From Flaviflexus salsibiostraticola (lineage in GTDB: Bacteria; Actinomycetota; Actinomycetes; Actinomycetales; Actinomycetaceae), in contig NZ_CP034438.1 of assembly GCF_003952265.1 (NCBI RefSeq), positions 1,984,001-2,048,000 of the forward strand: 64,000 bases of DNA, written 5' to 3'. The notes beneath the pieces are model-generated. The model worked only from the letters and a program-made list of their open reading frames with translations, made no database searches and was not told the DNA's origin. Each line of letters begins with the position of its first letter. The first letter of the stretch is position 1. This document shows positions 1 through 64,000 of this stretch, one piece after another. The position numbers and the translations under genes are program-made.

Positions 1-2
1 CA

Positions 3-128
3 ATGAGGTTCCGGCGCGCTTTCGAGCTCGATTCGTTTGAAGATGTGAAGGCAGGAAAGGTCAATATTTTGACCATGGGTGACCTAGTCGATGCCGAGCC
101 GATCCCCGGATTAGTTGACAATTTGTAG
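3..128 (+). CDS. C-terminal end of an unidentified ORF, cut by the window edge
   Basis: A reading frame open at the left edge runs to a TAG at 126-128 and gives about 41 residues ending in an acidic, hydrophobic tail. An ATG sits at 3-5, but the real start probably lies outside the window. I do not recognise the family. It lies on the plus strand inside the region I read as a decayed integrated element, so it may be island cargo. It may also be a chance frame. Confidence 0.22.
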   Translation: MRFRRAFELDSFEDVKAGKVNILTMGDLVDAEPIPGLVDNL

Positions 129-252
129 ACTCGTGGCGAGAATTGAGCTGTTAGTGGCCTTGGCCTAACCCGCCAGCACCCATCTAACCCAGTCGCGAGT
201 GGTACTCGCTTCTAGGATCGCGCATATAGGTTTTGCGCTTACACACGTATAC

Positions 253-290
253 GTTCTGCCCTTCCGTCTGGAGGGGCAGAACTTTTTTAT
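253..290 (+). terminator. Rho-independent terminator
   Basis: A stem opens with GTTCTGCCC at 253 and closes with its complement ending at 282, with one internal mismatch and a 4-5 nt loop. It is followed by TTTTTTATTT. It would end a plus-strand transcript entering from the left, such as the partial frame ending at 128. It lies just before the ImmA-like fragment. Confidence 0.6.
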
Positions 291-315
291 TTGGTCCGCT
301 TCGGCACATACGCGT

Positions 316-518
316 GTGACTGAATCTGATCTCATCGCCGCCCTCGAAGTGGCGGGTGTGCATGTGGTCTTTCTGCCGTACCCAAGGCCTGGTGTCTACT
401 GGCATGCTAAGCGGTTGATCGAGATCGACGCACGTCTGTCCCCGCGGTGGCAGCGCTGCTCGACGTGACCGACTGGATCCCCCGCGCCCGCCAGCGCACG
501 CTACGCGAAGTGGCGTGA
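316..518 (+). pseudogene. ImmA/IrrE-type metallopeptidase fragment (relic)
   Basis: From GTG 316 the frame reads a helix, then a strand-rich stretch with WHAKRLIEIDARLSPRWQRC, close to the segment that precedes the HExxH helix in ImmA/IrrE phage-repressor peptidases (typically 'I.LDxRLsxxxRRxTLAHEL'). The frame stops at 466-468 exactly where the zinc helix should begin. A second frame then gives WIPRARQRTLREVA and stops at 516-518, as expected after a frameshift or small deletion. The catalytic HExxH is missing, so this is a non-functional remnant. ImmA/IrrE proteins are typical of integrative elements, which fits the integrase and attachment-site remnants at 2.0-2.7 kb. Confidence 0.42.
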
Positions 519-554
519 AAGGTCCATCTTTACAGTGTTCCGTGCTCCCGCAAT

Positions 555-771
555 GGGTCTTGCGGGCCAACAATCGGGTGAACTGTGTCCAGCTTTGGAA
601 TGAAGTCGTCCCGGTGTTGCTTAGCATCATGATTGCCGTGACCGACGCTATATGCTCGCGAAGCTTCGGGTGTCCGACTTCGCTGGTCAATAACTGGTGG
701 AACTTTACTTTCCGCTTTTCTCATCCTTTTCGCGTTTTTTCTTAATTTCATCGAGAACGCCTGGCGCTAGG
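555..771 (-). pseudogene. P63C-domain protein, 3' part (IS-split and frameshifted)
   Basis: Reading the minus strand leftwards from the IS481 insertion gives LAPGVLDEIKKKREKDEKSGK and then an in-frame TAA at 707-705. The neighbouring frame continues RKVKFHQLLTSEVGHPKLREH and IASVTAIM. This order (APGVL-E-KKK then HQ-L-GHPKLREH-ASV) is the conserved C-terminal half of the P63C domain found in phage and island proteins. A 1-2 nt indel near 700-712 therefore broke the gene, and the IS481 copy at 772-1834 separates it from its upstream half at 1835-2008. The product cannot be made. Confidence 0.7.
766..771. repeat. Left target-site duplication of IS481 (GCTAGG)
   Basis: GCTAGG directly precedes the left inverted repeat and is repeated at 1835-1840 after the right one. 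It fits the NCTAGN target reported for Bordetella IS481. Confidence 0.9.
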
Positions 772-1834
772 TGTACTGACCCGGAGCGTTGTTGACTTGA
801 GGGAGACCTCCGTAGTCGAGTTGGAGCTGTCTAGTTCCCCTACTCGTACTCACGGAGGTCTCTTATGTCCCACGCTAATGCCCGTCTGGCTCCGGCCGGA
901 AGACTGATTATGGTTCGGCGTATTCAATCGGGGCGTGCTGTTGCGCACGTCGCTGCCGAGATGGGTGTCTCTCGAACGACGGCATGGCGGTGGTGGCGCC
1001 GCTTCCGCGAGGCTGGCCTGGCGGGACTGCAGGACCGCTCCAGCGTGGCCCGTTCCCACCCTCGACGCACGGGCGGGTGCGTGGAGACTCGGGTGCGGAT
1101 CCTGCGTCATTTCACGCGTCGCGGGCCGGTGTTCATCGCCGGTCAGCTTGGCATGCACGCCTCGACCGTGGGACGGGTGTTGCGTCGTCATCAGGCCCCG
1201 CTGCTGCGCGAGCTGGACCCGGTGACGGGGACCGTGATCCGGGCCCGGCGCCGCTCGGCTCAGCGTTACGAGCACGACTACCCAGGATCACTGATCCATA
1301 TGGATGTGAAGAAACTTGGCCGGATCCCCGACGGTGGCGGCTGGCGAGTCCACGGTCGCGGAGCGCGCCCGAGTGGCAGGCGCGGCCTGGGATATGACTA
1401 CATTCATGCCGTGATCGATGATCACTCCCGGGTCGCCTATGCGGAGATCCACGACGATGAGAAAGGCTGCACCGCTGCCGGAGTCTTGCAGCGTGCGATC
1501 GCGTTCTACGCCCGATTGGGAGTGCGTGTTGAACGGGTGATCACGGACAACGCGTTCGCATACCGCAAGTCCGCGGCGTTTCGTGGCGTGATCGACGCTC
1601 ATGGCATCAGACAGAAGTTCATCAAGCCCCACTGTCCATGGACCAACGGCAAAGTCGAGCGGTTCAACCGAACCCTGGCTGGTGAATGGGCGTACGCCAG
1701 ACCCTGGGACTCCAACACCCAACGCACCGCGCACTTGCAGTCCTGGCTCGATTACTACAACCTAGACAGACCCCACCTCGGCATCGCCGGAATCCCACCA
1801 ATCAACCGAATCAACAACGGTCGAGGTCAGTACA
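772..1834 (+). mobile_element. IS481-family insertion sequence (1,063 bp)
   Basis: Terminal inverted repeats are visible: TGTACTGACC-CGGAG-CGTTGTTGA at 772-795 and, on the minus strand, TGTACTGACC-TCGAC-CGTTGTTGA at 1834-1811 (21 of 24 match). They are flanked by a 6-bp duplication GCTAGG. One transposase gene fills the element, and a long 5' hairpin covers its ribosome binding site. The element landed inside the P63C gene: the flanking minus-strand coding sequence rejoins (...NNIVYERLA / PGVLDEIKK...). Both ends and the duplication are intact, so the insertion looks fairly recent compared with the decay around it. Confidence 0.93.
803..862 (+). promoter_or_regulatory. Long 5' hairpin sequestering the transposase SD
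   Basis: GAGACCTCCGT at 803-813 is the exact reverse complement of ACGGAGGTCTC at 852-862, and the arms extend imperfectly (AGTCGAGT against ACTCGTACT). The transposase Shine-Dalgarno GGAGG (854-858) lies in the 3' arm, six bases before ATG 865. If transcription enters from outside the element, the hairpin forms and hides the SD. A transcript starting inside the left arm would leave it open. This is a known IS strategy against read-through activation; here it is inferred from sequence. Confidence 0.6.
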
Positions 1835-1839
1835 GCTAG
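865..1839 (+). CDS. IS481-family transposase
   Basis: This 324-residue DDE/RNase-H-fold transposase catalyses cut-and-paste or copy-paste movement of its IS. An N-terminal helix-turn-helix (about residues 10-60, VAAEMGVSRTTAWRWWRRF) is followed by an integrase core (about 140-320): Asp in LIHMDVKKLG, Asp in VITDNAFAYR, and Glu in WTNGKVERFNRTL. ATG 865 has a good SD (GGAGG), but that SD is in a hairpin. The element itself ends at base 1834, so the last sense codon (AGC) and the TAG stop come mostly from the duplicated target GCTAGG. The gene looks intact. Confidence 0.93.
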   Translation: MSHANARLAPAGRLIMVRRIQSGRAVAHVAAEMGVSRTTAWRWWRRFREAGLAGLQDRSSVARSHPRRTGGCVETRVRILRHFTRRGPVFIAGQLGMHASTVGRVLRRHQAPLLRELDPVTGTVIRARRRSAQRYEHDYPGSLIHMDVKKLGRIPDGGGWRVHGRGARPSGRRGLGYDYIHAVIDDHSRVAYAEIHDDEKGCTAAGVLQRAIAFYARLGVRVERVITDNAFAYRKSAAFRGVIDAHGIRQKFIKPHCPWTNGKVERFNRTLAGEWAYARPWDSNTQRTAHLQSWLDYYNLDRPHLGIAGIPPINRINNGRGQYS

Positions 1840-1840
1840 G
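1835..1840. repeat. Right target-site duplication of IS481 (GCTAGG)
   Basis: Second copy of the 6-bp target. Bases 1837-1839 (TAG) are read as the transposase stop codon. Confidence 0.9.
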
Positions 1841-2008
1841 CGCTCATAGACGATGTTGTTGGTTAATTTGCCAAAGTAGCGGGGCTTCTTCATCGAAGCG
1901 GGATCAAATGGAAGGCCGCGGAGCCGGAACAATTGCTTGTAGAAGCTCACGTCGAAGGTCTTGACCCAAGGCTGGAGTTCGGAAGCCACATACGCCTCTC
2001 TCGCCCAG
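1835..2008 (-). pseudogene. P63C-domain protein, 5' fragment
   Basis: The minus strand from about 2008 reads AREAYVASELQPWVKTF, then VSFYKQLFRLRGLPFDP, KKPRYFGKLTNNIVYERLA, the conserved core of the P63C domain (ELQPWVKTFP-FY-LFRLRGW-NDIVYERLAPGVL). The normal N-terminal part is absent: the frame runs straight into integrase-derived sequence around 2005, so a deletion fused two broken genes. The downstream half continues beyond the IS481 copy at 555-771. The function of P63C proteins is not established; they occur on phages and islands. Confidence 0.7.
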
Positions 2009-2560
2009 CTTCGGCGGCGGCACCGCGAACACCGACGGCGGCACTGTATGTCCTTCGGCGAGGGCCGCTTTCAAACACTGCCGGAGCACGGAGTGGGCGC
2101 GGACCGCGGTGGAGGCGGCGCGCTTCGCGAGGACAGCATTAATGACCTGGCGGACGTGGGCGGCGGTGAGGCGTTCGAGGCGGACGTGTCCGATGGTGGG
2201 GATGATCCACGTCGTGATCGCTGACCGGTCCGCGCTGTAGCCGTCCTGGCGGACTTGGCTGACCCGGATGTCGAGCTATTGCTCGGCCCATGCTTTAACG
2301 GTGATGGTGCGTTGGGTGCCTTCGGTGGGGATGCCGGTGCGGGCGATCTCCCGCTCCTTGCCGTGCAGCATGCTCAGGGCTTCGCGTTTGGTGGGGGCGA
2401 TGACGCGGATGCGGCGCCGGGTGCCTTTCGAGGTCCATCCGGCTTCGAGGGAGCCGACCCAGCGGCCGGGCCTCTCTCCTCGTAAAAGGATCCTGTTCCT
2501 TTAGGTCTCGCCACGGTCGTCCGCCCCTTCCTTGGTGGGCCATTAGGTGGGCCATTGCCA
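2004..2560 (-). pseudogene. Tyrosine-type phage/island integrase, truncated and mutated
   Basis: On the minus strand the frame RPGRWVGSLEAGWTSKGTRRR, then IRVIAPTKREALSMLHGKE, IPTEGTQRTITVKAWAEQ, stop, LDIRVSQVRQDGYSAD, ITTWIIPTIGHVRLERLTAA, HVRQVINAVLAKRAAS is the AP2-like arm-binding and SAM-like core-binding half of an actinobacterial tyrosine recombinase. Three lesions are visible: a frameshift near 2475-2490 separating the extreme N-terminus (ARPKGTGSFYEE), an in-frame TAG at 2278-2276 where a Trp codon is expected, and loss of the whole catalytic domain after residue about 150. It starts next to the tRNA-Thr fragment and reads away from it, as integrases of tRNA-integrated elements usually do. 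Confidence 0.75.
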
Positions 2561-2641
2561 GCCCTAGCTTGCCCCTGCTGATCAGTTCGAATCCGCTAGA
2601 TATCACCGCTTCCTCGATTCCCGTCCTACCTGAATTGACCA

Positions 2642-2686
2642 CTCGTAACGAGTAGATCAGGAGCTCGATTCTCCTGGGTGGCTCCA
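2642..2686 (+). other. 3' fragment of tRNA-Thr(CGT): attachment-site remnant
   Basis: The sequence runs from an anticodon loop CTCGTAA (anticodon CGT) through 3' anticodon stem CGAGT, variable loop, T stem AGGAG / CTCCT with loop CTCGATT, acceptor 3' strand GGGTGGC, discriminator T and encoded CCA. The 5' half (acceptor, D arm, 5' anticodon stem) is missing and the bases just before do not pair. Such a 3' tRNA duplicate marks the far end of an element integrated in a tRNA gene. By orientation, the intact tRNA should lie to the left of this window. Confidence 0.8.
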
Positions 2687-2690
2687 CCCC

Positions 2691-2719
2691 GATTCCCCGC
2701 TACGCCGTGGCGGGGAATC
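2691..2719 (+). terminator. GC-rich hairpin after the tRNA-Thr fragment
   Basis: GATTCCCCGC (2691-2700) and GCGGGGAATC (2710-2719) form a perfect 10-bp stem with a 9-nt loop, four bases past the tRNA CCA. No T run follows. It was probably the native tRNA-Thr terminator before integration. Confidence 0.45.
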
Positions 2720-2839
2720 TGCATCTCTCGCCTCCGACGACGCTGCTCGTTCTTTCGCTTCACGATCAATTGACCGTGCCACCAGCGGCGATCCCATGGA
2801 CAAAGCACCTCTCGAGCGTCCTCAGGCTGTTCACAGAAT

Positions 2840-2858
2840 GGGACGGTCATCCCGTCCC
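2840..2858. promoter_or_regulatory. Inverted repeat upstream of the ABC importer
   Basis: GGGACGG (2840-2846) and CCGTCCC (2852-2858) flank a 5-base loop, 14 bp before a TACTAT box at 2872-2877. This could be an operator or leader hairpin for the substrate-binding gene starting at 2979. No -35 box is clear, so the assignment is tentative. Confidence 0.28.
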
Positions 2859-2978
2859 CTGGGCGGCCTTCTACTATGTGGAGTTACACGCTCGCCGTGT
2901 CGTCGGTCAAACACATGGATCAAGACAATGCGGTCCGATCCCCGTCTGATGGCGAATGCTCCCACGAAAGGACACACC

Positions 2979-3971
2979 GTGAAGAAGACGCGACACCTGC
3001 TCGCACTCGCGGCCAGCGCTGCGCTTGTACTCGCTGGATGCGGCTCCGACTCCGATTCCGACTCCGAGACCACCGCTGCCGGCGGGGAGTCCTACTCCAT
3101 CGCCGTCACCCAGATCGTCACCCACGCCTCGCTCGACGCGTCGATCCAGGGATTCAAGGATGCAATCGAGGACGCTGGCCTCGATGTCACGTTCGATGAC
3201 CAGAACGCCAACAACGATCAGACCATCGTCGCCTCCATCTCCGGCGCCGTCGCCTCGCGCGACTACGATCTTGCGCTCGCGGTCGGCACGCCGATGGCAC
3301 AGGGCCTCGCACAGTCCGTCACCAACATCCCGGTGCTGTTCACCGCCGTGACCGACCCGGCCGGCGCCGGCCTCGTCGACACGCTGGACGCCCCGGGCGG
3401 CAACATCACCGGCACCTCCGACGCGAACCCGGTGGAGGAGCAGATCGGCCTCATCAAGGAGATCGATCCTGATGTCGAGACGATCGGCGTCATCTACCAC
3501 TCGGGCGAGCCGAACTCGCAGGTGCAGGTCGATTGGGTGAAGGAGGCCGCCGCCGATCTCGACATCACCGTCGAGGAGGCCACGGTCATCAACACCTCCG
3601 AGGTCCAGCAGGCAGCGAACTCCCTCGACGTTGATGCGATCTACGTACCGACCGACAACACGGTCGTCTCCGCACTCGACTCTGTCCTCCAGGTCGGCGA
3701 GAGCAAGGGCATCCCCGTCTACCCGGCGGAGGGCGATTCGGTCGCCAACGGCGGCCTCGCCACCTACGGCATCTCCTACTACGATCTCGGCTACCAGACG
3801 GGCGAAATGGCGGTCCGCATCCTCGTCGACGGCGCCGATCCGGCATCGATGGCGGTGGAGACGCAGCAGGACCTGCTCGTCTACCTCAACCTCGACGCCG
3901 CGGAGCGCATGGGCGTCACCATTCCGCAGGCGGTCATCGACCGTGCGGAACCTGAGAACATCATCGAATAA
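2979..3971 (+). CDS. ABC transporter substrate-binding lipoprotein, TrpX-like
   Basis: A 330-residue lipoprotein with signal peptide and lipobox (VLAGC, Cys21), then an acidic Ser/Asp linker and the ABC_sub_bind (PF04392) two-lobe fold. This family includes TrpX-type binders for tryptophan/tyrosine in Firmicutes and others of unknown ligand. GTG 2979 is chosen because GAAAGGA lies 7 bases upstream and the signal peptide starts there; a longer frame from 2796 has no signal peptide. It is first in a three-gene operon with a permease and an ATPase, separated from them by a strong hairpin. The substrate is inferred (aromatic amino acid or similar small molecule), not proven. Confidence 0.85.
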   Translation: MKKTRHLLALAASAALVLAGCGSDSDSDSETTAAGGESYSIAVTQIVTHASLDASIQGFKDAIEDAGLDVTFDDQNANNDQTIVASISGAVASRDYDLALAVGTPMAQGLAQSVTNIPVLFTAVTDPAGAGLVDTLDAPGGNITGTSDANPVEEQIGLIKEIDPDVETIGVIYHSGEPNSQVQVDWVKEAAADLDITVEEATVINTSEVQQAANSLDVDAIYVPTDNTVVSALDSVLQVGESKGIPVYPAEGDSVANGGLATYGISYYDLGYQTGEMAVRILVDGADPASMAVETQQDLLVYLNLDAAERMGVTIPQAVIDRAEPENIIE

Positions 3972-3978
3972 TCTCGTG

Positions 3979-4004
3979 GAGGCGGGCGCACATGCGCCCG
4001 CCTC
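3979..4004 (+). promoter_or_regulatory. Intercistronic hairpin between binding protein and permease
   Basis: GAGGCGGGCGCA and its exact complement TGCGCCCGCCTC form a 12-bp arm pair around CA, 7 bases after the stop at 3971. No T run follows, and the permease SD (GGAAGGAG, 4011-4018) is free. Such stems commonly stabilise the upstream mRNA and lower downstream transcription, so that binding protein exceeds permease. Confidence 0.55.
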
Positions 4005-4023
4005 TATCGTGGAAGGAGCCTGA

Positions 4024-5007
4024 ATGGTCACCGCCGTTGAACTTGGACTGCTCTACGCCATCATGGCGCTCGGCGTCTATCTCACGTTCAGGATCCTCGA
4101 ATTCGCCGACCTGACGGTCGATGGAAGCTTCACGACCGGTGCCGCGGTCGCGGCTGTCGGCATCGTCAACGGCTACCACCCGCTCGTCGCGTCCGTCGCC
4201 GCCTTCGTCGCGGGGATGATGGCGGGCTCTATCACGGGGCTCCTCCACACGAAGGCGAACATCGACGGGCTGCTCGCCGGCATTCTCACGCAGATCGGTC
4301 TCTATTCGATCAACCTGCGGATCATGGGCGCCGCCAATATCTCGCTGCTGCGCGAGGACACGCTGTTCTCGGGCCTGCGTGAGTCGGGCCAGATGGGAAG
4401 CGGATCGTGGGCTGGCCCCGCCATCCTCACGCCCGTGGCCCTCGTCGTTCTTATCATCATCATCTGGTTCCTCCACACCGACCTCGGGCTCGCCATGCGG
4501 GCCACGGGGGATAACGCGGAGATGATCCGCTCCTTCGGGGTGTCGACCGATACGCAGAAGATCCTCGGCCTCGCACTGTCGAATGGTCTTGTGGCCCTCT
4601 CCGGCAGCCTCATCGCCCAGTATCAGGGCTTCGCCGACGTCAGTATGGGCATCGGCATGATCGTCGCCGGTCTCGCCTCCGTCATCATCGGCCAGGCGAT
4701 CCTCGGCCGACTCACGGTCTTCCGCGCGGCGACGGCGGTCGTCCTCGGCGCGGTGCTCTACCGCATCGTCATTCAGCTCGCGCTCGAGGCGGGCCTGAAC
4801 CCCAACGACATGAAACTCATCTCCGCCGTGCTCGTCGTTCTTGCGCTCGTCCTGCCGCAGATGAAGCTCTTCAAGCGGGTGCCCTCGCGTTTCAAGGTGT
4901 CGACCGGCGGTGACTCGAGCGAAGCGGCCGCGGTCCCTGCGCCGGTCGCCCCGGCAGATCCCGACGCGCCCGCACCGGGCGCGAATGTTCCCGGAAAGGC
5001 ACTCTGA
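4024..5007 (+). CDS. ABC transporter permease, TrpY-like (BPD_transp_2)
   Basis: A 327-residue inner-membrane permease of the branched-chain/ribose type (PF02653). About eight hydrophobic segments cover residues 5-290, with the coupling-loop motif LGLAMRATGDN at about 155-165. The C-terminal 40 residues are a Pro/Ala-rich cytoplasmic tail. It partners the lipoprotein at 2979 and the ATPase at 5007, whose ATG overlaps this TGA by one base (translational coupling). Length and order match TrpXYZ-like systems. Confidence 0.87.
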   Translation: MVTAVELGLLYAIMALGVYLTFRILEFADLTVDGSFTTGAAVAAVGIVNGYHPLVASVAAFVAGMMAGSITGLLHTKANIDGLLAGILTQIGLYSINLRIMGAANISLLREDTLFSGLRESGQMGSGSWAGPAILTPVALVVLIIIIWFLHTDLGLAMRATGDNAEMIRSFGVSTDTQKILGLALSNGLVALSGSLIAQYQGFADVSMGIGMIVAGLASVIIGQAILGRLTVFRAATAVVLGAVLYRIVIQLALEAGLNPNDMKLISAVLVVLALVLPQMKLFKRVPSRFKVSTGGDSSEAAAVPAPVAPADPDAPAPGANVPGKAL

Positions 5008-5798
5008 TGCTTCACCTGACCGGCATCAACAAGACGTTCTTCCCCGGCACGGTCAATGAGCGCCGCGCGCTCGTCGACGTCGACCTCGAGCTCAAGGAGC
5101 GGGACTTCGTCACCGTTATTGGCTCGAACGGCGCCGGAAAGTCGACCCTCCTCAATATCGTCTCCGGCTCGATCAAGCCGGACACGGGCTCGGTCGAGAT
5201 CGATGGACGCGCCGTCACCAAGCTGACGGACTACCAGCGGGCGGCTTACATCGGCCGCGTGTTCCAGAACCCGTCAGCGGGCACGGCGCCACATATGACG
5301 ATCGAGGAGAACCTCGCCATTGCCTACATGCGCGGCAAGCGCCGCGGCGTGCGCCGGGCGGTCGCGAAGGGCCGCCGCGACTACTTCAAGGAGCAGCTGG
5401 CCTCACTCGAGCAGGGGCTCGAGGATCGCCTCGACGATTGGGTCGGCCTGCTCTCGGGCGGGCAGCGGCAGTCGCTCTCCCTGCTCATGGCGACCTTTAC
5501 GCACCCCAAGGTCCTCCTGCTCGATGAGCACACGGCGGCGCTCGATCCGCAGCGGGCCGCCTCGGTCACGAAGCTGACTGTCGACCTCGTCGAGCGGCAC
5601 AGCCTCACCACCCTCATGGTCACCCACAACATGGAGCAGGCGCTGTCGATGGGCAACCGCCTCATCATGATGCACGAGGGCAGCATCATCATGGATGTCG
5701 CCGGCGCGAAGAAGAAGTCGATGACGGTCAAGGACCTGCTCACCGCCTTCTCGAGCATCCGTGGTGCCGAACTGTCGGACAGGACGCTCCTGAGCTGA
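5007..5798 (+). CDS. ABC transporter ATPase, TrpZ-like
   Basis: A 263-residue nucleotide-binding subunit. Walker A is GSNGAGKST (about residues 39-47), the Q-loop region FQNPSAG, signature LSGGQRQS, and Walker B VLLLDEHTAALDP. The His after DE is usual in this subfamily. D-loop and switch His (VTHN) are present, so it should be an active ATPase powering the importer. It is last in the operon. No clear terminator lies in the 31 bases before the convergent HTH gene. Confidence 0.9.
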   Translation: MLHLTGINKTFFPGTVNERRALVDVDLELKERDFVTVIGSNGAGKSTLLNIVSGSIKPDTGSVEIDGRAVTKLTDYQRAAYIGRVFQNPSAGTAPHMTIEENLAIAYMRGKRRGVRRAVAKGRRDYFKEQLASLEQGLEDRLDDWVGLLSGGQRQSLSLLMATFTHPKVLLLDEHTAALDPQRAASVTKLTVDLVERHSLTTLMVTHNMEQALSMGNRLIMMHEGSIIMDVAGAKKKSMTVKDLLTAFSSIRGAELSDRTLLS

Positions 5799-5829
5799 CG
5801 GTCGCGAGGCCGTGACTGACACTCGTCGC

Positions 5830-6045
5830 TCAGCTGCCCTCGTCCGGCACCCACTCCAGCAGATCGCCGGGCTGACACTCGAGGACTTCACACATCGCTG
5901 CGAGCGTGCTGAAACGCACCGCCTTGGCGCGCCCGTTCTTGAGGACGGAGACATTGGCCGGCGTGATTCCGACCCGCTCGGCGAACTCGTTGACAGACAT
6001 CTTCCGCTTGGCGAGTTGGACGTCGATGCGAACGACGATGCTCAT
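5830..6045 (-). CDS. Small HTH regulator (Cro/C1, YozG-like)
   Basis: A 71-residue XRE-family DNA-binding protein that is almost only helix-turn-helix: VNEFAERVGITPANVSVLKNGRAK at about residues 18-41, then LAAMCEVLECQPGDLLEW. It has no sensor domain. Its ATG overlaps the TGA of the DUF2975 membrane protein by one base (TGATG), so the two are co-translated. YozG-like regulators are usually paired with DUF2975 proteins. The palindromes at 6525-6550 over the operon promoter are the obvious target. Confidence 0.85.
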   Translation of the reverse strand: MSIVVRIDVQLAKRKMSVNEFAERVGITPANVSVLKNGRAKAVRFSTLAAMCEVLECQPGDLLEWVPDEGS

Positions 6046-6524
6046 CAGATCACCGTGTCCAGTTCGGCGCGCAGGCTTGTTGCCTGGAGGAGAAGACTGC
6101 GCATGACGACCATGAGCAGAGCCAGTCCGATTCCGGCGAGGACTCCGCAGATCAGCAGGAGCATCCATCCAGGCGGCCCAGCCACTGTGGTGGATTGATA
6201 GACGAAGGTAGTCAGGCAGACGAGTGAGCCGGCGAGGAACGCTCCAATGATGCCATCGACCCAGCGCAATGCCTGGCGAGAGAAGACCTCGTCGCGCAGG
6301 GTGAAGCCGAGGAGTCGCAGTGTGCAGACGATCCCCACCTCGACGCAGCCAAGCCCCAGAATGGCAAGCGCCAGGATCGGCCACCGCATGTACGCCTCCG
6401 CTGGGTACTCGTCAGCCATGACTCCCGAGAGCCAGGGGAGGGCGATGACCTGGAGGGCCAGAGTGGCCGCGAAGGCTCCGATCAGAAGAATCCTCAGCAG
6501 CATCACAGCGGTGCGATTGTTCAT
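6045..6524 (-). CDS. DUF2975 membrane protein
   Basis: A 159-residue protein with four predicted membrane spans (about residues 8-30, 45-70, 88-108 and 118-140) and a short charged C-terminus. It matches the DUF2975 pattern of length and co-operon HTH gene. The role is unknown; such pairs are thought to act as membrane-linked regulatory modules. The start codon lies exactly 6 nt after a -10-like GACAAT, with no room for an SD, so the mRNA is probably leaderless. The HTH gene follows with a one-base overlap. Confidence 0.78.
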   Translation of the reverse strand: MNNRTAVMLLRILLIGAFAATLALQVIALPWLSGVMADEYPAEAYMRWPILALAILGLGCVEVGIVCTLRLLGFTLRDEVFSRQALRWVDGIIGAFLAGSLVCLTTFVYQSTTVAGPPGWMLLLICGVLAGIGLALLMVVMRSLLLQATSLRAELDTVI

Positions 6525-6559
6525 ATATCGATTGTCGATATGAAAATATCAAAAGTCAA
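6525..6559 (-). promoter_or_regulatory. Promoter with overlapping palindromic operators (DUF2975-HTH operon)
   Basis: On the minus strand -35 TTGACT (6559-6554) and -10 GACAAT (6536-6531) are 17 bp apart, and the A of ATG 6524 falls at the expected start of transcription. Two inverted repeats overlie it: ATATCGA-TTG-TCGATAT (6525-6541) across the -10 and GATAT-GAAA-ATATC (6537-6550, plus strand) in the spacer. They share a half-site, giving three alternating half-sites. The likely ligand is the HTH protein of the same operon (autoregulation). Confidence 0.6.
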
Positions 6560-6677
6560 TATGTTGGCTCGTTTGGTGACGCGCGCCGGTCGCCGTGGGG
6601 GTCAGTGCGCCCGTTACGTGCGTGGAGGAGAGTGCGCAATCCTGTTGTGCTGCCCGCGTCGGGGACCTCTGTCTACG

Positions 6678-6692
6678 GAGCCCGGCGGGCTC
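6678..6692 (-). terminator. Weak hairpin after the 6731-7423 lipoprotein gene
   Basis: GAGCCC-GGC-GGGCTC forms a 6-bp stem 39 bases past the lipoprotein stop. No T run, so only a possible terminator. The rest of 6560-6730 shows nothing else that I can support. Confidence 0.3.
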
Positions 6693-6730
6693 TCGAGCGT
6701 CACGGTAGACGCGATGATCGGCCGTACGCA

Positions 6731-7423
6731 TCAGTCGGTCGCGAGCCACACCTCGATGAGCGATGCGTCGGGCCCTAAGTAGATGGACTCAATCTGTGAA
6801 CCTGACGGAGCGACGAGGTGGGTGTCGACCTCGACGGACTGGCGCGGCTCAAGTAGACCACCAAGTGCCTCCTCGACCATGAGGTCATTGATGGTGACGA
6901 GAGCAGGGTCGCCCTCGCCATACAGGCCATTGCCGACAACCACGCCGCTCGGCGGGGTTGGCCGGCCGGGGATGGTGCCGATGTTCTCGTAGCTGACGGT
7001 CGCGGTGCAGATCTCCTCGCCGACTCGGAGGATGAGTGGATCGACAATTTCTGCTCGGTACTCCTCATTGAGGGCGGGGGCTGCGGTGGCCCCGCACTCG
7101 ACGGCAACAAGGGTCGGCGCCCACTGGAACGGCTCGAACTCACCCTCCACGAATGTCGACCGATAGGCGGCGCTGCCGAACGGAATGACCTCAGGCGGCA
7201 CAGCACCATCAGGCCCCGGGGCGACATCCCCGTCCGGTGGTGGGGATCCATCGTCAGGCGGGGGTATGGTGGCCGTCGGCTGTGTGGCGGGCTCCGTGCG
7301 GTCCCAGTCGGAGTCTGACGTCTGAGGTTCCGAAGGTTGGGCTGTGTCGGATTCGTCGGCGCCACAGGCGCTCAGTGCCAAGGCTGCGGCCGCGACCAGG
7401 GAGACGAGCTTCATTGCTGCCAT
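6731..7423 (-). CDS. Putative secreted lipoprotein of unknown function
   Basis: A 230-residue lipoprotein. The signal peptide (AAMKLVSLVAAAALALSAC) ends in a lipobox with Cys20, followed by a low-complexity Ser/Pro/Asp/Gln linker to about residue 75 and a globular C-terminal domain of about 150 residues with three further Cys. I do not recognise the fold; beta-rich stretches such as TATVSYENIGTIPGRP resemble DUF4352-like immunoglobulin-type modules, but this is weak. ATG 7423 is six bases after TATCCT (7435-7430), so a leaderless start is likely; an in-frame ATG three codons later is the alternative. Confidence 0.7.
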   Translation of the reverse strand: MAAMKLVSLVAAAALALSACGADESDTAQPSEPQTSDSDWDRTEPATQPTATIPPPDDGSPPPDGDVAPGPDGAVPPEVIPFGSAAYRSTFVEGEFEPFQWAPTLVAVECGATAAPALNEEYRAEIVDPLILRVGEEICTATVSYENIGTIPGRPTPPSGVVVGNGLYGEGDPALVTINDLMVEEALGGLLEPRQSVEVDTHLVAPSGSQIESIYLGPDASLIEVWLATD

Positions 7424-7501
7424 GCGGCCAGGATAGGTGGGTGGCGCCGAGTTTTCTCGTTGAGAGACAACATCCGATGCGTCGTGGCACTGCCAGAGGA
7501 C

Positions 7502-7534
7502 AAAACGAGGCCCGTCCGATCGGGACGGGCCTCG
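7502..7534 (-). terminator. Minus-strand rho-independent terminator without an obvious gene
   Basis: CGAGGCCCGTCC (7506-7517) pairs with GGACGGGCCTCG (7523-7534), a 12-bp stem. On the minus strand the stem is followed by TTTTG. No protein gene on the minus strand reads into it from the right, where the next gene (7894) is on the plus strand. Confidence 0.6.
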
Positions 7535-7629
7535 CCAACTATGACACTTGGGAAGTAATGTCGTGACTTCACTGTAGGCCCCTGACCTGCGTTGATAGTG
7601 GGACTTAAGCCTAGGGTAGGCGTACTACT

Positions 7630-7782
7630 TTCGGTTCTCTTTTGATACCTTCGGTTCTTGTCGCGTATTGAAACGGTATCTATCGTGAATTAAAGGCTGC
7701 TGAGGGCAGTCTGGTCCTCGTTTTTCGTGGGTCATTCCGGTTGAATGCTGGCAACACGGGGCCCACGTATTCACCATGTGAA
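7630..7782. promoter_or_regulatory. Repeats in the 470-bp intergenic region before the MFS gene
   Basis: The gap 7424-7893 has no credible gene. It holds direct repeats TTCGGTTCT at 7630-7638 and 7650-7658 (20 bp apart, two helical turns), an inverted pair GATACC (7644-7649) / GGTATC (7675-7680), and a palindrome TTCAC-CAT-GTGAA (7770-7782). The region is less GC-rich than its neighbours. These are plausible operator sites for the MFS gene, but no regulator can be assigned. Confidence 0.32.
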
Positions 7783-7893
7783 GGATTCCTGCGCCGCGAG
7801 CAGTCGCACGAGACGGAGCGAGTAGGCTCTCCATCGAGGGCTGGGCGCTCACTTGTCGTGCGCTCTGCCGTGGATACGAGATCGAAGGGCCCC

Positions 7894-9255
7894 ATGGAAA
7901 CCGAGGATGAACAGATGCAGGACGTCCTGTCCCGATCGGAGCGCCTTGAGCGCCTCCCGTTCACGAAGAAACTCGGCAAGCTTCTCGGCACCTCGGGCGT
8001 CGGCTGGGCGCTGGATGCGATGGACGTCGGTCTCATCTCCTTCGTCGTCGCCGCGCTCGCGGAGCAGTGGGGGCTGACGGACGCGGAGCGATCATGGATC
8101 ATCTCGGTCGGCTTCATCGGTATGGCCATCGGCGCCACCTTCGGTGGCCTTCTCGCCGATAAGATCGGCCGCCGATCCGTGTTCGCCCTGACTCTTCTCA
8201 TCTACGGTCTCGCAACGGGAGCCTCGGCACTCGTCGGATCTGTTGCCGTGCTCCTCATCTTCCGCTTCATCGTCGGCCTCGGCCTCGGCGCGGAGCTGCC
8301 GGTCGCCTCCACCCTCATGTCGGAGTTCGCGCCGAAGAACATCCGCGGCCGGGTCATCGTCTGGCTCGAGGCGTTCTGGGCGCTCGGCTGGATCGCCGCA
8401 GCCCTCATCGGCTACTTCGTCGTCGCGGGCTCCGATGACGGGTGGCGCTGGGGCCTCCTCATCGGAGCTGTCCCCGCGCTGTACGCCCTCATCATCCGTC
8501 TCCATACGCCCGAATCGGTCCGCTTCCTCGAGACGCAGGGGAAGTATGACGAGGCGGAGGGAATCGTTCAGGACTTCGAGGAATCGGCGGGTCCCGACTA
8601 TGCGTATGCGGGTCCGACAGTCCAGTCGGCCGAGGACGCCGAGCGGCTGGCGGTGCCCCAGCCCGACAAGAGCGAGACGATCTGGTCCCGGACCATGAGG
8701 AAGCGGACCGCCGCGCTGTGGACGATCTGGTTCGCGATCAACTTCTCCTACTACGGCGCGTTCACGTGGATCCCGTCCCTGCTGACCGCGCAGGGCTTCT
8801 CCCTCATCAAGTCGTTCGAGTTCACCCTCATCATCACCCTCGCCCAGCTGCCGGGGTACTTCGTCGCCGCCTACCTCATCGAGAGGATCGGCCGGCGCAG
8901 CACGCTTGCGATCTTCCTCGCCGGCTCGGCGCTCGCCGCAGTCCTCTACGGACAGGCGGCCGCTGACTGGCAGATCATTGGAGCCGGCATGATGCTGAGC
9001 TTCTTCAACCTCGGTGCCTGGGGCGCACTGTACGCGATCGGCCCGGAGCTCTACCCGACTACAGTGCGCGGCACGGGCACGGGTGCGGCCGCAGGCTTCG
9101 GCCGCATCGCCTCGATCATCACCCCGCTGCTCGTCCCGGTCTTCCTGTCGCTCGGCGGGAACGTCCTCGTCTTCACGATCTTCTCTATCGCGTTCGCGAT
9201 AGCCGCGGGCGCGGCCTTCTTCCTCCCGGAGCAGAGGGGCAAGGCCATTCTCTGA
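7894..9255 (+). CDS. MFS transporter (sugar/niacin-type, MHS-SV2-like)
   Basis: A 453-residue, 12-span carrier of the major facilitator superfamily, probably a proton symporter. The hallmark loop 2-3 motif GGLLADKIGRRSVF is at about residues 85-98, and the second-half equivalent YLIERIGRRSTLAIF sits near 330. Similar proteins carry niacin, aromatic acids or dicarboxylates; the substrate here is unknown. The frame is open from 7741, but ATG 7894 with GAAGGG upstream is preferred; ATG 7915 is possible. A strong terminator follows, shared with the convergent MarR operon. Confidence 0.82.
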   Translation: METEDEQMQDVLSRSERLERLPFTKKLGKLLGTSGVGWALDAMDVGLISFVVAALAEQWGLTDAERSWIISVGFIGMAIGATFGGLLADKIGRRSVFALTLLIYGLATGASALVGSVAVLLIFRFIVGLGLGAELPVASTLMSEFAPKNIRGRVIVWLEAFWALGWIAAALIGYFVVAGSDDGWRWGLLIGAVPALYALIIRLHTPESVRFLETQGKYDEAEGIVQDFEESAGPDYAYAGPTVQSAEDAERLAVPQPDKSETIWSRTMRKRTAALWTIWFAINFSYYGAFTWIPSLLTAQGFSLIKSFEFTLIITLAQLPGYFVAAYLIERIGRRSTLAIFLAGSALAAVLYGQAAADWQIIGAGMMLSFFNLGAWGALYAIGPELYPTTVRGTGTGAAAGFGRIASIITPLLVPVFLSLGGNVLVFTIFSIAFAIAAGAAFFLPEQRGKAIL

Positions 9256-9292
9256 GCCGCCTCCAGGAGTCAGCGCTCCTCGACTGCAACAC

Positions 9293-9329
9293 CAGTCCGC
9301 CCGCCTGTCATTCAGGCGGGCGGACTGTT
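9293..9329. terminator. Bidirectional terminator between MFS and marR
   Basis: CAGTCCGCCCGCCTG (9293-9307) pairs perfectly with CAGGCGGGCGGACTG (9313-9327) around TCATT, between convergent genes ending at 9255 and 9384. Confidence 0.75.
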
Positions 9330-9383
9330 CGTGGAGGGGGTTGGCTCTGCATGCCCAGCGCCAACCCCGGGTTCTGCGAGTCG

Positions 9384-9881
9384 TCAGGCGGTGGTGTCGA
9401 GGTTCTGGCCGACGGCGGTGAAGACAGTGAGCAGGACCTCGGCGTCACCGGGCGACAGGTGGTTGAGGAAGTACTCCTCAACCTGACACGAGTGGAGCTG
9501 GGCGGCGGCGCGGAAGACCCGGCGGCCCTCGTCGGTGATCGTGGCGAGGGCGCCCCGCCTGTCGGCATCCTCGGACTCTCTGATGACGAGACCTCGGTCG
9601 GCCAGGTCGCGGACGCGGTATGTGATCCGGGACGGCGCGAAGACCATCCGGTTCGCGAGCTCGCCCATCCTCATCGACCCGCCCGCCTCGACGAGGAGGA
9701 GGAGCAGGTTATAGTCGGTCAATCGCAGGCCCGTCTCATCCTTCAAGGATTTCTCGAGGCGGTCCCGCAGGAGGGCTGTCGCCTCCCAATAGGCCCTCCA
9801 CGCCTGGCGCGGCGTGTCGACCTCGCGATGGTCAGGGGTCGCCGCGCGCGACCACAGGCTAACCGTTGAGGAGCTGCTCAA
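9384..9881 (-). CDS. MarR-family transcriptional regulator
   Basis: A 165-residue winged-helix regulator. The recognition helix region MGELANRMVFAPSRITYRVRDL and wing DADRRGALATITDEGRRVF are typical of MarR proteins, which dimerise and bind palindromes until a small ligand releases them. The only in-frame start before the domain is TTG 9881, which overlaps the upstream FMN-reductase gene by 23 bases, so translation is probably coupled. It is the last gene of a three-gene operon with a monooxygenase and its reductase; the palindrome at 11750-11771 before the first gene is its likely operator. Confidence 0.84.
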   Translation of the reverse strand: MSSSSTVSLWSRAATPDHREVDTPRQAWRAYWEATALLRDRLEKSLKDETGLRLTDYNLLLLLVEAGGSMRMGELANRMVFAPSRITYRVRDLADRGLVIRESEDADRRGALATITDEGRRVFRAAAQLHSCQVEEYFLNHLSPGDAEVLLTVFTAVGQNLDTTA

Positions 9882-10542
9882 AGGGAATCACCTCGAGCTC
9901 GTCCGCGGCCGATGTCTTCCTGCGGGGCCGGGAGGGCCGTCCCTCGAGGAGGGCCGCGAGGCTCTCTCCGGCGCTGGCGATCCGCACGTGGATCGGCTCC
10001 GTCTTCGTGGACTCGGCAGCGCCCTGGGCCTCACCCCAGTCGTCGGAAGTCGCGAACACGGAGACAGGAGCGGTCACCGCCTTGAGGTAGGCGAACAGCG
10101 GCCGCATCGCCTGGTCGATGATGAGGGAGTGGCGGGCGGTGCCGCCCGTTGCCCCGAGGAGCACGGGGGTGCCGGCGAACTCCTCCTCGTCGATCAGATC
10201 CCAGAACGACTTGAACAGACCTGAGTAGGAGGCCTTGAAGGTCGGGGTGACGGCGATGACTCCGTCCGCCTGCAGGACCTGGTCGATGGCGTCCTGCAGT
10301 GCGGGGGAGTTGTTGTGGGCGATGAGGGCGTCGGAGATGGCGGTGGCGAGGAGCCGGAGCTCAATGACGTGGACCTCGGGCACGACCCCGGATCGTGAGA
10401 GCGCTTCCGTCGTCGCTTCAGCCAGCCTGTCGGCCAGCATCCGCGACTGCGAGGGGTCGCCCAGCCCGCCCGAGACGACGGCGATATGGCGGGCCTCCGG
10501 CGTGAACGGATCGGTGTTCTCAAATGCGGCGTCGTAGTCCAT
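9859..10542 (-). CDS. NADPH-dependent FMN reductase (CE1759-like)
   Basis: A 227-residue flavodoxin-fold reductase (PF03358) that should reduce FMN with NAD(P)H and hand FMNH2 to a flavin-dependent monooxygenase. Visible are the early strand with phosphate loop (VVSGGLGDPSQSRMLADRL, about 22-40), TPTFKASYSGLFKSFWDLID (about 99-118) and the GATGG loop. The C-terminal 35 residues are basic then acidic. ATG overlaps the stop of the luciferase-like gene by one base. This pairing is characteristic of the CE1758/CE1759 families in Corynebacterium relatives. Confidence 0.87.
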   Translation of the reverse strand: MDYDAAFENTDPFTPEARHIAVVSGGLGDPSQSRMLADRLAEATTEALSRSGVVPEVHVIELRLLATAISDALIAHNNSPALQDAIDQVLQADGVIAVTPTFKASYSGLFKSFWDLIDEEEFAGTPVLLGATGGTARHSLIIDQAMRPLFAYLKAVTAPVSVFATSDDWGEAQGAAESTKTEPIHVRIASAGESLAALLEGRPSRPRRKTSAADELEVIPFEQLLNG

Positions 10543-11726
10543 CAGTTGCCTCCCTGTGCGGCAGCGGCTGCCTCAAGCTTCTCCAGGCGCTCCTGGGCGT
10601 CCTGCCAGGCGCGCGAGCCCTCCCTGCCGCCGGCAACGGGAGCCTCGCCGCGCCTGGCGCGCTCGACGAGGAACTCGTGCGTCGGGGCCTCCGGCACATC
10701 GGCCGGGCGGTTCTTCGCGAACTCCTCGCGCAGGACGGGCAGGACGTGCTCACCGAACATGTCGATCTGCTCGAGGACGGTCTTCTGGGGGAGGCCTGCA
10801 TGGTCGATGAGGAACATCTGGCGCTGGTAGTCGCCCACCCACTCGCGGAATTCGAGCGTTCGGTCGATGACCTGCTGCGGGGAGCCGACTGTCAGTGGTG
10901 TCATCTTCGAGAAGTCCTCGAGTGACGGGCCGTGGCCATAGACCGGAGCATTGTCGAAGTACGGCCTGAATTGACGGACCGCCTCCTGGGAGTTCTTGTG
11001 CATGAAGGCCTGGCCGCCGAGCGCGACGTACGCCTGGTGGGCCTTGCCGTGGCCGTAGTACTCGTACCGCTGACGGTAGAGCCGCACCATCTGGACGACG
11101 TGCTCCTTGTTCCAGAAGATGTTGTTGTGGAAGAAGCCGTCACCGTAGTAGGCGGCCTGCTCGGCGATCTCAGGCGACCGGATCGACCCGTGCCAGACGA
11201 ACGGGGCGACGTCGTCGAGGGGCCGCGGCGTCACCGTGAAGTTGTTGAGGGGCGTACGGAACTGGCCCTGCCAGTCGACGTTCTCCTCGCGCCAGAGGCG
11301 GTAGAGGAGGTTGTAGTTCTCGACGGCGAGCTGGATGCCGCTGCGGATGTCCTTGCCGAACCACGGGTACACGGGGCCGGTGTTGCCGCGGCCCAGCGTC
11401 AGGTCGACACGGCCGTCGGCCAGGTGCTGGAGGTATCCGTAGTCCTCGGCGAGACGGACCGGGTCCATGGTGGTGATGAGGGTGGTCGCGGTCGAGAGGA
11501 TGATCCTCTCGGTCTGCGCGGCGAGGTAGGCGAGCAGGGTCGGCGGGTTGCCGGGCGCCACGAACGGCGGGTTGTGGTGCTGCCCCGTTGCGAAGACGTC
11601 GAAGCCGGCATCCTCCGCGTGCTTCGCCATCTCGACCGTGGCCTTGATGCGGGCATTCTCCGTGGGGGTCTCCCCGGTCGTCGGGTCCGTCGTGATGTCG
11701 CCGATGGTGAAAATTCCGAACTGCAT
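10542..11726 (-). CDS. LLM-class flavin-dependent monooxygenase (CE1758-like)
   Basis: A 394-residue bacterial-luciferase-like TIM-barrel monooxygenase (PF00296) using FMNH2 and O2. N-terminal MQFGIFTIGDIT, FATGQHHNPPFVAPGNP and LTLGRGNTGPVYPWFGKD are landmarks of the family. ATG 11726 has AGGAGAG upstream. It leads the operon monooxygenase - FMN reductase - MarR with one-base and 23-base overlaps. The natural substrate is unknown. A longer open frame upstream has no family similarity and is not used. Confidence 0.88.
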   Translation of the reverse strand: MQFGIFTIGDITTDPTTGETPTENARIKATVEMAKHAEDAGFDVFATGQHHNPPFVAPGNPPTLLAYLAAQTERIILSTATTLITTMDPVRLAEDYGYLQHLADGRVDLTLGRGNTGPVYPWFGKDIRSGIQLAVENYNLLYRLWREENVDWQGQFRTPLNNFTVTPRPLDDVAPFVWHGSIRSPEIAEQAAYYGDGFFHNNIFWNKEHVVQMVRLYRQRYEYYGHGKAHQAYVALGGQAFMHKNSQEAVRQFRPYFDNAPVYGHGPSLEDFSKMTPLTVGSPQQVIDRTLEFREWVGDYQRQMFLIDHAGLPQKTVLEQIDMFGEHVLPVLREEFAKNRPADVPEAPTHEFLVERARRGEAPVAGGREGSRAWQDAQERLEKLEAAAAAQGGN

Positions 11727-11749
11727 GCTCTCTCCTGCACCTCTGAAGA

Positions 11750-11771
11750 AGTAATTTAAATTTGAACTACT
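11750..11771. promoter_or_regulatory. Imperfect 22-bp palindrome, candidate MarR operator
   Basis: Half-site AGTAATTTAAA (11750-11760) and, on the other strand, AGTAGTTCAAA (11771-11761) match at 9 of 11 positions. It is an AT-rich island in GC-rich DNA, 24 bases before the monooxygenase ATG, where the operon promoter must lie. AT-rich palindromes of about this size are typical MarR targets. Confidence 0.55.
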
Positions 11772-12005
11772 AGGGCTAACGCGGTCCATCTCGAAATATT
11801 CCCGCACCGAGCAGGCAGTGCCCGAGCGGGTCCGGCAGGCCGGGTGCGAGCCGGCAGCCACGGGAGTGACGCCCAGGGCGCCGCGGGGGAGGTGGAGGCT
11901 CCGCCGACCGTTGCCCGGTGGGCGAAATGAGGGTCCTGCCGGGATATCCGTGACATACCGTGAGAAGTGGATCCTCCCGCAGGGGGAGGTCAGAAGGAGA
12001 GAATC

Positions 12006-12326
12006 GTGATCTTCATCGTCGTCAAGTTCCCCGTCAAGCCCGAGTACGCCGACCGCTGGGGAGAGATCTCCGCCGACTTCACCGAGGCGACCCTGGCCGA
12101 GCCCGGCAACAAGTTCTTCGAATGGTCGCGCTCCCTCACCGACCCGACCACGTATGTCCTCGTCGAGGGCTTCGAGGACGATGCCGCCGGCCCGCACGTT
12201 CAGTCGGACCACTTCAAGACGATGCAGGAGGAGTTCCCGCAGTACCTGACCGCCACTCCGAAGATCATCTCCCGCCAGATCGAGGGCGATGACTGGGATG
12301 ACATGGGGGAGCTCACGGTCGCTTGA
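12006..12326 (+). CDS. Antibiotic biosynthesis monooxygenase (ABM) domain protein
   Basis: A 106-residue single ABM ferredoxin-like domain (PF03992): MIFIVVKFPVKPEYADRW, NKFFEWSRSLTDPTTYVLVE and the final ISRQIEG strand. Members such as YgiN are cofactor-free quinol monooxygenases or act as small detoxifying enzymes. GTG 12006 follows AGAAGGAG with 5 bases spacing. A CCTCCC/GGGAGG hairpin (11973-11989) precedes the SD. It is divergent from the flavin monooxygenase operon, so the shared intergenic region may couple the two. Confidence 0.82.
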   Translation: MIFIVVKFPVKPEYADRWGEISADFTEATLAEPGNKFFEWSRSLTDPTTYVLVEGFEDDAAGPHVQSDHFKTMQEEFPQYLTATPKIISRQIEGDDWDDMGELTVA

Positions 12327-12429
12327 GGGACGTTCGCCTCTACGAACAGGACCATCGCGTCCGATAGAACTGAGACATGAGGCCGCAGGGCCGTGGAGCG
12401 GCAGGCAGCCGTCGGAGGCAGGAGGAGCA

Positions 12430-13140
12430 ATGGAACCGCGTCTACCGGGCGCATTGACAGGGACGAAGCCCGCACTGATCGTGCCGGTCTTCGGCGCGCC
12501 GGGCGAGATTTCCGGCCTGGCCGAGCGCGCGAGCGCCGCCGGCGCCGACATCATCGAATGGCGGGCCGATCTCTCGGAGGACTGGGATTCGTGCGCCGAT
12601 ATCCTTGCCGACTCCGAGCTCCCGACGATCGCCACGGTCCGCTCCGACCGTGAGGGCGGCCGATTCCCGGGCACGGGCCACGACTACGCCGCTGCGGCCA
12701 TGAAGATCGCGGCCATGGGCTTCGACGTCCTCGATGTTGAGATCAAGCGCTCCTCCGCCTTCCAGATCTTCCCCGTTGCCCACGATCACGGCATCCCCGT
12801 CATCGCCTCACACCACAACTTCAAAGAGACGCCGCGCGACGTCGAGATCATTGAGATTCTCGAGGAGATGGTCGAGGCGGAGGCCGACCTCCTCAAGGTG
12901 GCCTTCCAACCCGCCCACGCGGATGACACGTGGCGGCAGATGGAGCTGAGCAGGGGCCTGCACGGCCGGTTCGGCGTCCCCATCATCTCGATCTCCATGG
13001 GCCACGACGCCGCCTGGAGCCGACTCGCGGCCCACGCCTGCGGATCCGCGGCAACCTTCGGCACCGTTGGGGGAGAGTCGGCTCCGGGCCAGCTGGACGC
13101 CGCCCTGGTCCGCTCTGTTCTCGATGCGCTCGACCGGTAG
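12430..13140 (+). CDS. aroD: Type I 3-dehydroquinate dehydratase
   Basis: A 236-residue TIM-barrel enzyme of the shikimate pathway that dehydrates 3-dehydroquinate through a Schiff base. The family signature is clear: EWRADL (about 43-48), TVRSDREGGRF (about 69-79), the catalytic His in ASHHNF (128/129) and Schiff-base Lys156 in ADLLKVAF. ATG 12430 has GGAGGAG immediately upstream. Many actinobacteria use the type II (AroQ) enzyme instead, so a type I enzyme is noteworthy. It may be biosynthetic or serve quinate use; it stands alone here. Its TAG stop is also the first half of the next gene's -10. Confidence 0.92.
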   Translation: MEPRLPGALTGTKPALIVPVFGAPGEISGLAERASAAGADIIEWRADLSEDWDSCADILADSELPTIATVRSDREGGRFPGTGHDYAAAAMKIAAMGFDVLDVEIKRSSAFQIFPVAHDHGIPVIASHHNFKETPRDVEIIEILEEMVEAEADLLKVAFQPAHADDTWRQMELSRGLHGRFGVPIISISMGHDAAWSRLAAHACGSAATFGTVGGESAPGQLDAALVRSVLDALDR

Positions 13141-13143
13141 GAT
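13138..13143 (+). promoter_or_regulatory. -10 element TAGGAT for a leaderless start at 13151
   Basis: TAGGAT lies 7 bases before GTG 13151, and its TAG is the aroD stop codon. There is no SD before 13151. Confidence 0.5.
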
Positions 13144-13150
13144 GGTCCGC

Positions 13151-13312
13151 GTGGAGAACCTACTCGCAGTCCTGCCTTCCATCCTCGCCCTCGGCGCTTT
13201 CGCGGCGGTCATGAAGCTCGTCATGAACTCCGACCGTCTCGAACGTAAGGCAGAGGCCGAGCTGGACGCGCTGGAGGCGGCAGAGTCTCATCCGGACGAG
13301 CAGGCAGGCTAG
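13151..13312 (+). CDS. Small single-span membrane protein
   Basis: A 53-residue protein: one hydrophobic helix at about residues 4-27 ([22 protein letters not shown]), then a charged amphipathic tail [17 protein letters not shown], ending acidic. GTG 13151 is supported by TAGGAT 7 bases upstream (leaderless); ATG 13142 is the alternative. It sits between aroD and gpmA. Function unknown. Confidence 0.55.
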
Positions 13313-13358
13313 GCCCGCGGTCCCGAATCCACGACATCACACATGGAAAGATAGATAT

Positions 13359-14096
13359 ATGGTCTACAAACTTGTCCTGCTCCGCCACGGCGAGAGCGAT
13401 TGGAACGCAAAGAACCTGTTCACCGGCTGGGTCGACGTCCCGCTGTCCGAGAAGGGCGTGGAAGAGGCGAAGCGCGGCGGCACGCTGCTCACCGAAGCCG
13501 GCGTCACCCCCGAGATCCTCCACACCTCGCTCCTGCGCAGGGCGATCTCGACCGCCAACCTCGCACTCGACGTCGCCGACCTCCACTGGATCCCCGTCAA
13601 GCGCAGCTGGCGTCTCAACGAGCGTCACTACGGCGCTCTCCAGGGCAAGGACAAGAAGCAGATCCGCGACGAGTACGGCGAAGAGCAGTTCATGCAGTGG
13701 CGCCGCTCCTACGACGTGCCGCCGCCCCCGATCGAGGCCGGCTCCGAGTTCTCGCAGGACACCGACCCGCGCTACGCGGGCGAGCCGATCCCCGCGACGG
13801 AGTGCCTCAAGGACGTCCTCGAGCGTCTCCTTCCCTACTGGGATGAGGAGATCGTCCCGGACCTGAAGTCCGGCAAGACCGTCCTCGTCGCCGCGCACGG
13901 CAACTCGCTGCGCGCCATCGTCAAGCACCTCGACAACATCTCCGACGAGAAGATCTCGGGCCTCAACATCCCGACCGGCATCCCGCTCTACTACGAGCTC
14001 GATGAGAACCTGGCGCCGATCACCCCCGGCGGCACCTACCTCGACCCGGAGGCAGCCGAGGCCGCCATCGCGGCCGTCGCCAACCAGGGCAAGTAG
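13359..14096 (+). CDS. gpmA: 2,3-bisphosphoglycerate-dependent phosphoglycerate mutase
   Basis: A 245-residue glycolytic enzyme interconverting 3- and 2-phosphoglycerate via a phosphohistidine. The catalytic LRHGESDWN motif (about residues 8-16), [17 protein letters not shown] (about 84-100) and [14 protein letters not shown] (second catalytic His, about 182-195) are all present, and the length is normal. It is followed by a strong terminator and then convergent phoU. In mycobacteria the same gene neighbours senX3-regX3. Confidence 0.96.
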
Positions 14097-14110
14097 CACC
14101 AGACAGTAGA

Positions 14111-14144
14111 GGAGAGGCCCAGTTCGAATGAACTGGGCCTCTCC
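14111..14144. terminator. Bidirectional terminator between gpmA and phoU
   Basis: GGAGAGGCCCAGTTC (14111-14125) and GAACTGGGCCTCTCC (14130-14144) form a perfect 15-bp stem with a 4-base loop between two convergent genes. Confidence 0.78.
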
Positions 14145-14179
14145 CTCTGTTCTCAGAGCCTCATCAGGCGCTCAAGCGC

Positions 14180-14872
14180 TCAGCGCTGCTCCTCCGCGGC
14201 CTCCGCGATCTCACGGATGGTCTCATCGCGCTCGGCGATGTGGCCGGTCACGAGGAAGGTGATGCGGCGGGCGATCGACACGCCATGGTCGCCGAAGCGC
14301 TCCATGTAGCGCGCGAGGAGGACTGCGTCGATGATCTCCTGGCGGGAGAGATCGAGCGACTCGTCGAGGATGAGGGAGAACGACTTGTGGTGCAGCGCGT
14401 CGAGGACGTTGTCCTCCTCCTCGATCATCTCGGCCAGCGACAGATCGTGCGTGTCGAGAAGCTGGGCGACGCGCTGGCCGACGACCGTCGCGTGCTCGGC
14501 CATCTCGACGAGAAGGTCGTAGATGGGGCCCGAGTTGACGCGCTCGGGGTAACGGCCACGGGCGACATAGGCCACGTGCCTGGCAAGATCGCCCATGCGC
14601 TCAAGGGTGGACGAGATGCGCAGAACCGAGACAACGGTGCGTAGGTCGGCCGCGACGGGCGCCTGGCGGGCGAGGACCGAGATCCCCATCTCGTCGAGGT
14701 TGCGCTCGAGCGCATCGATCCGCTTGTCGGCATCGATGACCTGCTCGGCGAGCGCGATGTTCGCGTCTTTGAGCGACTGTGTCGCGCGCTCCATTGATCG
14801 GGCGGCTTCGCGACCCTGCTTGAGCAGGTCGTCGCCGAGCTGCTGCATTTCCTGCCTGAAGATCTCGCGCAC
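14180..14872 (-). CDS. phoU: Phosphate signalling regulator PhoU
   Basis: A 230-residue protein with the two three-helix PhoU repeats (about 10-105 and 115-210), including LRTVVSVLRISSTLERMGDLA and the second-repeat match LLARYMERFGDHGVSIARR. PhoU links phosphate transport to the sensor kinase and restrains it when phosphate is plentiful. GTG 14872 has AGGAG six bases upstream. It is divergent from senX3-regX3. No pst genes are in the window. On its strand TATGAT (14939-14934) is a strong -10, with GGTGAA-type boxes directly upstream. Confidence 0.94.
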   Translation of the reverse strand: MREIFRQEMQQLGDDLLKQGREAARSMERATQSLKDANIALAEQVIDADKRIDALERNLDEMGISVLARQAPVAADLRTVVSVLRISSTLERMGDLARHVAYVARGRYPERVNSGPIYDLLVEMAEHATVVGQRVAQLLDTHDLSLAEMIEEEDNVLDALHHKSFSLILDESLDLSRQEIIDAVLLARYMERFGDHGVSIARRITFLVTGHIAERDETIREIAEAAEEQR

Positions 14873-14933
14873 ATTGACTCCTGGTGTTTCGAAGGGCTGT
14901 CCGCCGTGGTCGACGGTTTTCCTCGGTCACCCC

Positions 14934-14982
14934 ATCATACCGAGGTTAACGCCCCGTGATCTTCTGGTGAACGCTCGTGATG
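14934..14982. promoter_or_regulatory. phoU promoter with RegX3/PhoP-like 11-bp direct repeats
   Basis: On the plus strand GGTTAA (14944), CGTGAT (14955), GGTGAA (14966) and a weaker GTGATG (14977) are spaced exactly 11 bases apart. Actinobacterial PhoP/RegX3 boxes are GTTCACC-type direct repeats with 11-bp period, whose complement reads GGTGAAC. On the minus strand the repeats sit directly upstream of the phoU -10 TATGAT (14939-14934), in the -35 position; senX3 starts 50 bases further right. This supports joint control of phoU and senX3-regX3 by RegX3. Confidence 0.6.
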
Positions 14983-15033
14983 AGGCTATGGGCGGTCTCG
15001 GTGGGCCCGTTGAAACATGTCTATCCTGGACCC

Positions 15034-16188
15034 ATGCCAGACATCGGTATCGTGCAGCTCCTCGTCGCCGCGCTCGCGGGCATCGTCATCGGCGTGGTCG
15101 CCATGTGGGCGCTCAACCGGTCGATGACGAGCGTCGAGGAGATCGACACCGTCTCCGCCTCAGTCGCCGACAGCGACATCCAGTCCGTGCTGACGGCCGT
15201 CCCCCAGGCCCATATCCTTCTCAACGCCGCAGGCGACGTTGAACGGGCCTCGACCATCGCCTACTCCCTCGGCCTCGTCCGGGGCTCGCGGATCATCCGA
15301 TCGGAGATCGTCGCAGCCGTCCACGAGGTCACCGCGGCGGGGGAGCCGAAGGACATGGAGCTGTCGCTCCGCCGGTCGTTCGCGAACACCGGGCGCATCG
15401 TCCTCTCGATCCGCATCGCGCCCATGAGCGGGAACCGCACGCTCATCCTCTTCTTCGACACAACCGAGGCGAAGCGGCTCGAGGAGACGAGGCGCGACTT
15501 CGTCGCGAACATCTCCCACGAGCTCAAGACCCCGATCGGCGCGATTGGGCTCCTGGCGGAGACGATCCAGGACGTCGCCGACGAACCGGAGAACGTCGTC
15601 GCATTCTCGGCCCAGCTGCAGCGCGAATCGGTCCGGCTCGCCTCCCTCGTCCAGGACATCATCGAGCTGTCCCGGGTCCAGGACGGCGCCGCCATCGCCC
15701 ACGGTGAGCTGGTCTCCGTCGATGATGTCGTCGCCGAGGCGATCGATCGGTGCCGGATCGAGGCGGAGAGCCGCGGCATCATTCTCGCCTCGGCGCAGGC
15801 GCCGGACGCCCAGGTGTTCGGCGACAGGCCGCTCCTCACGACCGCGGTGCGCAACCTCGTCGACAACGCGATCCGCTACTCGAACCGGGGCGGGCGCGTA
15901 TCCGTCGGTGTCACGTGCTTCGAGGGTGATGTCCGCATCGCCGTCGTCGACCAGGGCGTCGGCATCCCCCCGGAGCTGCGGGAGCGCGTCTTCGAGCGCT
16001 TCTTCCGGGGCGATGATGCACGCACCCGCGAGGAGGGCGGCACGGGCCTCGGTCTCAGCATCGTCAAACATGTCGCGGCGGACCACGGCGGCCGCATCGA
16101 GCTCTGGAGCGAGCCCTGCAAGGGTTCGACCTTCACCTTCATCATCCCCGAGGCGTACGCGCCGGACACCGAACAAGAGGAACAATGA
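15034..16188 (+). CDS. senX3: Phosphate-sensing histidine kinase SenX3
   Basis: A 384-residue kinase: one membrane helix at about 5-27, a PAS-like domain about 48-140, HisKA with phosphorylated His162 (NISHELKTP), and HATPase_c with N box NLVDNAIRYSN, G1 DQGVGIP and G2 GGTGLGLSIVKH. It phosphorylates RegX3 when phosphate is low. ATG 15034 is six bases after TATCCT (15022-15027) with no SD, so a leaderless start is likely. Its TGA overlaps regX3 (ATGA). Gene order with phoU and gpmA is as in mycobacteria, which supports the name. Confidence 0.93.
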   Translation: MPDIGIVQLLVAALAGIVIGVVAMWALNRSMTSVEEIDTVSASVADSDIQSVLTAVPQAHILLNAAGDVERASTIAYSLGLVRGSRIIRSEIVAAVHEVTAAGEPKDMELSLRRSFANTGRIVLSIRIAPMSGNRTLILFFDTTEAKRLEETRRDFVANISHELKTPIGAIGLLAETIQDVADEPENVVAFSAQLQRESVRLASLVQDIIELSRVQDGAAIAHGELVSVDDVVAEAIDRCRIEAESRGIILASAQAPDAQVFGDRPLLTTAVRNLVDNAIRYSNRGGRVSVGVTCFEGDVRIAVVDQGVGIPPELRERVFERFFRGDDARTREEGGTGLGLSIVKHVAADHGGRIELWSEPCKGSTFTFIIPEAYAPDTEQEEQ

Positions 16189-16871
16189 CAACGATTCTCC
16201 TCGTTGAAGACGAGGCGGCCTACCGCGATACTCTCACCTTCAAGCTCAACCGCGACGGATATGATGTCGTCGCCGTGGGCAACGGCCAGGAGGCCGTCGA
16301 CAGGTTCGAGCGCGCCCGTCCCGACCTCGTCCTGCTCGACCTCATGCTGCCCGGCCTGTCGGGCACCGAAGTATGCCGGCAGATCCGCCAGAAGTCGTCC
16401 GTCCCCGTCATCATGCTGACCGCGAAGGACTCGGAGATCGACAAGGTTGTGGGGCTGGAGATCGGCGCCGATGACTACGTGACGAAGCCCTACTCCTACC
16501 GTGAGCTCGTCGCCCGGATCAAGGCGGTCCTCCGCCGGGGTGCGGCCGAGGAGGAGGACTCACGCGAGTCGACCCTGCGGGTCGGCCGGGTTGCGATGAA
16601 CACGGACCGCCACGAGGTCGCGATCGACGGGGAGAAGGCGGCCATGCCGCTGCGAGAGTTCGAGCTGCTCGAGCTGTTCATGAGGAACCCCGACCGTGTC
16701 CTCACCCGCGCGCAGATTATCGACAGAATCTGGGGCCCGGACTACATCGGTGACACGAAGACCCTCGACGTCCACGTCAAGCGCCTCCGCTCGAAGATCG
16801 AGGTGGAGCCGTCGAAGCCCACCATGCTTCAGACCGTGCGCGGGCTCGGCTACAAGCTCGTCTCGGACTGA
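16185..16871 (+). CDS. regX3: Response regulator RegX3 (OmpR/PhoB family)
   Basis: A 228-residue regulator. Receiver domain about 1-120 with acidic pocket EDE (8-10), phospho-acceptor Asp52 (LLDLMLPG), Thr (MLTAKD) and Lys (VTKPYS). The winged-helix domain about 130-226 ends in LDVHVKRLRSKIE and TVRGLGYKL, the PhoB-type DNA-binding and wing signature. It is expected to bind 11-bp-spaced GTTCACC-like repeats; such repeats occur at 14944-14982 and 33682-33731 in this window. ATGA overlap with senX3. Confidence 0.94.
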   Translation: MTTILLVEDEAAYRDTLTFKLNRDGYDVVAVGNGQEAVDRFERARPDLVLLDLMLPGLSGTEVCRQIRQKSSVPVIMLTAKDSEIDKVVGLEIGADDYVTKPYSYRELVARIKAVLRRGAAEEEDSRESTLRVGRVAMNTDRHEVAIDGEKAAMPLREFELLELFMRNPDRVLTRAQIIDRIWGPDYIGDTKTLDVHVKRLRSKIEVEPSKPTMLQTVRGLGYKLVSD

Positions 16872-16889
16872 GCCTGCGGCTGACAGGAT

Positions 16890-16915
16890 GAGGCCGGGGC
16901 GTCAGCCCCGGCCTC
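16890..16915. terminator. Hairpin terminator after regX3
   Basis: GAGGCCGGGGC-GTCA-GCCCCGGCCTC, a perfect 11-bp stem 18 bases past the regX3 stop, between convergent genes. Confidence 0.65.
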
Positions 16916-16941
16916 ACGCTTCGTCACGAACTGGAGGCCAC

Positions 16942-17415
16942 TCAGTCGCAGTCGGCCTCGAACGGGAACGCATCGACGTAATCGGTTGAGCAGGCGGAGA
17001 TAACGGGGATGGCGGCGGGCGACTGGGCGCCACCGCCGCTCACCGTGGCGCGCAGATTCGAGCCCGGCGCGAAGTCACCCTCGAGGGTGATGAGGGAGCC
17101 GTCCTCGATATCCTGCATCGTTCCCAGGTTGATGGAGTCGCGCGCGTCGACGGAGAAGGTCTCGTCGATGTCGTCGGAGGAGATGACGGCCTCAACATCC
17201 TCGGCGCTGCGGTTGCTGATCGATCCGTAGAGCACGCCCGAACCGGATCCATCCGAGACGACCATGAGGTTCTCGAAGATGACATCGGATTCGAGGTGGA
17301 CGCGGATGCCGTCCGAGGGTGCGTATGGCATCTGGGTGATGGCCTCGGTCGTCAGGTTGCACGACGCGAGCATGAACAGCGCGCCCCCGGCGGCGATCGA
17401 TCGCAGTAGGTTCAC
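16942..17415 (-). CDS. Small lipoprotein (FxLYD-like), unknown function
   Basis: A 157-residue lipoprotein. The signal peptide NLLRSIAAGGALFMLASC ends in a lipobox with Cys19. The mature part is acidic and beta-rich, with two Cys near the C-terminus that could form a disulfide. GTG 17415 is chosen: AGGAGG is five bases upstream; a longer frame to 17439 lacks an SD. Similar exported proteins carry FxLYD-type modules, but I do not see enough to assign one. It is convergent with regX3 and divergent from carD. Confidence 0.72.
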   Translation of the reverse strand: MNLLRSIAAGGALFMLASCNLTTEAITQMPYAPSDGIRVHLESDVIFENLMVVSDGSGSGVLYGSISNRSAEDVEAVISSDDIDETFSVDARDSINLGTMQDIEDGSLITLEGDFAPGSNLRATVSGGGAQSPAAIPVISACSTDYVDAFPFEADCD

Positions 17416-17565
17416 AGATCCTCCTAAGTCAGTTACCAAGGGTAGCCTAATTCCTCGGAGTGCGGCATGAACACGGGGAAAACCAGCATCTGCCCGAAGC
17501 CGCTAGTGCCCGAGGTGGTAGAATAGGTGCCTAGTCGGGCTCATTCCGTGAAAGGCTGTCCATTT

Positions 17566-18045
17566 ATGTCGCTCAAGATCGGCGAGACTGTTGTCTACCC
17601 TCACCATGGGGCTGCGTACATCGAAGATATCGAAACTAAGGTGATCGACGGCGAAGAGCTCCGGTACCTGACGCTTCGAGTCATCCAGGGTGACCTGGTC
17701 ATCAAGGTTCCCGCCGCCAGCATCGAAGATGTCGGCGTCCGCGACGTCTCCAATGAGGCTCAGCTCGAAGAGGTCTTCGAGGTTCTCCGGTCGGAGGCCG
17801 CCGAGGAGCCGCAGAACTGGTCACGCCGGTTCAAGGCCAACGGTGAGAAGCTGACGAGCGGCGATGTCATCAAGGTCGCCGAGGTCGTCCGCGATCTCAC
17901 GCGCCGCGACGAGGACCGCCACCTGTCTGCAGGTGAGAAGCGCATGCTGACCCAGGCCCGTCAGATCCTCGGCTCCGAGGTCGCCCTCGCGAAGGACATC
18001 GACGAGGACGAGGCATCGGACCTCCTCGACGAGATTCTCGGCTGA
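17566..18045 (+). CDS. carD: RNA-polymerase-binding transcription factor CarD
   Basis: A 159-residue essential actinobacterial factor that binds the RNA polymerase beta subunit and stabilises open complexes, notably at rRNA promoters. The N-terminal Tudor-like RNAP-interaction domain begins FKIG-like ([17 protein letters not shown]) and the C-terminal helical DNA-binding domain contains [24 protein letters not shown], with the conserved Trp-like cluster. TAGAAT at 17519-17524 is a good -10, giving a short leader. ispD starts two bases after the stop, so they form an operon as in mycobacteria. Confidence 0.95.
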
Positions 18046-18046
18046 C

Positions 18047-18769
18047 GTGACCACCGCCGTTGTCGTGACGGCCGCAGGCATGGGCACCCGACTCGGGTTC
18101 AACATGCCGAAGGCGCTCGTCCCCCTGGCAGGGCGCTCCCTCATAGAACATGCTCTCGATGGCGTCGCCGCCTCCGGCATCGCCGACCGTGTGGTCGTGA
18201 CGATCCCTCCCGGCACCGATGATATCTTCGCGGGCCTCGTCGGCCCCGAGGTCACTCTTGTCGCCGGAGGTTCGACCCGACAGATCTCCGTCAAAGCCGG
18301 CCTCGATGCGGTGCCGGACGCCGACATCGTCCTCGTGCACGATGCGGCGCGATGCCTGACCCCGCCCTCCGTCATGATCCGCGTCCGCGACGCGGTCGCG
18401 GCCGGCCACGCCGGTGCCGTGCCCGCCATCCCCGTCACCGACACCATCAAGGAGGTCGTGCCCGGCGGGCCCTATGAACCCGTCGTCGACACCCTCGATC
18501 GGGGAGTGCTCCGCGCGGTCCAGACCCCGCAGGGCTTCCGCGGCGACATCCTCCGTGACGCCCACCGGGTCGAATGGCCCGCCGAAGAGGGGGCGCCGGA
18601 CGATGCCAGCCTGGTCGAGCACCTCGGCCATTCCGTCGTGCTCGTCGAAGGCAGCCACATGGCAGTCAAGATCACGACCGTCCTCGATCTCAAGCTCGCG
18701 GAGCTGCTCCTCGAGGAGCAGGAGCGTGTCCACCTCCGCGATGCAGGCCTGACAGGGGAGCGGCGATGA
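18047..18769 (+). CDS. ispD: 2-C-methyl-D-erythritol 4-phosphate cytidylyltransferase
   Basis: A 240-residue enzyme of the MEP isoprenoid pathway, transferring CMP from CTP to methylerythritol phosphate. Nucleotide-binding AAGMGTRLG (about 7-15, Lys of MPKALV after it), [10 protein letters not shown] (about 96-105) and PVTDTIKEV (about 132-140) are diagnostic. GTG 18047 starts one base after the carD stop, and its own TGA overlaps ispF (ATGA), so translation is coupled. Normal length. Confidence 0.95.
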
Positions 18770-19230
18770 GGGTGGCAACCGCGCTCGACGTCCACGCCTT
18801 TGCCGACGAGCCTCGGCCCCTCATGCTCGCCTGCCTCGAGTTCGCGCCCACGGGCGGGCTCGCCGGCCACAGCGACGCCGATGTTGCTGCCCACGCGGCC
18901 GCGGACGCCCTCCTCATCGCCTCCGGGATCGGCGAGCTCGGCACCGTCTTCGGCACGGACCGCCCCGAGTGGGCAGGCGCCTCCGGATCGGCTCTCCTCG
19001 GCGAGGCCGTCCGCCTCGTGCGCGAGGATGGTTGGCAGATCGCCAACATCTCCATCCAGATCATCGGCCAGAAGCCGCGCTTCGCGCCCCGCCGGCTCGA
19101 GGCCCAGGAGGCCATGAGTGCGATCGTCGGCGCGCCCGTTCTCATCGCCGCCACGACAACTGATGGCCTGGGCGCGCTCGGCCGCATCGAGGGCATCGGC
19201 GCCCTTGCGACAGCCCTGCTCACCGACTGA
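18766..19230 (+). CDS. ispF: 2-C-methyl-D-erythritol 2,4-cyclodiphosphate synthase
   Basis: A 154-residue trimeric, zinc-dependent MEP-pathway enzyme forming the cyclic diphosphate from the IspDE product. Metal ligands are in LDVHAF (Asp8, His10) and the third His in the [18 protein letters not shown] segment; [17 protein letters not shown] near the end matches the CDP-binding end motif. ispE is not in the window. Start overlaps the ispD stop. A hairpin at 19433-19463 probably ends the carD-ispDF transcript. Confidence 0.94.
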
Positions 19231-19432
19231 TATCCCGCCGCCGCGCGCGAGCGTTCCAGAACGTAAGCGCATGTCCTGCGGCCGCGATGGATCACGAGGA
19301 CTCGGTCCGCAGAAGGATCGATCCGAGGCACCGGCCAACACAGTCGACGAAAGGGTGGGACCAGTCGGTCGACCACTGGCCTCTCGGGACTGCGTCACGC
19401 CGGCCGGCGTGGGCGCGGGGCCAGGGTGAGTG

Positions 19433-19463
19433 GCCCTCCCGGCGGTCTGGCCGCAGGGAGGGC
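19433..19463. terminator. Hairpin between ispF and the UMF1 carrier
   Basis: GCCCTCCC (19433-19440) and GGGAGGGC (19456-19463) enclose a nested GCGG/CCGC stem, between convergent genes ending at 19230 and 19492. Nothing else identifiable in 19231-19432. Confidence 0.45.
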
Positions 19464-19491
19464 GGCTCTGCTCCGCTCTACCGTGACCGGA

Positions 19492-20835
19492 TCAGCCGAT
19501 GTTTCCCGGCGAGGAGCCCACGGTGTCGTACCGAAGCTTCTGCTCGGCGGGCCGGACGAGGATGAAGGAGACGAAGCCGATGAGGAGGACGAGGACGATG
19601 CCGAGGATGCCGAAGTAGGCGGCCTCCCGCTTCGAGGAGTCGAGGAGGGTGGCACCGAGGATGATGAATGTCGAGTACATGAATGGGGAGAGGAATGAGA
19701 CGGCGCGGCCGGTTGTCGCGTACAGACCGAAGATCTCTCCCTCCTCGCCCGGGGGGATGATGCGGGCAAGGTAGGTGCGGGAGCTCGACTGGGCGGGGCC
19801 GACGAAGATGCAGAGCAGGAGGCCCGCGATCCAGAACACCAGCTGGCCCTGGTCGTGGAGGAAGAAGATCGCGAGGCCGAGGGCGACCATCGAGCCGAGC
19901 GAGAAGAGGATGACCGGGCGCGAGCCGATCCTGTCATCGACGTAGCCGAAGGAGATCGTGGCGATGCCGGCCACGAGGTTGGCGATGATGCCGAAGATGA
20001 GGACCTCGCCCGAGCTGAAGCCGAATGCCTCACCGGCGAGGACACCGCCGAAGGCGAAGACACCGGCGAGCCCATCGCGGTAGATGGCGGAGGCCATGAG
20101 GAACCACACGATCGACCGGTCTCTGCGCCACAGGCGGGCGATCGAGGCGAAGAGCTGCCGGTAGGAGCCGATGATGCCGATCCGCTCGGTCGTCTTCGGT
20201 GCGGTGTCCGACGCGGTGAGCATGAGCGGGAGAGAGAAGACGAGCGTCCACACCGCGCACAGGATCATCGCGACGCGAATATTCATCCCGTCCTCGGAGG
20301 TGACGCCGAACCAGCCCACCTCGGGGCCGATGACGCCGACGTAGAGGATGAGCATGAGGACGATGCCGCCGACGTAGCCGAGCCCCCAGCCGATACCCGA
20401 GATCCTGCCGATCGTCTTTGGGGTGGAGATGTCGGCGAGCATCGCGTTGTAGACGACCGAGCCCGTGTCGAAGGCGACGTTGCCGACGGCGAGGAGAAGC
20501 AGTCCCAGCCATAGGTACGATTCCTCCGGGCGAACCAGGGCGAGCGCCGCGGTCGCGATGATGGTGATCGCGGTCGTCGAGGCGATGAGGCCGCGCCTCT
20601 TGCCGCTGCGGTCCGTCCACTGGCCGACGACGGGGGCGATGATGGCGACGAAGATGCCGGCCGCCGTCATCGTCCAGCCGAGGGACGCATTCGCGCTGTC
20701 GCCGAAGAGATCGGCATTGGCGATATAGACGGAGAAGACGAAGGTTGTGACGACGGCGTTGAACGCGGCCGAGGCCCAGTCCCACAGCGCCCATGCTGTG
20801 ACCCGCCCGCGTGTCGATCCTGGCGTAGTGCTCAT
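19492..20835 (-). CDS. MFS transporter, UMF1 (Atg22-like) family
   Basis: A 447-residue, 12-span major-facilitator protein. The start VTAWALWDWASAAFNAVVTTFVFSVYI is typical of the UMF1 family (WALYDWANSAF-), and VVGQWTDRSGKRRGL is the loop 2-3 motif. Substrate unknown; Atg22 relatives export amino acids. ATG 20835 is six bases after TACGGT (20847-20842) with no SD, so a leaderless start is likely. It sits between ispF and cysS, interrupting an order that is contiguous in mycobacteria. A pair of GGTGAA-like boxes lies in its -35 region. Confidence 0.86.
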   Translation of the reverse strand: MSTTPGSTRGRVTAWALWDWASAAFNAVVTTFVFSVYIANADLFGDSANASLGWTMTAAGIFVAIIAPVVGQWTDRSGKRRGLIASTTAITIIATAALALVRPEESYLWLGLLLLAVGNVAFDTGSVVYNAMLADISTPKTIGRISGIGWGLGYVGGIVLMLILYVGVIGPEVGWFGVTSEDGMNIRVAMILCAVWTLVFSLPLMLTASDTAPKTTERIGIIGSYRQLFASIARLWRRDRSIVWFLMASAIYRDGLAGVFAFGGVLAGEAFGFSSGEVLIFGIIANLVAGIATISFGYVDDRIGSRPVILFSLGSMVALGLAIFFLHDQGQLVFWIAGLLLCIFVGPAQSSSRTYLARIIPPGEEGEIFGLYATTGRAVSFLSPFMYSTFIILGATLLDSSKREAAYFGILGIVLVLLIGFVSFILVRPAEQKLRYDTVGSSPGNIG

Positions 20836-20841
20836 TGGAGC

Positions 20842-20873
20842 ACCGTAGCCCGGATGGGTGAACGGGAGGTGGA
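20842..20873 (-). promoter_or_regulatory. UMF1-carrier promoter with two RegX3-like boxes
   Basis: -10 TACGGT is at 20847-20842 on the minus strand. GGTGAA (20857-20862) and GGTGGA (20868-20873) on the plus strand are 11 bp apart and fill the -35 region, in the same arrangement as before phoU. Only two repeats, so the match may be chance. Confidence 0.38.
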
Positions 20874-20925
20874 CAACAGCGAAAAGAATCGCACCGTGGC
20901 GTGTCGGTTGAGCCCCCGGGCCAGG

Positions 20926-20931
20926 TAGCCT
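20926..20931 (+). promoter_or_regulatory. -10 element TAGCCT of cysS (leaderless)
   Basis: TAGCCT is followed by six bases and then GTG 20938. No SD precedes the start. Confidence 0.55.
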
Positions 20932-20937
20932 AGACGT

Positions 20938-22365
20938 GTGACTCTGGAAATTCATGATTCGGCAGCAAAATCCCAGCGCGTGTTCGAGCCCCGCGTGCCC
21001 GGCCGCGCCAGCATCTACCTCTGCGGCGCGACAGTGCAGGGTGCCCCCCACATCGGGCACCTGCGGTCGGCGCTCGCCTTTGACGTCCTCACGCGCTGGC
21101 TCACCCGCTCCGGATACCGGGTCACGACCGTTCGGAACGTCACCGACATCGACGACAAGATCCTCGCGAAGTCGGCCGAGGCCGACTGGGAATGGTGGGC
21201 GTGGGCGTACCGCTTCGAGCAGGAGTTCGCCGCCGCCTACCGCGCGCTCGGCGTCCTGCCGCCGACGTACGAGCCACGGGCGACCGGGCACATCACCGAC
21301 ATGATCGACCTCATCGCCGCGATCATCGATCGCGGCCACGCCTATGTCGGCAGCCCGGGCAACGTCTACTTCGATGTCCGCTCCCTGCCGGATTACGGCT
21401 CGCTCACGCGTCAGGACCTCTCGAACATGAGTGTTGACGAGGAGGAGACGGAGCCGGACAAGAGGGACCCGCACGACTTCGCCCTGTGGAAGGCGCCGAA
21501 GGAGGGCGAGCCGGAGACGGCCGCCTGGGACAGCCCGTGGGGCCGCGGCAGGCCGGGCTGGCACATCGAGTGCTCGGCCATGGCGGGCCGCTACCTCGGC
21601 GATGCCTTCGACATCCACGGGGGCGGCATCGACCTCCGCTTCCCCCACCACGAGAACGAGCAGGCCCAGTCCCACGCCGCAGGCAGGGACTTCGCGAAGT
21701 ACTGGATGCACAATGCGTGGGTGACCGTCGACGGCGAGAAGATGAGCAAGTCACTCGGCAACTCCCTCATCGTCTCCGAGATCCTTAAGACCGTCCCGGC
21801 CCCCGTGCTGCGCTTCGCACTGACGACGGTCCACTACAGGTCGACCGTCGCGTTCTCGCCCACCACCCTCTCGGAGGCCTCCTCGAACTGGGAACGCCTG
21901 TCCGGCTTCCTCGCCCGAGCCTCCGAGACCGTCGGCGAGGCGGACGCGGCACGCGTCGCCTCGCTCACCGCCGATGAGCTGCCGACAGAATTCCGGGAGG
22001 CGATGGACGACGACCTCAACGTGTCGGCGGCCATGGCCGTCATCCACGACCACGTGACGAAGGCGAATGTCGCCCTCGGCGCTCGCGACGATGTCGCGGT
22101 CGCTGACGCGCAGCTCACCATCCGGGCCATGCTCGACGTGCTCGGGCTCGACCCGCGCTCCGAGCAGTGGCTCGGCAGCAGCGGCAGCTCGAACAGCGAC
22201 GCACTGGCCGTGCTCGTCCAGGACGTGCTCGACCGCCGCGCACAGGCCCGCGCCGATAAGGATTGGTCGCTGGCCGACAGTCTTCGCGACACTCTTGCGG
22301 AAGCTGGAATCATCGTCGAAGACAGCGCAGACGGCGTGCGCTGGCACGTCAAGGAGAACTCATGA
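20938..22365 (+). CDS. cysS: Cysteine--tRNA ligase
   Basis: A 475-residue class I aminoacyl-tRNA synthetase charging tRNA-Cys. The zinc Cys in LCGATVQGAPHIGHLR (about 29-44) with the HIGH motif, the HIECSAM zinc Cys and FPHHENEQAQS (about 235-250), and EKMSKSLGN (about 266-274) are all present; the C-terminal helical DALR-like domain follows. The GATVQG form fits the actinobacterial CysS/MshC group, but length and the C-terminal domain favour CysS over the mycothiol ligase MshC (about 410 residues). GTG 20938 is leaderless. It starts an operon with rlmB and two further genes. Confidence 0.93.
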   Translation: MTLEIHDSAAKSQRVFEPRVPGRASIYLCGATVQGAPHIGHLRSALAFDVLTRWLTRSGYRVTTVRNVTDIDDKILAKSAEADWEWWAWAYRFEQEFAAAYRALGVLPPTYEPRATGHITDMIDLIAAIIDRGHAYVGSPGNVYFDVRSLPDYGSLTRQDLSNMSVDEEETEPDKRDPHDFALWKAPKEGEPETAAWDSPWGRGRPGWHIECSAMAGRYLGDAFDIHGGGIDLRFPHHENEQAQSHAAGRDFAKYWMHNAWVTVDGEKMSKSLGNSLIVSEILKTVPAPVLRFALTTVHYRSTVAFSPTTLSEASSNWERLSGFLARASETVGEADAARVASLTADELPTEFREAMDDDLNVSAAMAVIHDHVTKANVALGARDDVAVADAQLTIRAMLDVLGLDPRSEQWLGSSGSSNSDALAVLVQDVLDRRAQARADKDWSLADSLRDTLAEAGIIVEDSADGVRWHVKENS

Positions 22366-23333
22366 GCAACCATCAGCCCGCCCGCAAGAAGGGCCCCAAG
22401 GTCGGTTCCGGTGGTGTCCGCAGGCGCCGCCTCGAGGGCCGTGGCCCTACGCCGAAGGCCGTCGACCGCGAGTACCACCCCGCCTACGCGAAGAAGAAGG
22501 CGAAGGAGGAGCAGGAGCGGAAGGCTGAGGCGATCAAGATCGCACGCGCCGGCGGCAAGCTGCCCTCCTATCTCAAGCTCGAGCCCGGCCATGAGCTCAT
22601 CGTCGGCCGCAACGCAGTCGTCGAGGCGGTCCGAGCCGACGTCCCCCTCACCCGGGTCTTCATCGTCTCCGGAGCGGTGGACGAGCGGATGGAGGAGGCG
22701 GCCCGCGAGGCCGCCGACCGGGGTGCCCCCGTCATCGAGGTCAGCCGCGGCCACCTCGATGTCATGACGGAGAAGGCAGCCCACCAGGGCATCGCCATCG
22801 AGGTCCCGCCCTATGACTACACCGACATCGACACGGTCACCGCCGACATCGAGGCGTCGGGGCGGACGGGTCTCATCCTCGCCCTCGATTCGATCACCGA
22901 TCCGCACAACCTCGGTGCTGTGCTGCGGTCGGCCTCGGCGTTCGACGCCGATGCCGTTCTCATCACCGAGCGCCGTTCGGCGAGCGTCAACGCGACGGTG
23001 TGGAAGGTGTCGGCAGGCGCGGCCGCCCGCGTCCCCGTCGCCCGTGAGACGAACCTCGTGCGCACCCTCAACAACCTCAAGTCGCGCGGCTACTTCATCG
23101 TGGGCCTCGCCGGCGAGGGGGACGTCATTCTCGACGATCTCGAGCTGGCCGATATGCCGCTCGTCCTCGTCACCGGCTCCGAGGGTCGGGGACTGTCGCG
23201 GCTCGTGCGTGACACGTGCGACCAGGTGTGCTCGATTCCGATCTCTGGTGAGATGGAGTCGCTCAACGCGGCAGTCGCCACCGGGATCGCCCTCTACGAA
23301 GTCGACCGCCGCCGAAGGAAGGCAGGACAATGA
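22362..23333 (+). CDS. rlmB: 23S rRNA (guanosine-2'-O)-methyltransferase RlmB-type (SpoU)
   Basis: A 323-residue SPOUT methyltransferase. A basic N-terminal extension of about 70 residues (RKKGPKVGSGGVRRRRLEG) may bind RNA, followed by the substrate-binding domain (IVGRNAVVEAV, about 80) and the trefoil-knot domain with motif 1 ALDSITDPHNLGAVLRSA, motif 2 LVTGSEGRGLS and motif 3 IPISGEMESLNAAVATGIALYE. It uses SAM. ATG overlaps the cysS stop (ATGA), and its own stop overlaps the next gene. The cysS-rlmB order is conserved in actinobacteria. Confidence 0.92.
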   Translation: MSNHQPARKKGPKVGSGGVRRRRLEGRGPTPKAVDREYHPAYAKKKAKEEQERKAEAIKIARAGGKLPSYLKLEPGHELIVGRNAVVEAVRADVPLTRVFIVSGAVDERMEEAAREAADRGAPVIEVSRGHLDVMTEKAAHQGIAIEVPPYDYTDIDTVTADIEASGRTGLILALDSITDPHNLGAVLRSASAFDADAVLITERRSASVNATVWKVSAGAAARVPVARETNLVRTLNNLKSRGYFIVGLAGEGDVILDDLELADMPLVLVTGSEGRGLSRLVRDTCDQVCSIPISGEMESLNAAVATGIALYEVDRRRRKAGQ

Positions 23334-24676
23334 CGATGTGGCGCCCCGTCAGCGGGGATATCTACGGGCTTGACCCGCATCTCTTCGACGAGAAAGCGTT
23401 CCAGCAGTTCTTCGCCGAGGAGCGGGTCCTTGCGCGCGGGAAGAACATCGAGAACGGCCACTACGAGATCGAGCTCGCCGTCACCGGCCGTCGACGCCGT
23501 GTCGCTCTCCTCGACGATGACGGCTACGTCCATCCCGGCATGCCCCTGTCCGAGCTTGTCGACACGATGGACGCGAAGCTCCGCAAGGTTCAGATCATCA
23601 TTGAGGATCAGGTCCGGTACGGCGACATCAACCTCGGCTCCGTCGCTCCCGACGTCGAGGCCGACATCGCCGTTTTCGAGGAGGACGACGCCGCGGAGAC
23701 CCTCGAGGTCGAGGGAGGCGAGACGGACGGTGAGCCCGCAGAGTCCGAAGGGACCGACGAGGAGCTGCCCGACGTCCCGATCCTCATGCTGAGCGACCTG
23801 GCTCTCGCCGAGCTTCCGGCGCTTGCCGCCGTTACCAAGGTGCCGATGGCGGTCATCCCCCACGGGAACCTCCGGGCAGTCGTCGCCGCCCGCGCGGTGG
23901 ACGTGAAGAAGATGATCTTCCCCCGACCGGTCTTCCACCTCACCCTGCGGACCCAGGGGGAGGGGGCTCCCATCCTCACAATCGGTCTCGACAACCAGCG
24001 GGTGCTCACGTGGACGTGGGATGAGCAGCTGCCGGTCATGGACTGGATGACTGAGCACGGGGCGGCGATGGAGTTCGCCGACGAGCATCTTGGCGCCGGA
24101 GCGATTGCGCTGCGCTGCGTCCTCGAATCGAAGCACGGCTCCGCCATCGAGGTCCGCAAGGCGCTCCTGTCCTCGAAGGTCATGGGCCCTGCGTTCTTCA
24201 TCCAGGCCATGGGCCTGGGTCCCGAGATCCTCGACGTGCTCGAGGGCCGGATGGACGTCAGCGAGATCCCCGACGCGGAGGTCTTCAAGCAGGCGTCGCT
24301 GTCGGAGACGATCCGCGAGGTCATCGCCCTCGAGATCTCCGGCCATGGCGTCGCCAAGCCGAAGCTGTGGGAGAACTACCGCAGGCTGTACCTCGACAAC
24401 CCGGGGCTCATGAACGCCCTCGCGTCGATTCAGGCCGCGGTCGGCGGCTCCGTCTTCGTCGGCTCTCTCCAGGCGAAGGGGCGGAAGGGCCGCTGGGGCG
24501 CCGGGGTCGGCGCGCTCCTCATGATCAACTCCCTCTCCCGGATCCTCACCACCCAGTACATCCAGAAGTCGCTCGATCATTCGGATGCGGTGAAGAAGCT
24601 CGCCGAGGCCGCCGCCGAGGCTGAGGCGATGGAGAAGAAGATCGAAGCCGAAACCGAGAATCCAGCTGATGACTGA
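23330..24676 (+). CDS. Conserved hypothetical protein (448 aa) in the cysS-rlmB operon
   Basis: I do not recognise the family. The 448-residue protein has an N-terminal alpha/beta part (about 1-108), a very acidic low-complexity stretch (about 108-150: EEDDAAETLEVEGGETDGE), a central beta-rich part (about 160-270) and a mostly helical C-terminal part with a Gly-rich hydrophobic stretch (GRWGAGVGALLMINSLSRIL, about 400-420) that could touch a membrane. No signal peptide. ATG overlaps the rlmB stop by four bases, and its stop overlaps the next gene by 8 bases, so it is co-translated with RNA-modification and tRNA-charging genes. Confidence 0.72.
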   Translation: MTMWRPVSGDIYGLDPHLFDEKAFQQFFAEERVLARGKNIENGHYEIELAVTGRRRRVALLDDDGYVHPGMPLSELVDTMDAKLRKVQIIIEDQVRYGDINLGSVAPDVEADIAVFEEDDAAETLEVEGGETDGEPAESEGTDEELPDVPILMLSDLALAELPALAAVTKVPMAVIPHGNLRAVVAARAVDVKKMIFPRPVFHLTLRTQGEGAPILTIGLDNQRVLTWTWDEQLPVMDWMTEHGAAMEFADEHLGAGAIALRCVLESKHGSAIEVRKALLSSKVMGPAFFIQAMGLGPEILDVLEGRMDVSEIPDAEVFKQASLSETIREVIALEISGHGVAKPKLWENYRRLYLDNPGLMNALASIQAAVGGSVFVGSLQAKGRKGRWGAGVGALLMINSLSRILTTQYIQKSLDHSDAVKKLAEAAAEAEAMEKKIEAETENPADD

Positions 24677-25073
24677 CAGGATCGAAGCGTTCTGGAACCG
24701 CGCCATCCTCAAGGCGCGGATCAACCAGCTGGAGGTCGTGACCGGGCCTGATCGCGATTCCGCCCTCATGCCCCCGACGTGGTCGATGGACGACGCGAGC
24801 GTTGCCGCGGCCCTGAAGAACGGGACGACGGTGCTCGCCTCGCTCGCCACCCAGCATGAGGTCCTCCCCGAGGTGGGCGGACTGTCGATCCTGCTGTGGC
24901 AGGACGGGACACCGGCCGCACTCCTGCGGACCACCGAGGTCTCCGTCCACACACAGGCGGAGCTCGACGGCGACGGCGAGGATGCCGGCGACTGGGCGCA
25001 GGTGCGCGACTCGGCCCCCGAGGGAGTCGACATCGTCATCGAACGCTTCCGCGTCATCGCCGACAATGCGTAG
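24669..25073 (+). CDS. Probable ASCH-superfamily protein
   Basis: A 134-residue cytoplasmic protein. The pattern FWNRAILKARIN, then an insertion, LKNGTTVLASLATQHEVLPEVGGLSILLWQDGTPAALLRTTEVSVH and a final strand with DWAQVRDSA follows the ASCH core (helix, G-K/T-TaS-loop, lPkvGdlsIvld-dg-pvalirTtev). ASCH domains bind RNA or act as small nucleases/amidohydrolases; several key polar residues of the typical GKKTATAS loop are altered here, so activity is uncertain. It overlaps both neighbours (8 bases each side), which suggests tight coupling. Confidence 0.55.
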   Translation: MTDRIEAFWNRAILKARINQLEVVTGPDRDSALMPPTWSMDDASVAAALKNGTTVLASLATQHEVLPEVGGLSILLWQDGTPAALLRTTEVSVHTQAELDGDGEDAGDWAQVRDSAPEGVDIVIERFRVIADNA

Positions 25074-25956
25074 AGCCCTCCTCCTCGTCGGCGTGCTGCT
25101 TCTGGCGGCGTGCGGTGGGGAGGAGCTCCCGGAGCAGGCCGCATCCCCCGCCACGGAGTCGGTGTCTCCCTCCCCATCTGAGTCAGCGCCCGATTCGGAT
25201 CCTCAATCTGAGCCGCTCACTGTCCTCCTCGTCGGACTCGATGAGGACACCGGCTCACAGCGGGCCGACGTCATCCTGCTCATGCGCGCCGACGCGGAGC
25301 GGGAGCACTCATCCATCATGTCGATCCATCGGGACACGTGGGTGACGATCCCCGGCCACGGTGAGGGCAAGGTCAACGCCGCCTACGCCTTCGGCGGCGA
25401 TGAGCTTCTCGCCGACACGGTGGGTTCGATCTACTCGACGACAGTCGACCACACCGTCACCCTCGACTTCGATGCATTCGTCGCGGTCTCGGAGATCCTC
25501 GGGCCCATCACCGTCGACACGGCGGACGGCCCGGTCGAGCTCGTCGGCGGCGAAGCCCTTGACTTTGTGCGCGAGAGGGCGGCTCTGCCGGGTGGGGACT
25601 TCGACAGGGTGCGCCGGCAGCAGGCCTACCTGGCCGGCGTCGCCGACGCCCTGCGGTCGGCGGGCCCGGGCCAGCGCGCCGAGGTGATGCGGGCCGTGGC
25701 CGAACACGTGACGGTCGACGGGCGCCGTGGGGCAGCAGCCCACCTTCTTCTCCTCGACCTTCTTGCCCGTGTCGAGGGCTCTGAGACGACGTTCTTCTCG
25801 AGCCCGCACGGTGGGACCGGATGGTCGCATGACGGGCAATCGATTGTGCTCCCAGGCGACATCGACTCGCTTGCGGATGCGTATGAGGGGGACACGCTCG
25901 ACGAGTGGCTGGAGACGGTCGGCGCCGAGACGCTCGACAGCCGTCCGGTCGAATGA
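25066..25956 (+). CDS. LytR-CpsA-Psr (LCP) family protein with lipobox
   Basis: A 296-residue cell-envelope protein. The start RRALLLVGVLLLAAC is a lipoprotein signal with Cys16, followed by a Ser/Pro-rich linker to about residue 48. The LCP domain (PF03816) then carries SIHRDTWVTIPGHGEGKVNAAYAFGG (catalytic Arg/Asp and Lys-Asn) and FDRVRRQQAYLAGV. LCP enzymes transfer teichoic-acid-like or arabinogalactan polymers to peptidoglycan. A lipid anchor instead of the usual membrane helix is unusual. The start overlaps the previous gene by 8 bases. Convergent with a LytR_C protein. Confidence 0.82.
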   Translation: MRRALLLVGVLLLAACGGEELPEQAASPATESVSPSPSESAPDSDPQSEPLTVLLVGLDEDTGSQRADVILLMRADAEREHSSIMSIHRDTWVTIPGHGEGKVNAAYAFGGDELLADTVGSIYSTTVDHTVTLDFDAFVAVSEILGPITVDTADGPVELVGGEALDFVRERAALPGGDFDRVRRQQAYLAGVADALRSAGPGQRAEVMRAVAEHVTVDGRRGAAAHLLLLDLLARVEGSETTFFSSPHGGTGWSHDGQSIVLPGDIDSLADAYEGDTLDEWLETVGAETLDSRPVE

Positions 25957-25965
25957 CAACCGCCG

Positions 25966-26547
25966 TCAGCGGTCGACGACGACGCAGTCCTCGGGGCTGG
26001 TGAGCTCCTGGCCGGGGCCGAGCTGCGCGAGCTCCTCCTGCGGCTTCATCTCACCGAAGCTCTGACCGAGCACGATGTCGAGAACCTCGGTCTCCGTCGT
26101 GCCATCGAGCAGGACGACGGCCGAGGGGAACAAGCGGGCGACCGTGTACGCCTGGCCGAGCGCGTTCTGGGATGAGTAGATGACGACCGGCGAACCGGGC
26201 TCGGCGCCGCCCCAGTTCTCCTGCTCGGAGACGGTGATGCCCTGCTCGATCAGCTGCCCGCTGATGGAGCTGGCGAGACCGGTCCTGTTCGAGGCGTTGT
26301 AGACGTTGACGGTGATCGTCGAATACTCGACCGAGGGGGTCCCCTCCGGCAGGCACGGGACGACATTGCTCTGAGCATCATCCGGCCGGGAGGAGAACTC
26401 CCGGGAGAACGGCGAGGGCAGGACTCCTGAGAACCACAGCATGCTCACCAGCATGAGGAGGGCGAGGACGATGGCGATACTGCCGAAGATGACGGTCTGC
26501 CGCTGCTGAAGCCGCCGCTGGTAGCTGATCCGAGGATTGTCGTTCAC
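25966..26547 (-). CDS. Membrane-anchored LytR_C-domain protein
   Basis: A 193-residue protein: a basic N-terminus, one membrane span (about 22-45, TVIFGSIAIVLALLMLVSMLWF) and an extracellular LytR C-terminal domain (PF13399, about 85-180: TITVNVYNASNRTGLASSISGQL). This domain is often fused to LCP enzymes; here it is separate and faces the LCP lipoprotein across nine bases. GTG 26547 follows TACCGT (26559-26554) by six bases and is likely leaderless. Confidence 0.85.
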   Translation of the reverse strand: MNDNPRISYQRRLQQRQTVIFGSIAIVLALLMLVSMLWFSGVLPSPFSREFSSRPDDAQSNVVPCLPEGTPSVEYSTITVNVYNASNRTGLASSISGQLIEQGITVSEQENWGGAEPGSPVVIYSSQNALGQAYTVARLFPSAVVLLDGTTETEVLDIVLGQSFGEMKPQEELAQLGPGQELTSPEDCVVVDR

Positions 26548-26666
26548 CCTCCAACGGTAACCCACCCAGTCTCTGGCGGGGGATGCGACATGGGAGGCCG
26601 GCTCAAGGGAAGGGCTCCCCAGCGCTGCCCGTGAGGGTGCTGAGGCACCGCTTTACGATAGGGGAG

Positions 26667-27446
26667 ATGTGGAACGGATCGGTGAGACTACGGCTCCTGC
26701 TGGCGACAGCAGTGATCGCCCTTGGCGGATGCGGGTCCATCGCCGATGAGGAGGCGACGGGCACCCTCCTCGAGGGCGGATCATCTGCAGCCGTCTCAGG
26801 CGGCTCCGCAGTGGAAGATCCGGGGGGCGAGGCTCCGATCGCCCCCTTCAACCCGGGTTTCCGGCTCGGGGAGGAGTTCGCGAACGACGATGGGACGTTC
26901 CGCAGGCTGATCATGCCGGACGATTACGAGGGCATCTACAGCCCCGATATCGTCTCCGAAGCCGACGTCGGCGTTTCCGCCGATGAGCTCGAGGAGGCGC
27001 TCCTCCTCACGGGCCGCTTCGCGGCCGAGGAGCTCGCCACATCCGAGCTCGCCTTCGACTATTCGGTTGGCGGCGCCGAGGCGTGGTTTGACGAGCACGA
27101 AGACCTGTTCCTCTATCCCGACCGTGCTCGGACCGGGCTCCTCACTACTGGCGAGCCGAATCAGTCCCTCGCCCTGCTCTACACGGACAACGGATGGGAC
27201 CGGGGTAAACCCGAACGGTTCGGACGATTTCAGAACCTCTCGGTCGATCTCGTGGCACTTGAGGAGGAAGGCGAGCAGCTCATCATCAGCCACCTCGTCG
27301 CCCTCGACGCCCGGGTGTGGGGGCCCGGGGGAGTGGAGGGTGCGTTCATCGAGAAGACCCTCCTCCACGCGACCTACACGGTTGAGAAGGTCGACGGGCA
27401 GTGGAAGATCGCCGATTACGAGACGATCTGGGACACGCGCTATTGA
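26667..27446 (+). CDS. Lipoprotein of unknown function
   Basis: A 259-residue lipoprotein with signal peptide (RLRLLLATAVIALGGC, Cys22), a Gly/Ser-rich linker to about 55 and a globular domain ending VEKVDGQWKIADYETIWDTRY, resembling the end of SnoaL/NTF2-like or Mce-associated folds. Negatively charged overall. ATG 26667 is seven bases after TACGAT (26654-26659), with GGGGAG also present. No partner gene is evident; it is followed by a Tat-exported oxidoreductase 190 bases away. Confidence 0.68.
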   Translation: MWNGSVRLRLLLATAVIALGGCGSIADEEATGTLLEGGSSAAVSGGSAVEDPGGEAPIAPFNPGFRLGEEFANDDGTFRRLIMPDDYEGIYSPDIVSEADVGVSADELEEALLLTGRFAAEELATSELAFDYSVGGAEAWFDEHEDLFLYPDRARTGLLTTGEPNQSLALLYTDNGWDRGKPERFGRFQNLSVDLVALEEEGEQLIISHLVALDARVWGPGGVEGAFIEKTLLHATYTVEKVDGQWKIADYETIWDTRY

Positions 27447-27637
27447 CAAGCCCTCCGCAACCGCCGTCTCTGTTCCGGGAAGCGACCGGCTTCCGAATCC
27501 CTCCGAATAACGTCATCGGTGATGAACGTAAATCCCGAGAAGTGGCTTTTGATGTGTTCTGATTGGGGGACCTTCAGCACACGGCTTCCGTCCACTTCGT
27601 CCCTACTCTGGGAAAAAACACGAGGGAACGGGGACAA

Positions 27638-30070
27638 ATGTCTACGACGATCGACAATGGAGTCAGCCGCAGAACATTCATGAAGTGGTCCGGCGTTGCG
27701 GGCGGCTCGACGGCGCTCGTCGCCACCGCAGCCCATCTTGGAATGCCGAAGGCGCGGGGCGAGAACGGCGATGAGGATGTCGACGCGACCATCTGGTCGG
27801 CCTGTGTCGTCAACTGCGGCTCGCGGTGCCCGCTGCGTCTGCAGGTGAAGGACGGCACGGTCGTGCGGGTGCTTCCAGACAACACCGGCGATGACACGCT
27901 GTGGAACAGACAGATCCGGGCCTGCGTCCGCGGCCGTAACATGCGCGAGCGCATCTACAACCCTGACCGCATCAAGAAGCCGCTCAAGAGAGTCGGCGCG
28001 AAGCGCTCCGATGGGGAGTTCGTCGAGATCTCGTGGGACGAGGCACTCGACCTCCTCGCCGATAAGCTTCAGTACACGTATGACACGTACGGGCCGGAGG
28101 CCGTCTACAAGCAGTACGGATCCGGCGTGTGGAATGCCCACATCGCCAACTCCGGCGGGTGGGGCCGCCTGTTCAACCTGCTCGGCGGCTACCTCGGCTA
28201 CTACGGCAACTACAGCTATCTCCAGATCTCCCAGTGCACGCGATACTTCTACGGAAGCCCGGACGAGCAGATCTCGAACTCGATTGAGGACTCGATCGAG
28301 AACTCGCGGCTCATCGTCTGGTGGGGCAACAACCCCCTCGAGACCCGCATGTCCGGCGGCGGTGTTCTCTACACAGCCACCCTGGCCAAGGAGGCCGGAG
28401 TCCGCCAGATCGTTGTCGATCCCCGCTACTCGGAGAGTGCCGCCGTCCTCGCGGATGACTGGATCGCCCTCCGGCCGGGAACCGATGCCGCCCTCGTGGC
28501 AGGCATGGCGCACGTCATGATCAGTGAAGACCTCCAGGACCAGGACTTCCTCGACACGTACTGCGTCGGCTTCGACGAGGACCACATGCCGGAGGGGGCT
28601 CCGAAGAACGCCTCCTACCGCGCCTACATCGAGGGCAAGGGCCCCGACGGTGTCGAGAAGACTCCCGAGTGGGCGGCCGATATCACCGGTGTGCCCGCGT
28701 CCCAGATCAGGCAGTTCGCACGCGACGTGGCCACGACGAAGCCCGTCAACATCGCCCAGGGCTGGGGCCCGCAGCGCCACGCCAATGGCGAGAACCAGGC
28801 GAACTCGATCTACCTCCTGGCGGCGATGACCGGCAACGTCGGCATCCCCGGCGGCGGCACGGGCGGACGCGAGGGCTACCTCTGGCCGTCGACCCCGTGG
28901 CTCGATGATGGAGTGAACCCGGTCGCGACGACCATCTCCTGCTACACGTGGACGGATGCGATCGACCACGGGCCGGAGATGACGGCGCTCGCCAACGGCG
29001 TCCAGGGGAAGGACCGGCTCGAGACCGGCATCAAGTTCATGCTCGTCTACGGCTCGAACATGCTGGCCAGCCAGCATGGCGACATCACCCGGACGCGGGA
29101 GATCCTCGATGATGACACGAAATGCGAGTTCATCGTTGGTATGGACAACCAGATGAACGCGTCGATGAAGCTGTGCGACCTCGTCCTGCCGGACACGACC
29201 ACCGCGGAGCGGTGGGACATCGTCCCCTCCGAGTACACGGGCGATATGGCGTACGAGATCATGGCAGCCCAGGCGATCGAGCCGCTGTATGAATCCCGCT
29301 CCTCCATCGAGGTGACGTACGAGCTCGCGAAGCGCATGGGTGTGGGCGATGAGTTCTCTGAGGGGAAGGAGACGAGCGAGGACTGGGCCCGCTGGGTTCA
29401 GGACACCGCCCGCGAGAACAACCCCGGCATGTTCCCCACCTTCGACGAGCTCCAGGAGAAGGGCGTCTTCCGGTACACAAGCCCGGATGGACCGACCGTG
29501 CCGCTCAAGAGCTTCCGCGACGATCCGGAGGCGAACCCGCTGGCCACACCCTCGGGCAAGATCGAGATCTACTCGTCCACGCTCGCGGAGATGGCGGACA
29601 CGTGGGAGTTCCCGGACCCGGTCGCCGGCGATGAGATCACTCCGATTCCCGCGTATGTCGCGACCCGTGAGGGTCCGGAGGAGGCTCGCTCACAGGAGAA
29701 GTATCCGCTCCAGTGCATCGGGCATCACTACAAGGCGCGCACGCACTCGACCTACGGCAACCTCGAGACGCTGCGCCAGGCGCATCAGCAGCGCGTGTGG
29801 ATCAGCCCGAAGGACGCCGCCGCGCGCGACATCACGAGCGATGACCTCGTCCACGTCTACAACGATCGCGGCCGGATCGCTATACCCGCGATGGTGACCC
29901 CGAGGATCATGCCCGGCGTCATCTCCGTCCCCCAGGGAGCCTGGATCGAGCTCGATGAGGACGGCGTCGACCACGGTGGGGCTGTCAACATGCTGACGAG
30001 CCTCCGAATGACACCGATCGCGAAGGGCAACGGCCAGCACACCAACCTGGTCCAGGTCGAGAAGGCCTGA
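27638..30070 (+). CDS. Tat-exported DMSO-reductase-family molybdoenzyme (DmsA-like)
   Basis: An 810-residue catalytic subunit. The N-terminus has a twin-arginine signal (SRRTFMKWSGVAGG, about 9-22). A [4Fe-4S] motif follows: Cys in SACVVNCGSRCPL (Cx3Cx3C) with the fourth Cys in RACVRGRN about 34 residues on. The Molybdopterin core spans about 100-560 and the Molydop_binding domain about 690-800 (QCIGHHYKARTHSTYG). The closest type is DmsA/YnfE, which reduces DMSO or other S/N-oxides at the periplasmic face. No dmsB electron-transfer or dmsC anchor gene follows: a terminator is immediately downstream. ATG 27638 has a weak GGGG SD. Confidence 0.88.
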   Translation: MSTTIDNGVSRRTFMKWSGVAGGSTALVATAAHLGMPKARGENGDEDVDATIWSACVVNCGSRCPLRLQVKDGTVVRVLPDNTGDDTLWNRQIRACVRGRNMRERIYNPDRIKKPLKRVGAKRSDGEFVEISWDEALDLLADKLQYTYDTYGPEAVYKQYGSGVWNAHIANSGGWGRLFNLLGGYLGYYGNYSYLQISQCTRYFYGSPDEQISNSIEDSIENSRLIVWWGNNPLETRMSGGGVLYTATLAKEAGVRQIVVDPRYSESAAVLADDWIALRPGTDAALVAGMAHVMISEDLQDQDFLDTYCVGFDEDHMPEGAPKNASYRAYIEGKGPDGVEKTPEWAADITGVPASQIRQFARDVATTKPVNIAQGWGPQRHANGENQANSIYLLAAMTGNVGIPGGGTGGREGYLWPSTPWLDDGVNPVATTISCYTWTDAIDHGPEMTALANGVQGKDRLETGIKFMLVYGSNMLASQHGDITRTREILDDDTKCEFIVGMDNQMNASMKLCDLVLPDTTTAERWDIVPSEYTGDMAYEIMAAQAIEPLYESRSSIEVTYELAKRMGVGDEFSEGKETSEDWARWVQDTARENNPGMFPTFDELQEKGVFRYTSPDGPTVPLKSFRDDPEANPLATPSGKIEIYSSTLAEMADTWEFPDPVAGDEITPIPAYVATREGPEEARSQEKYPLQCIGHHYKARTHSTYGNLETLRQAHQQRVWISPKDAAARDITSDDLVHVYNDRGRIAIPAMVTPRIMPGVISVPQGAWIELDEDGVDHGGAVNMLTSLRMTPIAKGNGQHTNLVQVEKA

Positions 30071-30072
30071 GT

Positions 30073-30099
30073 GTGTGGCCAGCAGACTGCTGGCCACAC
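30073..30099 (+). terminator. Terminator of the dmsA-like gene
   Basis: GTGTGGCCAGC-AGACT-GCTGGCCACAC, an 11-bp perfect stem starting 3 bases after the stop codon. Confidence 0.62.
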
Positions 30100-30136
30100 C
30101 TATCCCCAGGACCTGGCTCTTGCCAGCCCTGTCAAT

Positions 30137-30164
30137 GGTGCCCGCCGGATATCCGGCGGGCACC
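30137..30164 (-). terminator. Terminator of aspA
   Basis: A 28-bp perfect palindrome (GGTGCCCGCCGGAT and its complement), three bases past the aspA stop on the minus strand. No T run. Confidence 0.55.
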
Positions 30165-30167
30165 CTG

Positions 30168-31634
30168 TCACTCTGGGCGGGGCAGCGAGTCAGGATCCTC
30201 CGCGGGATAGATCGCCCCTTGGTATCGGGGGTTCATGAGGCTGTCGTGGGAAAGGAGTTCGTCGAGACGCTCCGGATCGACCAGTCCCATCTCCACCACG
30301 ACCTCCTTGACGGTCCTGCCGGAGCGGGCCGCCTCCTTGCCGACACGGTCGCCGTTGTGGTGGCCGATGACGGGGTTGAGGTAGGTGACGATTCCGATCG
30401 AGTTCATGACGTTCCGGAGTCCGACCTCAGGGTTCGCGGTGATGCCGACGACGCACTTGTCGCGCAGGGTCGTCGTCGCGTTCTGAAGGAGTGAGATCGA
30501 TTCGAAGAGGACGTGGGCGATGACCGGTTCCATGACGTTGAGCTGGAGCTGACCCGCCTCGGCCGCCATCGTCACCGTCACATCGTTGCCGATGACGTTG
30601 AAGCAGACCTGGTTGACGACCTCGGGGATGACCGGGTTGACCTTGGCCGGCATGATCGACGAGCCCGCCTGCATCTCCGGCAGGTTGATCTCGTTGAAGC
30701 CGGCCCTCGGCCCCGAGGAGAGCAGCCGCAGGTCGTTGCAGATCTTCCCGAGCTTGACGGCGGCGCGCTTGATTCCCGCGTGCATCGACACGTACGCCCC
30801 AGCATCCGACGTCGCCTCGATGAGGTTGTGGGAGAGCACGATAGGAAGGCCGGACACCTCGGCGAGTCGTTCAACTGCGAGCTCGGCATAGCCTTCGGGT
30901 GCGTTGAGGCCCGTGCCGATCGCGGTGGCGCCGAGATTGACCTCGAGGAGCAGGCTCGCCAGGCTGTCGAGATGGCGGACCTCTTCACGAAGGAGCACGG
31001 AGAAGGCCATGAACTCCTGCCCGAGCGTCATCGGCACCGCATCCTGCAGCTGAGTCCGGCCCATCTTCAGGTGGTCGGCGAACTCATCTGACTTCGCCTC
31101 GAACGCGTCGGCAAGGCTGTCGATCTCCTCCCAGAGCGCGCGGACGCTCGTGTAGAGTGCCAGCCGGAACCCTGTCGGGTAGGCATCGTTCGTCGACTGG
31201 CTCTTGTTGACATGATCGTTCGGGTTGACGACGTCGTACCGGCCCTTTTCGAGCCCCATCGACTCGAGCGCCAGATTGGCGACCACCTCGTTCGTATTCA
31301 TGTTGACCGACGTACCGGCCCCGCCCTGGAAGACGTCGACCGGGAACTGGTCCATGCAGCGGCCGCCGACCAGGATCTCGTCACAGGCCGTGAGGATTGC
31401 GTCGGCAATATGGGAGGGGATCGTGCGGAGCTCCCTGTTGGCAGAGGCGGCCGCCCGCTTGACCTGGACCATGGCGCGCACGAGGGCTGGAACGTTATTG
31501 ATGGTCAGGGGGCTGATCTTGAAGTTGTCGATGGCACGCTGGGTATGGATGCCGTAGTAGGCGTCTGCGGGTATCTCACGCGTGCCGAGCAGATCTCGCT
31601 CAGTTCTGGTCTTCAACGGACTGTGCTCCTCCAT
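30168..31634 (-). CDS. aspA: Aspartate ammonia-lyase
   Basis: A 488-residue aspartase/fumarase-superfamily enzyme that releases ammonia from aspartate to give fumarate. It has the signature [11 protein letters not shown] (with catalytic Ser, about 318-328), the second conserved region [17 protein letters not shown] (about 190-206) and [14 protein letters not shown] (about 135-148); the Lys-Ser residues and [10 protein letters not shown] favour aspartase over FumC. Together with the neighbouring DmsA-like enzyme it could serve anaerobic fumarate metabolism, but this is inference. Start ATG 31634 is the longest frame; TTG 31619 is possible. Confidence 0.87.
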
Positions 31635-31808
31635 CGCCCGACTTGTGGCCGAGCGGCATGTATGACCCGCCCGTGGATGGTCGAGCGGGGTGCGGATGCT
31701 TCGCGACTTTCAGTCAAACAGAACGCCGATCGCATGTCCCGAGAACCCCGCGGTCCGACCATAGGTCCCGTGGGAATGCACGAGTTCGCAGGCCGATTGT
31801 CGCTCGCG

Positions 31809-31841
31809 GCTGACCGCGGCCCCTATGGGCGGGCGGTCAGC
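31809..31841 (-). terminator. Hairpin at the end of the PfkB kinase gene
   Basis: GCTGACCGC...GCGGTCAGC with extra GGCCC/GGGC pairing overlaps the stop codon at 31837. The remaining 31635-31808 holds no identifiable feature. Confidence 0.4.
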
Positions 31842-32793
31842 GCAGGAGCGGCTGGGCGATGACAACGTTGTCGACCTCGTCGCGGGTGGGCGCGTAGGCG
31901 CCCTCCTGGCTGACGGTGAGACCAGCGGTGACGACGCCGCGGTGCAGGGCGGGCTGAACATCGTGCCAGCGCACCCGCCGCAGTTCAGCCTTCGCTGATG
32001 CGCTCCCGAGGAGGCCGGCATCGAGCAGCCCCGAGAGCAGGCCGGACATGAAGGAGTCGCCCGCACCGACCGTGTCGACCACCTCGACATCGAGGGCGTC
32101 GATGACGAGCATGTCCCGGTCGCCCGCGAGCCTCGCGTACGAGCCCCATGGGCCGCGGGTGACGACGATGAGGGCCGGACCCATGGCCGCCCAGCGCCGC
32201 ATGATCTCTTCGACAGGAGTATCGGGATAGAGCCATTCAAGGTCCTCATCGGATGCCTTGACGACGTCGCAGTGCCCGACGATCTGTTCGATGCGGTTCC
32301 TGACAAGGCCGGGCCGCTTCATGATCGCAGGGCGCAGGTTCGGATCGTAGGAGACGGTTCCCTGGATCGCCATGCGCTTGACGGCCGCGAACACGTCCAT
32401 CGCGCCCGGCTCGAGTGTGGCGCCGATCGAGCCGACGTGGAGATGGGAGATCTCCTTCGGTGAGGGCAGCGTCGGCACCTCCCAGAGGAGATCGAACTCG
32501 TAGGAGGCGCTGCCTGTGTCGTCGATCGTTGCCGTCGCGACCGACGTGCGCTCGGCGCGGTTGCTGCCGTCGATGACATCGATGCCGTATTCCGCCGCTG
32601 TGCGTTCGATGAGGTGGCCGTGTGCGTCACCGCCCCACCACGAGGCGAGTGAGGTGGGGTGGCCGAGCCGGGCGAGTCCCGCCGCGACGTTGAACGGGCT
32701 GCCGCCCACGTGCTCGGAAGTCTTCCTCCCTCGGGTGACGACATCGATCAGCGCCTCACCGACACATAGAACCTGTTCACCCGGCGAGATCAT
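31837..32793 (-). CDS. PfkB-family carbohydrate kinase (fructokinase-like)
   Basis: A 318-residue ribokinase-fold sugar kinase. The N-terminal GG signature (GEALIDVV...VGGSPFNVAAGLARLG, about 12-45) and the C-terminal ATP/anion-hole motif VVDTVGAGDSFMSGLLSGLL (about 243-262, with catalytic Asp) are present. The GSPFNVA form is common in fructokinases. ATG 32793 has AGGAGGAGC upstream. No PTS or sugar transporter is adjacent, so the sugar is unproven. Confidence 0.88.
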   Translation of the reverse strand: MISPGEQVLCVGEALIDVVTRGRKTSEHVGGSPFNVAAGLARLGHPTSLASWWGGDAHGHLIERTAAEYGIDVIDGSNRAERTSVATATIDDTGSASYEFDLLWEVPTLPSPKEISHLHVGSIGATLEPGAMDVFAAVKRMAIQGTVSYDPNLRPAIMKRPGLVRNRIEQIVGHCDVVKASDEDLEWLYPDTPVEEIMRRWAAMGPALIVVTRGPWGSYARLAGDRDMLVIDALDVEVVDTVGAGDSFMSGLLSGLLDAGLLGSASAKAELRRVRWHDVQPALHRGVVTAGLTVSQEGAYAPTRDEVDNVVIAQPLLR

Positions 32794-32891
32794 TGGCGCT
32801 CCTCCTGCTCGAAAGCGACGGGTCCTCGGTGACCCGTCTGCACCCAGACTAGTCCAGGATCATGGTCGAGTTGTGGCTGTGGCCACACTGA

Positions 32892-33557
32892 TTATTGGTC
32901 GAGCCGGGGCGGCGGCGGGTTGAGTGTGCCGAGCCAGAAGAGCCGGCGGAAGTAGATGTTGGCGATGGAGCCGACGAGGAGGGCGGTGATGACCGTGCCG
33001 AGGCCGATGCCGCGCAGCTCTCCGAAGAACGCGAAGGAGCAGATCGCGGCGATGGTGATGAGCGTCCAGTCGAAGATGACCTTGACCGTCCCGAAACGCA
33101 CCTTGGTCACGATCCCGATCGCCTTGACCGCGCCCTCGCCCGGCACGACGAGCACGCCGGGCGAGACCTGGAGTGCGATGCCGAAGGCAAGGATGGTGCA
33201 CCCGATGACGACCACGAGCAGCTGGAGCCACATCGCCTCTGGATTCATCCAGCCCAGCGCCCACAGCGAGATATCGATGAACCCGGAGAAGATGACGTTG
33301 ACGAGGAGCTGGAGCCACTGGATCGGCGGGAACCGCCGCCGCAGGAGGACTGCCTGCAGAACGATGAAGAGGAAGTTGAGAACGAAGGTGAATGCGCCGA
33401 TCGAGGGTGGGAAGCGGAAGCTGGCGACGTAGGACAGCGAGGTGATCGGGGTGGTCCCAAGTGAGGCTTTCGTGATGAACGCGATTCCGAAGGCCGTGAC
33501 GACGACGCCGACGAGGAATCACATGTACCTGGCGAAGAGGGAGGGACGTTTTACCAC
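32892..33557 (-). pseudogene. YczE/YitT-like membrane protein interrupted by a nonsense codon
   Basis: From GTG 33557 the minus strand reads VVKRPSLFARYM, TGA (33521-33519), FLVGVVVTAFGIAFITKA, LGTTPITSLSYVASFRF, and stays open to 32892. The whole (about 221 codons) has five to six membrane spans, including WMNPEAMWLQLLVVVIGCTI and LQVSPGVLVVPGEGAVKAIG, typical of the YczE/YitT-type integral membrane family. The single in-frame TGA replaces a residue inside the first span. No alternative start follows it until ATG 33248, which would lack about half the protein. It is either a recent pseudogene or a sequencing error. Confidence 0.75.
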
Positions 33558-33681
33558 TGTTCGACTTTAGTCCCGTTTCGTGCTGTTTTCCGTCGTCTGT
33601 GACCAGATCGTCCCTGCGTGAGGCTGGGCTGGCGGGGCTGTGACCTGGGTTTTCGGCTGGTGAGGGTCAGAGGTCGACGAG

Positions 33682-33736
33682 TGTGAACTATCTGTGAGTC
33701 ATCGGTGTCGAAAAGGTGAAGTGAGCGTGACATACT
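33682..33736 (+). promoter_or_regulatory. Five tandem RegX3/PhoP-like boxes and -10 before pit
   Basis: TGTGAA (33682), TGTGAG (33693), GGTGTC (33704), GGTGAA (33715) and CGTGAC (33726) are spaced exactly 11 bp. They end at a -10-like CATACT (33731-33736) and so occupy the -35 region of the pit promoter. The unit is the complement of the actinobacterial GTTCACC phosphate box. Five in-phase copies would allow cooperative binding of several RegX3 dimers. The intergenic DNA 33558-33681 otherwise shows nothing. Confidence 0.62.
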
Positions 33737-33787
33737 CGTTCTGGCAACCTGGACAAGAGCGTCCAGCCGGATGTTATGTGGAGTGGC

Positions 33788-35407
33788 ATGGCGACCCGAT
33801 CACCGAAGCCGAACTCAGCCGAAACGCTGGCGTTCCGTGACGTTCTTGAGAAGAATACGGGCTGGAATATAGGTTTCGCTCTCTTGATGGGTGTCTCCTT
33901 CTATCTCTTTGTGAGATGGGGACTGGACTACATTGCCCCGGATGCGAGCGTCCCACTCTTCCTCCTGTCGACGCTCTTCGGTCTCTTCATGGCCTTTAAC
34001 ATTGGCGGGAATGACGTCGCCAACTCCTTCGGCACCTCCGTGGGTGCTGGAACGCTGACGATCAAACAGGCTCTGCTCATCGCTGCCGTGTTCGAGGTCA
34101 GCGGCGCCGTCATCGCGGGCGGTGAGGTCACCGATACGGTGCGCAGCGGCATCGTTGATCTCAGCGCGGTATCCATGAGCGCGAACGATTTCATGTACAT
34201 CATGATGAGCTCGCTGCTCGCCGCCGCGATCTGGCTCCTCTTCGCCTCGAAGAGGGGCTATCCCGTCTCGACGACGCACTCGATCGTCGGTGGCATTGTC
34301 GGTGCCGCCGTCATGGTCGGTGCCGTCACCGGCGCAGACAACGCGTTTGACATGGTCCAGTGGGGCCAGATCGGCCAGATCGCCATCTCCTGGGTGCTGT
34401 CACCGCTGCTCGGCGGGCTCGTCTCGTATGTCATGTACCGGTGGATCAAGAAGCACATCCTCCAGTTCAACGACGCGGCGGACGAAGCGCTGGCGGCGCT
34501 GGGTCAGCGGCGCCAGAAGCATCTCATGGAGCACAAGCGTGCCTTCGAGGTGCTCAGCGACCTGCAGGGCATGGCCTACACGGAGGCTCTCGAGCGCGAC
34601 GAGAGGCGTGTGAAGACCGGCGACTACAAGCTCGACGAGCTCGAATCCGAGTACTACCGCGAGCTGGAGCTCATCGACCGCGAGGCGCGGAAGATCGACG
34701 CCCACCGGGCCCTGGAGAAGTGGGTGCCCGCCCTCGCATCCTTCGGCGCACTCGTCATCGCCTCCATGCTGATCTTCAAGGGCCTGTCCAACCTTGAGCT
34801 GGGACTGACAGCGGAGATGCAGTTCGGAATCCTCGCCATGGTTACTCTCGGCGCGTGGATGGCCACGTCGATCCTTGTCCGTCTCCTCAAGCGCAAGTCA
34901 CTCCAGCGCTCCACCTTCCTCGTGTTCTCGTGGATGCAGGTGTTCACGGCCTCCGCCTTCGCCTTCTCCCACGGCTCGAATGACATCGCCAACGCGATCG
35001 GTCCGTTCGTCGCCATCCTCGACGTTCTCCGAACAGGGACCCTCGAGGACATGGCACCCGTTCCCACGGCCGCGCTCGTCACCTTCGGCGTCGCCCTCGT
35101 CGTGGGCCTGTGGTTCACGGGTCGCAACGTCATCCGCACCGTCGGCACGAGCCTGACGAAGATGCACCCATCGTCGGGTTTCGCGGCAGAGCTGTCGGCC
35201 GCCATGGTCGTCATGGCCGCATCGGTCCTCGGGCTGCCCGTCTCCTCGACCCATATCCTCATCGGCGCCGTCCTCGGCATCGGCGTCGTCAACAGGGCGG
35301 CCAACTGGAAGCTCATGAAGTCGATCGGCATCACCTGGGTCGTCACTCTGCCGGTCGTCTCGATCCTTGCCGCCATCATCGTCATCGTGCTGCGCATGGT
35401 CTTCTGA
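33788..35407 (+). CDS. pit: Inorganic phosphate transporter, Pit family
   Basis: A 539-residue low-affinity phosphate/metal symporter of the PHO4 family. The duplicated signature is clear: [18 protein letters not shown] (about 72-89) and [17 protein letters not shown] (about 397-413), each followed by a [11 protein letters not shown] / [14 protein letters not shown] motif. About ten spans flank a large charged cytoplasmic loop (about 225-310) rich in Glu/Arg. ATG 33788 has GGAG upstream; ATG 33776 is an alternative. The promoter carries phosphate-type boxes, so RegX3 control is likely. DoxX follows 93 bases downstream. Confidence 0.93.
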
Positions 35408-35500
35408 TACGTGTCAGCTGTCAGCAATCTTCCCGGCGTTCTCCAAGCAGGCATGCTTAGACTCGAGGGAATTCGACAGCGACAACGTAGGAGACGAACC

Positions 35501-35902
35501 ATGAAACTGAGCAACGCGATTCTCCGGGGCATTCCCGGTGCATTCATCCTCAATTCGGGCGTAGGCAAACTCGGCATGGACGAGGGCACTGCCGAGCATC
35601 TGCAGAACATGGCGAAGGTGGCTGTGCCCGCACTCGGCAACATGAGCCCCAAGGAGTTCGGCAGGTTCCTCAGCTACGGCGAGACCGCCGTCGGTGCGGC
35701 CCTCCTCCTACCCTTCGTGCCCACCCGGATCGCAGGCCTCGCCCTCACGACGTTCGGTGCTGGCATGGTCGCCAGCTACCTCAAGCTCCCGGGCATGACA
35801 CAGGAGGATGGCATCCGACCGACGGACGATGGCATCGCCCTCGCGAAGGACAGCTGGCTCCTCGCCATCGGCGCTGCACTCGCGCTCCGCGGCTCAAAGT
35901 AG
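35501..35902 (+). CDS. DoxX-like small membrane protein
   Basis: A 133-residue protein with the start LSNAILRGIPGAFILNSGVGKLG, a middle YGETAVGAALLLPFVPTRIAGLAL and a C-terminal SWLLAIGAALAL; about three to four membrane spans as in the DoxX/SURF4-like family. In mycobacteria DoxX works with SodA and SseA in a membrane oxidoreductase complex; no such genes are here. ATG 35501 has GGAG ten bases upstream. A perfect 22-bp hairpin ends the transcript. Confidence 0.7.
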   Translation: MKLSNAILRGIPGAFILNSGVGKLGMDEGTAEHLQNMAKVAVPALGNMSPKEFGRFLSYGETAVGAALLLPFVPTRIAGLALTTFGAGMVASYLKLPGMTQEDGIRPTDDGIALAKDSWLLAIGAALALRGSK

Positions 35903-35910
35903 TCCCACCC

Positions 35911-35957
35911 AGAATCAGTGAAGCCGCAGGCCGATGGCCTGCGGCTTCACTGATTCT
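35911..35957. terminator. Long bidirectional terminator between doxX and ligD
   Basis: A 22-bp perfect stem begins AGAATCAGTG at 35911 and closes CACTGATTCT at 35957 around GAT, between convergent genes. Confidence 0.82.
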
Positions 35958-35983
35958 GCGTTCCTCTCCCCGTGGTGGTCTGC

Positions 35984-38497
35984 TCAGACCTCCCATCGCA
36001 CGTCACCGGGTGCCTTGTCCTCGCGCCACCCGCGCCACACGGCGTGGCGCACGCTGCCGCCTCGAGTCCGACCGGCAATCGACACCTCGGCGACGAGTTT
36101 CGGCGTCACCCACCACGCGTCCCTCCTGTCAGCGTCGGGTATACCCGCGATCGGCGGAGTCTTCCGTCTGATCCGTTCCAGCCGCTTCTTGATCTCCGCC
36201 AGCTGGGCCTGGGTGAATCCAGTGCCGACCCGCCCGGCGTAGACCAGATCCCCCTCCCCGTCCGGGACCGCGACGAGAAGGGACCTGATCCGGTCTGGAT
36301 TGTCCGCCCCGTGCCGGGCGCCGACGATGACGACCTCTTGATGGATCTGGAGTTTGAGCTTGATCCAGGCGGAGCCTCGCTGGCCCGAGAGATACGTGGA
36401 GTCGATTCTCTTGGCGACGACGCCCTCCAGGCCGAGCTCGCGGCTCACCCGCTGGGCGAGCTCAAGCCGGCCGGTGTGTGCGGGTGGGATGGCAATGGCC
36501 TCCCCGGCGGCAAGGGAGTCCAGCAGGATCTCCCGGCGCTCGCGGTAGGGAGTCCTCACGAGGGAGCGGCCCGCGCCTGGACCGGGCGGCCCGAGTTGGA
36601 GGATGTCGAAGACCATATAGCGCAGCTCAGCGGCCTCGCCATCCTTGATCGAGGCCTGCAGGAGCCCAAAGTCGGGCCGCCCCTGCTCGTCGAGGGCGAC
36701 CAGCTCCCCGTCGAGGACTGCTCCGCCCTGTTCGCCGGCCTCACCCTGCAACAGCTCAACGAGCTCGATTCCCGCGGGGAAGGCGTGTGTCAGGTCTTTG
36801 CCGTTCCGACTTGCGAGGGCGAGTCCGCCTCCCGTGTCAACGCCGGTGATGATGCGGTAGCCGTCCCACTTCATCTCGAATGCCCATTCCTCGCCGTCGG
36901 CGATGCTGCGCGCGATCTCAGCGGGTGTGCCGCGGGTGGCGAGCATGGGCGCCGGAAGGTCGCTCACGCTGACGGTCGGCTGGGGGTCAGTCCGCGGCCT
37001 GTCCGAGGGCTTCGACCGGGGACCCGTGGCCGTTGTAGACCCCGTGTCCTTCGAGGTGCCCGTGTCTGTGCCGTCAGAGGCCGAGGTGTCTTCGTCCGGC
37101 TGATCGTTCATGAGTCGGATAAGCCAATTCTTGTCCTCGCCCATGCCCGGAGCGTTGATAAGGGCGTAGCGCCGTGGGACCCCGCCGAGCCCTCCATCTG
37201 GCCTGCCGTGGAGGACAACGATGACCTCTTTGCCCTCGCGCCACTTCTCACGCTCATAGACGCCCGCGTCCCAGATCGTCACCTCCCCGGCACCATATTC
37301 GCCCGGGGCGATCGTGCCCTCGAACGTGCCGTACTCGAGAGGGTGGTCCTCGGTCATGACCGCCAGGCGGTTGGTGTCCTTCTCGAGCGGAGGGCTCTTC
37401 GGCACCGCCCACGAGACGAGAACTCCCGAGTGTTCGAGACGGAAATCCCAGTGGAGGCGCCGGGCGTGATGCTCCTGAATGACGAAAGATGGCAGGTCGC
37501 CCTCGTCAAGGGTGCGGGGTCGAGGGGGATCCGCTGGTACGGGCTCAGCCGTCTTCTCTGGGTTCCTCATCGACCTGTACGTGGTGAGCCGATCAACCGT
37601 CTCCGCTTCTGATCCCGCAGCGAGCGGCGCAATCGGGTCGAACCCGTCGGCCAGGCGATCGAGGACCTGTTCCATCACCAGATGGTCGAGGTCGGGCTCA
37701 TCGAGCTCCTCCCACGTGCGGGGAGCGGCGACGGTCGGCCTGAGGCGACCGCGGAGCGAATAGGGGCTGATCGTCGTCTTCGAGGCGCTGTTCTGGCTCC
37801 AATCGACGAAGACCTTCCCGGTTCGCTTCGCCTTCTTCATCTCCGACACGACGAGGTCGCCATGGTCGGCTTCGAGGGCTCGGGCAAGCTCCTTGGCGAC
37901 GGAGGAGATCGCGTCAGAGTTGTGGGCGCCCTCGAGCGGGGCGTACAGGTGAATCCCCTTCGAGCCCGAGGTGACCGGGTACGTCTCCATCCCCATGTCA
38001 TCGAGGATCTCGCGGCACCAGCGGGCCACCTCCGCGCATTCGATCAGCCCGACGCCGGGTCCGGGGTCGAGATCGAGGACGAGCCGGTCGGGATTGCGGG
38101 GCTGGCCGTTCCGGCCGAATCGCCACTGCGGCACGTGCAGCTCGAGGGCCGCCACCTGAGCGAACCACGCGAGCGTGGCCGGCTCCTCGACGAGCGGGTA
38201 GCGGTTGATGCGACTCGAGTGGGTGATCTTGCCGACCGGGATCCAGGAGGGCGCGGAATCCTCGAGATCCTTGCGGAAGAAGACCTCGCCGGGCTCCTCG
38301 GCGGTGCCGACACCGTCGACCCATCGCTTGCGGGTGACGGGCCTGCCGCGAAGGAGCGGGAGAATCGCGTCGGCCACGGCGAGGTAATAGTGGATGACCT
38401 CAGCCTTGGTCGTCCCCGTCTCGGGGTACATCACCTTGCCCAGATTGGTGACCGACAGTGAGCGCTCGCCAACCTGGAACTTCTTCCCGTGGGCCAC
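35984..38497 (-). CDS. ligD: Multifunctional ATP-dependent DNA ligase LigD (NHEJ)
   Basis: An 837-residue fused NHEJ enzyme in the mycobacterial order. Polymerase/primase domain about 10-290 with LDLDPGPGVGL (metal Asp pair) and SGSKGIHLYAPL. Phosphoesterase domain about 335-475: FVIQEHHARRLHWDFRLEHSG with the catalytic His/Asp cluster. A Thr/Ser/Pro/Asp-rich linker (about 490-540) leads to the ligase domain about 550-835, whose adenylated Lys lies in EMKWDGYR, with DGELVALD and EGVVAKR. GTG 38497 has AAAGGA upstream. Divergent from ku, its partner. Confidence 0.96.
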   Translation of the reverse strand: MAHGKKFQVGERSLSVTNLGKVMYPETGTTKAEVIHYYLAVADAILPLLRGRPVTRKRWVDGVGTAEEPGEVFFRKDLEDSAPSWIPVGKITHSSRINRYPLVEEPATLAWFAQVAALELHVPQWRFGRNGQPRNPDRLVLDLDPGPGVGLIECAEVARWCREILDDMGMETYPVTSGSKGIHLYAPLEGAHNSDAISSVAKELARALEADHGDLVVSEMKKAKRTGKVFVDWSQNSASKTTISPYSLRGRLRPTVAAPRTWEELDEPDLDHLVMEQVLDRLADGFDPIAPLAAGSEAETVDRLTTYRSMRNPEKTAEPVPADPPRPRTLDEGDLPSFVIQEHHARRLHWDFRLEHSGVLVSWAVPKSPPLEKDTNRLAVMTEDHPLEYGTFEGTIAPGEYGAGEVTIWDAGVYEREKWREGKEVIVVLHGRPDGGLGGVPRRYALINAPGMGEDKNWLIRLMNDQPDEDTSASDGTDTGTSKDTGSTTATGPRSKPSDRPRTDPQPTVSVSDLPAPMLATRGTPAEIARSIADGEEWAFEMKWDGYRIITGVDTGGGLALASRNGKDLTHAFPAGIELVELLQGEAGEQGGAVLDGELVALDEQGRPDFGLLQASIKDGEAAELRYMVFDILQLGPPGPGAGRSLVRTPYRERREILLDSLAAGEAIAIPPAHTGRLELAQRVSRELGLEGVVAKRIDSTYLSGQRGSAWIKLKLQIHQEVVIVGARHGADNPDRIRSLLVAVPDGEGDLVYAGRVGTGFTQAQLAEIKKRLERIRRKTPPIAGIPDADRRDAWWVTPKLVAEVSIAGRTRGGSVRHAVWRGWREDKAPGDVRWEV

Positions 38498-38578
38498 GGC
38501 CGTTCCTTTCTCGAGCGTTCTCTGAGAGTAGACTCCATGTCTTTGCCGCTCAACCTTTCGGCAAGGGGGCGGTCTGTC

Positions 38579-38584
38579 TAGGCT
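38579..38584 (+). promoter_or_regulatory. -10 element TAGGCT of ku (leaderless)
   Basis: TAGGCT, seven bases, then ATG 38592; no SD. Confidence 0.5.
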
Positions 38585-38591
38585 GTGCGAC

Positions 38592-39437
38592 ATGCGTGCA
38601 GTGTGGACGGGTGCAATCACCTTCGGCCTCGTCAATGTTCCGGTCAAGGCCTACAGCGCGGTGGAGGATCATGACATCCGTTTCCACCAGGTCCACAATG
38701 CCGACGGCGGCCGAATCAGGTACGAGCGCAAGTGCGAAGTGTGCGGCAAGAAGGTCGAATACAAGGACATCGACAAGGCCTATCAGGAGGGTGAGGACAC
38801 GGTCGTCATCACCGAGGAGGACCTGAAATCCCTGCCCTCCGCGGAGAACCGCGAGATCGAGGTCGTCCAGTTCGTGCCGGGCGACCAGGTCGACCCCATC
38901 ATGTTCGAGCGCAGCTACTATCTTGAACCCGAGGGCAAGTCGCCCAAGTCCTATCTGCTCCTTCGCCAGACGCTCGAGGACACCGACCGTATCGCCATCG
39001 TCCAGTTCGCGCTGCGCCAGAAGACCCGCCTCGGTGCGCTTCGCGTCCGCGGCAAGGTGCTCATCCTCCACGGCCTCCTGTGGGCCGATGAGGTGCGCGA
39101 GATGGACTTCCCGAATGCGAAGTCGAGGGCGAAGATCAGCGACCAGGAGCTTAAGCTGTCGGCCGCCCTCGTCGACCAGTTCGCCTCGGACTTCACACCA
39201 AAGGACTTTGAGGACGAGTACCAGATCGAGCTGCGCAAACTCATCGACGCCAAGCTCAAAGAAGGAGACACCCTCGACACGGCCGCGACCTTCGGGGAGC
39301 GGGAGGAGCATGCTGAGGATGAGGCCGACGTCATCGACCTTATGGAGGCGCTCAAGGCCTCCCTCGATAAGAAGCGCGGCTCTGAGCGCAAGTCGAAACG
39401 AGGCAGCGGAGGGAAGAATCCCTCGAAAAGTGCGTGA
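38592..39437 (+). CDS. ku: Non-homologous end-joining protein Ku
   Basis: A 281-residue bacterial Ku that forms a ring on double-strand DNA ends and recruits LigD. Start MRAVWTGAITFGLVNVPVKAY is canonical, followed by the Cys pair CEVCGKKVEYKDIDKAY, and FVPGDQVDPIMFERSYYLEP. The C-terminal tail (about 255-281) is Lys/Arg/Ser-rich and should bind DNA. ATG 38592 is seven bases after a TAGGCT -10, so likely leaderless. Ninety-four bases separate it from divergent ligD. Confidence 0.96.
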   Translation: MRAVWTGAITFGLVNVPVKAYSAVEDHDIRFHQVHNADGGRIRYERKCEVCGKKVEYKDIDKAYQEGEDTVVITEEDLKSLPSAENREIEVVQFVPGDQVDPIMFERSYYLEPEGKSPKSYLLLRQTLEDTDRIAIVQFALRQKTRLGALRVRGKVLILHGLLWADEVREMDFPNAKSRAKISDQELKLSAALVDQFASDFTPKDFEDEYQIELRKLIDAKLKEGDTLDTAATFGEREEHAEDEADVIDLMEALKASLDKKRGSERKSKRGSGGKNPSKSA

Positions 39438-39574
39438 GGAAAGGGTTCGCACGCGGGACCGATCTGTTGACAGGTCCAGCCTCCATGATCGTTCAGTGCA
39501 GCGCGAACCCGTCGCTCGCCGTTGCCAGGACTCGCGCCCCAGCACGTTGAGCGTATGCCCTCACGGGCTGGAGC

Positions 39575-39597
39575 GTATGACCGCGTCGCGGTCATAC
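39575..39597. terminator. Hairpin downstream of ku
   Basis: GTATGACCGC-GTC-GCGGTCATAC, a 10-bp perfect stem 138 bases after ku; no T run. Between 39438 and 39574 nothing else is recognisable. Confidence 0.35.
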
Positions 39598-39853
39598 TGG
39601 GCTGGAGCCCGGCCAACGCAGCGCCGACATCAGCCCGTCGATGAGGTGGATGCCGATCGTGACGGGGCTACAGGTGTTCATCGACATGCTGGGCTCCGAG
39701 GCGGTCCCCGCGGCCTACGGCCACAACTATGGCAATGTCGCCCTCGCCGGCTGGCAGCAGATCACGCCCGATTTGGGCCTCGACAGGGAGGTGTTGGCGA
39801 AGATTCAGGCTGAGATCGAAGCCTATGCGCCGATTCCACTCTTCGAGGAGTAG
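39581..39853 (+). pseudogene. C-terminal remnant of an alpha/beta-hydrolase (Abhydrolase_9 type)
   Basis: The frame open from 39581 reads ...SADISPSMRWMPIVTGLQVFIDML, then VPAAYGHNYGNVALAGWQQI and stops at 39851-39853. This resembles the end of the large integral-membrane alpha/beta-hydrolases of PF10081 (SP-MRW-PIVT--Q---D, P-G-GH-Y), usually over 500 residues. Only about 85 codons remain, with no catalytic Ser; a TGA at 39578-39580 closes the frame on the left. It is probably a deletion relic. An ATG at 39641 would give a 70-residue peptide if expressed. Confidence 0.55.
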
Positions 39854-39900
39854 AATTTCTGGCTCATCTCATCGCCCTGAGAACGCCGGATCAGTCTGTC

Positions 39901-39934
39901 GCCGGCGGGCCGACTGGACTTTCGGCCCGCCGGC
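39901..39934. terminator. Hairpin between the hydrolase remnant and the HExxH gene
   Basis: GCCGGCGGGCCG (39901-39912) and CGGCCCGCCGGC (39923-39934), a 12-bp stem with a 10-base loop between convergent frames. Confidence 0.6.
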
Positions 39935-39954
39935 CCGCGCAGGACAGTCGAGGA

Positions 39955-40884
39955 TCAAGGCTGGCGGCCGGAGCGGACTGCCGCGGCGGCCGCGCCGTTC
40001 TGGCCGGCGCAGCTGTAGGTGCCCCTGGCACTGGTCGTGTCGGAGTACCCGAGCGAGATGGCGATGCAGGATGCGTTCTGTTCGAGACCGCGGGTTCCGC
40101 TTGTTCCGTAGATTGCGTTGAGGCGAGCCTGGGCGGTGGCGTAATCGTAATTGAAGGCGCGGGCCTGGAGGACATGGCCACACTCATGGGCCGCGGCGAA
40201 GCGGAGCGCACCCTGAGGTGTACCCGGGTGCGAGTTGAGGCGGATGATGTTCGTACCCCAGCGATTCATGCCGAGGTAACCGGCGCCGAGGTTCTCCCAC
40301 TGGACGGCGGCGCCGCAGACCTGGGCGGCGACACTCTCCGCAGCCGCGCGGCCTGACGGCGCAGGTGCCGGGGCGGGAGCGGGAGCAGGTGCTTGGGCCG
40401 GGGCTTGGCGAGGTGCCGGCGCAGGTGCGCCAGCCGAGGAGGCGGTGGTGGCCGGCGCAGCCTGCGGTGCCTCGGTCTGTTGGGCGACACTCTGTCCCCA
40501 TGCGACGTGAGTCTCCATGGCGGCCTTCGAGACGTTTCCGTCCTCATCGATGAGACGGGGATTTGAGAGCACGATGTCATAGTAGGCGCGGGCGGTGCCG
40601 TGCCAGCCGGGCTCTGCGTCCGAGCCGGCCTCGATCAGCTGCCTCATCTCCGGGCTGAGCTCATCGAAGGTGAGAATCGTGACCGGCTCTTCCGTCTTCT
40701 CGGCGGGCGGCTCCTTGGTCTCAGGCGTCGGCTCCTCGTCGGGGACCGGGCTGGCGGTGGAGGTTGAAACCTCTTCGATGGCTGACGGGGCCGGTTCGGG
40801 CTCTGCGGGCAAGGGGCTGAAATCTGTGGAGAATGCAGTGACGGCGAATGCGGCCGCCACGCATGAGATGAGAATCTTCTTCAT
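39955..40884 (-). CDS. Secreted protein with HExxH zinc-protease-like motif
   Basis: A 309-residue exported protein. Signal peptide about 1-25 (KKILISCVAAAFAVTAFS), then a Pro/Glu/Thr-rich region, a small domain about 68-130, an Ala-Pro repeat linker (PAPAPAPAPAP, about 155-180) and a C-terminal domain with FAAAHECGHVLQARAF. HECGH is a zincin HExxH, with possible third ligands downstream; four Cys may form disulfides. It may be a cell-wall-attached peptidase or a secreted toxin-like protein; the family is not recognised. It neighbours IS copies and a hydrolase remnant. Confidence 0.72.
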   Translation of the reverse strand: MKKILISCVAAAFAVTAFSTDFSPLPAEPEPAPSAIEEVSTSTASPVPDEEPTPETKEPPAEKTEEPVTILTFDELSPEMRQLIEAGSDAEPGWHGTARAYYDIVLSNPRLIDEDGNVSKAAMETHVAWGQSVAQQTEAPQAAPATTASSAGAPAPAPRQAPAQAPAPAPAPAPAPSGRAAAESVAAQVCGAAVQWENLGAGYLGMNRWGTNIIRLNSHPGTPQGALRFAAAHECGHVLQARAFNYDYATAQARLNAIYGTSGTRGLEQNASCIAISLGYSDTTSARGTYSCAGQNGAAAAAVRSGRQP

Positions 40885-41258
40885 GGCTCTTTCTGTTACG
40901 AGGGCAGCGGACAGCAGGCCCTGGCTGGCATATTTTTTGTTTTGGCACCCCGAGTACGCGTGTGATACAAGGAGCCATTAAGAATATAATGCATTGTACG
41001 ACGTTTCGTGTGAAATGGAAGGCCAATTCACGCCACATCTCGTTATAGACGCCAACTAGATTGAGAGTGCTCAGTCGACAACTTCGCGGCATGGAGGGGG
41101 TCGAAGTCCGGAATACGAGAGGCCGTGCGGGAGGAGAGTCTGTCGGGGGGCAGGGAGAGGGGTGACAACTCTGGTCGCCTGCCACCGTTCTGGCCCGGCG
41201 AGGCCGACGGTGGTGCGACTGAGGGCCGACGCGCGGACCTGCCGCACGAGCCCCACGC
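40885..41258. other. AT-richer intergenic region before the IS array
   Basis: No credible gene. 40921-41000 is unusually AT-rich for this chromosome (TATTTTTTGTTTT at 40931 and AATATAATGCATT at 40982), with a possible plus-strand -35 TTGGCA (40943) and -10 GATACA (40965). It probably contains the promoter of the HExxH gene. It may also mark the boundary of foreign DNA. Confidence 0.3.
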
Positions 41259-42535
41259 GGCTTATAGGACAAAATGTGTTGGTTTTGTTTGATCGGAGGG
41301 GTGTCAGTCCCAGGTTGTGATGTAGCTGGTCGAGTGGTGCAGCTCGTTCCAGACGGCTGCGGTGCCGATGCCCGGCAGGCCGATGTCCCGGGCGTGTTCG
41401 CCGCGGCTGGCCGCAGCTCGGTAGTAGGCCTGGATCTGGGTGTCGGTGGGCATGGTCCTGAGGATGTGTGCGGGACTGGCAGGGTATTCAGTGTGCATGT
41501 AGCACCACCACATGATCGCTTTGATCCGCCTGTCCAGGCTCATCCCGCGGTGATCGCGTAGCAGGGCCCGCAGTTGAGTGTTGATCCCACCCTCGATCCG
41601 GTTATTCGTCGCTGGCAGTGGCATGTGCAGGTAGGCGCCGACCGGGAAGTTGGCGGGATCGACGTAGGTGAACAAGGTCTTGGTCCGGATCAGCGTATCG
41701 AGGGCTGAGCGGGCCGTGACCAGACGCTGGTGAGTGAGTACGACCTGCCCCGTGGCGAGTCGAGTGCGCTCAGCCAGGAAGGCCTCCCATGTGGCGCGCC
41801 ATTGGGTGTAAGCGGCCAGCCATGCCGCGGCCCCGGTGTTATCGCGGACGTGGAGCAGCGCTCTAGCCAGGCCGTAGAGTTCCACTCCGGCCTGAGTGCG
41901 GGGCCGGGTCGTGGTCTGGCGACGCACCTGGCTGAAAGCATGGAACGTACAGCGCTGGACCTTCGTGGTGGGCCAGTGCGCCCGGCGGGCTTTGGCAAAG
42001 CCTGATCCACCATCGGTGACCACTACCTGTGGCGGTGCGATCCGGGCCAGCAGCGCACCCCAGGCCTGGCTGTGTTCACTGCGTGCGAGGTACCAGCCCA
42101 CGACATGGGTGTCGGTGGAGGCGATCAGGATCACGGCGCTGCGTCCGAGGTGGATCCCATCGACGTAGATCACCCGGTGGACCTCGTCGACCACCTCGGG
42201 GGTGGGCCACAGCTGCCAGAACCGTGCGGTGCGCCGACGGAAGGTCCGTCCCGCCCCGGGCAGGTCTCGCTGGCGCTGGCGGGAAAACAGAAAGGACAAG
42301 AACAGGGCGAAGTCTTTCGCGGAGGTGTCGATCGCCGCTACGCGACTCGTCCTGCACCCGGCACAGCGGTAGCGCTGACGTCCCGTACTGGTCTTTCCAT
42401 AGCGTGTCATCGCCTGCTCGCACGGGCGGCAATAAGGAGTGTTCACCCTCCCTATCAGGCAACTTGGACCCTGCCTTTTCGGTGAGAACGCGCCGAAAAG
42501 TCGGGATCAAACCAACACGAAATGTCCTATAAGCC
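41259..42535 (-). mobile_element. IS1249-type element, copy 1
   Basis: A 1,277-bp element bounded by the inverted repeat GGCTTATAGGACA (41259-41271) and TGTCCTATAAGCC (42523-42535), the similarity continuing inside as AAATGTGTTGGTTT against its mate. One transposase gene fills it. It is followed by 145 bp that is also repeated after copy 2, so the repeating unit is 1,422 bp. Confidence 0.85.
41304..42446 (-). CDS. IS1249-type transposase (IS256-related), copy 1
   Basis: A 380-residue DDE transposase. The N-terminal zinc ribbon CRPCEQAM...RYRCAGC (Cys pairs at about 6/9 and 28/31) is followed by IYVDGIHLGR (first Asp), VVTDGGSGF (second Asp) and ATNNRIEGGINTQLR (Glu), the IS1249 subgroup pattern near IS256. 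Intact, with ATG 42446. Copy 1 has Gly in the segment FPVGAYLHM, copy 2 Asp. Confidence 0.92.
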   Translation of the reverse strand: MNTPYCRPCEQAMTRYGKTSTGRQRYRCAGCRTSRVAAIDTSAKDFALFLSFLFSRQRQRDLPGAGRTFRRRTARFWQLWPTPEVVDEVHRVIYVDGIHLGRSAVILIASTDTHVVGWYLARSEHSQAWGALLARIAPPQVVVTDGGSGFAKARRAHWPTTKVQRCTFHAFSQVRRQTTTRPRTQAGVELYGLARALLHVRDNTGAAAWLAAYTQWRATWEAFLAERTRLATGQVVLTHQRLVTARSALDTLIRTKTLFTYVDPANFPVGAYLHMPLPATNNRIEGGINTQLRALLRDHRGMSLDRRIKAIMWWCYMHTEYPASPAHILRTMPTDTQIQAYYRAAASRGEHARDIGLPGIGTAAVWNELHHSTSYITTWD

Positions 42536-42680
42536 GGCCCCGTGAAACCAACTTCAACCCCCACTTTTCCGCGTCAAAGCAACCAAAGGTCGGGGTCAAG
42601 CCAACACGAAATGTCCACCCATCAAGTTCAGCCGCACGAACTTCAACACCGACCTAATGGCGACACAGCAACAAAAGATC

Positions 42681-43957
42681 GGCTTATAGGACAAAATGTG
42701 TTGGTTTTGTTTGATCGGAGGGGTGTCAGTCCCAGGTTGTGATGTAGCTGGTCGAGTGGTGCAGCTCGTTCCAGACGGCTGCGGTGCCGATGCCCGGCAG
42801 GCCGATGTCCCGGGCGTGTTCGCCGCGGCTGGCCGCAGCTCGGTAGTAGGCCTGGATCTGGGTGTCGGTGGGCATGGTCCTGAGGATGCGTGCGGGACTG
42901 GCAGGGTATTCAGTGTGCATGTAGCACCACCACATGATCGCTTTGATCCGCCTGTCCAGGCTCATCCCGCGGTGATCGCGTAGCAGGGCCCGCAGTTGAG
43001 TGTTGATCCCACCCTCGATCCGGTTATTCGTCGCTGGCAGTGGCATGTGCAGGTAGGCGTCGACCGGGAAGTTGGCGGGATCGACGTAGGTGAACAAGGT
43101 CTTGGTCCGGATCAGCGTATCGAGGGCTGAGCGGGCCGTGACCAGACGCTGGTGAGTGAGTACGACCTGCCCCGTGGCGAGTCGAGTGCGCTCAGCCAGG
43201 AAGGCCTCCCATGTGGCGCGCCATTGGGTGTAAGCGGCCAGCCATGCCGCGGCCCCGGTGTTATCGCGGACGTGGAGCAGCGCTCTAGCCAGGCCGTAGA
43301 GTTCCACTCCGGCCTGAGTGCGGGGCCGGGTCGTGGTCTGGCGACGCACCTGGCTGAAAGCATGGAACGTACAGCGCTGGACCTTCGTGGTGGGCCAGTG
43401 CGCCCGGCGGGCTTTGGCAAAGCCTGATCCACCATCGGTGACCACTACCTGTGGCGGTGCGATCCGGGCCAGCAGCGCACCCCAGGCCTGGCTGTGTTCA
43501 CTGCGTGCGAGGTACCAGCCCACGACATGGGTGTCGGTGGAGGCGATCAGGATCACGGCGCTGCGTCCGAGGTGGATCCCATCGACGTAGATCACCCGGT
43601 GGACCTCGTCGACCACCTCGGGGGTGGGCCACAGCTGCCAGAACCGTGCGGTGCGCCGACGGAAGGTCCGTCCCGCCCCGGGCAGGTCTCGCTGGCGCTG
43701 GCGGGAAAACAGAAAGGACAAGAACAGGGCGAAGTCTTTCGCGGAGGTGTCGATCGCCGCTACGCGACTCGTCCTGCACCCGGCACAGCGGTAGCGCTGA
43801 CGTCCCGTACTGGTCTTTCCATAGCGTGTCATCGCCTGCTCGCACGGGCGGCAATAAGGAGTGTTCACCCTCCCTATCAGGCAACTTGGACCCGGCCTTT
43901 TCGGTGAGAACGCGCCGAAAAGTCGGGATCAAACCAACACGAAATGTCCTATAAGCC
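42681..43957 (-). mobile_element. IS1249-type element, copy 2
   Basis: Same length and ends as copy 1 (GGCTTATAGGACA at 42681, TATAAGCC at 43957). It follows the 145-bp spacer without any target duplication of its own, so tandem duplication rather than independent insertion is indicated. Confidence 0.85.
42726..43868 (-). CDS. IS1249-type transposase (IS256-related), copy 2
   Basis: A 380-residue transposase identical to copy 1 except Asp for Gly in FPVDAYLHM and Arg for His in SPARILRTM. All zinc-ribbon Cys and the DDE residues are kept, so both copies could be active. Neither change touches a catalytic residue. Confidence 0.92.
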   Translation of the reverse strand: MNTPYCRPCEQAMTRYGKTSTGRQRYRCAGCRTSRVAAIDTSAKDFALFLSFLFSRQRQRDLPGAGRTFRRRTARFWQLWPTPEVVDEVHRVIYVDGIHLGRSAVILIASTDTHVVGWYLARSEHSQAWGALLARIAPPQVVVTDGGSGFAKARRAHWPTTKVQRCTFHAFSQVRRQTTTRPRTQAGVELYGLARALLHVRDNTGAAAWLAAYTQWRATWEAFLAERTRLATGQVVLTHQRLVTARSALDTLIRTKTLFTYVDPANFPVDAYLHMPLPATNNRIEGGINTQLRALLRDHRGMSLDRRIKAIMWWCYMHTEYPASPARILRTMPTDTQIQAYYRAAASRGEHARDIGLPGIGTAAVWNELHHSTSYITTWD

Positions 43958-44094
43958 GGCCCCGTGAAACCAACTTCAACCCCCACTTTTCCGCGTCAAA
44001 GCAACCAAAGGTCGGGGTCAAGCCAACACGAAATGTCCACCCATCAAGTTCAGCCGCACGAACTTCAACACCGGCCTAATGGCGGCACAGCAAC

Positions 44095-44176
44095 AAAAGA
44101 TCAGGGTCAAACCAACACGAAATGTCCTATAAGCCAAAAGATCAGGGTCAAACCAACACGAAATGTCCTATAAGCC
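44095..44176 (-). repeat. Two perfect 41-bp tandem copies of the IS right end
   Basis: AAAAGATCAGGGTCAAACC through TCCTATAAGCC occurs at 44095-44135 and again at 44136-44176. Each contains the IS terminal sequence CCAACACGAAATGTCC. A degenerate copy (TCAAGCCAACACGAAATGTCC) is also inside the 145-bp spacers at 42596 and 44018. Confidence 0.85.
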
Positions 44177-44205
44177 CCACACGCTCCGTGACTCGACCCA
44201 GAAAC

Positions 44206-44254
44206 AAAAATCCTGAGCCGGATCATCGTCTGTTGACGATGTCCCGACTCAGGA
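44206..44254 (-). terminator. Rho-independent terminator of tRNA-Ser
   Basis: On the minus strand a long imperfect stem (outer TCCTGAG/CTCAGGA, inner CATCGTC/GACGATG around AACA) is followed by TTTTTGTTTC. It starts 4 bases after the tRNA CCA. The IS array is inserted just beyond it. Confidence 0.75.
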
Positions 44255-44258
44255 CAGA

Positions 44259-44346
44259 TGGCGGAGGATGGGGGATTCGAACCCCCGAGGGCTTGCACCC
44301 AACCCGCTTTCCAAGCGAGCGCCATAGGCCACTAGGCGAATCCTCC
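44259..44346 (-). tRNA. tRNA-Ser (anticodon GGA)
   Basis: On the minus strand the 88-nt gene has acceptor stem GGAGGAT/ATCCTCC, a D arm (GCCTAGTGGCCTATGGC), anticodon stem CTCGC / GCGGG around loop TTGGAAA (anticodon GGA), a long class II variable arm, T loop TTCGAAT and an encoded CCA. It decodes UCC/UCU. A clear terminator follows. Confidence 0.95.
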
Positions 44347-44464
44347 TCGCACGCTGCGAAGCCGCAACATGCCCACTCATCGTAACGGACAACGGTTCGG
44401 CCCGCGAAATCTCGGGCCAGTCGGTCGCCATGATTTGGCACACGGAGGACCCTAGGCTGCCCGG

Positions 44465-44509
44465 GTGGCCGGCTCCGCCCGTCTTTCGAGCGCTCGCCCC
44501 GTGATGTGA
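44465..44509 (+). CDS. Possible leaderless 14-codon leader ORF
   Basis: TAGGCT (44453-44458), six bases and GTG 44465 form the same start signal as other leaderless genes in this window. The frame VAGSARLSSARPVM ends at TGA 44509, 152 bases before the VOC gene, with a small hairpin GGCAC/GTGCC between. It may be only a chance match in the 44347-44661 gap, which otherwise holds the tRNA-Ser promoter region and no gene. Confidence 0.2.
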   Translation: MAGSARLSSARPVM

Positions 44510-44661
44510 AGGCACGACTGTGTGCCAAGGAGTAGGTACGAGCCCCAAAGCGAAAGATGTGATCTGCGCCAACCGTGAGACGCCTGTACAAAGCAGACAT
44601 CGCCCTGCCAGAATGGCAACGCACGCGAAGATTGACTTCGAAACTACCGGGAGGAGGGGTC

Positions 44662-45327
44662 ATGGCCGACAGTCGCACTGCCGTCCCGCCGCTCCTCGAC
44701 CACATTGTCGTGGCCACTTCCGACCTTGACGGCCTTGTCGCCGAATTCGAAGCAGCGACCGGCATTCGGCCCGAGAAGGGCGGCTCGCACGAGCAGCTCG
44801 GCACGAAGAACTATCTCGTGAGCCTGGGCGAGGATTACTACCTGGAGCTGCTCGGCATCGACCCCGACCTGCCAGAGCCGGAGAATCCCCGACCCTTCAA
44901 TATCGACGATCTGACCGAGACGGTTGTGTCGACCTGGGTGATCCACCCGGAGGATGCGGATGCTGCGGTCGCGGCTGGCCGCGCGGCCGGCGTTGACGTC
45001 GGCGACCTCGCCCCTGCCTCTCGCCGCAGACCCGATGGCGAGCTTCTCTCCTGGCGCCTCACGCCCCCGCTTCATGGGGGCCTGAACGGCGCCATTCCTT
45101 TTGTCATCGACTGGCAGGATTCCACATCTCCTGCGGTGACGACCCAGGCGCAGGCGCGCCTGGAGTCTTTCGTGATCTGCACCGATGACCCGGATTCGCT
45201 CCGAATGTCCCTGGCTGCCCTCGGCACCCAGGCGTGTTGTCGCATGTGTCCGAACGGCGAGTGTCAGGGCTGTATGCCGTGCCTTGAACTGGCCGTGAGT
45301 GGACCTGCAGGCACCTGGACCATCTGA
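44662..45327 (+). CDS. VOC-superfamily protein (glyoxalase-like domain)
   Basis: A 221-residue protein of the glyoxalase-like PF13468 type: LLDHIVVATSDLDGLVAEFEAATG opens the first betaalphabetabetabeta module, with GGSHEQLGTKNYLVSLGEDYYLELLGID carrying a possible metal His and Glu. Substrate unknown. The C-terminal part has an unusual Cys cluster (CRMCPNGECQGCMPC, five Cys). ATG 44662 has GGAGGAGGGG directly upstream. It lies 120 bases before the uptake/activation operon and may belong to it. Confidence 0.75.
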   Translation: MADSRTAVPPLLDHIVVATSDLDGLVAEFEAATGIRPEKGGSHEQLGTKNYLVSLGEDYYLELLGIDPDLPEPENPRPFNIDDLTETVVSTWVIHPEDADAAVAAGRAAGVDVGDLAPASRRRPDGELLSWRLTPPLHGGLNGAIPFVIDWQDSTSPAVTTQAQARLESFVICTDDPDSLRMSLAALGTQACCRMCPNGECQGCMPCLELAVSGPAGTWTI

Positions 45328-45447
45328 GTTCCAGAACCGCCGCCGCACTGCGGCACGCCTGTATCCAGAACGCTGGACAGCTCTGACTCACGGCCACGCC
45401 ACTCGATTCATCCCTTTCGCGTACCTTCGCACCCCTGAGGAGATCCA

Positions 45448-46479
45448 TTGACCACAACCATGAGAGCCGTTGTCCTTCGAGAGCACGGCACCGTCGACAG
45501 CCTCACCTATGAAGAGGACTACCCGAAGCCCCAGATCGAGCCGGGCAAGGTGATCGTCAAGGTCCGGGCCACGTCGCTCAACTACCATGACATCTTCACC
45601 GTGCGGGGCATGCCCGGCATCACCATCCCCATGCCGATCGTCCCCGGCCTCGACATCGCCGGCACCGTCGACGAGATCGGTGAGGGCGTGACCGGCTTCG
45701 AGGTCGGCGATCGAGTCGTCGTCAACCCCCTCGACTCGGGATTCAACCTCATGGGCGAGGTGCAGGACGGCGGCCTCGCCGAGTACTCCCTCGTCGAGGC
45801 GGGCCAGCTCATCCCGCTCCCCGACTCGGTGTCGTTCGCCGAGGCGGCGGCCCTGCCGGTCGCCTACGGCACGGCCCATCGCATGATCGTCGGCAAGGAC
45901 GCGGTCAAGGAGGGCGACAAGGTGCTCGTCCTCGGCGCCTCGGGCGGCGTCGGCACGGCCTCCGTGCTGCTCGCCAAGCAGCTCGGCGCCACGGTGGTCG
46001 CGGCGGTCGGATCGGATGAGAAGGGACAGACCCTCCTCTCGTACGGCGCGGACGAGTACTTCAACTACCGCGAGATCGCGATCGACACGTGGACCCGCGA
46101 GAACGTCGGCAAGCCCTCCCGCAGCTCGACCGAGCCCGGCTTCGACGTCATCGTCAACAACACGGGCGGCGACACCTGGCACCCGACCCTGAAGTCGACG
46201 AAGCTCGGCGGGACGATCCTCGTGTGCGGGGCGACCGCAGGCTTCGACCCGAAGGAGGACCTGCGCTACATCTGGTCCTTCGAGCTCAAGGTCCAGGGTT
46301 CCAATGGCTTCGGGCGCGAGGACATCGAAGCGCTCGTCGCCCTCATCGATGAGCAGGACTTCCACCCCGTCATCGACTCGATCGTCTCGCTCGAGGAGGC
46401 GGCGGACGCGCTGCGCCGCCTCGAGGACCGCGGCGTGACCGGCAAGGTCATCATCGCCCCCTGGGGTGACGAATCATGA
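45448..46479 (+). CDS. Zinc-free MDR-family oxidoreductase (quinone-oxidoreductase-like)
   Basis: A 343-residue medium-chain dehydrogenase/reductase. GroES-like domain about 30-115 (ATSLNYHDIFTVRG; VPGLDIAGTVDEIGEGV), then a Rossmann domain with VLVLGASGGVGTASVLLAKQLGA (about 150-172). The catalytic zinc Cys is replaced by Asn-Tyr-His, and the structural zinc Cys are missing, as in quinone reductases and enoyl reductases. TTG 45448 has GAGGAG six bases upstream; ATG 45460 is the alternative. First gene of a tightly overlapped operon, ATGA with the thioesterase. Confidence 0.83.
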   Translation: MTTTMRAVVLREHGTVDSLTYEEDYPKPQIEPGKVIVKVRATSLNYHDIFTVRGMPGITIPMPIVPGLDIAGTVDEIGEGVTGFEVGDRVVVNPLDSGFNLMGEVQDGGLAEYSLVEAGQLIPLPDSVSFAEAAALPVAYGTAHRMIVGKDAVKEGDKVLVLGASGGVGTASVLLAKQLGATVVAAVGSDEKGQTLLSYGADEYFNYREIAIDTWTRENVGKPSRSSTEPGFDVIVNNTGGDTWHPTLKSTKLGGTILVCGATAGFDPKEDLRYIWSFELKVQGSNGFGREDIEALVALIDEQDFHPVIDSIVSLEEAADALRRLEDRGVTGKVIIAPWGDES

Positions 46480-46898
46480 CGATCGACGCAGTCCAGGCCG
46501 CGATCGACTCCGGCCCCTACAACCGTTGGCTGGGACTCACGGTCGCCGACCTGACGAAGGACAGCATCACGATCGAGGCGGAGGCGACGCCCGAGTGGAC
46601 GAACGCGACGGGCAACGCCGTCGTCCACGGCGGCATCATCTCAGCCCTGCTCGACGTCGCCGCCTGCTTCTCGCTCGTCGGCTCACTCGGCGGGACCGCA
46701 CCGACGATTGATCTCACGACGCACTTCCTCCGGGCGGTCACGCCCGGGAAGATCATCGTGACCGGCAGGCTCATCAAACCCGGCCGCGCCATCGCCATCG
46801 CCGAGGCCGAGCTGTCGAACGAGGGCGGCAAGACCGCCGCCATCGCCCGCGGCACCTTCGCCGCCTCAGCAGTCACACCCGTGGAGATCCCCCAATGA
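46476..46898 (+). CDS. PaaI-type hotdog thioesterase
   Basis: A 140-residue single hotdog-fold enzyme that should hydrolyse acyl- or aryl-CoA thioesters. NAVVHGGIISALLDVAACFS (about 48-67) carries the HGG-(8)-D/E active-site motif of the PaaI/4HBT-II group. It overlaps the MDR gene and the acyl-CoA ligase by four bases each (ATGA). Next to a CoA ligase it may release or proof-read CoA esters. Confidence 0.85.
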   Translation: MTIDAVQAAIDSGPYNRWLGLTVADLTKDSITIEAEATPEWTNATGNAVVHGGIISALLDVAACFSLVGSLGGTAPTIDLTTHFLRAVTPGKIIVTGRLIKPGRAIAIAEAELSNEGGKTAAIARGTFAASAVTPVEIPQ

Positions 46899-48415
46899 CA
46901 GTCCACCCACCCAACGGCGCTCGACGCGGTGTCAACATCGGCGACGCCATCAGCGCCGCCGAGCCCGACGCGATCGCGATCGCTCAGACGGACGGTCAGC
47001 AGGTGACGTACGGGGAGTTCCTGGCCCGCGTCCTCGCCGTCCAGGCCGACCTCGCCGCCCGCGGGATCGTGCGCGGAGATCATGTGGCGATCATCGGTCT
47101 CAACTCGATCGACTGGCTGGCGGCGTTCTACGGGGTCATGAGGGCCGGCGCCGTCATCATCCCGGTCAGCCACAGGTTCCCCGCACCCGTCCTCGAGTAC
47201 GTCCTCGACAACAGCGACCCGAGTCTCATCCTCGTCGACCGCGACGATCGGACCACCCGACCGGCGGTCCGTTTCGGCGAACTCGGCGCCGAGCCGGGAC
47301 CCGGCCAGCAGCCCGCGGCGGCCGATGTCGGATGGGATGATCCGGCGCTCGTGCTCTACACGTCCGGGTCGACCGGCCGACCGAAGGGTGTCGTCCGTTC
47401 GCACGGCTCGCACGCGTGGATCCTCGACCAGGGGGAGCGGGCCTCCGACGGCGCACTGCGGACCATCCTCGTCGCCGCGCCGCTCTACCACATGAACGGG
47501 CTGGCGACGGTCCAGGCGGCGCTCCTCCACGGGGACCGCGTCGTCCTCCAGCCCGCCTTCGAGGCGCGTGGCTTCCTCCGCGCCATCGCCGAGCACCGCG
47601 TGACGAAGACGACGGGTGTGCCGCCGATGATGGCGCTCGCGCTGCGCGAGAAGGACCTGCTCGCCGAGCTCGACCTCAGCTCGGTCACCGAGCACAGCTT
47701 CGGCTCGGCGCCGCTGACGGACGACCTCATCGATGACATCGAAGCGGCCTTCCCGAACTCGGCCCTCTCGATCAGCTACGGCACGACCGAGTCTGGGCCG
47801 GTGGCCTTCGCCCCTGTCGAGGGGAGGCCGACCCCAAAGAACTCCGTCGGGGCAGCCCACCCGGCCGTCCGCATTCGCCTCCTGGACGAGATTGGCCGTG
47901 TCATTGTGAGCGATGGCGCGGACGCGAAGGGCGAGGCCTCCGAGGCGCTCGGCAGCCTCTCGGTCAGCTCGCCCGCCACCTTCTCCCACTACCTGGGCGG
48001 CCCGGCCAGCCCGGTCGATGAGGAGGGCTTCTACCCAACAGGGGACCTCTTTCTTCGCGATGCGGAGGGCTTCTACAGCTTCGCCGGGCGAGTGGACGAC
48101 ATGTTCGCCTCCGGCGGCGAGAACGTCCATCCCGCCGCCGTCGAGCGGGCGCTCCTCGAGCATCCCGCCGTCGAGGAGGCGGCCGTCGTGCCCGTGCCGG
48201 ACGCGGTGAAGGGTGCCAAGCCCGTTGCCTTCGTTGTCACCCGCACCGACGTCACCGAGCAGGAGCTCAAGGACTGGTCGCTCGAGCGGATGGAGCCGTA
48301 TGCACACCCGCGGCGGGTCTTCATGACCGATGCCCTGCCGCTCTCCGGCACGAACAAGATCGACAGGAATGCGCTCGCGGAGCGGGCGGCCGCACTCATC
48401 GGGGGTGGCGCATGA
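46895..48415 (+). CDS. Acyl-CoA synthetase (AMP-forming)
   Basis: A 506-residue ANL-superfamily ligase that activates a carboxylic acid with ATP and joins it to CoA. A3 P-loop LYTSGSTGRPKGVVRS (about 153-168), A5 YGTTESGPV (about 294-302), A7 YPTGDLFLRD and A8 FAGRVDDMFASGGENVHPAAVE (about 395-416), and A10 catalytic Lys in SGTNKIDRNAL (about 488) are complete. The acid cannot be named. Embedded between a thioesterase and ABC permeases with ATGA overlaps on both sides. Confidence 0.9.
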   Translation: MTVHPPNGARRGVNIGDAISAAEPDAIAIAQTDGQQVTYGEFLARVLAVQADLAARGIVRGDHVAIIGLNSIDWLAAFYGVMRAGAVIIPVSHRFPAPVLEYVLDNSDPSLILVDRDDRTTRPAVRFGELGAEPGPGQQPAAADVGWDDPALVLYTSGSTGRPKGVVRSHGSHAWILDQGERASDGALRTILVAAPLYHMNGLATVQAALLHGDRVVLQPAFEARGFLRAIAEHRVTKTTGVPPMMALALREKDLLAELDLSSVTEHSFGSAPLTDDLIDDIEAAFPNSALSISYGTTESGPVAFAPVEGRPTPKNSVGAAHPAVRIRLLDEIGRVIVSDGADAKGEASEALGSLSVSSPATFSHYLGGPASPVDEEGFYPTGDLFLRDAEGFYSFAGRVDDMFASGGENVHPAAVERALLEHPAVEEAAVVPVPDAVKGAKPVAFVVTRTDVTEQELKDWSLERMEPYAHPRRVFMTDALPLSGTNKIDRNALAERAAALIGGGA

Positions 48416-49200
48416 TGCTCGACTATCGCAGGCGCTCCGTGCGGATCGGGCTTCCGCTCGCCACCGCACTGCTGCTCCTCGTCCTCTGGCAGCTCGCGGC
48501 GATCACCGAGGTGATCCCGACGAGGTTCGCGCCCGCACCGACGCAGATCCTCTCCCAGCTGGGGAGCATGCTCGGCTCCGCCTCCCTGTGGAGCGCGGTC
48601 GGAGCGACGCTCTACGCGTGGGGCCAGGCACTCCTCATCGCCGTCGTCCTCGGCACGGCGGCCGGGCTCCTGCTCGGCTCGTCGAGGCACCTGTCGGCGC
48701 TGTTCGGGCCCGTCATCGAGTTCCTCAAGCCGATCCCCTCGATCGCCATGATCCCGCTCGTCATCTTCACCCTCGGCACGGGTAAGAACGCCGAGGTGTT
48801 CATCGCGACCTACGCGGCGCTGTTCCAGATGCTCATGTCGGCGATCTCGGCGACGAGGACCATCGACCCAGTCGCGCGGGATACGGCTGCGGCCTATTCG
48901 CTGGGATATGGGGCGCGCCTGCGCCACCTCATCATCCCGTCGATGCTCCCCCAGCTTATGACGGGCGTGCGGATTGCCTCCAACACGGCCCTCATCTTCT
49001 GCATCACCGCGGAGCTGCTCATGGGCATGGCGGGGCTGGGAAGCTCGCTCGGCGCGGCCGATTCGGCCGGCAATCTGCCGGTCATGTACGCCTACATCCT
49101 CGTCATCGGCCTCGTCGGCTTTGGCCTCAACACTGTCTTCCTCACCATTCAGCGCCGGGCACTGTCCTGGCACGAGTCCTACCGGAATGAGGTCGCATGA
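48412..49200 (+). CDS. ABC permease, NitT/TauT type (1)
   Basis: A 262-residue permease (BPD_transp_1) with six spans and the EAA loop DTAAAYSLGYGARLRHLIIPSMLPQLMTG (about 157-185). Related permeases import taurine, nitrate, sulfonates, pyrimidines or aromatic acids (SsuC, TauC, ThiX, OphG). It overlaps the acyl-CoA ligase and the second permease by four bases each. Confidence 0.9.
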   Translation: MMLDYRRRSVRIGLPLATALLLLVLWQLAAITEVIPTRFAPAPTQILSQLGSMLGSASLWSAVGATLYAWGQALLIAVVLGTAAGLLLGSSRHLSALFGPVIEFLKPIPSIAMIPLVIFTLGTGKNAEVFIATYAALFQMLMSAISATRTIDPVARDTAAAYSLGYGARLRHLIIPSMLPQLMTGVRIASNTALIFCITAELLMGMAGLGSSLGAADSAGNLPVMYAYILVIGLVGFGLNTVFLTIQRRALSWHESYRNEVA

Positions 49201-49964
49201 GAACGACGACTGTCTCGCTCGGGCTGCTCGGCACCGCGATCGTGCTCGCCCTGTGGTGGGTGACCTCGACGAACTCGACCGAGCTCTACTACCCCGACGC
49301 GCCCGACGTGCTCGAGTCCGTGTGGACCTACTGGTTCACGGGGGAGGGCAGACCCGATCTGCTGTCGAGCCTCGCGAACCTCGCGGTCGGCCTCCTCATC
49401 GGCATCGTCGGCGGCTTCGCGCTCGGCCTCCTCATCGGCCAGGTCCCCTTCGTCCGGTACGGACTGACGCCGACACTCGAATTCGTCCGCGCCATCCCCG
49501 CCACCGCCCTTATCCCCTTCGCCATCGTCATCTTCGGTCTGGGTGACCAGATGAAGGTGACGATCATCGCCCTCGGCACGCTCTTCCCGGTCCTCCTCAA
49601 CGTCATCGACGGCGTGCGTGCCATCCCCCGGGAATCGCATGACACGGCGAAGAGCTTCGGGATCACGGGATGGACGAAGCAGGCCTTCGTCGTCATGCCC
49701 GCGGCCCTGCCGCGGGCGGTCGCCGGGATCACCGTCGCCATCCCCCTCTCCCTCATCCTCGTCGTCACGAGCGAGATGAGGGGCTCGCGGGAGGGGATCG
49801 GCGCCTACCTCATCACCGCCTCGAACTCGTTCGACCAGAGCGCAGTCTGGGGCGTCATCATCCTCCTCGGCGTCCTGGGCTTCGCGCTCACGACCGCCTT
49901 CAGGTTCATCGAACACCGACTGCTCGCCTGGGATCGGGGCCTGCACGGAAGGGACACGCTATGA
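49197..49964 (+). CDS. ABC permease, NitT/TauT type (2)
   Basis: A 255-residue, six-span permease of the same family; EAA loop DTAKSFGITGWTKQAFVVMPAALPRAVAG (about 147-175). Two non-identical permeases imply a heterodimeric channel, less common in this family than a homodimer. Overlaps both neighbours by four bases. Confidence 0.9.
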   Translation: MRTTTVSLGLLGTAIVLALWWVTSTNSTELYYPDAPDVLESVWTYWFTGEGRPDLLSSLANLAVGLLIGIVGGFALGLLIGQVPFVRYGLTPTLEFVRAIPATALIPFAIVIFGLGDQMKVTIIALGTLFPVLLNVIDGVRAIPRESHDTAKSFGITGWTKQAFVVMPAALPRAVAGITVAIPLSLILVVTSEMRGSREGIGAYLITASNSFDQSAVWGVIILLGVLGFALTTAFRFIEHRLLAWDRGLHGRDTL

Positions 49965-50782
49965 CTGACGTCCGACTGCGGATCGACGGGATCCACAAGA
50001 CCTACCCGCCCCGCGGGCGCCGCGACAGCGGCACCGAGGTGCTGCGCGACATCACCCTCGACGTCTACGACGGTGAATTCCTCACGATCGTCGGGCCCTC
50101 CGGGGCGGGAAAGACCACTCTCCTCCGGACGGTGGCCGGGCTGCTCGAGGCGACGAGCGGCCAGGTCCTCCTCGATGGGAAGCAGATCGACGGCCCGCCC
50201 CGGGAGATCGCCCTCGTCTTCCAGGACTACTCCCGCTCCCTCTACCCGTGGATGAGCGTGGCGAAGAACATCGCCCTGCCGCTCAAGGCCCACGGCGTCG
50301 ATCGCGCCGAGATCGACAAGCGGGTCGAGGCGAGCCTCTACAACGTCGGCCTCGCCGGCGTGGGTGAGCGCTACCCGTGGCAGCTGTCGGGCGGCATGCA
50401 GCAGCGCGTCGCCATCGCCCGCGCCATCGCCTACCGCCCCGAGGTCATGATCCTCGACGAGCCCTTCGCCTCCGTCGATGCTCAGACCCGCAATGACCTC
50501 GAGGATCTGCTCCTGCGAGTCAAGGAGCAGATGAACTCGACCTTCGTCTTCGTCACCCACGACGTCGACGAAGCCGTCTACCTGTCCGACAGGGTCGCCA
50601 TCCTGTCGAAGACGCCGAGCAGGATCGAGAAGATCATCGACATCGACCTGCCGAAGGAGCGCAGCCAGCTCGAGACCCGAGCACTGCCCGCCTTCTCGAA
50701 GCACCGCGCCGAGATCTTCGGTACGATCCGCAACCTTGTCACCCCCACCGATCAGGGCCCGCTCCCTGAGTACATCATCTGA
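49961..50782 (+). CDS. ABC ATPase, NitT/TauT type
   Basis: A 273-residue ATPase. Walker A GPSGAGKTTLL (about 44-54), Q-loop FQDYSRSLYPWMSV, signature LSGGMQQRVAIARAI (about 139-153), Walker B VMILDEPFASVDAQTR and switch His THDVDEAVYLSD. The FQD-S-LYPW and THDVDEAV forms are usual for SsuB/TauB/ThiZ relatives. It energises the two permeases upstream. The binding-protein gene follows 12 bases after the stop. Confidence 0.92.
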   Translation: MTDVRLRIDGIHKTYPPRGRRDSGTEVLRDITLDVYDGEFLTIVGPSGAGKTTLLRTVAGLLEATSGQVLLDGKQIDGPPREIALVFQDYSRSLYPWMSVAKNIALPLKAHGVDRAEIDKRVEASLYNVGLAGVGERYPWQLSGGMQQRVAIARAIAYRPEVMILDEPFASVDAQTRNDLEDLLLRVKEQMNSTFVFVTHDVDEAVYLSDRVAILSKTPSRIEKIIDIDLPKERSQLETRALPAFSKHRAEIFGTIRNLVTPTDQGPLPEYII

Positions 50783-50794
50783 AGAAAGACACCC

Positions 50795-51763
50795 ATGAAG
50801 ACACTTGGAAAAATCTCCGCGCTCGCCGTCGCCGGCCTGTTGGGCCTCGCGGCGTGCGGCTCCGACGCTGAGGAGACGGCTGATGGCCTGACCCCGCTCA
50901 CCGTCTACCACATCACCACGGTCGACTCGACGCCGCTGTACCTCGGCGTCGAGGAGGGCTTCTTCGAGGAGGAGGGTCTGGATGTCGAGGTGAAGATCGC
51001 CGAGTCCGGCTCCGCGATCATCCCCTCCGTCGTCAACGGCGAGAGCCCGATCGGCTACGCGAACGTCGTCTCGGACCTGGCCGCCATCGACCAGGGACTC
51101 GACATCAAGTTCGTCTCGAACTGCTGCGGTGTCGCCGGCGAGGATGAGGAGACCTCCTCGCGCGTGTTCGTGCTCGAGGACTCCGAGATCCAGGGCCCCG
51201 AGGATCTGGCCGGGAAGACGATTGCCGTCAACTCGACCAAGAACCTCGGCGACGTCACCATCCCCGTTGCGCTCGAGAACCAGGGCATCGACACCTCCGG
51301 CATCGAGTACGTCCCGATGAACTTCTCGGACATGTCAGCCGCCCTCGAGCGGGGCGACGTCGACGCGATCTGGATGGTTGAGCCCTTCCAGACCATCGCC
51401 TACAACAACGGCTACCGCCCGGTGCTCGCGAACTTCGCGGCAGCGTTCCCGAACTCGACGCTCGGCTACTACATCACCTCGGGCGACTACGCCGAGGAGA
51501 ACCCCGAGACGGTGGCCGCCTTCCAGCGGGCGATGAGCAGGGCGAACGAGTTCGCCTCCGAGAACCCGGACCGCCTGCGCGAGCTTGCCGTCTCGGAGAT
51601 CGGCCTCGAGGAGGCGGTCGCTGAGAAGATCTCCTTCGCGACGTTCACGCCGGGCCTCGATACCGAGTCCGTCGAGGTCTACGCCAAGGCCGCCGTCGAG
51701 CTCGGCGTCATCGAGGAGGAGCCGGACTACGCCACGCTCTTCGTCGCGCCTGACGGCGAATAG
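50795..51763 (+). CDS. NMT1/SsuA-like substrate-binding lipoprotein
   Basis: A 322-residue lipoprotein: signal peptide with lipobox GLAAC (Cys21), then the NMT1/ThiY/SsuA two-lobe fold with DSTPLYLGVEEGFFEEEGLDVEVK (about 45-68), GKTIAVNSTKNLGDV and GDVDAIWMVEPFQTIAYNNGYR (about 187-208). It contains an unusual vicinal Cys pair (VSNCCGVAGEDEE). The ligand is unknown. It ends an operon that starts with CoA-related enzymes; its stop abuts that of the convergent SDR gene with no base between. Confidence 0.88.
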   Translation: MKTLGKISALAVAGLLGLAACGSDAEETADGLTPLTVYHITTVDSTPLYLGVEEGFFEEEGLDVEVKIAESGSAIIPSVVNGESPIGYANVVSDLAAIDQGLDIKFVSNCCGVAGEDEETSSRVFVLEDSEIQGPEDLAGKTIAVNSTKNLGDVTIPVALENQGIDTSGIEYVPMNFSDMSAALERGDVDAIWMVEPFQTIAYNNGYRPVLANFAAAFPNSTLGYYITSGDYAEENPETVAAFQRAMSRANEFASENPDRLRELAVSEIGLEEAVAEKISFATFTPGLDTESVEVYAKAAVELGVIEEEPDYATLFVAPDGE

Positions 51764-52453
51764 TCACCGGTGCGGGGTGATCGTCAGCTGATCGACTGCT
51801 GAATCGGAGGGCGCCCGAAGCGCCATCTCAATCGCCCATGCGACCGAATCGGGGGACATGGCGGTGGAGGGATCGAAGTCACGTGATTCCTTCTCCGCCA
51901 TGTCCCTCTGCATGTCGGTGTCGATGCGGCCCGGGGTCACGGTGCTCACCCGGATCGCCCGCTCCTCGGCTCGGAGCACAGCGGCCGCCTTCTCGAGGGC
52001 GGCCTTGCTTGTTGAATAGGGGAGCCACCCCGCGAAGTCGAGGTGGGCCGCCGTCGACCCGACATAGACGACGGTGCCGCGGGCCCGCCGCAGGCGGGGC
52101 AGGAGGCCGCGGGTGAGGAGGATGGGGGAGAGGACGTTGATGGCGTAGACCTCCCGGAGGAATTCATCCGTCATCTTCTCCAGGGGCGCTGCGCCCTCGA
52201 TGCCGGCGCAGCTGACGAACGCGTCGAGCCCACCATCGCCCAGCAGGGCGTCGATGCTTGCCGTGATCGATGCCGCGGCCGACTCCTCAGACAGGTCGCC
52301 CGTGACGATCGAGGCTGCGGGGTGGCGCGCCCGGAGCGCGGCCGCGCTGTCCTCGCCGCGGGCGAGGAGAATGAGGTGCCACGAGTCGGCGAGACGGTCG
52401 GCGAGCGCGGCGCCGACGCCGCGGCCCGCCCCCGTGAGAAAGAGTGTCTTCAT
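51764..52453 (-). CDS. Short-chain dehydrogenase/reductase
   Basis: A 229-residue classical SDR. Cofactor motif TGAGRGVGAALADRLA (TGxxxGxG, about 6-21), DLSE (adenine ring), active site Ser in VVYVGSTAAHLDF and YSTSK (Tyr-x3-Lys, about 143-147). Substrate unknown. ATG 52453 follows GATACT by six bases, so it may be leaderless; a start six codons earlier lacks support. Convergent, stop-to-stop, with the binding-protein gene. Confidence 0.86.
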   Translation of the reverse strand: MKTLFLTGAGRGVGAALADRLADSWHLILLARGEDSAAALRARHPAASIVTGDLSEESAAASITASIDALLGDGGLDAFVSCAGIEGAAPLEKMTDEFLREVYAINVLSPILLTRGLLPRLRRARGTVVYVGSTAAHLDFAGWLPYSTSKAALEKAAAVLRAEERAIRVSTVTPGRIDTDMQRDMAEKESRDFDPSTAMSPDSVAWAIEMALRAPSDSAVDQLTITPHR

Positions 52454-52523
52454 GCCTCCAGTATCCCGCACCTCCGACCGGCCTCAGGTCGGTGCCGTTT
52501 ATGGCGGCCGGGACGGTTTGCGC

Positions 52524-52529
52524 TAGACT
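52524..52529 (+). promoter_or_regulatory. -10 element TAGACT of the SRP RNA
   Basis: TAGACT lies six bases before the first paired base of the SRP RNA at 52536. Confidence 0.5.
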
Positions 52530-52535
52530 GGTCGC

Positions 52536-52623
52536 GGCTCCCCACGTGACGCCACCTCGTATACCGCCCCAGGGTCGGAAGGCAGCAAGGCAATACGGGC
52601 TCTGGCGGGTGCGTGGGGAGTCC
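52536..52623 (+). ncRNA. ffs: Signal recognition particle RNA (4.5S-type)
   Basis: The conserved Ffh-binding domain GGGTCGGAAGGCAGCAAGG (52572-52590) with the GGAA tetraloop side and asymmetric-loop bases is present. The ends pair: GGCTCCCCACG (52536-52546) with CGTGGGGAGTC (52612-52622), and CGCCACC with GGCGGGTG inside. It targets nascent membrane proteins with Ffh. The position right before dnaX is the usual one in actinobacteria. Confidence 0.9.
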
Positions 52624-52710
52624 TCTATTCCCCCGCGCACGGGACCGCCGTGCCGCCGGCAGTGACCCGTCTGGGCACCCGACCGTTCGAATAAAGGCTG
52701 GCAGGGGAAC

Positions 52711-52716
52711 TAGACT
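52711..52716 (+). promoter_or_regulatory. -10 element TAGACT of dnaX (leaderless)
   Basis: TAGACT, six bases (GTGCCC), then GTG 52723. Confidence 0.5.
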
Positions 52717-52722
52717 GTGCCC

Positions 52723-55308
52723 GTGAGCATTGCACTGTATCGACGCTATCGGCCAGAGACCTTCGACGAGGTCGTCGGCCAGGAGCACGTGACCGTTCCG
52801 CTCATGGCCGCACTCGAAGCGGACCGCACGAATCACGCCTACCTGTTCTCGGGCCCGCGCGGCTGCGGGAAGACGACCTCCGCCCGGATCCTCGCCCGCT
52901 GCCTCAACTGCGCGGAGGGTCCGACGGCCACCCCCTGTGGCGAATGCGAATCCTGCATCGAACTCTCCCGCGGCGGGACCGGCTCCCTCGATGTGGTCGA
53001 GATGGACGCGGCCTCGCACGGCGGCGTCGACGACGCGCGTGAGCTCCGCGAACGGGCGAGCTTCGCGCCGCTGCGGGATCGCTTCAAGGTCTTCATCATC
53101 GACGAGGCCCACATGGTCTCGAACCAGGGTTTCAACGCCCTGCTCAAGCTCGTCGAGGAGCCGCCCCCGCACGTCAAGTTCATCTTCGCGACAACGGAGC
53201 CGGACAAGGTCATCGGCACCATCCGCTCCCGCACGCACCACTATCCGTTCCGTCTCGTCCCGCCCGGCACCCTCGAGGATTACCTCGCCGACCTTGCCAA
53301 GCAGGAGAACGTCGACGTCGGGGAGGGGGTGCTCCCGCTCGTCGTCCGCGCCGGCACCGGCTCCGTTCGCGACTCCCTCTCGGTGCTCGACCAGCTCATC
53401 GGCGGCGCCCCGGACAGCACCCTCGACTACCAGACGGCCGTCTCTCTCCTCGGCTACACGGACGGCGCCCTGCTCGATGCGGCGGTCGATGCGATCGCCG
53501 ACGTCAACGGCGAGGCGCTCTTCGGCGCCGTGGCCGATGTCGTCGAATCCGGGCACGACCCGCGCCGCTTTGTCGAGGATCTCCTCGATCGGCTCCGCGA
53601 CCTCGTCGTCATTGCCCTCGCGGGCGACGCCGCGAGGGACGTTCTGTCGACCATCCCCGAGGACCAGCTGGGTCGGATGAGGGAGCAGGCGGAGCGTCTC
53701 GGCGCCGCCCGCGCCACCTCGTGCGCCGACCTTACGAACAGTGCGCTGTCCGACATGGTCGGCGCGACCTCGCCGCGGCTTCAGCTCGAGCTTCTCTGCG
53801 CCAGGCTCCTCCTCGCCGCAGGCAGCGCCGCGGCACCCGCCGCAGCAGGCGGCCAGGCGCCGGCCGGCGGCGACATCGCCGACATCCGTGCAGCGGCCCG
53901 CAGCTTCGGCAGGAAGCCGGAGAAGCAGGAGAGCAGGCAGCCGTCGCGGCCGCCGGCCCCGCCGGTGAAGGTTCCCTCGGCGCAGGATGCTCCCGCTCCG
54001 ACGCCCACCGAGCAGCCGCAGGCGCCGGAGCGCCTCGTCCCGCCCCCGGTCGAGACTCCCGCCCAGAAGCCGGTCGAACAGGCGCGTCCGCAGGACCCGG
54101 TTCCCGCCGCCGTGCAGCCCGGCCATGACCATGCCACCGGCGCGGACGACCGCCAGCCCGACGAGACGTCGGGACGGGGGGACGCACAATCGACCGCGAC
54201 GTCGCGGGCCGACCAGACATCGTCTGCCGCCCCGACATCATCTGCCACCCCGACGCCACCGGCCGAGCCGACGCAGTCGGACGATGAGAAGCTCGCCGTG
54301 CTGCGGGGACTGTGGCGTGATGCCATGGCCGACCCGCGGGTTCCGCGGGGCACATCCGACTTCATCCGGCACCGCGAGGGCAGGGTCTCCGTCGCCGACG
54401 GTGTTCTCTGCTTCGACTTCCCGACCCAGGATTCGGCCGATGCCTTCACCGCAGAGAAGCGCGCCAGCGGCCTCGAGGTTGTGTTCAGTGAGATGCTCGG
54501 CAGGCCGCTGACCGTCCGTGTCGGCGGGCCCGCGAGGCCGACGATGCGTGAAGCGGCCGACGATGCGGAGGGTGATTCACGCCAGGAGGTAGTGTCACCC
54601 GGTGCCTCAACCCCAGAGCGCGCCCTGGGCAGTCCGGCTTCGGCGGCAACCGCCGAGCGCGCAACACCCAGGGGTTCGTTGTCGGCGGTTCCAGACCCGT
54701 CGCCGCTATCGGCACAGAGTCCGGGCGGACCACGCCCTCCCGCGACCGGCGCGGCCGCGACCGGCGCTGCGGCAGCCATCGCCCGCGCCTCGGCCCACTC
54801 CGGGGCCTCGGCCCCGTCGCCCGCCGAGAGCAGGCGGGGCTCGGCAGGCCCGACGAGGGCCGAGTCGCGCCAGTCTCACCCGTCCTCGCACTATCCCGAG
54901 CCCGTCCCGCCGGACGAGGATGAGTACGGGGAGTCCCTGCACGACATGGGCCAGGGTGGGCCGGCTGGTCTGCCCTCGGGCCTGCCGTCGGACCTTCCCG
55001 ACATCGTCATGGAGGATTTCCCGGCCCCGCCGCCGGCGGCGATGCCGTCGTTCCCCGCTCCACCCCCGCGTGAGGCGCCGAGCATGGCACGGCCCGGCGC
55101 CGCGCCCAGCGGCACGAGAACCTTCGCCAGGCTCGCCGAACATCGGGGAACCCCGGAGGCCGTCGAGGAGGTCATCGATGTCGAGACTGAGCATGAGCTG
55201 GTCTCGCGGGATGATCCGCTGGCGCTCGACGCGCACGGCATCGGTCTCAGTGTTGTGCTCGAGGTTCTCGGCGGCAGCGTCATCGAAGAAGCGGAAGAGG
55301 AGTCGTAG
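52723..55308 (+). CDS. dnaX: DNA polymerase III subunits gamma/tau
   Basis: An 861-residue clamp-loader subunit. AAA+ domain about 1-230 with [18 protein letters not shown], Walker [15 protein letters not shown], a four-Cys zinc module ([15 protein letters not shown], about 62-78), Walker B/DEAH and SRC motif [12 protein letters not shown]. Domain III follows to about 370. The C-terminal half (about 385-800) is a long Pro/Ala/Ser-rich, low-complexity tau-like extension with a small folded insert near 525-590 (the polymerase-binding part). GTG 52723 is supported by a TAGACT -10; GTG 52717 is an alternative. recR overlaps by one base. Confidence 0.93.
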
Positions 55309-55937
55309 TGGCGGGAGTGTATGACGGGGCCGTCCAGGACCTCATCGACGAGTTGGGCCGCCTGCCCGGCATCGGCCCGAAGAGTGCCCAGCGGATCGCC
55401 TTCCACATCCTCTCCTCGGAGGAGGCGGACGTGCAGGCGCTCATCGATGCGATGAGCGCGGTCAAGGCCAAGGTTCGCTTCTGCGAGATCTGCGGCAACG
55501 TGACTGAGCAGGAGATCTGCCGGATCTGCAGCGATACACGGCGGGTTGACTCCGTCATCTGTGTCGTTGAGGAGGCGAAGGATATTGTCGCTGTCGAGCG
55601 GACCCGGGAGTACCGGGGCAAGTACCACGTGCTCGGCGGCTCCATCAATCCCATCGAGGGAGTGGGCCCCGAGGACCTGAGGATTCGACAGCTCTTCACG
55701 AGGCTGGCCGATGGGAAGGTGCAGGAGATCATCATCGCGACCGACCCGAACATCGAGGGGGAGGCGACGGCCTCCTACCTCATCCGGTCCCTCGCCCCGA
55801 TGGGGGTCAACGTGTCTCGACTCGCCTCCGGACTGCCGGTTGGCGGCGACCTCGAGTACGCGGACGAGATCACGCTCTCGCGTGCGTTTGAGGGCAGGAC
55901 CATGGTCCACCGATCGAGCGGTGGGACGGCCGAGTGA
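55308..55937 (+). CDS. recR: Recombination mediator protein RecR
   Basis: A 209-residue ring-forming protein that, with RecO/RecF, loads RecA on SSB-coated gaps. Hh[19 protein letters not shown] (about 19-36), zinc finger [19 protein letters not shown] (four Cys, about 61-79) and [16 protein letters not shown]...[12 protein letters not shown] are present. GTG 55308 shares its G with the dnaX TAG stop. Confidence 0.94.
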
Positions 55938-56052
55938 GCGCCGAGCGCCTATTGTTCTCCTCACCATCCGTATCGTGAGAATCGCATGACTGGGTATGCT
56001 CTGCGACAACAGGTCTGTGGACAATAGAGGACACCCAAGGGACGGAGTCACA

Positions 56053-58355
<2,303 letters not shown>

Positions 58356-58385
58356 CAACAGCGCCCCGTCGGGGCCCAATACAAA

Positions 58386-58417
58386 GGACTGCGGCCTCTC
58401 GGGGCCGCAGTCCTCGT
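58386..58417 (+). terminator. Terminator of lysC-asd
   Basis: GGACTGCGGCC (58386-58396) and GGCCGCAGTCC (58403-58413), followed by TCGTTTATG. A smaller GCCCC/GGGGC hairpin lies just before it. From 58418 to 58523 nothing else is recognised. Confidence 0.7.
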
Positions 58418-58523
58418 TTATGTCCGCCCGCATGCGCAGCCCCCGCATGAGCTTCCGTCGCCCGCAAGTGGCCCCGGCATTCAGATCCGCCCTATGCCCG
58501 CGGCCGTGCCTATTCCGGCTGTG

Positions 58524-59761
58524 TCAGCCGTCGCTGAGGATCGCCCCGAAGAGGGCCTTCTCGTCGGGACGGTGGACGAGGATGTTGTCGATGTAGGAGC
58601 GGACGGCGTAGTTCATCGACACGTCGTGGCCGGCCTTCTCCGACATGTACCAGCGGTGCTCGAGGAGTTCGTGGAACATTTCGGCCGGCTGCAGGCGGCC
58701 GCGGAGGTGGACGGGAATCGAGTTGACGGCGGGCGCGAAGACGGTGGCCATCCAGTCCCGTGCCACGTCGATCAGAGGCTGATCGCCGAGACCGGCCAGG
58801 GCGCGGTGCGACTTGATGTCGTTGAGGAGGCGGCGGGCCTGGTTCTCCTCGACCTGGAGGCCGGTCAGGCGCATGATCTGGCGGTGGTAATGCCCGGCGT
58901 CGACAACCTTCGGCTGGACGGACAGCGTCGTGCCGCCCGCCTGCGTCGTCACCGACAGCTCGCCCACGTCGAAGCCGAGCTCGTTGAGCCTGTTGATCCT
59001 GTCCGCCATCCGCCAGCGCTCGTTCGAGGCGAAGGAGTCGATACGGGTGAGCTCACCCCACAGGGTCGTGTACCGCTCCTCGAGCCGGTCGCCGAGCTGG
59101 ATGACATCGACATCCTCGTCGAGCATACCGCCCGACTGGAGGTCCATGAGCTCGCCGATGATGTTCGTGCGGGCCACGTCGATATCGTAGGCGCGCTTCC
59201 CATCCGACAGGTTCGCGTGCAGCTCGCCCGTCTCGGCATCGACGAGATAGGCGGCGAATTCCCCGGCGTCCCTCCTGAACAGGGTGTTCGACAGGGATAC
59301 GTCCCCCAGTAGAAGCCGAGCAGGTGGAGCTTGACGAGGAGGACCGAGAGGGCGTCGATGAGGCGGTCCGCCGTCTCGGGCCGCAGGTTCTGCCCGAAGA
59401 GCGCCCGGTAGGGGAGGGAGTAGGGCAGGTGCTCGGTGACGAGGACGGCGGCCAGTCTGTTGCCGTCCTCGTCACGTCGGCCGGTGATGACCGCGACCGG
59501 GGTGACCGCGGGCGCGTCAAGCCTGCCGAGGTCCCTCAACAGCCCATATTCCCGATGCGCGACGACCTTCCCGATCTCCTTGACCGCGATGATCCTCCCG
59601 GCAAGGTGCACGAAGCGCACCACATGCCGGGAGATCCCGCGGGGCAGGGCGGCGATGGTCTCCGTGGGCCAGTCCTCGAGAGGAAGGTGCCAGGGAAGGT
59701 CGAACAGCTCGGGTTCGACGGTTGCGGCGGTGATCTCAAGGGAAGGGGACACAGTGACCAT
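58524..59761 (-). pseudogene. DUF4032 protein with a frameshift in a G run
   Basis: From ATG 59761 the frame encodes about 150 residues of a DUF4032 protein (PRGISRHVVRFVHLAGRIIAVKEIG, LVKLHLLGFYWG). At a run of five G (59307-59303, minus strand) the frame is lost; adding one G restores WGDVSLSNTLFRRDAGEFAAYLVDA and the known continuation to the stop at 58524 (IARTN-type VARTNIIGELMDLQSG, HEL-EHRWYMSEKAGHD). DUF4032 proteins resemble protein-kinase-like folds (KEI, GFYWGDVSLSN like a catalytic loop). Either a pseudogene, a homopolymer sequencing error, or rarely a recoding site. It follows the MalK-type ATPase by 23 bases. Confidence 0.82.
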
Positions 59762-59784
59762 TCTGGGCGCTTCGCGCCCGGCTA

Positions 59785-60915
<1,131 letters not shown>

Positions 60916-60930
60916 GAATGGTCCCTTCAC

Positions 60931-60946
60931 CGGCAGGTACGTGCCG
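60931..60946. promoter_or_regulatory. Palindrome upstream of the MsmK-like gene
   Basis: CGGCA-GGTACG-TGCCG, 16 bases upstream of ATG 60915, in the region shared with the divergent kinase gene. The shape suits a LacI- or ROK-type sugar repressor, but none is encoded here. Confidence 0.35.
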
Positions 60947-61116
60947 GACGATCCGTAGTGAAGAAGCCGGTGCCGTGTCGACACTGACATCGCCGCGGCA
61001 GACGGAGACGGACTTCTATGTCCGGCTCGACCGAGCGGCCTCCTCAATCTTGCCGGTTCCACCCATGATTTATCAAGTGATGACCCACTCATGGGAGCGT
61101 TTCGCGTGGCCTCGGG

Positions 61117-61122
61117 TAGCGT
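61117..61122 (+). promoter_or_regulatory. -10 element TAGCGT of the kinase gene (leaderless)
   Basis: TAGCGT, seven bases, then GTG 61130; no SD. Confidence 0.45.
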
Positions 61123-61129
61123 AGAGAGC

Positions 61130-62902
61130 GTGCAAGACCGTGAGGAGATCGGCGGCTACCGGCTGGTCGAGAAGATCGGCTTCGGCGGCATGTCGACCGT
61201 ATACAGGGCGCTGGACGGAGGCGGGCAGTCTGTTGCCCTCAAACTCCTCCACCCCTCCATCTCAGCCGACCCCAACGCGCGGGACCGGCTGCGCCGCGAG
61301 GTGCGCACCCTCCGGCAGGTGACCGGCCCGTACGTTGCCCACGTCATCGACGCCGAGACGGAGGACGACGAGGCCTTCATCGTCACCGAGCTCATCGATG
61401 GCCCCACCCTGTCGATCGACGTGTCCGAGAACGGCGTGTTCGACGGCAGCGATCTCGCCGACCTCGCGAAGGAGCTCGCGGAGGCCCTCCAGGAGATCCA
61501 CGACAAGGGCGTTCTCCACCGAGACCTCAAGCCTTCGAATGTCATGATGAGCCACCGCGGGCCCGTCCTCATCGACTTCGGCATCGCCCAGATCGCAGAG
61601 GAGTCGAGGCTGACCGCCACAGGCCTCCTCGCCCACACGCCCGGATACGCGGCCCCCGAGGTCCTCAACGGCGAGGACCCGACAGCCTCGGCCGACTGGT
61701 GGTCGTGGGCCGCGACCCTCGCCTACGCCGCGACGGGGCACGCCCCGTTCGGGACCGGCCACAGCCCGAAGGTGACTCGGCGCGTGCTCACCGGCGAATG
61801 CGATCTCGCGGGAGCCGACCCGGTTGTCGCCTACGCGCTCGAGGCGGCCCTCAACCCCCGCCCCGAGCGGCGTCCCTCCCCGCAGGAGGTCATCGGCATG
61901 CTCGACGGGTCGATCGAAGTCGACGAGGACGCGCTCGAGCTCGGCCCCCGCTACGCCGAGCGCGTCGTGCCGCCCGACGGCAGTGCCTACCCACCGGACG
62001 TGAGCGCCTACCCGGCAGGCCCGGGTGCCCACCCGGCAGGCGGCTACCCGGCCGATGTGGGCATCCACCCTGGAATGGACCCGTACCCCGCACATACCTC
62101 TCCCGATCCTGTTCGCGCTCCAGACTCGACCCGTCTGTCGACGGGCCCGATGGCCACACCCCCGCAGTACCCGCCTCACGCCGGGCCGCACCACCCCGAG
62201 GGGAGGCCGGCCGAGGTCGTCGCGCGGAACCCCTACGACGTCGAGGGACCAGCGGTCTTCCGCCCCATGCGCGAACCGGCCGTCGTCGCCCAGGCGCGCT
62301 TCGATCCGAGGTTCACCCCTGCTCCGGTGCCGGACTGGCTCCGCCCGGCACCCCGGCGCCCCGGCATCGTCCTCATGCTGTGGGTCGTGTTCGTCGCCTG
62401 GGCCGGTGTGCTGCCGACCTACTCGCTCATCGTCTTCGTGCTCTATGCCGTCATCACCTCGACGGTGGGGGTTGCGCGCGACAGTCTCATCCGCACCCGA
62501 TTGGAGAAGGGCGGGCGGTTCAGGGCGGAATCGATCACCGTGATCGGGCGCCTGCCGCTCTCCACCCTCGGCGGGCTCGCGCGGACCGCGGCCTCTGTCG
62601 GCTCCGGCATCGTCGTTGGCGGCGGCTTCGCCTGGTTCCTCCACAGCTTCCTCTTCGTCGAGGACGTCGTCGCCATCGCCGGAGGGTCGATGCTCGGCTC
62701 CCTTCTCGCGTGGCTCTATCCGACGAGCAGGCCCTCCCGCGAGACCACCCGTCACCTCATCGCGACGATCGCTCCGAGCTCCGGGTACCGACTGTTCTGG
62801 ACCGTCCTCGCCGTCGCCCTCATCTCGCTCGCCCTGGCAATGTACTCGGGCGGGGTTGAGCCGGACTGGAGCCCGCTCTCGAAGCCGTTCCCTTTCGACT
62901 AG
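61130..62902 (+). CDS. Serine/threonine protein kinase with four-span C-terminus
   Basis: A 590-residue Hanks-type kinase. Catalytic domain about 9-265: [11 protein letters not shown] (Gly loop), VALKLLHP (Lys), [13 protein letters not shown] (catalytic loop), LIDFGIAQI (DFG) and [10 protein letters not shown] (APE). A Pro/Tyr-rich linker about 280-400 has AYP/GYP/YPA-type repeats. The C-terminal part has four hydrophobic spans (about 430-455, 490-515, 520-545, 560-580) instead of PASTA domains. Substrate and signal unknown. GTG 61130 is chosen on the TAGCGT -10; divergent from the ATPase gene. Confidence 0.9.
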
Positions 62903-62905
62903 ACT
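62900..62905 (+). promoter_or_regulatory. -10 element TAGACT overlapping the kinase stop
   Basis: TAG of the kinase stop (62900-62902) forms the start of TAGACT, seven bases before ATG 62913. Confidence 0.5.
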
Positions 62906-62912
62906 TGCGCCC

Positions 62913-63290
62913 ATGAGTCCCAGGATCCTCCTCGCCGCAGCGCCCATGTCTGCGGCGGCGATCCTCATGCTCGGAGCTCCCTGCGCGCCGTCGGCGCACC
63001 CCGTCTTCCTCTACACCGGCGTCGTCCATGCCGATGCCGAGTGCGGCAGCGGTGTCGCCCTCGGGCCCGGTGCCCTGCAGCTGCTCGGCATCGCAGCCCT
63101 GCTCCTGGTGACCGCCACAGCCAACTCGGCGCTGGTCCGGGACACGGTGGGATCGTTCGTCGGTCGGCTTCGCCAGCAGCCGCTTCCCGTGCGGATCCCC
63201 GCCGCGCAGCCCGTGTCGTCCTCCTATCGAGGTCGGTTCACGTATGGCGCAGAGCGTCGCACGAGCTCGCGCGACCCGCCCTCTGTCTGA
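62913..63290 (+). CDS. Small membrane or exported protein, unknown
   Basis: A 125-residue protein with an N-terminal hydrophobic signal or span (ILLAAAPMSAAAILMLGAP, about 5-23), a second span (LGPGALQLLGIAALLLVTATA, about 50-70) and a basic, Ser/Arg-rich C-terminus. No recognised family. ATG 62913 is seven bases after TAGACT. Codon bias fits a real gene, and it is followed 43 bases later by a DsbA-like gene. Confidence 0.5.
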   Translation: MSPRILLAAAPMSAAAILMLGAPCAPSAHPVFLYTGVVHADAECGSGVALGPGALQLLGIAALLLVTATANSALVRDTVGSFVGRLRQQPLPVRIPAAQPVSSSYRGRFTYGAERRTSSRDPPSV

Positions 63291-63333
63291 TCCGCCCCAG
63301 CCGACAGATCACGACAGATAAAGAAGGACCGCA

Positions 63334-64000
63334 ATGGCAGAGAAGAACATGACGAAGGCAGAGCGCCGCGAGGCGGCGCGCGAGAAGGCCAGGAAGCTTC
63401 AGGAGGCGGAGGCAAAGCGCGCGAAGCGCAATCGCCTCATCACCATCGGCATCATCCTGGCGGCGATCGCCCTCGTGGGCGTCGTCATCTGGTCCATCGT
63501 CAGCAATGGACGAGACAATGGGGAGGACGGTGCCGGAAGGCAGGAGTGGGACCCGGTCGCGGTCCAGGTCGAGCCCGTCGTCAAGGACGGCACCGACATC
63601 ACGACCGGATGGTCGGTCATCGGTGACGGTGCCGAGCTCGCCGCCGACTCCAACCGCCTCGACATCTACTTCGACTACATGTGCACGTACTGCAATGACC
63701 TCGAGCAGTTCAACGGCGGCGACATCAACGACATCATCGCCGAGGGCGATGCGGAGATCGTCTACCACCCGGTCGCGATCCTCCGCAATGACTTCTCCGC
63801 GAAGGGCGCCGCCGCGTTCAAGTACATCGCCGAGAATTCGCCCGAGCACCTGGCAGCCTTCCACAAGAACGTCTTCGAGGAGACGGATGCCGTGCTCAAC
63901 AACCGGGCCTCGTCCCTGCCCGATTGGGGCAGCATCGAGGACGCCGCCCGCGACGCGGGCGTGCCTGAGGATATCGCCTCCACCATCGAGGAGGAGGCCG
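63334..64000 (+). CDS. Membrane-anchored DsbA-like thioredoxin-fold protein (partial)
   Basis: At least 222 residues; the gene runs off the window. A charged, coiled N-terminus (KAERREAAREKARKLQEAEAKR, about 7-28) precedes one membrane span (about 34-56, LITIGIILAAIALVGVVIWSIV) and an extracytoplasmic Thioredoxin_4/DsbA domain with DYMCTYCNDLEQF (CxxC CTYC, about 112-118). Such proteins make disulfides in exported proteins; many actinobacteria carry them next to Ser/Thr kinase or secretion genes. ATG 63334 has GAAGGA upstream. Confidence 0.88.
   Translation, partial: MAEKNMTKAERREAAREKARKLQEAEAKRAKRNRLITIGIILAAIALVGVVIWSIVSNGRDNGEDGAGRQEWDPVAVQVEPVVKDGTDITTGWSVIGDGAELAADSNRLDIYFDYMCTYCNDLEQFNGGDINDIIAEGDAEIVYHPVAILRNDFSAKGAAAFKYIAENSPEHLAAFHKNVFEETDAVLNNRASSLPDWGSIEDAARDAGVPEDIASTIEEEA

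Follow-up and report, generated by a model that had tools for sequence, protein, structure and literature searches.

Control of Pit-type phosphate transporter genes by PhoP/RegX3-type regulators is already published for Streptomyces and Microlunatus and is not new. The pitH2 gene of Streptomyces coelicolor is activated by PhoP and needs it, and its operator is described as having four core and two ancillary units (PMC7866108). Since that operator is known, the five phosphate boxes that an initial annotation of the present DNA placed before pit, and took to be more copies than usual, are not beyond what has been described. In Microlunatus phosphovorus, two pit promoters are targets of the regulator PolR, which recognises GTTCACnnnnnGTTCaC there, and activation is inferred by the authors (PMC6754071). 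In Corynebacterium glutamicum, the PhoR motif CCTGTGAAaatCCTGTGAA has an 11-bp period, and PhoR~P is reported to bind pitA, which it might repress (PMC3353115); the contrary view, that pitA is not regulated by PhoRS, is stated in a review (PMC7866108). The half-site core of mycobacterial RegX3 is GTGAAC, described there as an inverted and not a direct repeat (PMC7525159). Among the matches listed for a literature search on Flaviflexus and phosphate, no title or abstract opening dealt with phosphate control in this genus.

The pit promoter of Flaviflexus salsibiostraticola resembles these systems in different ways. With the pitH2 operator it shares a Pit-family gene, 11-nt direct repeats and units of unequal strength, but in S. 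coelicolor six units were footprinted and PhoP-dependent expression was shown (PMC7866108), whereas pit here has two conserved units, reversed relative to pst and predicted from sequence. The PolR sites of M. phosphovorus have the same 11-bp period before pit and pstS as the present array, although the present repeats are weaker and one M. phosphovorus pit promoter has both a footprint and ChIP (PMC6754071). The C. glutamicum site has a TGTGAA core, an 11-bp period and a phosphate regulator at a Pit gene, as here; the regulator pair there is named PhoRS, and pitA is possibly repressed (PMC3353115). The nearest comparison is within the genome itself: the pst and phoU-senX3 boxes presumably answer to the same regulator as pit, and pst shares its 11-bp grid and its register to the -10. 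The pst box lies on the coding strand and is nearer to consensus, while the pit box lies on the other strand. As read from the sequence, the pit site is unusual solely in that its units are turned round while keeping to this grid.

The pit gene, its proposed regulators and other Pho boxes

The window, meaning the whole stretch of DNA analysed, is 64 kb long (G000:C1:1984001-2048000). It comes from one of six Flaviflexus genomes (G000-G005, G000 being the present genome). The pit gene (33788..35407, plus strand) encodes a PHO4-family phosphate transporter (PF01384, 356.6 bits, scanned from 33776) and is the sole PHO4 match in the genome. Judged by the Pit protein, the closest named relative is Flaviflexus huanghaiensis, of the family Actinomycetaceae, with 93% identity. 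A GGAG ribosome-binding site (33780..33783, plus) precedes the start at 33788, within GGAGTGGCATG in G000, G001, G002 and G004 and GGAGTGACATG in G003, and transcription is predicted to start at about 33743. Elsewhere in the window, one element is present twice in tandem, at 41258-42471 and 42680-43893; each copy carries a 1143-bp gene for a Mutator/MULE-like transposase, and the two genes differ at 2 positions.

The initial annotation also placed senX3-regX3 in the same window, and domain matches bear this out. The senX3 histidine kinase gene (15034..16188, plus) matches HisKA and HATPase_c; its reading frame is open from 14977, and the start was set by an ATG aligned in five genomes. The PnpS and PhoR models score under their cut-offs against its product. 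The regX3 response regulator gene (16185..16871, plus) matches Response_reg and Trans_reg_C, and the closest solved structure to its product is RegX3 2oqr (307 bits), with MtrA at 203. The phoU gene is there too (14180..14872, minus; TIGR02135, 158 bits, cut-off 130).

A three-unit Pho box in the phoU-senX3 gap (14944..14972, plus; GGTTAAC, CGTGATC and GGTGAAC) serves as a yardstick, its pairs scoring 12.5 and 16.2 bits when left out of the matrix described below. GGTTAAC with a partner at 11-bp spacing is found before senX3, on the senX3 strand, in all six genomes, weakly in G001. In five of them phoU adjoins, and in G005 no phoU reading frame of at least 150 aa was recognised beside senX3. 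Because these boxes are at the same time canonically oriented with respect to phoU, senX3 cannot serve as a test of sign for reversed boxes and was dropped.

In five of the six genomes, the coding strand of the pst promoter (C1:1500766 in the present one) carries two adjacent units that resemble GTTCACC or GTTAACC; that of G005 has a weak pair only (11/14) in the 170 bp read. The pstB gene is over the curated cut-off in all six, and in the present genome the NCBIfam cut-offs are exceeded by pstC, pstA and pstB, with pstS at 198.9 against a cut-off of 205. The earlier suggestion that phosphate is taken up through Pit rather than Pst fails, because the genome has pstS, pstC, pstA and pstB, preceded by a canonical box that is stronger than that of pit; a replacement of Pst by Pit is likewise rejected.

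A scan of the genome with GGTGAACNNNNGGTGAAC, allowing up to three mismatches, gave 261 places against 89 for the control; the pit pairs need at least four mismatches and hence cannot show up in it. Among the matches listed are places upstream of pst, in the phoU-senX3 box, before a PnrA-like lipoprotein gene and inside an ABC-transporter gene. The box before the PnrA-like (Bmp) gene is near consensus (GTTCACC-GCCT-GTTAACA, G000:C1:960062-960079; L097 2063-2080) and lies about 58 bp ahead of it, making this gene a candidate for a further member of the Pho regulon.

Chance, strength and conservation of the repeat units

Re-reading the sequence confirms the array as first described, with GTG units spaced by 11 bp over 33682-33736. 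The exact 11-mers on the plus strand are TGTGAACTATC (unit 1, 33682..33692), TGTGAGTCATC (unit 2, 33693..33703), GGTGTCGAAAA (unit 3, 33704..33714), GGTGAAGTGAG (unit 4, 33715..33725) and CGTGACATACT (unit 5), the last of which is closed by CATACT. The 2.6-Mb single-contig genome has two places with five GTGs in steps of 11 bp, one being the pit promoter. The sole other such array is an 11-bp tandem repeat of GTTCTGGTTGT in 6.2 copies, at G000:C1:1885859 (L133 1479-1548). The mirror control for this search carries no information, because the five-GTG pattern is the same when read backwards.

Scored against the fixed consensus GGTGAAC, the five units sum to 24/35, the window maximum at period 11. 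Under a first-order Markov null of the 237-bp intergenic stretch that holds the units, the sum was reached by 1/4000 sequences (0.0015 with periods 9-13 all allowed). These figures are to be read with some caution: another part of the window reaches a sum of 24 at one place with period 15, and 12/420 permutations of GGTGAAC also give 24 in the pit intergenic stretch, several of them being the same GTG phase in a shifted frame. Since the sum is the window maximum at its period and so rare under the null, chance alone is an unlikely source of the 11-bp phase.

The strength of the units as Pho boxes is a separate question. A weighted Pho-box matrix was built from 15 pst and senX3 pairs of the genus, with the pit pairs excluded and the G005 pst promoter left out. 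By this matrix, the half-site scores of units 1-5 are 8.3, 0.3, -3.0, 7.5 and -1.3, where the consensus is about 11, and the four adjacent pairs score 10.0, -5.4, 5.4 and 6.8 bits. In the forward (pst) orientation the pairs score -8.2 to -15.5 bits, and all fit better reversed. The first pair, at 10.0 bits, is 11th among 127,966 window positions. When each training promoter is removed in turn, the pst pairs score 20.8-25.2 bits and the senX3 pairs 11.1-22.9 bits (the weaker ones 11.1-12.5), except for the two of G001, which score 3.9 and 6.8. This puts the first pit pair far under pst and near the weaker senX3 pairs. Its orthologues score 16.3 bits in G004, 11.8 in G003 and 4.6 in G002. Counted as matches to the 7-nt core GTTCACC in adjacent units, the best pit pair has 10/14, 13/15 training pairs have 11-13/14, and the two senX3 pairs of G001 have 9. 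Over the 300 bp that precede pit, the matrix scores highest outside the array, near 33648 (10.7 bits), and this stretch as a whole is not significant in the present genome (p = 0.07 by matrix). Of the features expected of a PHO box, pit has the direct repeat of at least two 11-bp units and the genome has a cognate SenX3-RegX3. A coding-strand GTTCACC, as in the pst promoters of the genus, is absent from pit, where the register fits and the orientation is reversed.

Conservation separates the units more clearly. The pit promoters of G000, G003, G002, G004 and G001 were anchored on the -10, with G001 slid by one base. When the reversed Pho half-site is averaged over these five promoters, the best of 158 offsets is -49 and the second best -38, the positions of units 1 and 2; units 3, 4 and 5 rank 13, 7 and 35. 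Unit 1 is a conserved RegX3-type half-site, with GTGAAC in all five promoters (p 0.0006-0.0011 in each). Unit 2 is a weaker second half-site, with p values against each promoter's own Markov null of 0.051 in G000, 0.015 in G003, 0.34 in G002, 0.006 in G004 and 0.042 in G001. Unit 3 matches the Pho half-site poorly, with p values of 0.12-0.38 in the four promoters that needed no shift, and what is kept across those four is its TGTCG; a weak -35-like TCGAAA (33708-33713) lies inside it, 17 bp upstream of the -10. Unit 4 is a good half-site in the present genome only, with p values of 0.0018 in G000, 0.06 in G003, 0.91 in G002, 0.20 in G004 and 0.37 in G001. Unit 5 overlaps an extended -10, TGA-CATACT (33728..33736, plus), which recurs as TGn-[C/A]ATA[A/C]T in all five promoters when read by eye; the hexamer is CATACT in G000 and CATAAT or AATAAT in three relatives. 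By sequence comparison, the conserved parts of the pit promoter are units 1-2, at about -61 to -40, and the putative extended -10. Thus, of the five boxes first proposed, units 1 and 2 stand as a conserved pair, units 3 and 4 have not kept the Pho half-site, and unit 5 coincides with the putative extended -10. The accompanying claim of RegX3/PhoP-type repeats holds in so far as units 1-2 resemble a conserved RegX3-type pair, though a weak one at 10.0 bits.

The upstream neighbour of pit changes within the genus. A divergent DUF6198 gene is found beside pit in G000 and G003 only, of the six genomes, in tblastn searches (E <= 1e-3) that used a fragment of 118 residues and covered the upstream 3000 bp in G000 and G003 and 1500 bp in the other four. 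A main role of the repeats in serving this gene was rejected on these grounds, and the RegX3-type element is assigned to pit because it stays while the neighbour changes. In the present genome the DUF6198 gene (32892-33551, minus strand) has an in-frame stop near its start; the same place in F. huanghaiensis (L002) is open over 221 aa.

The weak scores of the pit pairs leave room for another source of the repeats. MtrA- and GlnR-like regulators also belong to the OmpR family and have an 11-bp repeat. It is conceivable, if doubtful, that another member of this family reads the pair, or that none does and the array is a decayed ancestral Pho box with chance GTGs. Such a reading draws on the OmpR-type AfsQ1, reported to have the 11-bp repeat GTnAC-n6-GTnAC (PMC6988585), but it sits poorly with GTGAAC in all five promoters, with a second-ranked unit 2 exactly 11 bp on, and with the clear Pho boxes in 12/32 relatives' pit promoters. 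One further candidate, a CRP/GlxR palindrome (TGTGA-N6-TCACA) at unit 1, was rejected, as the second half is not TCACA in the five promoters.

Orientation, core promoter and the direction of control

In the family, Pit is present in 32/213 genomes (E <= 1e-120). In 12/32 of the 300-bp stretches before the pit match, a Pho pair on the coding strand scores at least 14 bits, against a null of 0.4% per stretch and 0/28 coding controls at 12 bits. A reversed pair of at least 14 bits is found in 2/32: that of G004 is orthologous to units 1-2, and that of G090 is accompanied by a forward pair of 23 bits. Among named Pit loci, whose species are partly repeated, 22 were scored, with 7 forward pairs and 1 reversed pair at 14 bits (L022, which also has a forward one); the count fell from 24 with L020, at a contig end, unscored and L002 counted as G003. 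The stretch taken as upstream of L057 is not the promoter of its pit gene, owing to the strand, and L002 was substituted. On the contrast of 12 forward with 2 reversed pairs, Pho control of this Pit family looks common and mostly canonical. In one of the surveyed genomes, the Pit gene (G093:C23:18416-20032) is read with one internal TAG.

The canonical arrangement also occurs within the genus. The pst promoters of five genomes and the pit promoter of G005, the genome least similar to the present one in Pit and RegX3 within the genus, have strong coding-strand boxes 49 and 38 bp before the -10 and a further one at 16 bp. The G005 pit array, upstream of 7901 on G005:C44 (L061), reads GTTTACC-GTTAACC-x-ATTCACC-N9-CACGCT. 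The -10s in these promoters, assigned by eye, are TAGCGT and TACCGT for pst and CACGCT for G005 pit, all far from TATAAT. The pit promoter of G000 keeps to this 11-bp grid, and its first unit likewise lies 49 bp before the putative -10, but its units are reversed relative to pst.

The initial annotation had all five in-phase boxes stand in for a -35, making pit strictly RegX3-activated. Beyond the low frequency of five GTG units at 11 bp in Markov sequences, this model can point to unit 4, which begins 16 bp ahead of the -10 like the last pst box, and to a scan for consensus promoters before pit, which found no -35/-10 pair. It is nevertheless very improbable: the Pho half-site is unconserved in units 3-4, unit 5 falls on the putative extended -10, the units face opposite to pst, and the pit -10 is nearer consensus than those of pst or G005 pit. 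Because this near-consensus -10 with its TGn is unlike the pst and G005 ones, pit is read as a promoter that could fire by itself and be tuned by RegX3. A good -10 alone does not exclude Pho control, since phoU appears to combine the two: its candidate -10, TATGAT, lies 4 bp from the Pho box and is kept in five genomes (the 4-bp spacing as read outside G004).

The preferred reading, held tentatively at a probability of about 0.42, is a two-unit RegX3 site (33682-33703) in an unusual orientation that may tune a pit promoter already equipped with a good -10. Units 1-2 would be a RegX3 site directly upstream of the core promoter, and the extended -10 would allow basal pit expression even when no activator is bound. 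Under phosphate scarcity, SenX3 would phosphorylate RegX3, and RegX3~P would bind units 1-2 head-to-tail. The expression of pit would then be adjusted, and would more probably be raised than lowered, because units 1-2 fill the same slots as the strong pst pair. Several points count against a RegX3 pair, including its weakness in the present genome, the 4.6 bits in G002, the one-base slide in G001 and an orientation opposite to pst and to the strong pit boxes of 12 relatives.

The direction of control could also be the reverse. RegX3~P on the reversed pair would then lower pit at low phosphate and leave uptake to Pst, the extended -10 keeping pit on by default. The reversed orientation, the good -10 and the report on PhoR~P at C. 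glutamicum pitA (PMC3353115) argue for repression, whereas the position argues for activation, as the core promoter is not covered by the conserved pair, which is placed upstream of it, and unit 4, which does overlap the core, is not conserved. Given also the statement that C. glutamicum pitA is not PhoRS-regulated (PMC7866108), repression seems the less likely direction here. Less likely still is that, within the genus, the pit promoter swapped a canonical coding-strand box and poor -10, as in G005, for a reversed box and extended -10, with the sign of RegX3 flipping from activation to repression.

Should RegX3 act at pit, the closely related pit promoters of G000-G004 would differ from G005 pit and from pst in box orientation on the same grid and register. 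Such a set would amount to a natural experiment on the tolerance of a PhoB-family activator for boxes in reversed orientation. Failing that, pit would be one further Pho-controlled Pit gene beside those already described.
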